NCBI GenBank assembly: GCA_015063495.1
Contig: SVUB01000003.1
Span: 1 to 47,266 of the forward strand
DNA from: Oscillospiraceae bacterium
Lineage (GTDB): Bacteria; Bacillota; Clostridia; Oscillospirales; CAG-272
Length of the DNA stretch: 47,266 bases
Direction of reading: 5' to 3'
This document shows, piece by piece, positions 1 through 47,266 of this stretch. Numbering within the stretch: the first letter of the stretch is position 1; each line of letters begins with the position of its first letter. The translations under genes and the position numbers were made by a program. The notes beneath the pieces are model-generated. The model did no database searches. It was not told where the DNA came from and saw only the letters and a list, made by a program, of their open reading frames with translations.

Positions 1-594
1 AGTATAAGTACCCGCAGGGAGAGTAAGAGAGTGACACAGATTGGCATACCCACCCGCAGCCGTGCCTGTACCCACAGTTATAACTCCACCATCAATCGTA
101 AGGGGAAGTCCACCCATCATACTGCCACTCGCAACATCATACGGAAACGGTATAAGATTATTAGATTTATGCGTCATACCGCCGACGCTGTGAAGCTCCG
201 CATAGGGGCATGCATTCGCAGGTACGGCTTTCTCGTATGCTACCGTCTCGTCCGTCTCGAAATATTCGGGGGAAACCTGGTGCTCAAGGTTCGTGAGGCG
301 TTTTTCTGTACTTTCGTTCATTTTGCCTATCGTGCCATCAAGAACTTTATCAACTGCTTCTTTGGCAGCTTTCTCCGCTGCTATTTTCGCAGCTTCCTCG
401 GCTTTTTCTGATGCTTCCTCAGCTTTTTTTACAGCTTCTTCAGCTTTCTCGCTTTTAAGTTCTTTAAGAGCGTTGGCAGGATATCTTACAACTATATCTT
501 TTCCTTCCTCGCTCTTTTGCACTCCGACAAGCAGCTCATCGTCGCCAATCTGATCTTTAATCGGCTGTTCGGTTAATTTATCATAATAGTTCAT
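1..594 (-). CDS. Tail fibre protein, 3'-truncated by window start (198 codons visible, no stop)
   Basis: ATG at 594, open to position 1: MNYYDKLTEQPIKDQIGDDELLVGVQ...coiled coil...LEHQVSPEYFETDETVAYEKAVPANACPYAEL...; C-terminal part matches the fibre at 40565-42217. Absent from ORF track because it has no in-window stop. Confidence 0.8.
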   Translation of the reverse strand, partial: MNYYDKLTEQPIKDQIGDDELLVGVQKSEEGKDIVVRYPANALKELKSEKAEEAVKKAEEASEKAEEAAKIAAEKAAKEAVDKVLDGTIGKMNESTEKRLTNLEHQVSPEYFETDETVAYEKAVPANACPYAELHSVGGMTHKSNNLIPFPYDVASGSMMGGLPLTIDGGVITVGTGTAAGGYANLCHSLTLPAGTYT

Positions 595-605
595 ATAAGG
601 TCACC

Positions 606-1724
606 TCAAAGTTTAATTATTCCGTCTTCGGTTGCGAGTGCTACTCCGCTTTCGTCTGCAAGAATAGCAGTGTCAAGGATGTCGATATAAGCACTTCTGA
701 AAGCAAAGTCATTCAGATCTCTCAAGTTATTGAGACCCAGCGTTCTTATGCCTGCTTTATTGCCATCAGTAGCACCACCTCCACGTACTGCAGGGCGTTC
801 TCCTATGTTTTTCATAAAAATGTAACCGTCGGACACGGTGTCCCACGGTGCGATTGCAAGCAACTTAAGTATATGAGGAATATCGAAACCGGCCCTCGAT
901 TCGAGACTTTTGAAAGCTCTTTCACCGTGTAGGCTTGCATCTGTCTGCTGATTTATAAGGTTCTTTGCAAGAATCATAGAGAGCGTCTCTCCTGCCACGG
1001 GCTCTTTGGTATAATCCAACTTAATAGTTTCAGCTGTACCAAAGGGTACAAGTGAACTGTCTTGGATGATAGACTTCCAATGCTCACTACTGGGGCATTG
1101 AGATACGGTGAAATCAGCGGCATCGTTATCTTTGATGATCTGTATTTCTCCATCCATCAAACGCAGACCACCGACCCATTCGTTCTTATTGCCGTTGAGA
1201 TCCCAAATGCCCGAGCTTTCTCCGTTGTGCGCATATGCTGCAGGGCCTGAACCCGTGAGTATATATTCGGTAAGGCTTCTGTCTGCCTTTTCCGTTCTTA
1301 TTCCCCCACGCTCCGCTCCTCTGTAATCACTACCGCTGTTATTGTTTCCTCTCGGTAAATACCCGACCAGAGCGAGATACGCCCATTCAGCGTTAGTCAT
1401 AAGGTGCCAACCGAGCCCCTTCTTTGCGCAAGCAGAAATAGATGCGTCAAAGTTCATCTTCAGTTCAGGTACCTGTAACGGCAATGAATAGGCTCTTTCG
1501 TTGAGAACTACGTTTTGATATTTGGAAACATAAAACTTCGACTTTCTGACGCCGTTTACAACAAATGCCGGATGAGGTAATGTTGACGTGCCATATACGA
1601 TGTCGTCCAATATTTTAATTGTTTCTTTTACCTCCACTACTATCGAAGGCATACCAATATCATCATATATTACTTTATTGGTTTCACCGCCGAGAGCGTG
1701 AACGGCAGCATCTATATCAGTCAT
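606..1724 (-). CDS. Tail/receptor-binding protein with FGE-sulfatase/C-type-lectin-like fold
   Basis: Motifs GLGWHLMTNAEWAYLAL, GIWDLNGNKNEWVGGLRL and C-terminal RGGGATDGNKAGIRTLGLNNLRDLNDFAFRSAY; located after tail protein I. Confidence 0.7.
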   Translation of the reverse strand: MTDIDAAVHALGGETNKVIYDDIGMPSIVVEVKETIKILDDIVYGTSTLPHPAFVVNGVRKSKFYVSKYQNVVLNERAYSLPLQVPELKMNFDASISACAKKGLGWHLMTNAEWAYLALVGYLPRGNNNSGSDYRGAERGGIRTEKADRSLTEYILTGSGPAAYAHNGESSGIWDLNGNKNEWVGGLRLMDGEIQIIKDNDAADFTVSQCPSSEHWKSIIQDSSLVPFGTAETIKLDYTKEPVAGETLSMILAKNLINQQTDASLHGERAFKSLESRAGFDIPHILKLLAIAPWDTVSDGYIFMKNIGERPAVRGGGATDGNKAGIRTLGLNNLRDLNDFAFRSAYIDILDTAILADESGVALATEDGIIKL

Positions 1725-1902
1725 GTCTGTAATCTCCTCTCTTTATTTCTTCAGTCCTGCGAGCAAGGATCTCGGCTGCCTCTCGCATTTCGCTTGAAGC
1801 GGCAGAACTGTGTCCGAAATCTTTCAGTATGGCGTCTACGTTCCGCCTTTGTTCGTCAGATTTAATGATTACGTTCATCATACACCTCCGATAACAATGC
1901 AT
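1717..1902 (-). CDS. Small phage tail-region protein, unknown function
   Basis: ORF overlapping neighbours in the tail operon; true start may be the internal MMNVIIKS. Confidence 0.45.
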   Translation of the reverse strand: MHCYRRCMMNVIIKSDEQRRNVDAILKDFGHSSAASSEMREAAEILARRTEEIKRGDYRHD

Positions 1903-2450
1903 TTGTAATAATAGGTCTTAACTACCGAATTAATATCAAATCTGCTAAAGTCTAAATCGAATCCGTTTGTCCTTTTTTCAGATACTGTCAACACGGGTTG
2001 CATTATGTAGTTGTTGCATCCCTCTTTGTTTGTTTTTAGGTCGAAATCTGTAATAACAGGGATAACAATGTAGTTTATATTGTTTCTGATTTTATCATCT
2101 GAAAAAGTAAATGTTTTAGTGGCAACATAAGCAGCATCACTGGGGGTGAAAGAATCCACCCCGACACTGTGCTCTTCGGTCTCAAAAAAGACGACTTTCT
2201 CCAGTTCTTTTTTGCTTGCTTCTATATCATCCTTCAGAAGCTGCAAGTTTTGAAAAAGCGAACCAAGGGTTACTATTGATTCAAACAGGGCAAGCTCTAC
2301 TTTGTTGTGATTTTCGGCAGAAAGCAACGTGCCTTTTTGCAACACTTCCCCGGCTTGCTTTATTGAATATATATTATCCTTGACCTGTTCGACGGTGAAT
2401 TCGTTAGGTGTGGCGAGAGCGTGATCTCGCCAAAAAGTTCTATTATACAT
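1878..2450 (-). CDS. Tail-fibre-associated protein
   Basis: Position between tail protein I and fibre genes; overlapping start with upstream ORF. Confidence 0.5.
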   Translation of the reverse strand: MYNRTFWRDHALATPNEFTVEQVKDNIYSIKQAGEVLQKGTLLSAENHNKVELALFESIVTLGSLFQNLQLLKDDIEASKKELEKVVFFETEEHSVGVDSFTPSDAAYVATKTFTFSDDKIRNNINYIVIPVITDFDLKTNKEGCNNYIMQPVLTVSEKRTNGFDLDFSRFDINSVVKTYYYKCIVIGGV

Positions 2451-2754
2451 TTAGTGATCCCTCTCTTATATTGATATCGAAACGGAAAATAACACCTGAC
2501 GCATTGTCGCCAAGTGTTATATCTATGTTTTGTGATGCCCATATATGGCCGTTTTTTCCGTATAAAAGCATTTGAGTGATTTTAACGTTGCTTTTTTCTA
2601 TGATGACTTCCACACGTATCGTCCCGTCTATTGACGCCGTTACAGATTTTATCTCCGCAATTCCGCCACCGTCACTGCTGACATATCTCACAGCGGAAAT
2701 GTTGTCTTTAATAAAATTCTGTACATCATCAAAAATTTCAGTTGTTAACGCCAT
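2443..2754 (-). CDS. Phage baseplate/tail-region protein, unknown function
   Basis: Tight packing in late operon. Confidence 0.5.
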   Translation of the reverse strand: MALTTEIFDDVQNFIKDNISAVRYVSSDGGGIAEIKSVTASIDGTIRVEVIIEKSNVKITQMLLYGKNGHIWASQNIDITLGDNASGVIFRFDINIREGSLNV

Positions 2755-3400
2755 ATTTTCCTCCTTCCGGATCGCGTGTAATAAGTAATGTATCGTCGGG
2801 ATATACGCCTGCTCTTACCTCAGCAAATTCAGCGCTTCTCGGCGATGTGCAAATTGCATATTCAACTCCCATACCTATCTCTATAGCCGCACGGGTTTTA
2901 TAAATAACGCTGTTGCCCTCAAGTACACTGCGAAGAGACTTAAATATTTCAATATATCTCTCCACGTCGCTTTGAACTATCGGCAGGCGTTGCTCCGTGA
3001 CGTCTATCACAATGCGAAAATGATATGCTTCTCCACCATATTCAAACCACTCCTCAATGCCCGATCCCGGGCAAAGATCTGAGAGCGCTGTTTCAAGCGA
3101 CCTCTTCGTTCCGAGGTGTCTGTGCACGTAAAAACAAGACTTGATCTGTGCTCTCTTTATTTCGATGCTACCGTTATAGTAATACCACGATACGGCAAAG
3201 TCAGAAGCAAGAATATCAAGTAGCTTTTCATCAAGTTCATCTATGCGGCTGTATATGCGGATCAGATCACAGTCGCAAAAGAGTTGTGACAGCTCTTCCG
3301 CCACAACCCTTGCAAGTGCGTATTTGTTCGTATCGACCGACAGCGAGGCAGGGAAAGAGGATAAAAGGATGTCCGCTTTGATATTATCATTCATCCTCAT
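2738..3400 (-). CDS. P2 gpI-like tail protein
   Basis: Synteny with gpJ and LDILASDFAVSWYYYNGSIEIKRAQIKSCFYVHRHLGTKRSLETAL, typical of phage tail protein I. Confidence 0.8.
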   Translation of the reverse strand: MRMNDNIKADILLSSFPASLSVDTNKYALARVVAEELSQLFCDCDLIRIYSRIDELDEKLLDILASDFAVSWYYYNGSIEIKRAQIKSCFYVHRHLGTKRSLETALSDLCPGSGIEEWFEYGGEAYHFRIVIDVTEQRLPIVQSDVERYIEIFKSLRSVLEGNSVIYKTRAAIEIGMGVEYAICTSPRSAEFAEVRAGVYPDDTLLITRDPEGGKYGVNN

Positions 3401-4523
3401 ATCCTCCGTTGATAATATTAACCGTACCTATCTTAGCTACCTGAGGCACAGTTTGATTTTCACCATTCTCAAGCTTAACAAAAGCCGGAGATTCGACCTC
3501 AAGACGCTTTATTCCCACGCTTTTAACGAGATAAATGAGCTCTGAAGGGTTTATATCGCGCCCCATTTTGCCGCTTTGCCACAATACATATTCGTCTACT
3601 GCATCTTTGACTGATTTTTCAACGTCGACAGCTGACGCTTCGGCGTTTCTCGGAATGTAATATGTAAAGTTAATATCGTATTCCACGGTTTCAGGATCTT
3701 TCACTTCTACGTGATCTGTAAGAGGTCTTACATCATCTGCACCGCACGCTTCGAGAATAGCTGTTTTCGTCTCTTCTCCGGCGATCTCTCCGTTATTCAT
3801 AAGAGCATATATAGCAACGCATCCGGGACCGTCGTTTAATGCTTTTACATCGGATATGTCGGAAGATACAGACTTTGCAAAATAAACATATGCGCCGGCA
3901 GGCCCTGCAACTGAATACGCATCGAGACTGCTGCGCATAAGCGAGAAATATTCTTCATCGGTAGCTTCATCGCTTCCACCGTATGATGTATCTATGTTCT
4001 CACAAGATACGTAATAGAGAACGTAATCAACGTCTATAAGAGTATTTATCTGTCCGGGCAAAAAATCGTTGCCGCCTGCTCCAGCGGTTTCACATACCGC
4101 TTCCACTTCTGCGGTGGTCTCGCCTATATCAACGTATTTATCTTCCTCTGTGCGGAAGATAATCGTTCCACCGCTGGAAACTCTCGTTCCTTTTGGAATA
4201 AGTATAGATGTTTCCTGCGGTTCGGATATCGTAAAGCGCATCGTACATTTTGCCGCCGAAGCACCCGGGCGCGGTAAAGAATATATCCATTCTCCTATCG
4301 CATCAAGATCTGCTCCGCTTGAACGGCTCGGGATGTTCTGATTTCCGATATAATTCTGGCGTACTCGCTCCTCGTTAATTATGGCGGCTACCCACGAGAT
4401 AAAGATCCTATCGGGGTCTGCCGGGAGAAGTGTTCTTCCGGTTATTTTTTCATATGCACTGACAAGTGCAGAAAAAAGAGCGGAGCTGTCAGTCTCCGTA
4501 AAAGTATAATTACTCTGAGGCAT
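3387..4523 (-). CDS. Baseplate J/gp47 family protein
   Basis: IPKGTRVSSGGTIIFRTEED...AGGNDFLPGQINTLID...GGSDEATDEEYFSLMRSS, typical baseplate J pattern. Confidence 0.9.
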   Translation of the reverse strand: MPQSNYTFTETDSSALFSALVSAYEKITGRTLLPADPDRIFISWVAAIINEERVRQNYIGNQNIPSRSSGADLDAIGEWIYSLPRPGASAAKCTMRFTISEPQETSILIPKGTRVSSGGTIIFRTEEDKYVDIGETTAEVEAVCETAGAGGNDFLPGQINTLIDVDYVLYYVSCENIDTSYGGSDEATDEEYFSLMRSSLDAYSVAGPAGAYVYFAKSVSSDISDVKALNDGPGCVAIYALMNNGEIAGEETKTAILEACGADDVRPLTDHVEVKDPETVEYDINFTYYIPRNAEASAVDVEKSVKDAVDEYVLWQSGKMGRDINPSELIYLVKSVGIKRLEVESPAFVKLENGENQTVPQVAKIGTVNIINGGYEDE

Positions 4524-4830
4524 CTTTCAGTCTCACCTCCAATTTGGGATAACTTTTTTCGCCTTGCATGAGAAAAGATACACTTACAAGCTCTGCGCGA
4601 GGCTCGAAAAGATCTATAGCTTCCGTCATTTCTGAAAGCAGGAGCGTTCGTGCTACTGGTGCAGGCTTGTCAATAAAGGACATAGGGATACCAAACTCTC
4701 GGTAAAATGGAACTGTTCCCTTCTTTGTTTGCCCAATAAGAGATATATTCTGCGCAACTGAACGCAGTATATCGTTTTCTATAAAATTAAAGTCTTGCGG
4801 CTGTCCCGCCAGTATTGTGATCGTTTGCAC
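4510..4830 (-). CDS. gpW/gp25 family baseplate protein
   Basis: Size, position upstream of gpJ, KKGTVPFYREFGIPMSFIDKP... Confidence 0.75.
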   Translation of the reverse strand: MQTITILAGQPQDFNFIENDILRSVAQNISLIGQTKKGTVPFYREFGIPMSFIDKPAPVARTLLLSEMTEAIDLFEPRAELVSVSFLMQGEKSYPKLEVRLKDASE

Positions 4831-4840
4831 CGACTACCTC

Positions 4841-5242
4841 CTATTTGCTCGGATATTCCGTTAGAGTTATTGATAAATCGGCGTCAGTAAGATTACCTTC
4901 TTTATCGAAATAATTCATTTTTATGGTGTGAGACGTGAGCGTCCAGCGATATCGTCCGTATTTCTTTTCCCCTAAGGTCAAGAGAAGGATAGTTCCCTCT
5001 CTCTCATATGTAAGGAGCGTTGCTATTTCGTCCATTACTGATCTGACACCGAGATAAGCAGATATACGGATATTGAATTTGAAGGTATCAAGTTCCGGCC
5101 CTACAAATTCGGGAAGTGGCATCTTCATATGCCGTTTATGTTGCTGCCATCCGCCTTTGCCGCTCCACTGTGCGTCTCTTATCGTTTTTATCTCCTCATC
5201 AGAAACAGTAAAAACAACGTCGTTTAAGCTTCCTATCTCCAT
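4841..5242 (-). CDS. P2 gpU-like tail protein
   Basis: WQQHKRHMKMPLPEFVGPELDTFKFNIRISAYLGV..., position between gpV-like and gp25-like. Confidence 0.55.
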   Translation of the reverse strand: MEIGSLNDVVFTVSDEEIKTIRDAQWSGKGGWQQHKRHMKMPLPEFVGPELDTFKFNIRISAYLGVRSVMDEIATLLTYEREGTILLLTLGEKKYGRYRWTLTSHTIKMNYFDKEGNLTDADLSITLTEYPSK

Positions 5243-5538
5243 CAGATCGCCCCCAATACAAATCCGTCGCCGTTTTCACAAGGAATATACAAGCAAAGCA
5301 CCTTATCGTTTACTGAAGGAAGCCACGGCTTTATAACAATATCATGCGTATGAGCTTCTGCCTCCTCAGTGCACTGAGGTACATCTATATCGGGAATGAA
5401 CGGAGGATTTTTCAAAACATAGAGAAAATCCGAAACAATATTCATATCCGGAAAATGTACTCTTACGCGCCTTTTCGGTTTATCTACTGATGTGACGATG
5501 CCAACTCTGACCATGTTTTTTATTAGATTTTCCTGCAT
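5242..5538 (-). CDS. Baseplate assembly protein gpV-like
   Basis: VRVGIVTSVDKPKRRVRVHFPDMNIVSDFLYVL...PSVNDKVLCLYIP. Confidence 0.7.
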   Translation of the reverse strand: MQENLIKNMVRVGIVTSVDKPKRRVRVHFPDMNIVSDFLYVLKNPPFIPDIDVPQCTEEAEAHTHDIVIKPWLPSVNDKVLCLYIPCENGDGFVLGAI

Positions 5539-5547
5539 AGTTCCTCC

Positions 5548-6879
5548 TCACTTCTTTCTTAAACTTATTTGAGTGGTATATCCGCTTCGAGATACGGAGT
5601 GTCTTGCTTGGTAAATAACGTATTCACCATTGAACGCTCCCCATTTATCAAGCGTTACAACACACCCTGCAAGCAGATAAGGATCTCCCGGCAGAGTAAA
5701 TGATGCCGTATTTTCAAAACGATTGGCAAGCTCAAGTTTCTTTTCGGCAAGGGCTTTGGCTTCTGCCGGACTTCCGACTTTAGCTTTGATCTCAAGGATC
5801 TGCTCGTTTTCTCCATCCTTTGCCTTTTCACCTGTCGAAGCTGTACCTTCGATTACTCGCCCCGTAACAGGATCCGTGTATGACACATGACATTTATGAT
5901 ACTTTGTGTCAGCTTCGCCGGAGTTCAGCTTCCACTTAAGATACGAGCCGTCACCTTTTGTTATCGTACGGATGCTGTTCCCACTGCCGTCTGCGTTATA
6001 GATAATAAGTATATTGGCACTGACCTTTATCGACGCACCGGCATTATGAGCAAGCTGTGTCAAAAAAGCAATATCGCTTGTGTCTATCTGTTCCGTTCGA
6101 GCATAGAAGGGATCATTTTCGGCAAGAAACATATATGCCATACCGCTATTCCCTGCCATCTCGGCAAGAATGCCCGATAGATAATAGCTCTCCCAAGATC
6201 GGCTCTTTTTGGTCTGTCTTACGCTTTTTCGGAATGAAAGCGACGTACATTTGATATTCACCGAAGCGGGTGGACCGTCAAAGTCTATATTATCAAGCTC
6301 AAAGTGTCCACAGTCTATGGCTTTGTCCTTGCCGTCGCTTTTTTCGTTCTGAAGGACAATAGATGCACTGATGTCCAGACCTTTGGATACGGGCTCTCCC
6401 GTATCGGAAGATGTCTCGGAAGATACTTCCGTAAGACAAGAAGCGAGAACGTAACAGCTTATGCCGTTACCGTATTCGATATTTGCCCAGCCTCCCGATA
6501 TGCTTTTGACTTTTACAATAGTCCCATAAGCAAGACTTGCGGTTACAGCATAAGAGCTGTCCGGGCGCAAATGGGCAGTGACACCTCCGGCGGCGGTAAC
6601 TTTATAGGATGTAGTTTTATCATCGTCATCCTTGCCGTCGTTTACCCTCGGAACGCTTGCGGCAGCATCTACAACGGTATTAAACCATTTTTCAAGCCAT
6701 AGGCTATCACGATCTGCAAGTTTTAACTGCAGATCGTCTGCCTCATCTTCGTTATCGGTATAACTCAAAGATATCAAATGCCTTTTAATGGACGATGTAA
6801 TATCAACGTTTGCTATAAAAACCGACATATCGGTTCTTCTTGCAAGATCCTTACGGCTCATCCGCCCACCTTCTTCCAC
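5548..6879 (-). CDS. Phage late control gene D protein (tail hub) with SH3-like insert
   Basis: ITSSIKRHLISLSYTDNEDEADDLQLKLADRDSLW; GDPYLLAGCVVTLDKWGAFNGEYVIYQARHSVSRSGYTTQISLRKK. Start may be the internal MSRKDL. Confidence 0.85.
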   Translation of the reverse strand: MEEGGRMSRKDLARRTDMSVFIANVDITSSIKRHLISLSYTDNEDEADDLQLKLADRDSLWLEKWFNTVVDAAASVPRVNDGKDDDDKTTSYKVTAAGGVTAHLRPDSSYAVTASLAYGTIVKVKSISGGWANIEYGNGISCYVLASCLTEVSSETSSDTGEPVSKGLDISASIVLQNEKSDGKDKAIDCGHFELDNIDFDGPPASVNIKCTSLSFRKSVRQTKKSRSWESYYLSGILAEMAGNSGMAYMFLAENDPFYARTEQIDTSDIAFLTQLAHNAGASIKVSANILIIYNADGSGNSIRTITKGDGSYLKWKLNSGEADTKYHKCHVSYTDPVTGRVIEGTASTGEKAKDGENEQILEIKAKVGSPAEAKALAEKKLELANRFENTASFTLPGDPYLLAGCVVTLDKWGAFNGEYVIYQARHSVSRSGYTTQISLRKK

Positions 6880-7064
6880 GGTGGCAGACTATCTGCCGTA
6901 GGTGTTGACACTTCGGGGATGTTTAGGACTATTCCCGAGGGGAATATATGAGTTCCGATATGTTTTTGATTTGCAAGCATCAGCTTATTTGTGTGGGCTA
7001 CGTCGCCGAGAGTTCTATCGGCTATCTTGTCCCACATATCGCCTTGAACTGTAGTATATATCAT
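6858..7064 (-). CDS. Tail protein X (LysM-like)
   Basis: YTTVQGDMWDKIADRTLGD...LMLANQ...IFPSGIVLNIP. Confidence 0.85.
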   Translation of the reverse strand: MIYTTVQGDMWDKIADRTLGDVAHTNKLMLANQKHIGTHIFPSGIVLNIPEVSTPTADSLPPWKKVGG

Positions 7065-10000
7065 ACAAAAGCCCCTCTCTTTGCGTCAATTCCTATCTCC
7101 GATAGCTTTTCGAGCACTTTATCAGCGATAATATCTCCGTATTCTTCAAGTTTATCTGCGGCGTTTTCGTCGCCCGAAATATTGAAGATAGGTGAAATTG
7201 AGATCTCGACGCGTCCGGCAGAATTGCCAATGCTCAATGATGAAGGAAGCACATCCGAAGAAAAAGAATTATATGTGTTTATAAGCGTTCGGAGCATCCG
7301 CTCTGTCTCAATGGCATTATATACGGCTTCTCCGCCTCCGAAGTCTATGATTTCGGGACCATTCTCTCCTACAATGTGGACACCCGGAGAGGCGTAATCT
7401 GTACCGCTTGCGTAACCGCTCGGCAACATAGACCACGTTCTCCATTCGTTCTCAAAATGCGAATTTTGCTTTTCCCATTGAATTTCCTTCTTGCCGAATA
7501 CAGATGCAAGGTCGTTAAGAATATCTGCGGCTTCCTCGGAGCCTTCAAGCAAAGCATTTATATAGGCATCCATAGATGCCTTTGCCGCCACTTCCATTTC
7601 CTCGGACAAATTGAGCTCTTCTACCGTCTCGCGCATCTGTTTTTCGATGGCTTGAAGCTCTTCTGACGTAGCTTGCGCAAGTGACTTTGCCGCTTCGTCC
7701 TGTTGTTCCTTCATTTTGCTGTAGTTTCCTACCATCAATCGGAGTTCCTCGTCAGAAGCTGCGGCCATACCGGCGATCGCATTCACACTGTCCGGACTTC
7801 CATCGGCAAAAGATGCTATGACTTCCGCAAGACCATCTATATCCTCACCTCTATCAAGAAGCTCGGACATATCTTTGTTATAATCGCTCCAATATGCAGC
7901 CTGAGTAGCAAGTGCGTTGTTGATATCCTCAATACTCTTCGGAACAACATCTGCGGCGTTGTCCCAAAGTGCAAACTGACCTGTGATACTCTCATATGCG
8001 GCATCGTAGATTTCCTGATATATCTCGATATAGGATTTCCCAAGTTCTTCGACTTTTGAAATCATATCACCGCTTGCTTCAACTGCGCTACGGGACATAC
8101 CCTCATATTTTTCCTCGAACTCTTCTACTACCCTGAGCGCTTTTTCATATTTAAAGATTATACCGTCTTCTTCAGATTTGTGAATATCACGGTAATCTTC
8201 CCAAGCTTTTTTAGCTTTATCACGTACTTCCGCAAGCCGATATGATTCTTCATTGAATTTTCGGAGATCATCATCAGTCATATTGAAGTTAGTCTCGTTT
8301 GCTTTGATATGATCGTTAAGGGCTTTTTCGGATTCGTCATATTCGTCTTTAAGACTTTGTAATTCTTTTATCGCATCCTCATAATCCTTCGAATATGCTC
8401 CGATATATCCCACGTTATCAACATAGTTATCCCAGTCCGCTTTATTGGTATCTTTAGCTGCCTCTGCTGCGGCGAGCTCACGAAGTTTTTCTGTGGGAAT
8501 ATTAAGCTTTCCTGTGATACTGTCAATCGTAAGCCCTAAATTTTCATATCGACTGTTAAGCTCGTCCACTATCGGTTTTATAAGTGCTTGCTTTCCAGCG
8601 ACTGTTTCAGATTCCATTCCAAGCTCTTCGAGCTTGTTAATAAGGGCTATGCTACTTTCATATTCATTATCAATGCTTTCGATGTTTTTTTCGTATTCTT
8701 CTGAAGTTGCATTGAGAATTTTTGCAATACTTATCAGTTCTTCCTTGTGAGCTTCTGCTGTCTGACGAGAAGCTTCATATTCTTCGGTTAGACTTTTTAT
8801 TTGCTCTTCGAGTAACCACGCTTCGTAAGTGTTTTCACCTTCAACTTCGGTAAGGGCTTGGTATTCGGCTTTCAGTGCGTCAAGTTCAATAGCCTGTTTG
8901 CGTGATGTTGCTGTTAAATCTTTATAGATTGCTGTTGCATCTTCGGCTTCTGATACTGTTGCTTCAACTATACCTGCAAGTCCGGCAATCACAGCGGTGA
9001 TAGCCAGTATAGGACCAATTCCGGGAATGGCACTTGACATAGCTACACCAAGACCTTTTAGAAGTGGGATAACCTTTGTTACTATACCTGTGAAAGCCAC
9101 AAAACCTGCCGTAGCGGTCCCCATAACAGTTGCACCTGCCGTAACTCCCCTTACGAGTTCCGGATGCTCATCTACGAAACCGGTAAGGGCCACAAGCGCC
9201 TCGTTCTCGACTTCCTTCAGCTTAGTATACATAGGCGCAAGCTGACCACCTACTGTATTCTTCAGCGCGGTCATATTACTGTTCTGTTTTTGCAGTTCGT
9301 CATCAAGAGCCATACAAGCGGCAAGTGTTTCGTCGTTCATGACGTATCCGGCTCTTTTAGCCTCTGCAGCATATTCTTTTATAACACCGGATCCTGCCGC
9401 AACGAGAGTATTCACCTGCTGAGCACTTCGGCCGAGCAGTTCTATCGCAACAGCGTCCCTCTCGGTCTCATTTTCCATAGCACCAAGAGCATCAATAACC
9501 TCCCAATATACCGTTTCGGAATCACGAAGCTGTCCGTCCGCATCGGTCACCTTTATACCAAGCTTTTCGTATGCCTCAACATAGCTCTCTGTACCGTCTC
9601 TTGCGGAGTTCATTGCGCGGATATTACGGCTCATAGTAGAGGTTAAGGTCTCTGCACTTACGTCTACAAGTTCGGCGGCATAATAAAATGCTTGCAGGTC
9701 CTCTGCAGCGATACTGTATTGAACAGATACCGTTCCGATTTCATCTGCATAAGATGCCGAGCCTTTGGTTAAGTCCACCATAAGGTCATAACCTTCTTTA
9801 AGCATTTTAAGAATACCCGCCGCTGCAAGGGCTTCTCCAACCTCCTTAAAAGCGTTAGCACCCTTATCGCCTAATTCTTCGCTTGATTCGGCGGTTTCAT
9901 CTTGCTTCTTTTTGAGGTCGCCTATTTTGCCTTGTATCTTGTCGATCTCGTCACCGAGAGCTTTTGTATTGATGCCTGCATCTTTAAGCTCTTTTCCCAT

Positions 10001-10366
10001 ATTTTTCAGAGCTTCACGGTTCTTTTCCTCTTGCTCGGCAGCACTTGACAGCTTTCTCTCAAGATCGAGTATCTTATTCGCGAGCTCCGAAGTGCCGGCG
10101 GCGTGCTGTCCGTTTTCCTTGGTCAGCGCTTGAAGCTCTCTCTTGAGATTGGATATCTGAGCTCTATAAGTGTCCTGCTGTTTAAGGCATTTAGCCATTG
10201 CCGCTTCTTGCTTCTGATAAGCGGATATATTGCTTTGCTGTTTACTGAGATTTTGAATTTCTTTTTGCGTTTCAATGAGGTTTTTTTGTGCTGTGCTAAA
10301 GGTGTTTCCAAAGCTCGAAGAAAGCTGTGCGCCTACCTTTAGCATCATTTCATATACGGTTGCCAA
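7061..10366 (-). CDS. Tail tape measure protein
   Basis: ~1100 aa coiled-coil protein with hydrophobic middle. I propose the TTG start at 10366 (AGAGGTG upstream) giving MATVYEMMLKVGAQL, rather than the ORF-track ATG at 10399. Confidence 0.85.
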   Translation of the reverse strand: MATVYEMMLKVGAQLSSSFGNTFSTAQKNLIETQKEIQNLSKQQSNISAYQKQEAAMAKCLKQQDTYRAQISNLKRELQALTKENGQHAAGTSELANKILDLERKLSSAAEQEEKNREALKNMGKELKDAGINTKALGDEIDKIQGKIGDLKKKQDETAESSEELGDKGANAFKEVGEALAAAGILKMLKEGYDLMVDLTKGSASYADEIGTVSVQYSIAAEDLQAFYYAAELVDVSAETLTSTMSRNIRAMNSARDGTESYVEAYEKLGIKVTDADGQLRDSETVYWEVIDALGAMENETERDAVAIELLGRSAQQVNTLVAAGSGVIKEYAAEAKRAGYVMNDETLAACMALDDELQKQNSNMTALKNTVGGQLAPMYTKLKEVENEALVALTGFVDEHPELVRGVTAGATVMGTATAGFVAFTGIVTKVIPLLKGLGVAMSSAIPGIGPILAITAVIAGLAGIVEATVSEAEDATAIYKDLTATSRKQAIELDALKAEYQALTEVEGENTYEAWLLEEQIKSLTEEYEASRQTAEAHKEELISIAKILNATSEEYEKNIESIDNEYESSIALINKLEELGMESETVAGKQALIKPIVDELNSRYENLGLTIDSITGKLNIPTEKLRELAAAEAAKDTNKADWDNYVDNVGYIGAYSKDYEDAIKELQSLKDEYDESEKALNDHIKANETNFNMTDDDLRKFNEESYRLAEVRDKAKKAWEDYRDIHKSEEDGIIFKYEKALRVVEEFEEKYEGMSRSAVEASGDMISKVEELGKSYIEIYQEIYDAAYESITGQFALWDNAADVVPKSIEDINNALATQAAYWSDYNKDMSELLDRGEDIDGLAEVIASFADGSPDSVNAIAGMAAASDEELRLMVGNYSKMKEQQDEAAKSLAQATSEELQAIEKQMRETVEELNLSEEMEVAAKASMDAYINALLEGSEEAADILNDLASVFGKKEIQWEKQNSHFENEWRTWSMLPSGYASGTDYASPGVHIVGENGPEIIDFGGGEAVYNAIETERMLRTLINTYNSFSSDVLPSSLSIGNSAGRVEISISPIFNISGDENAADKLEEYGDIIADKVLEKLSEIGIDAKRGAFV

Positions 10367-10370
10367 ATCT

Positions 10371-10546
10371 TCACCTCTTGTTCTTTGTTTCTTCCGCAAG
10401 GTCTATGTATGATCTTGCCCATTCTTTAAGTTCTCGCAAAGGCAGAGAAAGCCAATACGGAACCGGTGTATGTGTTTCTCTCGACAATATCAAGCATAGC
10501 CTCATAAGTTCGTCGCAGCTGTCGTTTTTTACAACTCCGACTTCAG
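10371..10546 (-). CDS. -1 frameshift extension (gpE'-type) of the tail assembly chaperone
   Basis: After T_TTT_TTG at 10547-10553 the -1 frame reads AEVGVVKNDSCDELMRLCLILSRETHTPVPYWLSLPLRELKEWARSYIDLAEETKNKR* (stop at 10371-10373). Confidence 0.75.
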
Positions 10547-10933
10547 CAAAAAAGCCTTTGCCCTGCCTGTGAGCTTATTGAAATCATACATCGACACGTT
10601 ATCAAAGAAATCTGCGCCGATTTTTTCCTCGCAAGCCCTCACAACTACTCTTACAAGATATTCCTCGGAGAGCGTCGGAACGAGCACGGTTATACCGAGG
10701 GTCTGAAGCTCTCTGCTTATAGCCCTTGAATCTTTTCCTGTGAGCTTATCAAAGTCTATATTGAGGGCCTTTATCTCGGTTTCGCCGTATTTAACAGGCT
10801 TTTTCAGTGTATACGTAAGCCTTGTTCCTACGTTTTCTATATCATCGGTCTCTTCGTTAAAATTATCGAGAATCTTATTATCTTCATCATCGGTCTCTTC
10901 GTTAAAATTATCGAGAATCTTATTTTCTTCCAT
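10529..10933 (-). CDS. Tail assembly chaperone, unshifted product (gpE-like)
   Basis: Position between tube and tape measure; contains slippery heptamer near its 3' end. Confidence 0.8.
   Translation of the reverse strand: MEENKILDNFNEETDDEDNKILDNFNEETDDIENVGTRLTYTLKKPVKYGETEIKALNIDFDKLTGKDSRAISRELQTLGITVLVPTLSEEYLVRVVVRACEEKIGADFFDNVSMYDFNKLTGRAKAFLLKSEL
10841..10930. repeat. Two tandem copies of a 45-bp unit (10841-10885, 10886-10930), in frame
   Basis: atcatcggtctcttcgttaaaattatcgagaatcttatt[a/t]tcttc twice; encodes DEDNKILDNFNEETD-type repeat. Confidence 0.95.
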
Positions 10934-10960
10934 GGTTATAACTCCTTTATAAATAAATTT

Positions 10961-10986
10961 CGGAGAAGGGCTTTTGCCCTCCTCCG
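10961..10986 (-). terminator. Hairpin between tube and chaperone genes (attenuator/weak terminator or processing site)
   Basis: cggag-a-agggc tttt gccct-c-ctccg, weak U tract. Confidence 0.5.
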
Positions 10987-10996
10987 TTTCAAAAAA

Positions 10997-11509
10997 TTAC
11001 TTACCGAGCGCACTGCGCACTTCGGCGAGACTGTCGGTGCCGTCTGCACCAACGTCTTTAAAGTTTACGGGATCTATATCGCGGACGAGAATGCCGTCGA
11101 TATAGTCCTTGCGAGCGAGTACGCTGTATTCGCCCGAAATGCTCTGAGGAGTAGCGGGAGCAACGTCACCGCCACCGAGCTTCTTGGGAATGATATCAAG
11201 GATATGCTTATACGCTTTAACCTTGAGAGCCCCGGACGTACTATCATATTCTTCGTGTGCCGCACGGAGATCTATCGTATGCTTGCGGTTTTCTGCGAGC
11301 TTATATGCCGCTTCGGTCGCATCAGTAAATGTTATTGTGGCGGTCATTGCGTTTCTGTGTCCGGGTACGGGAAGATCTATATCACCTGCAATGCCTGCGC
11401 CGTTTACGGTAAAAGTCTTATTTTCGGTATCGGGAAGCGTTACCTTCGCAACTCCGAGATATTCACTGCCGTTTTCATATACGGCAAAATTTATTACACC
11501 GGCTTTCAT
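10997..11509 (-). CDS. Major tail tube protein
   Basis: Directly downstream of sheath; VTLPDTENKTFTVNGAGIAGDIDLPVPGHRNAMTATITF, FII-like. Confidence 0.85.
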   Translation of the reverse strand: MKAGVINFAVYENGSEYLGVAKVTLPDTENKTFTVNGAGIAGDIDLPVPGHRNAMTATITFTDATEAAYKLAENRKHTIDLRAAHEEYDSTSGALKVKAYKHILDIIPKKLGGGDVAPATPQSISGEYSVLARKDYIDGILVRDIDPVNFKDVGADGTDSLAEVRSALGK

Positions 11510-11521
11510 TTGTTACCTCCT

Positions 11522-12943
11522 TTAACCGTTAAGCGAAGATACGAGAGTATCTACGTCAAATTCGGAATACATATTGATCTGCTGCATAGGTACGGGCGAT
11601 GCGAACGTGGTATCAAGACGGATCTTTCCTCCAACGAGAGAAGCCGCAGGGTTATTGTCCGCGATATACTCGATCTGTCCACCATAGAGCTTGCCCTCGT
11701 GAATAAGTCCAGCCAGCCAAGAATTAAAGCTGTTGACAATAGAGTCGATCCTGACTCTCGTCATAGGCTTATCTATCTCGCTCCAGAAAGTATTTGTGAA
11801 GGTGTTATTTATCCAGTCATGCATACGGTTTGTGCAAATAAAGTATTCTGCAACGTCCGCACTTGCGGGATAGCACGCTGTATGATTGCCCCAAAGCACC
11901 CAACCGTCGAAATTGAATGCTGTTACTACACCTGCGGTAGTAGATACGATATCTGCCTGTGCAAGTGTCAGGTTGATATCCTCACCTGCTTCGTTGCAAA
12001 GTCCGGATATGGAAAGAGATTTGTTTGAGGGGGATTCATAAGGACATCCGCCGTTTTCGGTGTCAACGCTTGCAATTTGGCCGCATACGATAACCGACAT
12101 ATCGAAGAGATAGTCGCCAACCTTAGCGATACCCCAAGCGTCTATCATATTTTCATCCGTATATCCGTTATCGTTCTTCCACTTAAGTACCTTATCGTAT
12201 GTAGGTGCGCCTGTAGCAGAGCTGTCGATATCGCATACAGCCTTGCCATAGAATAGACCACCGATAGAAGGTGCCTTTGCTGCCATAACCGCTGCAACGC
12301 TGGGAAGCTTGGAATAACCGGGAGCGCAGATAAGATCGGGAATGATACCGAGAACTGTCTTGCAGAGATCAGCCTTCTCGATAGCCGCTTCAATATCAGT
12401 TGCTTTGATTGCAGAAGGATCTGCGGTCTTGCCCGATACGGTAAGAGATGTCGCTTCATAACCTGCGCCTTCCTTCAAAAGCTCTATAAAACATCCGTCA
12501 TCATAGATGATCTCATAGTCTGTACCCTCTGAAAGGGCCGTTTCCCCCGCCTTAACGATAAGATCGGTGGCTATAACGTCTGCAGAAAGCTTTGCAATAT
12601 GATTTTCGACCTCAACAGAAGTCTCAGCCATCGCCTCTGTGTGCTTTGAAGGATCAAAGACATTGATAAAGATCGCTGGGGACATTCCAAAAAGCTTGAA
12701 ATGCGAATACATAGCCTGACAGAGGTTCCATTTAGGAGAAAAATCGGAATTTCTCCATTCGTTGCTATATCCGCCCTTTTCCTTTGCCTCCGCAAAGCTC
12801 GTTGCAAGGACGGGAGTATCGACATAGCCTGCCGCCATATGACAAGGCCACGCTCCGATGAAAAGCGGAATACCTACAGCTGCAGTCTTTACAGCTGAAA
12901 AGGATGTGTCGCTTTTGTAAGTGTTGATTCCATGGTTAAGCAT
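11522..12943 (-). CDS. Tail sheath protein (contractile tail)
   Basis: N-term HGINTYKSDTSF...VGIPLFIGAWP and C-term MPMQQINMYSEFDVDTL, FI-like. Confidence 0.88.
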   Translation of the reverse strand: MLNHGINTYKSDTSFSAVKTAAVGIPLFIGAWPCHMAAGYVDTPVLATSFAEAKEKGGYSNEWRNSDFSPKWNLCQAMYSHFKLFGMSPAIFINVFDPSKHTEAMAETSVEVENHIAKLSADVIATDLIVKAGETALSEGTDYEIIYDDGCFIELLKEGAGYEATSLTVSGKTADPSAIKATDIEAAIEKADLCKTVLGIIPDLICAPGYSKLPSVAAVMAAKAPSIGGLFYGKAVCDIDSSATGAPTYDKVLKWKNDNGYTDENMIDAWGIAKVGDYLFDMSVIVCGQIASVDTENGGCPYESPSNKSLSISGLCNEAGEDINLTLAQADIVSTTAGVVTAFNFDGWVLWGNHTACYPASADVAEYFICTNRMHDWINNTFTNTFWSEIDKPMTRVRIDSIVNSFNSWLAGLIHEGKLYGGQIEYIADNNPAASLVGGKIRLDTTFASPVPMQQINMYSEFDVDTLVSSLNG

Positions 12944-12949
12944 AGATTA

Positions 12950-13237
12950 TCATTCCTTTCTTGTAAGTTTTTCGACAACCGCACGGTAAGCAAGGCTTAC
13001 AGTGTTGCCGCCTTCTTTGATTTTCTTTTTTGCGGACATTATATCGCTATCCGCTACGATAAGCCTTTCTATCTTGGAGCAAAATTCAATTGCGGCAGAA
13101 TTCTTTTTTAGCGCCTCCTCTCGGGTACCTGCAAAAATGCTGCCGTTTTGAATAACGCCTCTGATAGAAGGCCCAATATAAACATAAATACCGCTTTTTT
13201 CTTCGGAAGCGGTATTTTTCTTTAAGGTTTTAGCCAT
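12950..13237 (-). CDS. Phage structural-region small protein
   Basis: GIYVYIGPSIRGVIQNGSIFAGTREEAL; syntenic position before sheath. Confidence 0.55.
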   Translation of the reverse strand: MAKTLKKNTASEEKSGIYVYIGPSIRGVIQNGSIFAGTREEALKKNSAAIEFCSKIERLIVADSDIMSAKKKIKEGGNTVSLAYRAVVEKLTRKE

Positions 13238-13719
13238 GTTTCGGCCTCTCTTTCTATGGGTGGAATTAAAAATGTACCTATCATCTCTCCGGCATAGTAA
13301 GGAGCTGTATCCTCGTTATAGATAAGCCATTCAAGTTTTTCCTCGGTGTCGAGTTTGAAGCACCCACCTATTACGATGTGACGCAAGAGATCCATACGAA
13401 CCTTTTCTATGACATTGAGCAAGGCCACTGCGCCCTCCTGTTCATCTTCATGGTAAACGCAAAATATCAAGCGTATATTGACCGACGCCTGAGCGTTTTC
13501 ACCTTTTACTTGCTTGTGTGCACCGTTTTCAAGCTGTATGATGATATAGGGGGCTTTCTTTTTCGCTTCTCCGCTGCTGTCAAGGCGAAGTTTATAGACA
13601 TTCGGAGCTCGGAAGATCTCTTCCGTATCTCCCTCCTGTACCCTCTCGGGCAGAGAAAAATCCTTCACCGAATTTTCAATGAAAGATTTTAGTTTATCAA
13701 TGAGTATAGCTGCTGTCAT
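13222..13719 (-). CDS. Head-tail/tail completion protein, unknown family
   Basis: Position and size (165 aa). Confidence 0.55.
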   Translation of the reverse strand: MTAAILIDKLKSFIENSVKDFSLPERVQEGDTEEIFRAPNVYKLRLDSSGEAKKKAPYIIIQLENGAHKQVKGENAQASVNIRLIFCVYHEDEQEGAVALLNVIEKVRMDLLRHIVIGGCFKLDTEEKLEWLIYNEDTAPYYAGEMIGTFLIPPIEREAETWLKP

Positions 13720-14327
13720 TGTTTACCCTCCCAACCGTTCATTACTCGCAGCATTTCATGCTCGATTCTTTTGTCAAATGTTTCTCGCATATGATTTGCG
13801 ATCGACTCCGAAACATCATCGTTTGCATCCATCATCTGGGGTGTAGCGGGGCCGTATAACTGACGCAAAGGGAAACGTGCATCTCCCTTTCGTTCATAGA
13901 TGCCTACTACACCGCCAAACATAGCAGTAAATGCATTGTTCAGAGTTTCACGAGCGGATGAACGTTTTACTCTGGATACTACCTTGCCGTCTTTATCATA
14001 ATGGGTGTCAAAACGCACAAGCGGAATATGGGTGCCGTGATATTTGATGCTTACCTCAGTACCTGCCGACGTAGCACTTATCTGCTTACTCGACTTTGTG
14101 TATTCCTTAAAATCCGATGCGCCGATATGATACTCACTTCTGACTGCTCGTGCGGCAAAGGCTTCACCCGAAGATGAAGCCCTTTTAAGTGCTGAGCCTA
14201 TTGCTTTCTTTGCGCCTCCGGGAATACCTGCAAGGATCTTTGTTACACGGTCGAGGGATGTTGCACCGATATCATCTATCCATATCTCGCGGTCTTTATT
14301 TCCTGATGAACTATACACATTACTCAT
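13716..14327 (-). CDS. Minor tail protein Z-like (gpZ) protein
   Basis: ILAGIPGGAKKAIGSALKRASSSGEAFAARAVRSEYHI; start at internal MSNVYSSS. Confidence 0.65.
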   Translation of the reverse strand: MSNVYSSSGNKDREIWIDDIGATSLDRVTKILAGIPGGAKKAIGSALKRASSSGEAFAARAVRSEYHIGASDFKEYTKSSKQISATSAGTEVSIKYHGTHIPLVRFDTHYDKDGKVVSRVKRSSARETLNNAFTAMFGGVVGIYERKGDARFPLRQLYGPATPQMMDANDDVSESIANHMRETFDKRIEHEMLRVMNGWEGKQ

Positions 14328-14679
14328 CGTAAGCCTCCAATTCAAGGGTCACCATGCCAACCTCGCATTTTGAGGTAGCTATCTTGAAAACCGAAAAGAG
14401 CGGTTTACCGAGCGCTTTTCCCGTATCTAAAGATATTCTCTGACCTTTTTCGGGCGTTCTTCCTCCGAGATCGCTCTTTGCAACATAAAGGACTGCGGTT
14501 ATTCCGAAAGTCCCCTCCATATTCCGCACTTTTTTGTCGAGTTCTTTGACTTTTATAAAGAGGACGGAAATATCAGCGTATTCCTTGCCGTCATACCTTA
14601 CCGTGTGTTTTTCGGCAAATTCTGAATCGTTTAAGAATATGGCTTTATTATCTGCCTCTACCATGTCTTTGAAACTCAT
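14320..14679 (-). CDS. Head-tail connector region protein
   Basis: Start MSFKDMVEADNKAIFLNDSEFAEKHTVRYDGKEY, typical of proteins downstream of lambda-type capsids. Confidence 0.55.
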   Translation of the reverse strand: MSFKDMVEADNKAIFLNDSEFAEKHTVRYDGKEYADISVLFIKVKELDKKVRNMEGTFGITAVLYVAKSDLGGRTPEKGQRISLDTGKALGKPLFSVFKIATSKCEVGMVTLELEAYDE

Positions 14680-15071
14680 AAAACGGGGCTCTCCACGTCA
14701 AGAGTGGGGATTTCATTCGCTTCATTAAGAAGATTTGCCATATCCTCTTTTGAACTGCCGAACGGAATTGTAACTCCGAGTTCCTTGGCGGCTTTTCTTA
14801 AATCACCAACTGACATATCGGGACTATAAGTGATTTTTGAAGCATTCTCCGGCGTAGAAGCTGAATTTTCGATATCCTCGTTATCGGGAACGGCGTTACT
14901 TTTCTTATGAAATTCGGGTGTTCCGTCAACATACATCGCCACCCCCAGAGATACAAGGCGCTCCGCTTCTGCATCGCTGACCTCGAAAGGCGGGTCTTTC
15001 TCACTTTTCGGAATGTTCAAAATGCCCTCTCTGTGACCATAGCAACCGCTGATTATTTTGATCTTACTCAT
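14676..15071 (-). CDS. Phage head-region protein, unknown function
   Basis: FEVSDAEAERLVSLGVA motif common in small proteins after major capsid genes. Confidence 0.5.
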   Translation of the reverse strand: MSKIKIISGCYGHREGILNIPKSEKDPPFEVSDAEAERLVSLGVAMYVDGTPEFHKKSNAVPDNEDIENSASTPENASKITYSPDMSVGDLRKAAKELGVTIPFGSSKEDMANLLNEANEIPTLDVESPVL

Positions 15072-15097
15072 TGTCTTGCTCCTTTCAATCGTTAGCT

Positions 15098-16177
15098 TTA
15101 AGCTATTACATTTTCTGCGTAGATATAGGGGCAGTAGTTCTTAGGGGCAGCCAGAGGTCTGCACGCAAGGCGGAGCTTGCGGATATCTCTGTCACTGTCA
15201 ACATGGAACTTCGGTACACGGGATGCCGCATATGTAGAGTAGTCCGTAGAACCGTGGTCGATCTGTGTTACCTGACCGTACATCATATGACCACAAGCAG
15301 GAGCTGTGACCATTGCGGATGTAGCCGGGAAATACTTCTGTTCAACGTCGTTTTCGTCAACGTAGCTCTCGTCAACGCTGATGAGATTGAGCTTGAAGCC
15401 ACCGAAGTTAAGCGTTCCCATATAAACAACGCCATCATAAGGTGCGAGTTCCTGCTCTATCTGACCTATAATAACACCGCTATTCTTATCGAGGAGCTTC
15501 TGAACCTTCTCAATGTTGAGAATAGCATCTGCAACGTTCGTGCCGAGCACAAGATCAGCCGCACGGAGACCACGCTTTGAAAGCATGCGACACATATTCT
15601 TTACGTCACCGAAGAAATCTCCGTTAGCAGAGTTCCAAGTGTTCGTAACGGTGTACTTATGCTCACCGGCTTTACCTTCATGGAACTGGATATAGTGCTT
15701 CTCGCCCTTTGTTTTCTCGTCGATGTATTCCTGTATTTCGCAGGCATTGTTTATCATCGTCTGAACTGCCATCCACTCTTCACGACGCGCAATGCGACTG
15801 TCGAGGTCTGTAAGGTCTTTGAGCTGAAGCTGTGCTGCACGCTGTGCGGGAGTCTGGCCGGGATAAAGAGCTTCGCCGAAACCTCTCTTGTTGAGATCAT
15901 CAAGAGTGAGCATACGGGAAGGTGCAATATATGCAGGCTCGTACTCGTTGATAGTGAAACCGAGTCTTTCGACAGGAATGTCGCCGACTCTGGGCGAAAC
16001 ATAGCAAGCCATCTTGCGGTCGCCCTTCTTATATTCGGTCAGGACCTTATCGCAAGCGAATATGTCGCTTGCTCCGGTGGGGAAATAACGATCACGGAAG
16101 AATGATGCCTGAGGCACTATTTCTTCGGCAAGTGCGATCAGCGTATAAGTATCAAAAAAGTTAATTGTTCCGGGCAT
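15098..16177 (-). CDS. Major capsid protein (lambda gpE-like)
   Basis: FFRDRYFPTG...KGDRKMACYVSPRVG...YIAPSRMLTLDDLNKRGFGEALYPGQTPAQRAAQLQLKDL. Confidence 0.92.
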   Translation of the reverse strand: MPGTINFFDTYTLIALAEEIVPQASFFRDRYFPTGASDIFACDKVLTEYKKGDRKMACYVSPRVGDIPVERLGFTINEYEPAYIAPSRMLTLDDLNKRGFGEALYPGQTPAQRAAQLQLKDLTDLDSRIARREEWMAVQTMINNACEIQEYIDEKTKGEKHYIQFHEGKAGEHKYTVTNTWNSANGDFFGDVKNMCRMLSKRGLRAADLVLGTNVADAILNIEKVQKLLDKNSGVIIGQIEQELAPYDGVVYMGTLNFGGFKLNLISVDESYVDENDVEQKYFPATSAMVTAPACGHMMYGQVTQIDHGSTDYSTYAASRVPKFHVDSDRDIRKLRLACRPLAAPKNYCPYIYAENVIA

Positions 16178-16191
16178 TGTTTTGCACCTCC

Positions 16192-16563
16192 TTAAATGTC
16201 AGAAGCGTTCTTGAACACGATTCCGTATTTACGGAGTGCGTCAATATCTTCTGCTGTTATCGTGTAATCATCTGCGACGGTTGTCTTATCGAGATCAAAG
16301 CAACCGGCTGTATAAACAGCGGTTTCAACATCTGAAGCACCAACCGTAACGTCGTCACAAAGAATAGAGTTGACCGTACCCTCGCCTGAACCAAGGACGA
16401 TGAGCTTGCCGTCTGCATTCTTTGAGAGAATAGTACCGCGTTTGAGAACGGTTTCCTTTTCAAGTGCGGCAATAGTACCGCCTCTTACTTCTGTACGAGG
16501 GGTAAGATCGGAAATGAGACCGTCATAGTTCATTTCACCGACATTTCTGTAAAGATCACTCAT
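16192..16563 (-). CDS. Head decoration protein D-like
   Basis: GTILSKNADGKLIVLGSGEGTVNSILCDDVTV...TAGCFDLDKTTVADDYTI. Confidence 0.8.
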   Translation of the reverse strand: MSDLYRNVGEMNYDGLISDLTPRTEVRGGTIAALEKETVLKRGTILSKNADGKLIVLGSGEGTVNSILCDDVTVGASDVETAVYTAGCFDLDKTTVADDYTITAEDIDALRKYGIVFKNASDI

Positions 16564-16578
16564 ATTGGTATCCTCCTT

Positions 16579-17001
16579 TTAATTTTTGCCGAGCAGGGTC
16601 TTGACGTTGGTTCTTGCATCTGCCAGCTTCTGCTCGGGAGTTGCGGGGGCATCGCCCGAGGGAGTAGTGGGAGAAGCAGTAACGGCCGCTGCGCCGGATT
16701 CTGCAAAATCAGATGCCGCATTTGCCATAAACGCAGTACCGTTCTTTGCTGCCTTTTGTGCTGCACGGAATGCCATATCAGCCGCACTGCATCTGTTTTC
16801 GCCGTACTTTGCCTCACGGACGGTCTCAGCATCGTAAAGATGTGCTATCTCGTCTATATCGGCAAGTCTCTGGCGTTCGGTATTCGCCGCATTCGCTTCG
16901 TTTGCGGCATTTTCGGAAGTCGCAGCGGCTCTTACTTCCGCTTCGACTGCACTTGCAAGCTCCGGGTTCTCTGCCCTAAGCTCTTCAAGATTTTTTGCCA
17001 T
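16579..17001 (-). CDS. Nested in-frame scaffold protein (lambda Nu3-like arrangement), 140 aa
   Basis: In-frame ATG at 17001 with AGGAGGT (17008-17014) 6 nt upstream; MAKNLEELRAENPELASAVEAEVRAAA... Confidence 0.65.
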   Translation of the reverse strand: MAKNLEELRAENPELASAVEAEVRAAATSENAANEANAANTERQRLADIDEIAHLYDAETVREAKYGENRCSAADMAFRAAQKAAKNGTAFMANAASDFAESGAAAVTASPTTPSGDAPATPEQKLADARTNVKTLLGKN

Positions 17002-17793
17002 AGTTATACCTCCTTCATTTTTTGTGGTTATTTTATTTACATCGCCTTGGCCGGGCGTTGCAATCGGAATGTTTTCGGGAGCAGTCATACCGCGCGCTAA
17101 ATGCAGCTTTTGCCCTTTGACAAAAATAGCCGTGCGGTCTGCGCTCGCAGCAATATTCAAAGGCTCGGCATCTTCAATGATCTCATCTGCAAAACCTTTT
17201 TCAAAAGCCTCTCTGCCGGTCATTGTAGCCGTTTCGGACATCATATGCATGATCACAGCGTCGCTCATACCGCATTTTCTTTTATAAATTTCTACCTGAG
17301 CCTTATCCCAAGCATCACTTTCCTTTGCTTTGGAACGCATTTCGTCGGCATTATAACCACCAAACAGGAACGACCAAGCCTTATGTATCATGATAAGGCT
17401 TGACGGGTTTACTCTTACATTGTCGCAGGCGCACATAATCAGTGACCCTCCGGACATCGCTACTCCGTCCACAATACATACAGTTTGAATACCACTTGCG
17501 GAAATCTCACGCAAACGGTTGTGAATTAGAATAGAAACACCTGCATCGCCACCGTATGAATGCATACGCAAGGTGAGCTTTTTGCATCCCGAGGAAATAA
17601 TGGTATTCAGATCTGCCAAAAATTCATCTTGAATGATAAAATCCCCTTCTACAGGCTCTCCTGTCCAGTAATTGATAGGCTGACTCTCTACGATGTCACC
17701 ATACATAGAGATCTCTGCTTCGGTTCCGTTTGCGTTTGTCATTGCATAACAAGCGCGGCGAATATCGATCGGAATAAAGGTTTTATTCGGCAT
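16579..17793 (-). CDS. ClpP-like head maturation protease fused to scaffold domain
   Basis: MHSYGGDAGVSILIHNRLREISA...VDGVAMSGGSLIMCACD...MIHKAW, serine-protease ClpP signature. Confidence 0.92.
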   Translation of the reverse strand: MPNKTFIPIDIRRACYAMTNANGTEAEISMYGDIVESQPINYWTGEPVEGDFIIQDEFLADLNTIISSGCKKLTLRMHSYGGDAGVSILIHNRLREISASGIQTVCIVDGVAMSGGSLIMCACDNVRVNPSSLIMIHKAWSFLFGGYNADEMRSKAKESDAWDKAQVEIYKRKCGMSDAVIMHMMSETATMTGREAFEKGFADEIIEDAEPLNIAASADRTAIFVKGQKLHLARGMTAPENIPIATPGQGDVNKITTKNEGGITMAKNLEELRAENPELASAVEAEVRAAATSENAANEANAANTERQRLADIDEIAHLYDAETVREAKYGENRCSAADMAFRAAQKAAKNGTAFMANAASDFAESGAAAVTASPTTPSGDAPATPEQKLADARTNVKTLLGKN

Positions 17794-19354
17794 TTTTACT
17801 GCCCTCCTCTTGAAGTAATATAGTTTGTGAAGCAGGCGGCGGTAGGATCATATCCTCTTGCTTACGTCGTTCGGCATTATCCGTCCAGTCGCCTCCATAA
17901 TGTTCTCTTGTAACCTGTTCATTGGTTTTCCAACCTCTGTCAACAGCTATTGCATTTGCGTTCGCTTCTTTGAGCGGATCAAGATGCGTCTGTGCAGGAC
18001 CGTCCCAACGTGCGCCACACCATGCGTCTCTGACAAGCGGATCATTGAAGAATCCGGGAGCTTTTATCCGTCCGAGAGCCACCGCTTCGGCAAGCCAACG
18101 CTCGTATACAGGCTGGCAAAAATCATCTACAAGCCACGAACGACGCATTTTTATAGCTTCCCATACCTCTTCAAGTGCTCCCTTTGCGGCACTGTACGAA
18201 GAATTAAACTCCTTCATCAGCACGTCATAAGGGATTTCCATGCCTGCGCCTATCATTTTTTCATTGGTCTTTGTAAACGTCTCGAATCCTGCTGTCGGCA
18301 TCGTAGGGTTTCCGAAATTCACCTTTTCACCCGGCTGAAGATGAAGGGTCGTTCCCGGACCCATTTCATATTCGCTTTCATCTTCGCTTAAGTCGTCCGA
18401 TTCTCCGTTAGGTGCACCGATAGTGCTTCCGGCGCCGACCTCGGCAAATGGTATATCAGACGTCGGTGCTTCGGTTTCTACCCAAGCCGTAAAATACGTT
18501 TGAATCAATGCGGCCATCAGCTCAGATTCTGTGTATCGACGGAGCTGAAGGATCGGCTCAATGGCCTGCGCAAGATATGTAACTCCTCTATATTGATCGG
18601 GGCGTTCAGCGTTCATTATGTGAAGAATGTTCGGCATCCCCGTCTTTTCTCCGATGGTAGCCACTCTCTGCCATTCTGTCTGCTCGGCAGCAGCTTGATA
18701 GGGATAGGTATTGCGAATGTAATAAGCAACCGCTTTATTGCGAGAATTGATCTCCACGCCATCGAATATCTTATTTCCGTTATCGGCGCGACCTTCTATG
18801 GCTGTAAATCCCGTAGTTGATACCTTTCCTGTAGGTGTGCTTATCCTATCGGCTTCAATCAGGTGTATGCGCAACTGATGCGGATTTGTCAGCGTTGAAG
18901 CCTCTCTTGTAAAGAGCGCAAACACATCCCCCGACATGAGCCAAGATAATATAGCAAGCTGTTGGAGCCCATAGAAGTTATTTAGCCCCAATGCGTCGCA
19001 ATTCTGTTTGTTCTTTGCCCACATATTGAATTCAGCCTCGGTCATTTTCTCCCATTTCTTCGCCTCTTCCTCGGACAGGCCAAGAATAGTGCGGTTGATG
19101 GCAGATTTCATATGTAGCCCCATTCCTACAGCCTTCGTTCTGGTGGTATTGATAGCAGAAGAAGCTATTGGAGAGCTCATATACAGCATTCGGCCTCGTT
19201 GGCGCAACGTGTAATTGTTATAGTTTATATCCTCGTTCGGGGATCCGCTTCTTGCGGTAAATCCTTTCAAGGATCTCTTAGTCACGCTCGCACCGGCATC
19301 ACCATAACCTTTTACCTGTGGAGCTTTGTGCATGATCGTTTTAGGTGCGTCCAT
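17783..19354 (-). CDS. Portal protein (lambda gpB family)
   Basis: 523 aa; SPIASSAINTTRTKAVGMGLHMKSAINRTILGLSEEEAKKWE...GDVFALFTR...LIEADRISTP. Confidence 0.92.
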   Translation of the reverse strand: MDAPKTIMHKAPQVKGYGDAGASVTKRSLKGFTARSGSPNEDINYNNYTLRQRGRMLYMSSPIASSAINTTRTKAVGMGLHMKSAINRTILGLSEEEAKKWEKMTEAEFNMWAKNKQNCDALGLNNFYGLQQLAILSWLMSGDVFALFTREASTLTNPHQLRIHLIEADRISTPTGKVSTTGFTAIEGRADNGNKIFDGVEINSRNKAVAYYIRNTYPYQAAAEQTEWQRVATIGEKTGMPNILHIMNAERPDQYRGVTYLAQAIEPILQLRRYTESELMAALIQTYFTAWVETEAPTSDIPFAEVGAGSTIGAPNGESDDLSEDESEYEMGPGTTLHLQPGEKVNFGNPTMPTAGFETFTKTNEKMIGAGMEIPYDVLMKEFNSSYSAAKGALEEVWEAIKMRRSWLVDDFCQPVYERWLAEAVALGRIKAPGFFNDPLVRDAWCGARWDGPAQTHLDPLKEANANAIAVDRGWKTNEQVTREHYGGDWTDNAERRKQEDMILPPPASQTILLQEEGSKNAE

Positions 19355-19374
19355 TTTATCCTCCCATCAAAAAA

Positions 19375-19418
19375 GCGGAAGCCCGACAGCAAAGGAGCAA
19401 AATCTGTCGGTATTCCGC
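19375..19418 (-). terminator. Terminator-like hairpin between gpW-like and portal genes
   Basis: gcggaa-gc-ccgacag...ctgtcgg-ta-ttccgc followed on the minus strand by TTTTTT (19369-19374). Confidence 0.6.
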
Positions 19419-19447
19419 AGCACAGCCCTCTCGGACTAATGCTCATA

Positions 19448-19702
19448 TTAAAAATCTCTCGGCACAATAGCGAACGCTTTTCGCGACTTTCCGCCGTTCA
19501 TGATCGCTCTGTATATATCACGTTTTTTTACCGCATCCTCGATCTCACTGCCGAGAGAGTCAATATCGAATCGAGTAAGCGATCGGTTGTCGATAGTGTA
19601 ACTCTTAACTCCGCCGCTAACAAGAGCAAGTTTTGCTTCTGTCAGCTTTGTTATAAGCGTGTCATAATAGTTGAATAAGACCTTTGCCTCGTCTTTTGTC
19701 AT
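19448..19702 (-). CDS. gpW-like head-tail joining protein
   Basis: Start at internal MTKDEAKVLFNYYDTLITKLTEAKLALVSGGVKSYTIDNRSLTRFD. Confidence 0.7.
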   Translation of the reverse strand: MTKDEAKVLFNYYDTLITKLTEAKLALVSGGVKSYTIDNRSLTRFDIDSLGSEIEDAVKKRDIYRAIMNGGKSRKAFAIVPRDF

Positions 19703-19712
19703 ATATTTTACC

Positions 19713-21656
19713 TCACCAATCATCAAAATGATTTTGCTTTCGTTTCGGTGTTTTTTTGTGTGTAGACTTCGGGACACTCGACGATGTAGGAACAGCGCTT
19801 GCTCCGGTTAATTTTTGCTGTAAAGCGTCATAATCGGGAGATAACGTCTTTTCTGCCGCATTTGCGTAGTTTCTACAGTCGAGAGCTTCGTTTCGCTCGT
19901 GTCCGGGGATCTTTTTCCACACGTACTTCTTGGTTTTTGGGTCGTATACGTTGGCCTCTGAAAGAAGGCTTTTAAAATAAGCAGATCCATAGTCATCTCG
20001 CTTCGGAAAATGGCAATATTTACTTCCGGGCTCTTGCACTCTGAGATTTGCCATAATAATATGCTTTCCGGAATCGACGCCAAGTTTATACCACCAACAG
20101 GTGCCAATAGCTTTTCCGCCGATAACGATCTTCTGTTTTTTTGGCGGAGCTGTATAGGGAACGTCGCCTCCGGCACCTTTGATAGCAAAAACCTTTTTTC
20201 CCAGACGTTCTCGGCATTTTTGACGCACCTCGTTTGTGAAGTGTCCGCCTTCATCTACAAACGTCGTAGATATTCTGAGACCGACGCCGTTTCTGTATCG
20301 ATATACGTGATCGAGAACATTGTCCAGCTCTTCCCATACCTCGTCTGTATCGGGGCGCCCCATTATGATGCCTTTTTTAATACCCCAGTTTTCGCCGAAA
20401 TGACGATATCCGACCACCTCATATTCAAGACGGTCATCCTGTGTATCAACGCCGCAGGTAAGACATAGAACACCGTCGGGAAGTTCAATTGGATTTCCGT
20501 TATCATCTGTGCCGTAATCTTCCCTACGAGACATAACACTATTTTCATCTTCGATCTCACCTCGATTTTCCCAAAGCAAGCCAAAACGAGTATTATATAC
20601 GACCTGCATTCTTTCGGGGTCTCCGAGTGCCTTGAGATATTCGATGATGCTTGATTTCCATGATGCCCAAGGAGACACCCATGAAGTAAGTTTGAACGAA
20701 CGTGTTTGATTCCGCACATATGCTTCGGGATTATCTGCTATCCACTTTGCGTCCTGCGTCTTTATTTCATGCTCGGTACAGGTTCCACCGCATTCGGGGC
20801 AGATATAGAATATGTCCGTAACATCAAACGATTTGGCGTTTCCGACCTTGTTCTCGGTGTATTCAAAGCGTATCTGTTCAAATGTTATCTCACTGTATTC
20901 GCCACAATGAGGGCATTTATTACACCAACGTTCCATCGTGCCTTCGTTGTAGGACTTCTCAATATTGCTGGATCCTTTTATCGTAGGAGTCGATACTTCG
21001 ACAGCCTTTGAGTTATAAAACGTTAGCTGACGTATACGAGCAAGCTCCCAAGGGTCGCCCTCGTTTCCGGCTGATGCCTCCCAGCGGTCGCGTTCGTCGC
21101 CGAAGATGTATCGAATAGGCTTTGAACAAAGGTCGTGGGCCTCGCCTGAACCACATAAAGTAAGTATTCCACCGGGATAAGATTTTTGGAGTATAGTATT
21201 GCCGGAATCACGGCTTTTAGCTTCTGCAACTTTGCTTTTCAGCACCTTGCAGTCACGTATCATAGGTGCAATGCGAAGCTTTGAATAGTCTCTTGCATCC
21301 CCCTTCGTCGGGTGAATATACAATATACTGGAGGGATCCTCCGATATTGCATAACCGACCATGTTGTTAAGCATTTCGCTCTTACCAACCTGTGAAGATG
21401 CCCAAACAACGATTCGTCTTACTTTCGGGTCTGTGAAAGCATCCATCGGTTCACGTAGATACGGCGTTCTGCTCGTTCTCCATTGACCGACTTCAGCCGA
21501 TGCTTCAGCCGAAAGTCTACGGTGTTTATCTGCCCATTCCGAAACGGTAAGATTTTCAGGAGGCTTCATGCCGGCTATAGCTTTAGCTATCGCGGCATTC
21601 AGCTTCTTTACATCATTCGTCGTCATCATCTGCCCCGAGAGTAACGTCACGCCCAT
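19713..21656 (-). CDS. Terminase large subunit (lambda gpA family)
   Basis: VWASSQVGKSEMLNNMVGYAI (Walker A), CGVDTQDDRLEYEVVGY nuclease region, 647 aa. Confidence 0.93.
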   Translation of the reverse strand: MGVTLLSGQMMTTNDVKKLNAAIAKAIAGMKPPENLTVSEWADKHRRLSAEASAEVGQWRTSRTPYLREPMDAFTDPKVRRIVVWASSQVGKSEMLNNMVGYAISEDPSSILYIHPTKGDARDYSKLRIAPMIRDCKVLKSKVAEAKSRDSGNTILQKSYPGGILTLCGSGEAHDLCSKPIRYIFGDERDRWEASAGNEGDPWELARIRQLTFYNSKAVEVSTPTIKGSSNIEKSYNEGTMERWCNKCPHCGEYSEITFEQIRFEYTENKVGNAKSFDVTDIFYICPECGGTCTEHEIKTQDAKWIADNPEAYVRNQTRSFKLTSWVSPWASWKSSIIEYLKALGDPERMQVVYNTRFGLLWENRGEIEDENSVMSRREDYGTDDNGNPIELPDGVLCLTCGVDTQDDRLEYEVVGYRHFGENWGIKKGIIMGRPDTDEVWEELDNVLDHVYRYRNGVGLRISTTFVDEGGHFTNEVRQKCRERLGKKVFAIKGAGGDVPYTAPPKKQKIVIGGKAIGTCWWYKLGVDSGKHIIMANLRVQEPGSKYCHFPKRDDYGSAYFKSLLSEANVYDPKTKKYVWKKIPGHERNEALDCRNYANAAEKTLSPDYDALQQKLTGASAVPTSSSVPKSTHKKTPKRKQNHFDDW

Positions 21657-22239
21657 AACGTTCTTTTACCCTCTCTCTGTATTTTTCGGGATCGTATTCA
21701 TAAGACGAAAGTTCGTCCATGAGAAGATACACCTCTTTTTGAATCCGCGCTGATATTTCAGCGGGATCGGAAATGCCTGCAAGATCAACGGAAAGCCGTC
21801 CCGGAAGAGCGAGCATCGCTCCTCTTATGGCGTATATCAGATCGGCAGTCATCGACGCAACGTCCTCAGAACGGTGCATTTTACCCTTGAGCTCTTTCAT
21901 TTCGTAATCAAGCATCGTTGTCTTTATCTTTTTTGCTTTGACGTCGGCTTGTCGCTTTTCTATTTCAAGCTTCTGAATGTCCGGGTTATCGCTTCGCTCT
22001 TCTACCCTCTCTTCGAGCATTTCGCAGTATGCTTTAATGTTCGGCAAAAGCTCATATAATGATCCGTGTTTTGTCTTGGTTTTGTTCAGTGTTCCCTGCG
22101 AGGTGAGCTGTCCGATCCACTGATTTGATTTTCCTGTTATTGCACATATATCGGCAGTTTTAAGAAAAACGGGAGTTCCAGCTTGCAAAATATAAACCGA
22201 ATTTTTATCCAAAACAGCATTTTTTTCACCTTTTGCCAC
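21613..22239 (-). CDS. Terminase small subunit, Nu1-like
   Basis: N-term winged-HTH TADICAITGKSNQWIGQLTSQGTLNKTKTKHGSLYEL; upstream of and overlapping large subunit. Confidence 0.8.
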   Translation of the reverse strand: MAKGEKNAVLDKNSVYILQAGTPVFLKTADICAITGKSNQWIGQLTSQGTLNKTKTKHGSLYELLPNIKAYCEMLEERVEERSDNPDIQKLEIEKRQADVKAKKIKTTMLDYEMKELKGKMHRSEDVASMTADLIYAIRGAMLALPGRLSVDLAGISDPAEISARIQKEVYLLMDELSSYEYDPEKYRERVKERYGRDVTLGADDDDE

Positions 22240-22275
22240 AGGAAATCACCCCCCTTTTTTCATATTTTTTGCAGC

Positions 22276-22302
22276 AAAAAAGCAGATATTAAATATCTGC
22301 TT
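22276..22302 (-). terminator. Intrinsic terminator upstream of terminase genes
   Basis: aaaaaagcagatattaaatatctgct palindrome with U tract on the minus strand. Confidence 0.7.
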
Positions 22303-22496
22303 TAATGATTTTCAATTAAAGTCGCTTGAATTTTTCGCCCACTAACTGTGCGCTTTTTGGGGTCAGCGAGCCCGCAAGGTGCTTTCACATCTTTACAGTA
22401 CCTTGATACCCCCCTCTCACTCCCCTTTCATCTGCTTTTCGCAGTATACAGTATATCACAGAGGAGGCGGACAAAACGGACAACTTTTATCTACTA

Positions 22497-22575
22497 TGCC
22501 ATTTTGAGTGAAACGAAGAATCTCATAAAGAGTAAACTAACCACTGTAAGATCCCTTACTGAATTCAGGATGACA
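22497..22575. repeat. Degenerate dispersed palindromic repeat (TGTCATCCTGA.../...TGAGTGAAACGAAGAATCTC type)
   Basis: Imperfect inverted repeat resembling the widely scattered TGTCATCCTGAGCGNAGCGAAGGATCT element. Confidence 0.5.
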
Positions 22576-22987
22576 TAGAGGAGTGCTTTCTGTTGTATCT
22601 CTCAAGATAATGCTCACAAGCCTTGCGCACGCTGTCCTCACTGTTTCCGCCGCCTATCCTCTGTGCAGTCTGCCGCCACGTATACATATCGATGAAATGA
22701 TAAGCCACAATGAGCTTCACGTGAAAGTCGTCGATGTTATGTATGAACTGCTCTATCTCCGTCTCTTTCGCCACGTATTCAAGCTTTTGTGCTTCAAGCT
22801 CGTTTTTAAGGTCTATCAGCTGTGCCATCTCCGTAGCAGTGACGTTGCGTGAGGTAGGACTTCTCGGCATACCCGAGAAATTCGTACTCGCAGGATCAAG
22901 AAGAGCCTCCACCTCTGCTATGCGAGCCTCTGTCCTCTTTATCAGCTTTTTGAGATCGTTCAAGCGGTATAATTCCTTTAAGGTCAT
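22565..22987 (-). CDS. ArpU/RinA-like phage transcriptional regulator (late gene activator candidate)
   Basis: 140 aa with C-terminal sigma-region-4-like DFHVKLIVAYHFIDMYTWRQTAQRIGGGNSEDSVRKACEHYL, just before terminase. Confidence 0.65.
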   Translation of the reverse strand: MTLKELYRLNDLKKLIKRTEARIAEVEALLDPASTNFSGMPRSPTSRNVTATEMAQLIDLKNELEAQKLEYVAKETEIEQFIHNIDDFHVKLIVAYHFIDMYTWRQTAQRIGGGNSEDSVRKACEHYLERYNRKHSSMSS

Positions 22988-22995
22988 AGCTCACC

Positions 22996-23457
22996 TCAGA
23001 ACGGCAGGCCTTCGTTGCCCGCATCGAAGCAGACGGGCTCAAAGCTCGGTGCACCGGTGCCGCCCGCAAACCTCGGAGCATCATCCGAGGGCGCAGAGAC
23101 AGAACCGAGCGCTTCGGTCTCGGCCTTTGAATCGACAAACTTAAATGAATCGGCAACAAAGACGGTAGCAGTCCGCTTCTGAGAGTCTCTTGTCTCAAAA
23201 GTATTAGTCCGTATAGCCCCTGCAAGGAATATCGAGGATCCTTTTCGGAAATACTTTCCGATAGTCTCGGCCATAGTTCCGTATACCGTCACCGTAAAGA
23301 AGTCGGTAGGCGGCTCCTTCCCCTGCTCTCCACGATCACGCCTCACCGCTACTCTGACCTCAAGCACCGAAGAACCGATCCCTGCTATCATCTTGACCTC
23401 GAGATCTCGGCATATCCTGCCCGCTATCTCAAATCTCGTTAAATTAAAATTCGCCAT
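22996..23457 (-). CDS. ssb: Single-stranded DNA-binding protein
   Basis: MANFNLTRFEIAGRICRDLEVK...DFFTVTVYGTMAETIGKYFRKGSSIFLAGAIRTNTF OB-fold pattern. Confidence 0.92.
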   Translation of the reverse strand: MANFNLTRFEIAGRICRDLEVKMIAGIGSSVLEVRVAVRRDRGEQGKEPPTDFFTVTVYGTMAETIGKYFRKGSSIFLAGAIRTNTFETRDSQKRTATVFVADSFKFVDSKAETEALGSVSAPSDDAPRFAGGTGAPSFEPVCFDAGNEGLPF

Positions 23458-23495
23458 CTGTTCCTTCCTCCTCTGTTTTTGTTTGTATTCTCTTA

Positions 23496-23618
23496 CTTAC
23501 TTTATGCGTAAATTTTTAATCCGCACTCCCGCCGAGCACGCCATAGGACGATTCATTGGGACGCTATGTAAAGTAAGCAAAATATAAGGGCGGTATTTCG
23601 TCTTAAAAATTTACGCAT
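23496..23618. promoter_or_regulatory. Nested/overlapping inverted repeats in the HUH-ssb intergenic region (origin or regulatory RNA candidate)
   Basis: 23504-23519 ATGCGTAAATTTTTAA pairs with 23603-23618; 23496-23504 CTTACTTTA pairs with 23569-23577. Confidence 0.6.
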
Positions 23619-23666
23619 TTACAAGGCTATAAAAACGCCGACCTTTTCGGCAATTTTTATTTCCCC

Positions 23667-24419
23667 TTACGGGGAGTCTTTCGGGGGCCTTCCCCGTTTT
23701 CTTTTTTCTGAAAGTCTTATGTATTTATAATATAGGAAACCAAAATCCGTCACCGAAGCGGAGACGAGCACGTATCCACGGGGAGCCTTTGGAGGCTTGT
23801 CCTTTGTGTAAGCTCTCTTTACCTCGGTCGCCTTTTCTTCCTCGGGCGAGCGCAGATTTCTCGTTGACATATAGTGGTGACCGCCCTGCTCGACAGACCA
23901 GTGGTCGAAAAGATAGTTAGCAAGGCCGGTATAATCCTGTCCGTAGTTGACGCCGTCGTAGAAATTATGATGGCGCAGAGGCTCGACACGCTTAACCGTG
24001 CCGAGCTGCCAGCTTTTCTCTATAAAGTCCTTCGGAACGCCGTCCGAGAGCATATGAAAGTGAATACGGTGAGTGCTTTTACCTCTTCCCATATAGATGA
24101 TTATCTTTGCGCCGGGAAATGCATATTGAAGACGTCTGCGGTAAAGAGCTCGAAGTCTGCGTGCCTCGTCGAATGTGTGAACCTCGTGGGCGTCGTCAAA
24201 GGTAAGCGTGCTGTAAAAGGACGACGGAGAAAAATTCTCATTGACAAGCCTTGCATGCTTGCGCCTTGCGATACCTATGCGGTGTGCCGCCCTCTCCGCT
24301 TCGTTCTTGAAACGAACACGAGGCGAGCTTGCGCCGATATTCTTAACCCTGTCCGAAACGCTGTACACGATCTGCTCACATACCACGCCCGAGAATATAC
24401 GCTTCTTAACTCGCCTCAT
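23667..24419 (-). CDS. HUH endonuclease / rolling-circle replication-associated protein
   Basis: FYSTLTFDD (motif I region), STHRIHFHMLSDG (HUH), YTGLANYLFDHW (Tyr motif). Confidence 0.75.
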   Translation of the reverse strand: MRRVKKRIFSGVVCEQIVYSVSDRVKNIGASSPRVRFKNEAERAAHRIGIARRKHARLVNENFSPSSFYSTLTFDDAHEVHTFDEARRLRALYRRRLQYAFPGAKIIIYMGRGKSTHRIHFHMLSDGVPKDFIEKSWQLGTVKRVEPLRHHNFYDGVNYGQDYTGLANYLFDHWSVEQGGHHYMSTRNLRSPEEEKATEVKRAYTKDKPPKAPRGYVLVSASVTDFGFLYYKYIRLSEKRKRGRPPKDSP

Positions 24420-24434
24420 GTCTTTTTCCTTTCT

Positions 24435-24833
24435 TTATTTCTGCCTGTTTTTCTTCACCTCGAGAGCCTTGTCTCTATCAAAAAACGCCGTCTTTCCTAT
24501 GCTGTCAAAAGAGATCCGCCCGATCGTACTGCCGTAAAGTGATCTGACCGACAAATATTTTCCGGGATGTGCTCCGTCGCCTCTTATCTCAAATCCCGTT
24601 ACCTTGAACGACACGACCGCTCCGTCCGCAGCCACCTTGTAAACGGTGTCCCCTATATTGCAAGGAAGCTCCAGCATATTCGCACGTGTTGCAACGTTCG
24701 GCACACTAACGTCTATCTCAAGTATTCTTTTAATAAGCTCAGCGTTTGCTCTTGAATTAAGAATGAGCTTAAGCTCTCCGTCTTCATATAGACCGTAGTC
24801 GCAAACTACGTCCTTAATTTCATAAGTTATCAC
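24435..24833 (-). CDS. Phage protein, unknown function
   Basis: Long ORF packed between neighbours; NIGDTVYKVAADGAVVSFKVTGFEI. Confidence 0.55.
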   Translation of the reverse strand: MITYEIKDVVCDYGLYEDGELKLILNSRANAELIKRILEIDVSVPNVATRANMLELPCNIGDTVYKVAADGAVVSFKVTGFEIRGDGAHPGKYLSVRSLYGSTIGRISFDSIGKTAFFDRDKALEVKKNRQK

Positions 24834-25294
24834 TCCGCACCGCCTTTCAAAAGCTCGGGGTTATCGTGTATGTTTCCAATGACAGTAAAATAGTCTGTGT
24901 TCCACATTTCATCTTCTTCGCTTTTCCAAAAACTTGTCCATTTTTGGTCATCTGGATGTACATCGTCATAATCCAAAGGCTCAAACCCCACACATCCATA
25001 TTGAATAGTTATTTTTACAAACACATGGTCACCACCAAGAATGCTAAAGTCACAAATATCCCCCTCAAAAATCTTCTTGCCGTTCTTGTCGGTCAAGCCT
25101 GTGTATTGTTCTATGGAAGATTGTTCTACAAAAATATCTTTTCCTCCTGTGCAAATACAGTAGCAATTTTCTTTTCGCAGATTAAAGGCTTCGGGGCTTT
25201 CGTGATTAAAATTCGGGTGGAATGTTTTCATTATTCCACCGTGCACCCAAGAGCCGTCACTTATTCTCTTCCCCCTAAACAAAATCTCTCGCAT
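24830..25294 (-). CDS. YopX family protein
   Basis: MREILFRGKRISDGSWVHGG...IEQYTGLTDKNGKKIFEGDIC...VIGNIHDNPELL. Confidence 0.9.
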   Translation of the reverse strand: MREILFRGKRISDGSWVHGGIMKTFHPNFNHESPEAFNLRKENCYCICTGGKDIFVEQSSIEQYTGLTDKNGKKIFEGDICDFSILGGDHVFVKITIQYGCVGFEPLDYDDVHPDDQKWTSFWKSEEDEMWNTDYFTVIGNIHDNPELLKGGAE

Positions 25295-25295
25295 A

Positions 25296-25646
25296 TCATT
25301 CACCGCCTTTCTCGGTTGGGTGGTCGAGTGGCAAACAAGCCATTTTGCAATAACTGATATATTCTTCTTTATCAATCAAAACAGTATCATAATTTTTGTA
25401 TTTCTTGCAAAGGTCTATTGTCATATGCACAGGCTCATCCTTTTTGATAATATCGCCATAACCACTATCTAACCAATCTTGCAAAGAATACACTTCCGCT
25501 TTGTTTGGATATTGTGTGTAATCAGCAAAGCATCTTTTTTCATCATCTTTTGTTTGATGCCAACCCCACAAAACGCAAGGCTTTCCGAACTTCCATTTCC
25601 ATTCTGTGTGCTTAATGCTAATTGCTAAATACTTTCGTTCTTTCAT
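25296..25646 (-). CDS. Phage protein, unknown function
   Basis: MKERKYLAISIKHTEWKWKFGKPCVLWGWHQTKDDEKR; packed in operon. Confidence 0.6.
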   Translation of the reverse strand: MKERKYLAISIKHTEWKWKFGKPCVLWGWHQTKDDEKRCFADYTQYPNKAEVYSLQDWLDSGYGDIIKKDEPVHMTIDLCKKYKNYDTVLIDKEEYISYCKMACLPLDHPTEKGGE

Positions 25647-25957
25647 TTCCCCTCATCTTCCTTTCTCATATGCGCTCCGCAGTTAGGGCAATAGTTGTAT
25701 TCCACTTTTGCGTAACTATCCGCATCAATATAAGAATAACGGCACTCGGAGCATTTGAACTCGGCTTCAACCGAGCTTCTATTTATTAGCCACTCCCCCT
25801 CGCTCTGCTTGCGGTAGTCTGCGTTGTATGCTCTCTCTGCGTAATACATAGCGAGACAACGCTTGTTGCCACATTGTTCACACGACTTAATACTTGGGTG
25901 CTTTGGAATATCGCATAAATCCCAAGCCATTTCCTCAATCTGCTTCTCTTTGCTCAT
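25643..25957 (-). CDS. Small zinc-ribbon protein
   Basis: Internal start MSKEKQIEEMAWDLC; CEQCGNKRC and FKCSECRYSY...YNYCPNCGAHM. Confidence 0.7.
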   Translation of the reverse strand: MSKEKQIEEMAWDLCDIPKHPSIKSCEQCGNKRCLAMYYAERAYNADYRKQSEGEWLINRSSVEAEFKCSECRYSYIDADSYAKVEYNYCPNCGAHMRKEDEGK

Positions 25958-26204
25958 TGTCTGCTCTCCTGTTCCACATCGACGCTGCAACGGCTGCGGC
26001 CTGTTCTTTTGTATATCTGGTAGATTCGTCAAGCTCCCCACCGCTCTTTTCGGTATACGCAGGATGGTCTATAAGCACCGCATGCGTAACCACATGGCAA
26101 GAGCGACACCTTACACGTATTGCATCATCGAGGTAAACGTGGCAATTTACTATCTCTCCCTCTCCACCGCAAAACGGACAGGGCTTAAGTTCTGTTTCTT
26201 TCAT
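25935..26204 (-). CDS. Lar-like restriction alleviation protein
   Basis: Internal start MKETELKPCPFCGGEGEIV...VRCRSCHVVTHA...AAAVAASMWNRRAD. Confidence 0.75.
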   Translation of the reverse strand: MKETELKPCPFCGGEGEIVNCHVYLDDAIRVRCRSCHVVTHAVLIDHPAYTEKSGGELDESTRYTKEQAAAVAASMWNRRADNEQREAD

Positions 26205-26709
26205 TGATGCACCTCTCCGCAAAGCTTTTTGCCTTTTCGGGGTCAAGGAAAACGATCTTACCGAAATCCTCTCGTCTGAGCCGTCTCGCAATGTCGGACG
26301 ACGCCCCTCTCGCCCTGTATTCGTATCTCCCGTCACGACTTGTCACCGTCACGTCGCTGACCTCCATGCGCTCTATCGTCGGGTGCTCGATATCGGGATT
26401 CATAAACTGCCAGCAGTCATATATCACGTCCCCGGGACGAACGGGAAGCTCCACGAGCTTCTTTTTCATCTCGGCTATCTCTGCCCTAAGTCCGTTTATA
26501 GTCTCAACCGCACCGTCATAGAGCTGCTTTACCGTTTCCACGTCATCGGGAGAGAGCCCCGACGCCTCATAGTCCTTTAATTTACATATACAGCTGTAAA
26601 GCTCGGGCGAAAGGGCGGACATATCCACCCCGTCGACCGAAAAATTCCCTCTCCCGTCTCTCTTTACGAGACAGCTTCGCTTTGGATATCCGATATTTCC
26701 ATTGCACAT
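26185..26709 (-). CDS. Phage protein, unknown function
   Basis: LKDYEASGLSPDDVETVKQLYDGA...; recurrent type of phage early protein. Confidence 0.6.
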   Translation of the reverse strand: MCNGNIGYPKRSCLVKRDGRGNFSVDGVDMSALSPELYSCICKLKDYEASGLSPDDVETVKQLYDGAVETINGLRAEIAEMKKKLVELPVRPGDVIYDCWQFMNPDIEHPTIERMEVSDVTVTSRDGRYEYRARGASSDIARRLRREDFGKIVFLDPEKAKSFAERCINERNRT

Positions 26710-26945
26710 CTCTCCGCATCCCCTTCCCTTGCAAAAATAACGTCAGTAGATCTCGCACGCAAAAGGCTCGGCGCAGGTCCCGCCCTCGTTATGCACACCG
26801 CCGAGACTCGCACGCCTCCGTGCCCATCACGGCCGTAAACTATCTCGTGTAACTCCTTGCACCAGAAGTCGGTACCTGCCACCTTGTTTATGATCCTCAC
26901 CGGCACACCGTGAAGAAACGCCCACTTAAGCTCCTCGCCCGTCAT
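26664..26945 (-). CDS. Phage protein, unknown function
   Basis: Internal start MTGEELKWAFLHGVPVRIINKVAGTDFWCKELHEIVYGRDG. Confidence 0.55.
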   Translation of the reverse strand: MTGEELKWAFLHGVPVRIINKVAGTDFWCKELHEIVYGRDGHGGVRVSAVCITRAGPAPSLLRARSTDVIFAREGDAERCAMEISDIQSEAVS

Positions 26946-26946
26946 A

Positions 26947-27957
26947 TCAGCCTCCGAGACTCGCACCGAAGGCTTTAAGTGCAGCGGTGAGCTTCTCTGC
27001 AGTTTCGGGATCATCCTTTCCTATCTCGGATATCTTCGCTTTAGCCTTCTCTGCGGTGTCCTGCAGAGTATCAAATATAGTCTTAAAAGCTGTGACTGCG
27101 GGATTTGCAGTCTTTAGCTTCTTTTTCGTCTCTTCAAGCTGTTCTGAGGCCTGCTTTGCAGCAAGCTCTGCGGCAATGCGGGAGGCTTCCGCTTCCTGTG
27201 CTTTCTTTTTCACCGCTTCAAGCTCGGCACCAAGCTTCTTCTCGGTCTCTTCCTTTGCCGCCTTCTCGGCTTCGGCTCTTATCTCTGCCAGCTTTTCGGG
27301 CGGTATCTTCGGGTCGCTCTGTGCCTTCTTCAGCTTTTCCTTTGTCTGTGCGACCTTTTCCTTCGAAAGACGAAGGCTCGCTTCAAGTGAAGCCACCTTT
27401 TCCTTTAGAGCGTCGGCTTCAAGCGCCCTCTCCTCTGCTTCCTTTCTCGCAAGCTCTGCCGCTTCTGCACGGTCCTCTATCTCTGCCTGCTTGGCTTTTG
27501 CCTCCTCAGCTTCTTTTATAGCGTCGTTGCGTTCCTTTATCGCCGCCTGCAGCTCTTTAACCGAGATATTCTCCGCATCTACCTCCTCAGCAAAGGCTTC
27601 CCTCTCGTCAGCCGGCACGGCAAGGAGCTGAAGAGCCTTTGTGTAAGGCAAATTCTCAATCGTTTGCGAATTTGAAACTGCGCCGAAAATAGATATCTGC
27701 GCAGAGCCGTATTCCTCAAAAAGCTTCATAAAATTGTTAGCGGTCGACTGCGAGAAATTGACCTCGTCGGAAAGCCAGCGTCCCCACTCTCCGTGAGGAA
27801 GAACGCTCTTTGCTTCTACAAGTCTGCGACCTATTTCGATAGCGTACATAAGAGCCGTTCTGTTCGCCTGAAGGCACAGCTCCTTTATCTCCGCCGTTAC
27901 TATTCCTATCTCTCTCGCCGGCATATTCGGTGCCGCACCGATAATTGCGTTATTCAT
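26947..27957 (-). CDS. DUF3102-like protein with long coiled coil
   Basis: ANRTALMYAIEIGRRLVEAKSVLPHGEWGRWLSDEVNFSQSTANNFMKLFEEYG. Confidence 0.85.
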   Translation of the reverse strand: MNNAIIGAAPNMPAREIGIVTAEIKELCLQANRTALMYAIEIGRRLVEAKSVLPHGEWGRWLSDEVNFSQSTANNFMKLFEEYGSAQISIFGAVSNSQTIENLPYTKALQLLAVPADEREAFAEEVDAENISVKELQAAIKERNDAIKEAEEAKAKQAEIEDRAEAAELARKEAEERALEADALKEKVASLEASLRLSKEKVAQTKEKLKKAQSDPKIPPEKLAEIRAEAEKAAKEETEKKLGAELEAVKKKAQEAEASRIAAELAAKQASEQLEETKKKLKTANPAVTAFKTIFDTLQDTAEKAKAKISEIGKDDPETAEKLTAALKAFGASLGG

Positions 27958-29651
27958 ATGTTAAGCTCCTTTAATTTTGAAATATAATTCAGCCATTCGG
28001 CCTCAAATGCTATTACCTCGTCGGTTCTCGAGCAGTTATGGTCTCCTCTGTTCTGATTGACCTTCCCCTCACGGTATTCGAGAGTAAAGAAAGGTCTTTC
28101 GGGCTCGTCTATGTGTCTTATAAAGAGAATTGTAGTCTTACCGTCTGCGTGAGACTTTGCATAAGTGCCTACGCAGTGATGAAGCATCTTTCCCTCTTTG
28201 ATTATCTCGCTGTGAGAGTGTGCCGGGCGTATCATAAGCCCGAGAGCCTCGCTTGAATAAGTGAGCACCTCCAGCTTTGCCGCTCTCGCTCTTATCTTTC
28301 GTGAGAGAGCCTTGTTTTCCTTTTCCTTGACACGAAGCATGATATCATCGTGCGCTATCTTCAGATCTCTTGGGAAGGCAAGCTCTGCCGGCACTGTCCG
28401 ATAGACCGAGCAAAGCATATCCCAATAGTCTCCGAGGTATGCGGGCCCTGCAAGACTTCCGCAGACACTTCTCTGCTTTTCGAGATAATTTATGGTACGC
28501 ACCACAGGCGCCCTAAAACGTCCCCACTGCCCCGAGAGCAGTTCCTTAAGTCTGCCTATATTGAAGCCCTTAGCTTTATCAAGTGAGGCAGTCGTAAGCC
28601 TAGGTCCTTTTTCCGCTTTGACCCACTTATAGAAATCAAATACCGTCAGAGCATAGCTTCTCGCTATTCGAAGCTCGTCCTTTTCACACCCAAGCATATC
28701 CTGCGGCTTTGCGGCCTTTACGTTTATGATCTCCGCAAATTCATCCTTATCGAGTGCCTTGTGAGCATAGCTCTGCGCATATCCCTCGCACTCGCTGATG
28801 ACGTCGGCAAGCAAAAGTGAGAAACCTCCTCGGACGAGATTCTCAATATTCGGATACTTATTCCAAAGCAGAAGATAGGACTCGGGAGAGATCTTACTGC
28901 CGCACTCCGCTATATACTCCCCGAGAGCACTGTGAGCACAGTCTGTCTGCTCGATAAGCGACACATCGGGGTTTATTATCTCATCTATCACCCAGTCGCC
29001 CAGCTCCATAGTAAAGCGCTTTCTCCATTCCCACCGTGGAAGCCATATATGACCGTACCCCATATTGTTCTTGTGGCCGCTCACCCTTACGGGCTTCCCG
29101 CCGACAATTACAAAGCCTTCATATCGGCGCATCTCGTAGAATATCTTTCCTTCTTTATCGCATTCCTTTGCGATAGACCACGCAAGGAGAGCAAGATGCC
29201 CTCTCACGTTGTGAAGAGAAAGACAGCAGACCGACTCTATCTCAAGTATCTGATGAAATCTGCCGACGTGCACGGCTCTCACACCTGCTCCACAGCTCGG
29301 GCAAAGGCAGTCAAGCCCGTGGTATATAGTCTCTCTTGACGTTATCTCCTCAAAACCGTAAGGCGCCGGCGGACGGCTCATATGGCATCCGTCACTATCA
29401 AGCGGAACGTGAGGAAGATAGCAGTCCTCTCCACAGAAGGTGCAATGCACCTTTACCATCTTTTTCTTGCGATCTTCAAGCGGATCATGTATGTAAGCCG
29501 CACTGTAAATAAGCACGTTCGAGCCCATTACGCCCCTCTCGGTCAGCTTGTCTACCGTATCCTTCGGAGGCAGAAGCGGAAGCTCCGCTACCGTAGCCTC
29601 CACCTCTCGCTCCCATTCCTCTTTTGTCATTTTTCCTTTTACAGTCGCCAT
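27954..29651 (-). CDS. PcfJ-like protein
   Basis: C-term GKMLHHCVGTYAKSHADGKTTILFIRHIDEPERPFFTLEYREGKVNQNRGDHNC; zinc-finger-like cysteine pairs near N-term. Confidence 0.75.
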   Translation of the reverse strand: MATVKGKMTKEEWEREVEATVAELPLLPPKDTVDKLTERGVMGSNVLIYSAAYIHDPLEDRKKKMVKVHCTFCGEDCYLPHVPLDSDGCHMSRPPAPYGFEEITSRETIYHGLDCLCPSCGAGVRAVHVGRFHQILEIESVCCLSLHNVRGHLALLAWSIAKECDKEGKIFYEMRRYEGFVIVGGKPVRVSGHKNNMGYGHIWLPRWEWRKRFTMELGDWVIDEIINPDVSLIEQTDCAHSALGEYIAECGSKISPESYLLLWNKYPNIENLVRGGFSLLLADVISECEGYAQSYAHKALDKDEFAEIINVKAAKPQDMLGCEKDELRIARSYALTVFDFYKWVKAEKGPRLTTASLDKAKGFNIGRLKELLSGQWGRFRAPVVRTINYLEKQRSVCGSLAGPAYLGDYWDMLCSVYRTVPAELAFPRDLKIAHDDIMLRVKEKENKALSRKIRARAAKLEVLTYSSEALGLMIRPAHSHSEIIKEGKMLHHCVGTYAKSHADGKTTILFIRHIDEPERPFFTLEYREGKVNQNRGDHNCSRTDEVIAFEAEWLNYISKLKELNI

Positions 29652-29659
29652 AGCACACC

Positions 29660-30013
29660 TCAGAGGAAAGAAGCAAGGTCTATGCGTTCGCTCTCGGGCT
29701 CTGTCCTTGTCTCTTTTTCCTTTGCCTCGGGCACGGGCAGTCCGTAGAACTCTCGAAAGATCCCCTCTGCCACTTTAGGCGTTATGCAGAAACAGTTTGC
29801 CTTGCCGTGATGCTCATCTGAATATTTCTGAAGGGCTGCGGCCGCACCTGCAAGCCCCATACCCTCGACAGCAAGATCCTTTTCGAGAAGCTCTGCACTC
29901 ACAGGCTCCCTCTCCGCTATCTCCTTCAGCTGTTCTCCTACCATGAATAAGGGCTCATTCTCGTGCCCATTCTGCTGCTCCTCGATGAGAGCAAGTAACG
30001 TCGGACTTAACAT
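29660..30013 (-). CDS. PcfK/AcrIIA9-like small protein
   Basis: GLAGAAAALQKYSDEHHGKANCFCITPKVAEGIFREFYGLP; immediately upstream of the PcfJ-like gene. Confidence 0.5.
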   Translation of the reverse strand: MLSPTLLALIEEQQNGHENEPLFMVGEQLKEIAEREPVSAELLEKDLAVEGMGLAGAAAALQKYSDEHHGKANCFCITPKVAEGIFREFYGLPVPEAKEKETRTEPESERIDLASFL

Positions 30014-30047
30014 TTTTATTCTCCTTTATGTATTTATTAAACTTTAT

Positions 30048-30500
30048 TTAAGCCTTCTGCTTATCGATATTTATAACTCTGTTAAGCGACGCTATAAGCG
30101 CAAGCGCCTTTGCGAGAGCATCGGAGAGTGCCTCGCACTTCTCTCCCTGCTCGTGTGTACGGTGCGTCTGCCAAGCAAGAAGCTCCTTGAGATCCTTAAG
30201 CTCAGCTTCCGCCTTATCTGCTCTCGTCTGCGTATCAAATAGAGCAACTTCAAGCCGTTTTGCATATTCCGCCGTGTCAGCTTCGATCTCCTCGCTTATA
30301 GTGGGGCTCTTTTTCGACGCCTCGGGAGCAGGCTTTATCTCCGCCTCTTCCCTTTCGGCCCTCAGCTCTCTTATAAGAGAGTTAAGCTCCTTCATATTAC
30401 AGTCGAGAAGGTCACAGAGTATCTCCTTCTGCTCCTTCACGTTTTTCGTCTGCTCAAGCATAGGCAGGACTTCGTCTCTTTCAATTGTCTTAAAGTGCAT
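30048..30500 (-). CDS. Coiled-coil phage protein
   Basis: Charged heptad-rich 150 aa. Confidence 0.6.
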   Translation of the reverse strand: MHFKTIERDEVLPMLEQTKNVKEQKEILCDLLDCNMKELNSLIRELRAEREEAEIKPAPEASKKSPTISEEIEADTAEYAKRLEVALFDTQTRADKAEAELKDLKELLAWQTHRTHEQGEKCEALSDALAKALALIASLNRVINIDKQKA

Positions 30501-30512
30501 AGTAATTCTCCT

Positions 30513-32999
30513 TTACATAATATCAAAAAGTGTAGGGGCATCGAGCTCGTCCTCTGCCGCCTCAAGGTACCCGACACCGTCTCTGAAGTAATCGGGATTG
30601 AGTTCGCATCCGTAGCCGAGTCTTCCCATCTTCACCGCCGTCATAGGTACCGTCATAAGACCTCCGAAGGGGTCATATACAAGGTCGCCTTCATTTGAAT
30701 ACCTATTGATTATCCTCTCAACGATATCAAGCTGAAGGGGACAGACGTGCATCTGCATCTTTCGCCTTGCCTGTGTGCTGTTCAGCGTTCTCATGCGGTT
30801 TATATCGTCCCACACCATATCCGTCCAAGACGCAGGAGCGACCACCATAAACGTCGCAGGGAGCTTTCCCTCTCCGTCGAGCTTCTTTGCAAGAGAAACG
30901 TGCTCCTCATAGCTGTATACGGTATCTCTGCTGTATTTCGTATAGAGCTTCTGAAGCTTCGATACGTCAGCTGATGTCAGCTCTTCCTTCGTTATAAGAC
31001 GGTCGCCAGAAGAACGCCAATATCCGTGAGCATCTATCTGCCACTGTGCTCTGGTGTAATCCTCTTTCGATTTTGTAACGGGATCATCCGCATACGCTTT
31101 CGAGGTATCGGTAGGAAGCTTACGGAAAAGCAGAATATACTCGGGACAGCCTACGCCCATCTTCGAGCCGTCTTTGCACTGTTCGCTCCATCCGAGGCGG
31201 TAGGTCTGATTATTTTCTCTTACTACGTCGGTAACGACTGTTATTCTTCCTACGTATCTGAATCCGTGCCGCAGAAAATGAAAGACAGTCATATCCGAGA
31301 AAGGATCGAGCGTCGGCATACCGTCCCCCGTAGCGTTTCCGAATAGGATCCTGTCCTTAACGTGAACAGCGGCAAGGCGTCCGGGCTTAAGCACCCGAAG
31401 GAGCTCCGGCGTAAGATAGTCCATCTGCTCAAAGAACTTATCATTATCCTCGTTATGTCCGAAATCGTTGTAAGACGGCGTATATTCGTAATGATTACTG
31501 AAAGGTATCGACGTGTGGATAAGTCCAACGCTGTCACTTTCCATTTTCTTTGTTTCGAGAATACAGTCGTTATTCACGGCCGTATAATATCTGCCCTTGA
31601 CTTCCACTCGCTCAACTCCTATGCTTCTCTGCATCCTCTCCACCAGCTTCTCGGTGTAGATGCCGTATTTTTTTACGATCTCTCGCATCTTCTCGGTCTG
31701 CTCGTCGTGTCTCTTCCACTTATCGAGAAGCTCACGGAGCACGCTTGTCTCGTTTTCGGTGTAGATGATGTCGATAATGACCTTTTCGGTCTGAAGAAAA
31801 CGGTAGATGCGGTGTATCGCCTGTATGAAATCATTGAATTTATAATCTATTCCTATAAAGACCGCTCTGTGGCAGTGTCGCTGAAAGTTACAGCCCTGCC
31901 CGCTTATCTCTTTCTTTGTGGCAAGGTATTTTATCCTTCCGTGAGCGAAATCTATGACGTTCTTCTCTTTAAGGTCTATATCCTGTGCGCCGTAGATCTC
32001 TGTGCACTCGGGAATACGCTTCTTTATGGCGTGCCTCTCATCCTCAAGGTCGTGCCAAAGTATGAAATGTGCGTCGGGGTCGCTCTTTACTATTTCGAGC
32101 ATCTTATCCGCACGAGCCTCTATACTGTCTCGCTTCTCTCTTGCAGCCTCGGTCAGTCCGGCAGAAACGTCTTTGAACAGCTGAAGCTGTCCGTCCCTGT
32201 CCTCCTTCGGTGCGCTCATGTCTTTAACACAGTGATATCTGATGTCAAGTGCAGGAAGGTCGTATCCCTCCGCCTCAAAACCGAGATCTGCCGGAGTTGA
32301 GAGAAAAAATGCCCACGTGGATATCCAAAGCCAGAACTCCTCTTCTTTGTGGGGATAGATAGTAAGGTTATTTGCTTTCGTGCTGTCACGCTGAAAAAAT
32401 CGAGTAAGTGCCTGTCCTGTGTCCATTATCTCAAGGAAGCCTGCATAATGTATCAGTTCCTTATATTTGTTCGGGTCGGGCGTCGCTGTCGCAACGAGCT
32501 TGTAAGGTACTCCTCTGAACTTATCCACGAACGTCTGATAAGTCTTCGAGCCGAAGGAGCGGAGAACGCTCGCTTCATCAAGACAGCAGGCGGTGAACTT
32601 AGTCGGGTCTATATTACCGTCTCTTACCCTCTCATAGTTTGTGATAAGGATCCTTGCATCGGTCGCATCGGCTTCCTCTTGCGTCTTTATGTACGGAGGC
32701 TTCGGCAGTCCGAGAAGATTTTCCGCATCCTCGGTGAACTCTTGCTTCACTCCGAGCGGAAGGACTATAAGAGCACGTCCGCCCGTGTGCTCGGTAACGA
32801 GACGGCAATATTCGAGCTGTTGCGCCGTCTTTCCCAGACCAAAGGCTTCAAAAAGTGCACGTCTGCCGCCTCTCACCGCCCACTGCACCGCTATCTTTTG
32901 GTGAGGCTTCAGCGCAGAGCTTATCTCGTCAAGCGAGACCTCAAAACCCGACACAGGAGCACTTATCGCTTTAGCTTTTAGAAAATTATCGTAATTCAT
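30513..32999 (-). CDS. SNF2-like helicase fused to DNA methyltransferase
   Basis: N-half: LKPHQKIAVQWAV, AFGLGKTAQ, CCLDEAS, ATATPDPNKY; C-half: HTSIPFSNHYEYTPSY (motif IV position) and DLVYDPFGGLMTVPMTAVKMGRLGYGCELNPDYF (motif I). Confidence 0.88.
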   Translation of the reverse strand: MNYDNFLKAKAISAPVSGFEVSLDEISSALKPHQKIAVQWAVRGGRRALFEAFGLGKTAQQLEYCRLVTEHTGGRALIVLPLGVKQEFTEDAENLLGLPKPPYIKTQEEADATDARILITNYERVRDGNIDPTKFTACCLDEASVLRSFGSKTYQTFVDKFRGVPYKLVATATPDPNKYKELIHYAGFLEIMDTGQALTRFFQRDSTKANNLTIYPHKEEEFWLWISTWAFFLSTPADLGFEAEGYDLPALDIRYHCVKDMSAPKEDRDGQLQLFKDVSAGLTEAAREKRDSIEARADKMLEIVKSDPDAHFILWHDLEDERHAIKKRIPECTEIYGAQDIDLKEKNVIDFAHGRIKYLATKKEISGQGCNFQRHCHRAVFIGIDYKFNDFIQAIHRIYRFLQTEKVIIDIIYTENETSVLRELLDKWKRHDEQTEKMREIVKKYGIYTEKLVERMQRSIGVERVEVKGRYYTAVNNDCILETKKMESDSVGLIHTSIPFSNHYEYTPSYNDFGHNEDNDKFFEQMDYLTPELLRVLKPGRLAAVHVKDRILFGNATGDGMPTLDPFSDMTVFHFLRHGFRYVGRITVVTDVVRENNQTYRLGWSEQCKDGSKMGVGCPEYILLFRKLPTDTSKAYADDPVTKSKEDYTRAQWQIDAHGYWRSSGDRLITKEELTSADVSKLQKLYTKYSRDTVYSYEEHVSLAKKLDGEGKLPATFMVVAPASWTDMVWDDINRMRTLNSTQARRKMQMHVCPLQLDIVERIINRYSNEGDLVYDPFGGLMTVPMTAVKMGRLGYGCELNPDYFRDGVGYLEAAEDELDAPTLFDIM

Positions 33000-33003
33000 G
33001 CCC

Positions 33004-33207
33004 CTACCCTCTCACGGCATCCGTCATCACGGTAAAGAAATTCCATTCGAGGTACTCCCCGTACCCACGGTAGCTCTCGATATTGTGCGTAATGATATCA
33101 AAAAAGGATATCAGCATCCAGAGCCCGAGCAGTGTGCATATTATAGTCACCGCCCATACTACAAGATCTATCACTCTTTCTTTATCTGTCTTTCTTCCTT
33201 GTCTCAT
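33004..33207 (-). CDS. Small membrane protein
   Basis: 67 aa with TM-like LVVWAVTIICTLLGLWMLISFF. Confidence 0.5.
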   Translation of the reverse strand: MRQGRKTDKERVIDLVVWAVTIICTLLGLWMLISFFDIITHNIESYRGYGEYLEWNFFTVMTDAVRG

Positions 33208-33334
33208 ATCCGCCTCTCCTGTTCTCTTTAATAGTCCTTACCTGCCGCAGCTCAAAAAAGCGGCCGTATATCTTTCTTATTATCCTTTCCGCTTCCGCAT
33301 ATGGGAGCGGAGAAGGTTTCTTTGTTGGTGTCAT
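33182..33334 (-). CDS. Small phage protein, unknown function
   Basis: Start at MTPTKKPSPLPYAEAERIIRKIYGRFFELRQV; ATG overlaps the end of the zinc-ribbon micro-ORF. Confidence 0.5.
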   Translation of the reverse strand: MTPTKKPSPLPYAEAERIIRKIYGRFFELRQVRTIKENRRGGYETRKKDR

Positions 33335-33335
33335 A

Positions 33336-33458
33336 TTAACCTTCCTTTGACGTCGATGTGTCACTATATGTATCTGCGTGATTTCTTTCCACTGTGCAGT
33401 CGCACTTCTCTCCAAAGTCGAGATTAGCGCCGCAGAGAGGGCATGAAATATATTGCAT
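33336..33458 (-). CDS. 40-aa zinc-ribbon microprotein (not in ORF track)
   Basis: MQYISCPLCGANLDFGEKCDCTVERNHADTYSDTSTSKEG*, preceded by GGAGGTG. Confidence 0.65.
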   Translation of the reverse strand: MQYISCPLCGANLDFGEKCDCTVERNHADTYSDTSTSKEG

Positions 33459-33459
33459 A

Positions 33460-33696
33460 TTACACCTCCGACGATATCAGCGTTCCGGAGTTTACTGTTA
33501 TCGGGCTCTGCTTCATAAGTGGATGATTTTCCGCTTTCATTTTTGCGATCTTCTCGTCAAGGAACTCTTTTCCACCGGGCTCTTCAAGAATTTTTCTGAT
33601 AGACTTATACCCCGATCGACCAATGCAAAACCGTTTACTCTCAGAAAAGCTATCTATCTCTTCTTTCGGTATTTTGAATTTTGGTGTGTTGCTCAT
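33460..33696 (-). CDS. Small phage early protein
   Basis: Start MSNTPKFKIPKEEIDSFSESKRF; downstream of distal operator pair. Confidence 0.55.
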   Translation of the reverse strand: MSNTPKFKIPKEEIDSFSESKRFCIGRSGYKSIRKILEEPGGKEFLDEKIAKMKAENHPLMKQSPITVNSGTLISSEV

Positions 33697-33709
33697 AAAT
33701 CTCTCCTTT

Positions 33710-33733
33710 TTGAACTTCAATATCATTGAACTT
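33710..33733. promoter_or_regulatory. Distal candidate operator pair, TTGAACTT half-sites
   Basis: TTGAACTT at 33710-33717 and 33726-33733; TTCAA-N5-TTGAA at 33716-33730. Confidence 0.5.
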
Positions 33734-33941
33734 TTGAGACAAAAAAATAATCGCTCAGTTGACACTCCGGAATATCGAGAACTTCTATAGCAGCTTGCAT
33801 TTCTGATTGTTTGAACGGACGGATATTATTAAGTTTTAATGATAACGAACGTTCTGATAGCTTTATTTTTTTTGCAAAATTAGCTTGTGTCCCGCACTTT
33901 TCCTTGATTTTTCCTGATAGTTTACTGTAATCGTATAACAT
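33723..33941 (-). CDS. Cro-like HTH regulator
   Basis: GTQANFAKKIKLSERSLSLKLNNIRPFKQSEM; divergent from CI-like gene. Confidence 0.8.
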   Translation of the reverse strand: MLYDYSKLSGKIKEKCGTQANFAKKIKLSERSLSLKLNNIRPFKQSEMQAAIEVLDIPECQLSDYFFVSKVQ

Positions 33942-33962
33942 ATTTTCCTCCTAATACAAAAA

Positions 33963-33980
33963 TTCAATTTCGTTGAACTT
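33963..33980. promoter_or_regulatory. Candidate operator downstream of cro promoter
   Basis: TTCAATTTCGTTGAACTT; 16/18 identical to 33716-33733. Confidence 0.55.
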
Positions 33981-33986
33981 AACTGC

Positions 33987-34015
33987 ATTATAACATCATA
34001 TTTTTAATTTGTCAA
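33987..34015 (-). promoter_or_regulatory. Sigma-A promoter for cro/early operon
   Basis: Minus strand TTGACA (34010-34015) - 17 bp - TATAAT (33987-33992). Confidence 0.85.
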
Positions 34016-34033
34016 TAGCAAAAATCAAAAAAA

Positions 34034-34049
34034 TTGAACTTTTTTTCAA
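34034..34049. promoter_or_regulatory. Candidate operator
   Basis: TTGAA-N6-TTCAA. Confidence 0.55.
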
Positions 34050-34055
34050 AAAGTA

Positions 34056-34084
34056 TTGAATTTAAGTTCAAAACGGTGTATAAT
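34056..34084 (+). promoter_or_regulatory. Sigma-A promoter for repressor, overlapped by operator TTGAATTTAAGTTCAA (34056-34071)
   Basis: TTGAAT - 17 bp - TATAAT (34079-34084). Confidence 0.8.
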
Positions 34085-34117
34085 TATGTCACATTGATAT
34101 TGAAAGAGGCTGTTTTT

Positions 34118-34807
34118 ATGAAAGAACACACAACAGGAGAACGACTTCGACAAATAATGTCTGAGCGAGGATTGAAACAAGTCGATATACTTAATATGTG
34201 CAAACCTTATTGTGAAAAACACAAAGTGTACATTAGAAAAAATGATTTAAGTCAATATGTGGCAGATAAAGTATCTCCCGGACAAGATAAATTAACCATT
34301 TTAAGTCTTGCGCTTGGCGTTAGCGAGGTTTGGCTTATGGGTTATAATGTCGAAATGTCGAGAGAAAACAATAATAAAAAACTTATATATGATAAAACTC
34401 CTTCTAATATTTACCCTATTGATCTTAAGCGATTCCCTCTCCTTGGCGAAATAGCTTGTGGCGAACCTATCTTTGCAGAAGAAGATCACGAAAGCTATAT
34501 TATGGCATCTGCTGATATTAAGGCTGATTTTTGTCTTATAGCAAAAGGTGACAGTATGGTTGGTGCAAGAATAAACGATGGGGACGTTGTTTTTATAAGA
34601 CAACAGCCTATGGTAGATAATGGAGAGATCGCCGCCGTTATAATAGATGGAGAAGCAACTCTCAAACGTTGGTATTATTATCCCGAAAAACAGAAATTGC
34701 TCCTCGCCCCGGCAAATGAAAAATACGAGCCTTTTATTTACATTGGCGAAGAACTGAACGAGATCCGCTGCCTCGGTAAGGCAGTATGTTTTATGAGTAA
34801 TCTTTAA
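34118..34807 (+). CDS. CI-like repressor, HTH + S24 peptidase
   Basis: HTH GLKQVDILNMCKPYCEKHKVYIRKNDLSQYV; LIAKGDSMVGARINDGDVVFIRQQPMVDNGEIAAVIIDGEATLKRW. Confidence 0.9.
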   Translation: MKEHTTGERLRQIMSERGLKQVDILNMCKPYCEKHKVYIRKNDLSQYVADKVSPGQDKLTILSLALGVSEVWLMGYNVEMSRENNNKKLIYDKTPSNIYPIDLKRFPLLGEIACGEPIFAEEDHESYIMASADIKADFCLIAKGDSMVGARINDGDVVFIRQQPMVDNGEIAAVIIDGEATLKRWYYYPEKQKLLLAPANEKYEPFIYIGEELNEIRCLGKAVCFMSNL

Positions 34808-34817
34808 GGAGTTCTTT

Positions 34818-35240
34818 ATGAAAAAAATATCAGTTTTATTAGTGCTTTTTCTTTTACTTTCAATATTCGTCGGATGCCGGGAAAATAAAGTTACAATAAG
34901 TGAAGAGTTTTATAAGTACGCAACAGACACCATCAATATAATCAACAATTACCTAAACTACGTAAAAGGTTATTCATATCAGTACATGGACAATCGATTG
35001 ATGGACTTGGATTCGCCTGAATTACCACCATTTGATGGAATTGATGAGGAAATACGAAGCAAAGAGGTTGAGATATGGTCTAAAGTTCTAAAGATTCACG
35101 TTTATGTGTCGTTTCATGAGGAGAATCCTAATACACGAGACCATCTTAAAGAAGCGATAGATGAATTGCAGAAAATTCTCGATGGTGTCGTTGTAGGCGA
35201 GGTCATTATTGACACTGCTCTACAAGACACTTTGCAGTAA
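34818..35240 (+). CDS. Lipoprotein of the lysogeny region (superinfection-exclusion candidate)
   Basis: MKKISVLLVLFLLLSIFVGCRENK signal with lipobox; between repressor and integrase. Confidence 0.7.
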   Translation: MKKISVLLVLFLLLSIFVGCRENKVTISEEFYKYATDTINIINNYLNYVKGYSYQYMDNRLMDLDSPELPPFDGIDEEIRSKEVEIWSKVLKIHVYVSFHEENPNTRDHLKEAIDELQKILDGVVVGEVIIDTALQDTLQ

Positions 35241-35288
35241 TATAATGTTAAAAATTAAGCGTTGGTATAGTTAAGAAAGAGGAGCAAT

Positions 35289-36368
35289 ATGAGTTTTGCG
35301 AAATGGGCCGATTATCACGATTTACCGGCACAGCAAAAAAGAATTGAAAATGCTAAAAGTGCCAAAAATACACCTTTAGATATTTCCACAGAAGGTAAAT
35401 CCGGAAAATTCAGTGGCAGTCATGGTACATATTATGCTGCGCTTGAATATTGTGACTGCTTTGATTTTAAGAGTAGGAAACTGCCTTGTAAACATATGTA
35501 CAGGTTGGCTATGGAACTTGGGGAATTCGAGGGCAATGTTGAAAGCGATTTAAAACAGGTCAACCAACCATCCAAGAATTTAACAGCATCACCTTCGGCA
35601 AAAAACAAAGCTCTTTTGGATTTTGCGGAGATAATTGAGCCGAGACCTGATATGATTCCTTGGATTTGTAAATTGTTATATAGGGGAAGTGCAAATAATA
35701 CTTGCGTGTGCCTTGATATACAAGATGTTTCGTTTTTGATCGATAATGGACTTGTATCCGTAAGTAAGGATTACGTTCAAGTACTTGAAATATTTAGCCA
35801 AAGAAATCTCTTACTCCAAGTGCAAGAAGCTCGTATATACATACCTTCAGAATTAAAACTGAAACGAGATCAATATCAATGGTGCATGGATAATGCAGAA
35901 ACGGTCTGCAATATTCTCTATCCTAATGCGGGGATCCTTACACCAAACGGACTACTAACAGTCTCTCCGCATAAAATACAAGCTTTTGCATCACGCAGAG
36001 ATGCTCAGTTGAATTCTGAATTTCTCTATTGTGATAGTGAAGATGAAACTGTTAACAAGTTATTAAAAGAATATGCTCCACACAATAACAAAACAACTAA
36101 TGATGGTATATTTGAAAACAAGAATCTTGACGGCTTGAGCATTGCAATTACCGGTATTCTCCCCTCTTTGTCAAGGGAAGAAGCTGCTGAAATGATCAAA
36201 GAAGCCGGTGGAAGGTTGTCAGGCTCCGTTTCGAGCAAAACAGCATATTTGGTAGCAGGAGAAGAAGCCGGATCAAAGCTTCAAAAAGCACAGGAGCTGC
36301 GAATCCCGATTATAGGCGAAGCCGAATTACTTGACATTATCAAAAATAATAAAAAGAGCAAATCATAA
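35289..36368 (+). CDS. SWIM zinc finger + BRCT domain protein
   Basis: YCDCFDFKSRKLPCKHMYRLAMELG (CxCx9CxH); C-term NLDGLSIAITGILPSLSREEAAEMIKEAGGRLSGSVSSKTAYLVAGEEAGSKLQKAQELRIPIIGEAELLDII. Confidence 0.8.
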   Translation: MSFAKWADYHDLPAQQKRIENAKSAKNTPLDISTEGKSGKFSGSHGTYYAALEYCDCFDFKSRKLPCKHMYRLAMELGEFEGNVESDLKQVNQPSKNLTASPSAKNKALLDFAEIIEPRPDMIPWICKLLYRGSANNTCVCLDIQDVSFLIDNGLVSVSKDYVQVLEIFSQRNLLLQVQEARIYIPSELKLKRDQYQWCMDNAETVCNILYPNAGILTPNGLLTVSPHKIQAFASRRDAQLNSEFLYCDSEDETVNKLLKEYAPHNNKTTNDGIFENKNLDGLSIAITGILPSLSREEAAEMIKEAGGRLSGSVSSKTAYLVAGEEAGSKLQKAQELRIPIIGEAELLDIIKNNKKSKS

Positions 36369-36410
36369 AAACATATTCCCAAACGATTACGAATTTGAAA
36401 AGGAGAACGA

Positions 36411-38018
36411 ATGAGATCACAACAGAATATCATACAAGCTGCGATTCCTGCTGTGATCTACGCTCGTTTTTCGTCACACAAACAGCATGAAGAGTCGATA
36501 GAACAGCAGGTTGCAGAGTGCGAAGCATACGCTGCCACTAATGGCTTCAAAATAGTAGGTATATATTCAGATAGCGCAAAGACGGGACGAACTGACCGAC
36601 GTGCAGACTTTCAGAGACTTCAGCGTGATTCGAAAAAGGGAAAATTTCAAGCAATAATTGCATATAAATCAAATCGAATAGCTCGAAATATGCTTAACGC
36701 TATGGTATTTGAGAACGATATGGAGCGCATCGGCATCAGCGTGCTTTACGCAAAAGAGGAGTTTGGCAATAACGCAGCTGGGCGCTTTGCTCTCCGCACC
36801 ATGATGAACGTCAATCAGTTCTTCTCGGAAAATATGGGAGAAGATATAAAGCGAAGTCAAGCAGATAATGCTCAAAACTGCCTTGCAAACGGTCCGGCGT
36901 CTTATGGCTTCAAAACCGATGACGAAGGGCACTTCATAATAAATGAAGATGAAGCATCCATTATCCGTGAAATTGCAAAAAGGCTTGACAACGGAGAAGT
37001 GTTGTCGGAGATTGAGCGTGACTTTGATAAGAGAGGAATAAAAACACGCCGTGGCAATAGATGGACAGTAAGCTCACTTTACCGAGTTATACAAAACAAG
37101 CGGATCGCAGGATATTACATCTTCAATGATATCGAAATTAAAGGTGGTGTACCTGCCATTATAGACGAGGAGGTCTGGATCAGATTGCAACAAGGATTTA
37201 AGAAAAAGTTCCCCCGGGGAAAGAAGACAAAGGACGATGAATATCTACTCACCGGTAAACTTTTTTGCGGTGAGTGCGGAGATCATATGATAGGTATGTC
37301 GGGAACAGGTAAGAGCGGAACTGTCCACTATTATTATGTTTGCAGTAATAAACGAGGTGGGGGATCTTGCAAAAAGAAAAACGTTCGCCGTGAATATATC
37401 GAAAGCGAGATCGCACGCGGAATAAAGGAGTACGTTCTGCAACCCGATGTAATAAGTTGGATGGCTGATTCGGTAATCGAATATCAAAACTCCTGCAAAG
37501 ATAATCCCGATTATAAGAGGTTGAAGGACGAACTAACCGACGTTAAAAAATCTCTTAAAAATCTTGTCAGCGCTATAGAGCAAGGAATATTCAGCCCGGC
37601 GACCAAAACACGTCTCGATGAGCTCGAAACGAGGCAATGCGAAATAAAAGCTCAATTAAAAAATTACGAAAACGAAGCTTTCAGCGTTACACGAGAGCAG
37701 ATAATCGCATATTTTGAAAGTTTCAAAGACGGTGATATAGATGATAAGGATTTTCAAAAAACACTTTTTGATTCATTCGTAACAAAGATATACCTCTTCG
37801 ATGATCGCGTAAAGATAATTTTCGATTTTACCGACTCAAAGTACCGCGAGGTAGACTTTTCCCTCTCTGATGCCTCAATTTCCGAGGATGTCGGGGTTCG
37901 TCTATCCTCTCATTTGGGTCACCAAAAAACAAAAGAGACTGCAAAAGCAGTCTCTTTTTGTTTTTTGACGCCCTGTTTAGGGTCGACACAGCGCAGGGTT
38001 GAAAACAATATCGTTTAG
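36411..38018 (+). CDS. Large serine recombinase (phage integrase)
   Basis: VIYARFSSHKQHEESIEQQV...IYSDSAKTGRTDRRADFQRL; recombinase domain; zinc ribbon LFCGECGDHMIG...YYYVCSNK. Confidence 0.93.
   Translation: MRSQQNIIQAAIPAVIYARFSSHKQHEESIEQQVAECEAYAATNGFKIVGIYSDSAKTGRTDRRADFQRLQRDSKKGKFQAIIAYKSNRIARNMLNAMVFENDMERIGISVLYAKEEFGNNAAGRFALRTMMNVNQFFSENMGEDIKRSQADNAQNCLANGPASYGFKTDDEGHFIINEDEASIIREIAKRLDNGEVLSEIERDFDKRGIKTRRGNRWTVSSLYRVIQNKRIAGYYIFNDIEIKGGVPAIIDEEVWIRLQQGFKKKFPRGKKTKDDEYLLTGKLFCGECGDHMIGMSGTGKSGTVHYYYVCSNKRGGGSCKKKNVRREYIESEIARGIKEYVLQPDVISWMADSVIEYQNSCKDNPDYKRLKDELTDVKKSLKNLVSAIEQGIFSPATKTRLDELETRQCEIKAQLKNYENEAFSVTREQIIAYFESFKDGDIDDKDFQKTLFDSFVTKIYLFDDRVKIIFDFTDSKYREVDFSLSDASISEDVGVRLSSHLGHQKTKETAKAVSFCFLTPCLGSTQRRVENNIV
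37931..37965 (+). terminator. Intrinsic terminator lying inside the 3' end of the recombinase ORF
   Basis: aaaagagactgc aaaa gcagtctctttt followed by t-rich tract. Confidence 0.85.
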
Positions 38019-38153
38019 TTATAAACATTCCCTGCGCATGGGGACGTAACATTGGTAGTGCGCCGTGAAACGCGCACACCAAATTCCCGTACGGGTCACC
38101 TCTACCGCTCGGGGAACTTTATCGTTGTCTTCGGTTGCTATCATTGGTGTTTT

Positions 38154-38336
38154 TTAATCACAAACCCATTTGTTTCCGTTCTCATCAGTATAAGAATGTT
38201 CTGCATAAAATTCGTCATACGATTTTTGCGCTTCAAGCGGCGCCTCGGGGGTTAACTTATATCCTTTTTCACCATCGCTTGGATCATAGTAATACCATTT
38301 GGGATTTGTCATAAAATAAGGCTTGTTTTGATACAT
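38154..38336 (-). CDS. Small hypothetical protein
   Basis: 60 aa ORF, MYQNKPYFMTNPKWYYYDPSDGEKGYKL. Confidence 0.4.
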   Translation of the reverse strand: MYQNKPYFMTNPKWYYYDPSDGEKGYKLTPEAPLEAQKSYDEFYAEHSYTDENGNKWVCD

Positions 38337-38351
38337 TAAAATCTCTTCCTT

Positions 38352-38612
38352 TTAAATCGTATTAAAATCAACACAGCTCTCACCTTTTTCATTGCATATT
38401 TTTGCTTTCCTTAAACACCCCTGAAAAGAAGTCCGCCTTTTGGCATACATAACGTGTGTTTTACACCATTCGTAATCGCATGGAAGTTCATATCCTGCAA
38501 GCTCCTTGCTTTTTATATCCAAAACAAGCTTTATAGGCGTACCGCAATCTTCGACAAAATCATTACAAACAATTTTATTGTCATTTCTTGATATGTACCG
38601 AAGTTTTATCAT
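38352..38612 (-). CDS. Small hypothetical protein, paralogue of 38686-38931
   Basis: MIKLRYISRNDNKIVCNDFVED... Confidence 0.5.
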   Translation of the reverse strand: MIKLRYISRNDNKIVCNDFVEDCGTPIKLVLDIKSKELAGYELPCDYEWCKTHVMYAKRRTSFQGCLRKAKICNEKGESCVDFNTI

Positions 38613-38685
38613 CGCACTTTTCTCATTTGTTAAATGCTCGATTCAGGAAGCCTTGCAAAATCGATTTCACCTTTTCTCTTCAATA

Positions 38686-38931
38686 TCAGTACCAAATCAC
38701 TTTTCTTTCAGCAGGAAGAGGATCAAGATGTGCAATTCTTAATAGATCGTTTTGAGCATGGTATAGAATGAATTTGTAATTTTCGTAACCATGTGCAACA
38801 GTATAACTTATTACTTCAGATGTTGCTACATCAACCTTTATATGTCCATTGATCTCTTCATTTTCAATGTCGGGAAAATAATCTGCTTCAATGATATTAT
38901 CGTTTTTAGTTATGTTTTTTAATATTATCAT
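38686..38931 (-). CDS. Small hypothetical protein, paralogue of 38352-38612
   Basis: MIILKNITKNDNIIEADYFPDIE... Confidence 0.5.
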   Translation of the reverse strand: MIILKNITKNDNIIEADYFPDIENEEINGHIKVDVATSEVISYTVAHGYENYKFILYHAQNDLLRIAHLDPLPAERKVIWY

Positions 38932-39037
38932 AATATCCCATTACTCCCTTGTTATAATGAATTTTTTCTATTGTTTTTGATTATAGCACTTTCTCCATTA
39001 TTTTGCAAACCTTTTTAATATAAAGTTGTCAAAACAT

Positions 39038-39619
39038 TCATTTCGATAAATCTTGTTTAACGAACTCCGCCATGTTGTGAACGAGATCGGCAAAATAGGG
39101 GTCTATATCCTCACGCTTAAGCCAGTATGAGGGAGTGTTGATGATTCCCTTCTTTGCAAGGACTTCGATGTCCTCTGCATACTGATTTTTTGCGGTATAA
39201 GTGCCCGTCTTGTTCGGTATCCCGAGAATGTCCTCGGGGTTTATCTTTTTAGAGCCGTTACGCACCTCAAAATGAAGATGCGCTCCAAAAGAATACCCCG
39301 TATTACCCATAACACCGAGCTTGTCCCCGGCTCTTACGGTCTGACCTTCGGTAACAGCACGGCTCGCAAGGTGACAGTAATAGTAATAGAGCCCGTCACT
39401 GCCGTGAACGCAGACGTAATTGCCCCACTGCCAAGTGGTATCGCTCTTGTCGGTGACTATGCGACTTCTGATGACCTTGCCGGGAACGGCAGCTACTACG
39501 TCATAAGAGCCGACGCCGACGAGGTCGTAGCCTCCGTGAAACTGCTTTGCGCCGTTCAGAACTCTGCTACCGTAAGCAGAAGTCACACGAACCTTATCAC
39601 AATTAAACGGTATTATCAC
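39038..39619 (-). CDS. Endolysin with M23/LytM peptidase domain
   Basis: FHGGYDLVG...GNYVCVHGSDGLYYYYCHLA...GDKLGVMGNTGYSFGAHLHFEVR. Confidence 0.92.
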   Translation of the reverse strand: MIIPFNCDKVRVTSAYGSRVLNGAKQFHGGYDLVGVGSYDVVAAVPGKVIRSRIVTDKSDTTWQWGNYVCVHGSDGLYYYYCHLASRAVTEGQTVRAGDKLGVMGNTGYSFGAHLHFEVRNGSKKINPEDILGIPNKTGTYTAKNQYAEDIEVLAKKGIINTPSYWLKREDIDPYFADLVHNMAEFVKQDLSK

Positions 39620-39963
39620 TTGACCTCACCGCCCTCTATGTACCCGCTGACGTTTGCATTCTCCGCCCACTTCTTTTTGGCAAGTGCAAGACCGTCATCA
39701 ACCCACTTACCAAGACGCTCTGCAGATATAAACGTTTTGAGCACTCCCGGCAGTGCATTATATACCTTCTTAATAACGTAAGCCTGCTTCAGCTCACCCG
39801 TTCCCGAGCCGAACTGCTTTTCCGCCTCTGTCACAAGGCTGTAAAGTATCTTATAGACGATATTCTTCTGCCCTCTCACGTATAGAACGGCAAGTCCTAT
39901 GATAAAGCACAGAATGAGCAGAATGCTGTCCCAATGGGACGCAAGAAAATTAAGTATTGACAT
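39616..39963 (-). CDS. Phage holin, LLH-type
   Basis: N-terminal TM, YSLVTEAEKQFGSGTGELKQAYVIKKVYNALP; start at MSILNFLASHW. Confidence 0.8.
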   Translation of the reverse strand: MSILNFLASHWDSILLILCFIIGLAVLYVRGQKNIVYKILYSLVTEAEKQFGSGTGELKQAYVIKKVYNALPGVLKTFISAERLGKWVDDGLALAKKKWAENANVSGYIEGGEVK

Positions 39964-39991
39964 TTTATATACCTCCATTTTATTATTTTAG

Positions 39992-40333
39992 TCAAGTCTG
40001 GCCGTGTGCCTGTTTATTTAGGTGCTTTTCGAGCATACCATGAGCCTTAGTCACCTCTCCGTTGCACCCCTGCTGCTTTAAGCCATCAAGAGCGGCAAGC
40101 ATTGCGTAGCTGAGGACACAAAGCTCGTCCTTGACTACCTGCATATCCGCATTCTCCTTGTCCTTAAGCTCCTTCGTATCGGATATATGAAGTATTCGGA
40201 GAGTTTCGATGTCGGTCGTCTGCTTTTCCTGCTTCTGAAACCACTTTATGATGCGATATGCGACCGCCCATATAGCTCCAAGTGCACCGAGCAGAGCGGC
40301 AAACTTTATTATTACGTCAATATCGATCTGCAT
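39992..40333 (-). CDS. Holin/membrane-anchored lysis-cassette protein
   Basis: N-term TM IKFAALLGALGAIWAVAYRIIKW followed by coiled coil. Confidence 0.6.
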   Translation of the reverse strand: MQIDIDVIIKFAALLGALGAIWAVAYRIIKWFQKQEKQTTDIETLRILHISDTKELKDKENADMQVVKDELCVLSYAMLAALDGLKQQGCNGEVTKAHGMLEKHLNKQAHGQT

Positions 40334-40337
40334 TTTT

Positions 40338-40568
40338 TCATATTCCCTCCGCTTCTATCTCTGCCTTCACCGCTTCCTTACAAGCCTCGGCATATGCGTT
40401 GTACGCTTCAAACTCCTCGGGCTTACTGTCTCTTTGGCGGAGTATAGCAAGCTCGTCAGAGACCGAATAACGCTCTCTTATCTTCTTTTCTATCTCTCTG
40501 CCGTAGAAGGCGTTAAAAGCCTTCGGGCGAAGCTCTTTATTTTTCTTTGCAAGCTTTATAAATTTCAT
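40338..40568 (-). CDS. Small charged protein in fibre-lysis cassette
   Basis: 76 aa, overlaps fibre stop. Confidence 0.55.
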   Translation of the reverse strand: MKFIKLAKKNKELRPKAFNAFYGREIEKKIRERYSVSDELAILRQRDSKPEEFEAYNAYAEACKEAVKAEIEAEGI

Positions 40569-42217
40569 ACTGTTCCCTCCTCAAGCATATAGGTGACGCT
40601 GCTGTGGACTGCTCTGCCGTCCTCATTTTCAAAGACTATCTTTCCGCTCGGTGCGACCTCGATGAGATTATCTATATCCCCGAGCTTATCCGAGATGTCT
40701 TCCTCCACGGGATCTGCGAGGGCGTAAACGAGCATAACAGGATTTTCCGCAAGCCATGCTTCCCATTCCGTAACGGTGGGCTTGTCGGAAATGAAATAAA
40801 CCCTGTTAAGAGAATCATGGTCGCTGTAATAGCCGAGCTTTGCTTTAGTTCTTGCAAACACACCATCTTCATTTATAAAATGACTGCAAAAACTTGTCTG
40901 ATAACCTATAAGCTTCTCGGGCATTTTATGCTGATAACAATATATGCCTTCGGGATAACTTGAAACAGGGTACTTTTCCCAACTCTCACTACCTGTAAAT
41001 TCTACTATACCGACATTCTTCAAATATTTAAGGGCTTCAAAGTCCACAGTATTAGCATATTTATTGATTCCCATACCGTAACCATCAAGTTTTCTTACAG
41101 CTTCGGGCATCTCTATCGACGAGAGGATATTCCCCTCCGCATCCTTGCTTACGATAGCGGTGACGGGAGTATCTGCAAGCCCCTCAAAGTAAGGCTCGAA
41201 CGGAAGCGCTGTGCTACCTACGTTAAGCATAGGCTTTATCGTTATCGGAGTTTCTATAGCGACCCCGGTTAGTGCCGCTATCTTCAATTGTGTAAATGTG
41301 ACCGTCCCGGGTAGAGTGAACGTACATCCATCTCCGTTATCACTAAAGCTGTGGTCTCCTGTATTATCAGACAAATAAAGGGGCATAAGTCCGCTTCCCT
41401 TCGGCATTCCCGACAGAGTATAAGTACCCGCAGGGAGAGTAAGAGAGTGACACAGATTGGCAAACCCACCCACAGCCGTGCCTGTACCCACAGTTATAAC
41501 TCCACCATCAATCGTAAGGGGAAGTCCACCCACCATACTGCCACTCGCAACATCATACGGAAACGGTATAAGATTATTAGATCTATGCGTCATACCGCCG
41601 ACACTCTGAAGCTCCGCATAGGGGCATGCATTCGCAGGTACGGCTTTCTCGTATGCTACCGTCTCGTCCGTCTCGAAATATTCGGGCGCAACCTGGTGCT
41701 CAAGATTCTTTATGCGCTTATGGGCATTCTCAACACCGTACTTAAGCTCATCCGATACCGATTCATAGTCTGAAAGGATTGCTTCTGCGGTATCAGCACT
41801 CTTCTTTGCCTCCTCTGCCGCTTCCCCTGCCTTTTTGGCGACTCCGTATATCTGCGCTATGACAGATGGCGAGGGCTCCTTGCCCTTATCAAAGGGCTCT
41901 GCTCCCTCATTTATAACTCCGAGCATATTCCACTCTGTCGGCAGCTTTATTCCGTCCTCATCCGAGCCGAAAGCTCCTGCCCAAAGAACTTTTCCAGCGT
42001 TTTCGGGGGCAAGGACCTCAAAAGGGATTATGCAGTGGCCTTCGTTTGCAAGAACGCTCACCGACACGTCCCCCGCCTTGAAGACTGCCGTTTTTACAAG
42101 GCCCTCCCACTCCTCACTGAACAAAAAGTGAACCTTATAGACTTTACTTGCGCCCGTAACTATCGGTTCTCTTTCATTGACCTTTATAATAGATTTTTTA
42201 ACGTCAAGTTTAAACAT
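40565..42217 (-). CDS. Tail fibre/baseplate-upper-like protein (second fibre)
   Basis: N-term MFKLDVKKSIIKVNEREPIVTGASKVYKVHFLFSEEWEGLVKTAVF; C-term shared with 1-594 gene. Confidence 0.75.
   Translation of the reverse strand: MFKLDVKKSIIKVNEREPIVTGASKVYKVHFLFSEEWEGLVKTAVFKAGDVSVSVLANEGHCIIPFEVLAPENAGKVLWAGAFGSDEDGIKLPTEWNMLGVINEGAEPFDKGKEPSPSVIAQIYGVAKKAGEAAEEAKKSADTAEAILSDYESVSDELKYGVENAHKRIKNLEHQVAPEYFETDETVAYEKAVPANACPYAELQSVGGMTHRSNNLIPFPYDVASGSMVGGLPLTIDGGVITVGTGTAVGGFANLCHSLTLPAGTYTLSGMPKGSGLMPLYLSDNTGDHSFSDNGDGCTFTLPGTVTFTQLKIAALTGVAIETPITIKPMLNVGSTALPFEPYFEGLADTPVTAIVSKDAEGNILSSIEMPEAVRKLDGYGMGINKYANTVDFEALKYLKNVGIVEFTGSESWEKYPVSSYPEGIYCYQHKMPEKLIGYQTSFCSHFINEDGVFARTKAKLGYYSDHDSLNRVYFISDKPTVTEWEAWLAENPVMLVYALADPVEEDISDKLGDIDNLIEVAPSGKIVFENEDGRAVHSSVTYMLEEGTV
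41417..41704. repeat. Direct repeat of window positions 1-288 (8 mismatches, no indels; 97.2%)
   Basis: Base-by-base comparison, constant offset 41416. Confidence 0.95.
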
Positions 42218-42358
42218 TATTGCTCCTTATTATTTGAGTTTTAGGCAAAGACATCGGGCACGGCATCACCCGTTTTCCTTTCCCCCGATAAGGAAATGAC
42301 CCGCTTTAATGCCTCTGTCTGCTCGCCCGAAAGCCGCCCCGTTCGGCTTTCCGAAACA

Positions 42359-42387
42359 ATGATAACATATTGAAAAAAGCTTGTCAA
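42359..42387 (-). promoter_or_regulatory. Sigma-A promoter driving the fibre-holin-endolysin cassette
   Basis: Minus strand TTGACA (42382-42387) - 17 bp - TATCAT (42359-42364). Confidence 0.75.
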
Positions 42388-42420
42388 ATCACCCCCCCTC
42401 CATTTTTGAAAATAGGACAC

Positions 42421-42454
42421 AAAAAAAGCCTTCGCACAATGTGCGAAGGCTTTT
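42421..42454 (-). terminator. Intrinsic terminator of the host ABC operon
   Basis: aaaagccttcgcac aat gtgcgaaggctttt with U tract on the minus strand. Confidence 0.9.
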
Positions 42455-42458
42455 ACTC

Positions 42459-43988
42459 TTAATATTTACCTGTGCTTGTTATCGGCTCGCCTGACTGAAC
42501 TCTCTTTGCGTCTGCAATTATCTTTTCAGCCATCGACTGGAGTGTATAAAACTCTCCCTCGCCGTTAAGCTCGATATACGAACGGCGCTCGGAATATCTG
42601 AAGAATCTGTATTTTAGCTCTCTGCCACTCTCGGTGTGGATCGTGAGAACAAGCTGTGCCCGACTATCGTCCATACTGCGGTAGGTCTCCATCTCTTCTC
42701 TCATAAGTCCGCATTCGCCTTCGTAGCAAGCATAAAGCAGAGTTTTATAGAATTGACGGAAATTCGTGACATCGGGTTTGTTTCCCGTGCCTCTCTCGGT
42801 AACGACAAGCTCCTGTCCCTCTCCCTCAAGGTCAAAGGTGACGCTGAAGTCGCCCGATTCTACGCTTATATCGGTAACGAATCCTATCTTCATCTGGAAG
42901 AAGGGCGCCTCTACCCAATCGAAAAGTGACCAGGTCACAAAATCAAAGGTCTCCGAGCTACCCTTTACAATCTGCTGAAAAAGTGAAGATGCTATATAGT
43001 ACGTTCCGTCGGGGTTTCTGGGGCTTATAAGCAGAAAATTCTCATTTTCACCATGCTTATAATAGAGTGAATAGCAGTTATTCGTAAGATTGTACTTTGC
43101 AAGCGACTCGTTATTTACTCCAAGGTGCACCACCTCAAGCTTATCATCCTCCGTGCTTGCCTCAAAGAGCTTATACATCGCACTTGACACCGCAGTTGCG
43201 GACGGAGTAAGGTCCTTCGGATAGAGCATTCTGAATGTGGTGGTTATAAACTCGGTATTCTCTCTTTCCTCAGCCTCGATATAGTCGACGTGAACTATTG
43301 TGTCCTCACCCTTTGCGAGAACGTAATCGTGAACAAGAAAATAGTCGTTCTGAGTCATCGGGGTGATTATCATAGGCTTTATGAGGGTCTCAACGGGCGA
43401 GAGGACGGTCTCCTCTATCGTCTTATCCACAACGTATACAACGTCGGGTCTTCCCTCATAGAGGAAATAGTATCCGCTTCCCGTAACTATCTTATCACCT
43501 ACTACTATACTGTATCTTCTGCCGTCCTTTGTAACCATTTCGGCGGTAGCAGGTCTCTTTACCGTGCCGTCCGCAAGGGTTACGGGCACAAGACCGTATT
43601 CGGAGAGCTCATTCGGGTCATCGAGCTTATACATAGCAGACGCATAGCCTATGCTCGTCATAAGAGCAGACATCGACTCCTCGTCAAAGGCTATTCCCTC
43701 GAAGCCCTCTATCTGATCAATACCCTTAGAATCCTTATATACGTGGTATCTGCCGTGGGCGTTATTTACGGTTACGGACTGTATATTTTTACTTTCGATA
43801 TATTCATAGACAAGTATCTTGTCTATACCCATAGCAACGTGCTCGCCCTCGTCTGTCTCAACAGGCTCTGTCACAGCGGTCGTTTCCTCGGCCTCGGTAA
43901 TAGGCTTTACAACGGCAAAATAACCGACAGTCAGAATGACGATAAGCACAGCTAATACTGCTATGATAACAGTTTGCTTTTTTAACAT
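42459..43988 (-). CDS. DUF4340-type protein of Gld-like operon
   Basis: Single N-term TM, DUF4340-like repeats (VVGDKIVTGSGYYFLYEGRPDVVYVVD); syntenic with ABC genes. Confidence 0.75.
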   Translation of the reverse strand: MLKKQTVIIAVLAVLIVILTVGYFAVVKPITEAEETTAVTEPVETDEGEHVAMGIDKILVYEYIESKNIQSVTVNNAHGRYHVYKDSKGIDQIEGFEGIAFDEESMSALMTSIGYASAMYKLDDPNELSEYGLVPVTLADGTVKRPATAEMVTKDGRRYSIVVGDKIVTGSGYYFLYEGRPDVVYVVDKTIEETVLSPVETLIKPMIITPMTQNDYFLVHDYVLAKGEDTIVHVDYIEAEERENTEFITTTFRMLYPKDLTPSATAVSSAMYKLFEASTEDDKLEVVHLGVNNESLAKYNLTNNCYSLYYKHGENENFLLISPRNPDGTYYIASSLFQQIVKGSSETFDFVTWSLFDWVEAPFFQMKIGFVTDISVESGDFSVTFDLEGEGQELVVTERGTGNKPDVTNFRQFYKTLLYACYEGECGLMREEMETYRSMDDSRAQLVLTIHTESGRELKYRFFRYSERRSYIELNGEGEFYTLQSMAEKIIADAKRVQSGEPITSTGKY

Positions 43989-44023
43989 TTAGATATGCTT
44001 CCTTTTCGATTATAATCTTTTAC

Positions 44024-45565
44024 TTATCTTTCAGATTTTCTCTTAAGCATAACTACCATTCCCGTAATGAACACGATAGCCGCGGGGATAATGGTGAGCA
44101 TAAGAGTATAGGAGGTAGCATCGGCTGTGGTGAGGCTTTCTATATCAACGTTTGCAAAGGGCTTCTTTGCAAGATTAATATAGACTATCTCCTTCTGCAT
44201 GATCCTCATCATAGAGTAGAGAGAATCACGGTTTCCGTACACGTTTGACTGAAGCATAGCCTCGGAAGCAAAATCAATAGAGCCGCACGCCATAACGTAG
44301 GAATACTCAACGGTTGTGCTGTTCTCAAGCTGTCTGCCCTCGGTAGTGATTGTAAGAAGCGGATAGCGATCGACCTCGCCCGCCTCGCCTACGACCTTAC
44401 CGTTCGCTTCGATAACGGCATCCTCGCTTGTAATGAAAATATCGTTTCTCTGGCGGTTGTAGCCGTTTGAATTGTAATATCCCGTGGAATCGTAATTATC
44501 CGTGGGCATGATAGGCATAGCGTCTCGGAAAATGACCTTCGGAGCAGTTCCTGCGTTTGTAAGGTCGTTATTTACCTTCTTGCCGAGCGTGTTCTCGTCG
44601 GTAACGTACTCGGAAACGACTGTATATCCGTCAAAGGTAAGCGACTGTGAGGAATCCTTAACAACGCAGTTATACGTATTATCTACCTCGTCCGTATGTC
44701 TTCCGAACTGAATTCCCCACTCGTAAAGGTATTCCTCAAGGTTGGGAAGCACGGGAGTCTTCGGAGAAACGAATATCATAAAGGAATTGACGCCGTCAAG
44801 GAATTTATCAAGCTTTTCTATCTCGCTGACCTCGGAAACACCGTCAAAGGTCGACATAAAGTCACTTGTGGGGTTATAGCTTATCATAAGACGGCAGTCC
44901 TCGGGTATCTCGTCCTTTGAAAGGTCTATCGGAACGCACTCGTAGCCTGCATCGGTAACAAGGCTGATAAGCTCAGCGTCACGGTACGCCTCACCGTGGT
45001 TTGAAACGAGAGCGCAGACGGGTGCCTCGGCTCTCGTCACGGCAACTATCGTCGCAACGAAGCGGGATTCTGCGTTATATGCCCAAGGGTCGGTCACGTT
45101 CTGATTTGCAAAGGTATAGAAGGACTTAAGGTCTATCTTTCTGAACTCTGTTCCGCTCTCGATTATTACGTCGGTCGTCTTTATCTCGGTCGTTGCGGTG
45201 ATGAGATATTTATTGACAGCAGAGCGGTTCTGAATGATGTTCACGGTATCGACCGTAATGTTATCAAAGCGTTCTTCTATCTGAAGTGCGGTATTATAGA
45301 CAAGTCGTGTGGTGCTGTTTGCCTCAAGATTATCGGGATCATCGCAGAAAAGGATCCTGACGGGGGCATCGATATCCTCGAGAAGCTCTGCGCACTCGTC
45401 AGAGAGGGTATAGAGCGTTTCGGGAGTCATATCGATGTACCAGAGGAACTTTGATGCGAGTGCCGAAAAAACAACGTTGATAACTATAACTGCGGCAATG
45501 AAAAGAGCGGTAAAGGCAACGGACACCGTGCCGTAGCGAAGCTTTTTATTAGTATGGAAATTCAT
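44024..45565 (-). CDS. Gld-family (GldG-like) ABC auxiliary protein
   Basis: NVVFSALASKFLWYIDMTPETLYTLSDECAELL..., C-terminal TM. Confidence 0.8.
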   Translation of the reverse strand: MNFHTNKKLRYGTVSVAFTALFIAAVIVINVVFSALASKFLWYIDMTPETLYTLSDECAELLEDIDAPVRILFCDDPDNLEANSTTRLVYNTALQIEERFDNITVDTVNIIQNRSAVNKYLITATTEIKTTDVIIESGTEFRKIDLKSFYTFANQNVTDPWAYNAESRFVATIVAVTRAEAPVCALVSNHGEAYRDAELISLVTDAGYECVPIDLSKDEIPEDCRLMISYNPTSDFMSTFDGVSEVSEIEKLDKFLDGVNSFMIFVSPKTPVLPNLEEYLYEWGIQFGRHTDEVDNTYNCVVKDSSQSLTFDGYTVVSEYVTDENTLGKKVNNDLTNAGTAPKVIFRDAMPIMPTDNYDSTGYYNSNGYNRQRNDIFITSEDAVIEANGKVVGEAGEVDRYPLLTITTEGRQLENSTTVEYSYVMACGSIDFASEAMLQSNVYGNRDSLYSMMRIMQKEIVYINLAKKPFANVDIESLTTADATSYTLMLTIIPAAIVFITGMVVMLKRKSER

Positions 45566-45583
45566 TTTTGCACCTCCCTCTCA

Positions 45584-46330
45584 TCAGCCCCAACGGCGCT
45601 TTTCATAAACGCGAACGGTGAGGAAGATAAACACTGCTGTGAGTGAAAGATAATAAAGCAGTGCAGAAAAATCGAACATTCCGTAGCCAAAGGGAGAATA
45701 ACGGCTAAGAACGCTTACCCATGATATTATCGCACGGATAGCGTAGTTGCTGATAAAGTTATTTACAAAGCCGAGAACTATCATAACAAGCAGCGCTGCG
45801 ACAGAAAGAACGGCTGCTGCAAGCTGATTCTCGGTAAGAGTGGAGATAAGCATACCGACAGCGATAAATGCCGCGCCGATAAGAATAACGCCGATAAGCG
45901 AACCGATTATCTGCGCTCCCGATGGGCCTATATGTATCACCTTTGAAGCCGCCTCTGCTCTCTCTCTCATTGCAACCGCATAAAGCGGTATAAAATTGAT
46001 GCAGGAGAGAAGAACGGACGAAACGAAGAGTGTCAGCGCCGCAATATATTTGCCGAGCACCATTCCCGTTATCGAAACGGGAGCGGTAAGGAGCATCTGC
46101 TCAGTGCGGAGCTTCTTTTCCTCTGCGAAAAGCTTCATCGTAAGAAGCGGAACGAGCACTACGAATGCAAATATCATCATAGAGAAATAGCTAGTTGTGT
46201 TATATGACTTACTTATAAGCGTCGAATAGCAGAACAGAAGCGCAGAAAGCGCAAGGAATATACCTATGTAAACGTATCCGACGGGTGTTATGAAATAGGA
46301 TCTGAGTTCCTTTCGATATATGGCAAGCAT
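45584..46330 (-). CDS. ABC transporter permease (ABC-2 / GldF-like)
   Basis: MLAIYRKELRSYFITPVGYVYIGIFL, multiple TM; LTMKLFAEEKKLRTEQMLLTAPVS. Confidence 0.9.
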   Translation of the reverse strand: MLAIYRKELRSYFITPVGYVYIGIFLALSALLFCYSTLISKSYNTTSYFSMMIFAFVVLVPLLTMKLFAEEKKLRTEQMLLTAPVSITGMVLGKYIAALTLFVSSVLLSCINFIPLYAVAMRERAEAASKVIHIGPSGAQIIGSLIGVILIGAAFIAVGMLISTLTENQLAAAVLSVAALLVMIVLGFVNNFISNYAIRAIISWVSVLSRYSPFGYGMFDFSALLYYLSLTAVFIFLTVRVYEKRRWG

Positions 46331-46362
46331 ATTTTCAGGTTTTCCTTTCTTTTTATCCCAAA

Positions 46363-47266
46363 TTATTTGCGGTCAACGATATCCGCATCGCTCTTGTGAT
46401 TCTCACGTGTGGTTTTCATGATATCACTTGCTATCTGCTTCTCGAGTCCCGCCTTACCGGGTCTGTAGCCCTTTTCCTTCTCAGGACGGAGCGAGCGCAC
46501 AGAGTTACTCTTATCAACGATATTGATAAAGATGTCCTCAAGGCTCATGCCAAGAGCTTCCATTCCGATAAGAGGCCAGTTCTTTTCTGCAAGGGTATAG
46601 AAAAGGCTCTTGCGTATATCAATGCCAACGGCACTCTCTATCATATACGTATAGGCATCGCCGTCTCTCTCTGCGAGAGCTTCTGCGTATACGATCCCGC
46701 TCTTTTCCTTAAGCATCGCAAGTACCTCACGCTGAGGACCGCATACCTTTATGCTGAAACGGCGGTTATTCTCCATCGCACGGCTGATGTTCTCGGTCTT
46801 TTCATCGGCAACTATCTTGCCCTTATTTATAATAACGATTCTGTCGCATACCGCCTGCACCTCTTGGAGAATATGAGTGCTGAGAATAACGGTATGGTCA
46901 CGGCCGAGATTTCTGATAAGGTTTCTTATCTCTATTATCTGCTTTGGGTCAAGACCGATGGTCGGCTCGTCGAAGATAATAACGGGAGGATTTCCTACAA
47001 GCGCCTGAGCGATGCCTACTCTCTGCTTATAGCCCTTTGAAAGATTCTTTATAAGTCTCTTTCTCATATCGCTTATCTTGGTGACCTCGCAGATCTCTGC
47101 AAGATGCTTTTCTCTGTCGTACTTGCAGTCCTTAAGCTCATAAGCAAAATTAAGATACTCCTCGACCGTCATATCCATATAAAGCGGAGGCTGCTCGGGA
47201 AGATATCCAATCTTTTTCTTTGCTTCAAGCGGATTTTCGAGAATATCCACGCCTGCTATGCGGATG
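46363..47266 (-). CDS. ABC transporter ATP-binding protein, 5' end outside window
   Basis: LSKGYKQRVGIAQALVGNPPVIIFDEPTIGLDP signature and Walker B; frame continues upstream (…IRIAGVDILENPLEAKKKIGYLPEQ). Confidence 0.92.
   Translation of the reverse strand, partial: IRIAGVDILENPLEAKKKIGYLPEQPPLYMDMTVEEYLNFAYELKDCKYDREKHLAEICEVTKISDMRKRLIKNLSKGYKQRVGIAQALVGNPPVIIFDEPTIGLDPKQIIEIRNLIRNLGRDHTVILSTHILQEVQAVCDRIVIINKGKIVADEKTENISRAMENNRRFSIKVCGPQREVLAMLKEKSGIVYAEALAERDGDAYTYMIESAVGIDIRKSLFYTLAEKNWPLIGMEALGMSLEDIFINIVDKSNSVRSLRPEKEKGYRPGKAGLEKQIASDIMKTTRENHKSDADIVDRK

Follow-up and report, generated by a model that had tools for sequence, protein, structure and literature searches.

The tail gene cluster and the anatomy of the chaperone gene

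The stretch of DNA analysed here (the window, 47,266 nucleotides from an Oscillospiraceae bacterium) contains a prophage whose tail genes lie on the minus strand in the order sheath, FII-type tube, chaperone ORF and tape measure, followed by the tail X and baseplate hub genes. The tail is contractile, of the P2/Mu type. Its sheath protein (11522..12943) is recognised by phrog_23 (tail sheath, E 5.4e-60), its FII-family tube protein (10997..11509) by PF04985 (Phage_tube, E 2.2e-32), and the tape-measure gene (7061..10366) by a number of tape-measure PHROGs, among them phrog_8462 (E 4.4e-32). The last of these genes likely starts at the in-frame TTG at 10366, ahead of which lies its likely Shine-Dalgarno sequence, AGAGGTGA (10371..10378); the mechanical ORF list begins it at TTG 10399. 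Between the PF04985 tube gene upstream and the tape measure downstream, which is the place expected of a tail assembly chaperone, lies an ORF encoding a gpG/gpE-like protein of 134 aa in its zero frame (10529..10933, ATG 10933-10931, TAA 10531-10529). A 45-bp tandem duplication with one mismatch (10930-10841) is found at the start of this gene, doubling EE/DNKILDNFNEETDD, and is absent in the congeners L016 and L017.

A previous sequence-only reading had proposed that this gene contains a programmed -1 frameshift, and direct reading of the sequence bears out most of the anatomy that it described. The heptamer T_TTT_TTG (10547..10553) is present and is read in the zero frame as GC[T TTT TTG] (phase 2). 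The five sense codons CTG AAG TCG GAG TTG come next, and TAA is the sixth codon, as that reading had counted. The segment from the heptamer to the zero-frame stop (10532..10546) is read in both frames. The -1 frame, encoding a gpT/gpE'-like extension (10371..10547), stays open for 58 codons (AEVGVV...TKNKR) and gives a fusion of 187 aa, matching the proposed length; its TGA (10373-10371) falls inside AGAGGTGA ahead of TTG 10366, and hence at the tape-measure ribosome-binding site as had been suggested. The explanation offered for the absence of the extension from the ORF track, namely the lack of an ATG, has to be revised: an ATG at 10505-10503 opens a 44-codon ORF in the -1 frame, which is missing from the list because of its 60-aa length cut-off.

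In Markov-shuffled versions of the gene, an in-phase heptamer within the last 15 codons occurs jointly with a -1 frame open for 57 codons at a frequency of 0.0009. A looser mechanical test for the heptamer is passed by 4 of the 173 ORFs in the whole window that measure at least 80 aa from stop to stop, the other three passing places being (+) 10300-10572, which is antisense to the chaperone gene, (+) 33527-33790 and (-) 20737-20363. Because of these additional cases the sequence anatomy is not enough by itself and can only be considered suggestive of a frameshift gene, the conservation described below being decisive.

Profile comparisons place the gene in PHROG 3140, annotated as 'tail assembly chaperone'. 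This profile aligns unbroken across the junction, with residues 26-185 of the fusion covering profile positions 116-273 of 274 (107.7 bits, E 1.4e-30) against 88 bits for the zero frame alone (E 1.4e-24), and the -1 extension by itself matches PHROG 30074 (E 5.3e-8). The match to PF10109 (Phage_TAC_7, 'E, or 41 or 14') reaches 21.8 bits, under the gathering score of 25 bits, and the same model is matched at E up to 0.01 by 13 of 19 relatives, with a best value of 3.2e-8; the chaperone is a distant relative of this family and not a threshold member. A search of solved structures yielded only chance-level matches, none better than E 0.1 and all to an unrelated protein.

Conservation of the slip site and the -1 extension

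The sequence-only reading had pointed to homologous phages as the place to look for the heptamer and the open -1 frame. All eight phage records examined, from Faecalibacterium, Vibrio, Pararheinheimera and Paenibacillus phages, carry an in-phase TTTTTTG together with an open and homologous -1 extension. We further recovered relatives mostly by searching whole genomes, blind to the heptamer and the extension, with either PHROG 3140 or the zero-frame protein. On whole genomes, PHROG 3140 performed better than single-protein scans of genome contigs and viral contigs, which returned few relatives; an alignment of the relatives had no stretch sufficiently conserved for scanning contigs. In the resulting set, which also takes in the phage records and a small number of contigs retrieved with the fusion, the recognisable extension lies in the -1 frame at 51 of 51 loci and a canonical in-phase X_XXY_YYZ heptamer is present at 50 of them, with the loci being partly non-independent on account of several near-identical pairs. 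The extension was scored by a separate profile, whose final version was iterated on the same locus set; the first version, built from seven phage sequences, already recovered most of the 51 loci. Both of the sequence-level checks suggested earlier, for the heptamer and for the open -1 frame, thereby come out in favour, and taken together with gene order and the family matches, these counts support the earlier proposal of a tail assembly chaperone with a -1 frameshift.

The heptamers among the relatives are T_TTT_TTG/A/C/T, G_GGT_TTT or A_AAT_TTT. The sole relative with a recognisable extension and no canonical heptamer (L060) has G_GTT_TTC at this position, and its extension is still in the -1 frame. 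Two loci (L020 and L021), and a third (L052) as judged from profile span, encode zero-frame proteins with two tandem chaperone domains, with a slip site of T_TTT_TTC or T_TTT_TTA one codon ahead of the stop. Across the relatives, the position of the zero-frame stop drifts from 1 to 22 codons past the heptamer while the heptamer and the extension stay, showing that what is retained is the slip site and the extension rather than the end of the zero-frame tail. The -1 frame also displays a coding signature, with substitutions most frequent at the third position of the codon (23/15/36 and 22/14/30 in comparisons with the two congeners). Among 19 aligned fusions, only F128 and G133 are invariant, and these flank the slip immediately before and after it.

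This pattern of conservation bears on three other explanations for the two frames. The -1 frame might represent a small gene in its own right, which ribosomes would enter by re-initiation or at ATG 10505-10503 (44 aa), and the records of Taranis, Lily and KLER1-1 indeed carry short separate ORFs in this region. However, no Shine-Dalgarno sequence is seen ahead of this ATG, and a separate gene leaves the in-phase heptamer unexplained. Moreover, an ATG is missing from the extension of about ten relatives, the congener L016 among them, and conservation begins exactly at the slip junction with the invariant F128 and G133, all of which makes internal initiation very unlikely. Slightly less probable still is transcriptional slippage on the T6 run, by which the polymerase itself would produce frame-shifted mRNAs. 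Most members do carry a homopolymer run, but six T is short for polymerase slippage, and the strict phase of the heptamer fits the ribosome. The two processes can be separated on account of the six G_GGT_TTT loci, which have only four T and yet obey X_XXY_YYZ, as would fit slippage of tandem tRNAs. Finally, homopolymers are error-prone and the source genome is an incomplete assembly of 95 contigs, such that one ordinary ORF could in principle have been split by decay of the gene or by a mistake in sequencing or assembling the T run. This we regard as having a negligible chance of being correct, given that the same split and T run are found in the finished genomes of the isolated phages Pioen, Taranis, PVP-XSN, X29, Lily and phiERICV, that the split recurs in dozens of genomes, and that an IMG/VR contig is identical across the 153 residues compared. 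On the whole, it is very probable that the gene makes a pair of tail assembly chaperones, one short and one frameshifted, through a -1 slip.

RNA structures at the slip site and in the tube-chaperone gap

A stem-loop (10512..10541) that starts 5 nt after the heptamer is probably a stimulator of the predicted frameshift. It consists of 4 + 6 bp with one 1x1 mismatch and an 8-nt loop, has a folding energy of -14.3 kcal/mol (z -4.79, with 0 of 200 shuffles as stable), and the zero-frame TAA reaches from the end of its 5' arm into the loop. Equally far from its heptamer, the congener L017 forms another stem, a perfect one of 9 bp; L016 has no hairpin at the slip site, and L060 has an 8-bp stem downstream of its unusual heptamer. 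Most relatives have a weak hairpin here or none, so it is not essential to the family. Nevertheless, the 40 nt beginning 3 nt past the heptamer are on average more structured than control positions (other stretches of the same genes) across 44 loci, with a mean z of -1.15 versus -0.12 (Wilcoxon p 1.4e-4, or p 0.005 without the G_GGT_TTT loci), these p-values being optimistic since the loci are related. The six G_GGT_TTT loci form the most structured group (mean z -3.2). Upstream of the heptamer, a weak Shine-Dalgarno-like AGGG perhaps raises the slip rate; such pairing is slightly enriched among the relatives (p 0.02).

A second hairpin, terminator-like in form (10961..10986, 11-bp stem, 4-nt loop, T-rich tail), occupies the gap between the tube and chaperone genes, where the surrounding 71-nt region has a z of -4.8. 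Hairpins of different sequence, several of them with a T-run, are found at the same gap in many relatives, and z falls below -3 at 16 of 43 loci against a control mean of -0.45. This element may act as a partial terminator or as a protector of the mRNA end, lowering the output of the chaperone and tape measure relative to the tube. No Rfam family was matched above its gathering score; a weak match to the cow-rumen-4 RNA (10937-10987 on the minus strand, 27 bits against a gathering score of 48.5) overlaps the gap hairpin and was not found in 11 relatives, and it probably represents merely this hairpin.

The two structures together raise the prospect of a two-layer control of dosage across the clade, here meaning prophages mostly from the order and class of the source bacterium. 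Frameshifting would be tuned by a hairpin 4-9 nt past a variable heptamer (T_TTT_TTN, G_GGT_TTT, A_AAT_TTT and the one non-canonical G_GTT_TTC with its 8-bp stem), while in many members the terminator-like hairpin of the tube-chaperone gap would supply the other layer. We put this forward tentatively, giving it slightly less than an even chance.

Predicted mechanism and comparison with known systems

Tailed phages as a rule use frameshifting to obtain a pair of helper proteins for tail building from a single gene. The sequence evidence is consistent with a similar course of events at this locus, in which most ribosomes would halt at the zero-frame TAA and release the short chaperone, whereas a minority would slip back by one base on the heptamer, with the Phe-tRNA of the P site and the Leu-tRNA of the A site pairing anew on TTT TTT, and continue through the 58 further codons to yield the long one. 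The hairpin downstream would probably lift the rate of this slip. By analogy with lambda G/GT, the shared N-terminal part would coat the tape measure, and the extension, made more rarely, would recruit tube subunits, with the ratio of the two forms mattering in tail assembly. Chaperones of the lambda G/GT and P2 E/E+E' type characteristically bind both the tape measure and the tube protein and do not form part of the mature virion. The predicted frameshifted chaperone is thus a further case of a known type, whose mechanism has been understood since the work on lambda and P2. What is added here is the slip-site hairpin, with its positional enrichment in relatives, and the terminator-like hairpin between tube and chaperone. 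The analysis also adds a predicted tail protein, so far unannotated, for this prophage and for dozens of related ones, in which ORF callers report the short form alone or divide the gene wrongly. Furthermore, the differing heptamers that occur naturally, some with a hairpin and some lacking one, offer a ready test set for the tuning of frameshift efficiency, which would set the proportion of short to long chaperone.

One of the closest known systems is gpE/gpE+E' of P2 (Peduoviridae). The -1 shift that the sequence-only reading cited for P2 at this locus agrees with the published slip of E/E+E' at TTTTTTG (PMC3091744; NC_001895). P2 shares with the prophage this heptamer and its phase, a stop a few codons later, an extension of nearly equal length (57 aa vs 58), the order tube - chaperone - tape measure and a contractile tail. 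The extensions belong to different PHROGs (1756 in P2, 3140/30074 in the prophage), and when the profiles are compared, the alignment to P2 E+E' stays collinear across the slip site with statistically weak similarity (probability 6.6%). Unlike the prophage, with its stable hairpin 5 nt downstream of the heptamer, P2 and its Burkholderia relatives had no downstream structure reported in a published screen (PMC3091744). By this analogy, the prophage chaperone would work in the manner of P2 E/E+E', of which it is at most a distant relative.

In the Vibrio phages X29, PVP-XSN and R20L, both halves of the protein are homologous to those of the prophage, and TTTTTTG and a downstream hairpin are shared, although identity is about 30%, the N-terminus is shorter and the stop lies two codons past the heptamer; the public record of X29 annotates the gene as a join, 'lambda gpGT analog'. 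The closest named relatives are from the Faecalibacterium phages Pioen and FP_Taranis (orf15 / gp55-gp56), at about 40% and 38% identity, which have TTTTTTG five codons ahead of the stop and differ in having no slip-site hairpin. Their records (PP479940.1 and NC_047914.1; L007 and L008) lack a joined gene while sharing the slip site. The gpG/gpGT pair of lambda, whose slip heptamer is G_GGA_AAG, has the same arrangement and presumed function but belongs to another family and to a siphovirus tail. In lambda, the short chaperone binds the tape measure and the long one also recruits the tube protein (PMC5009743).
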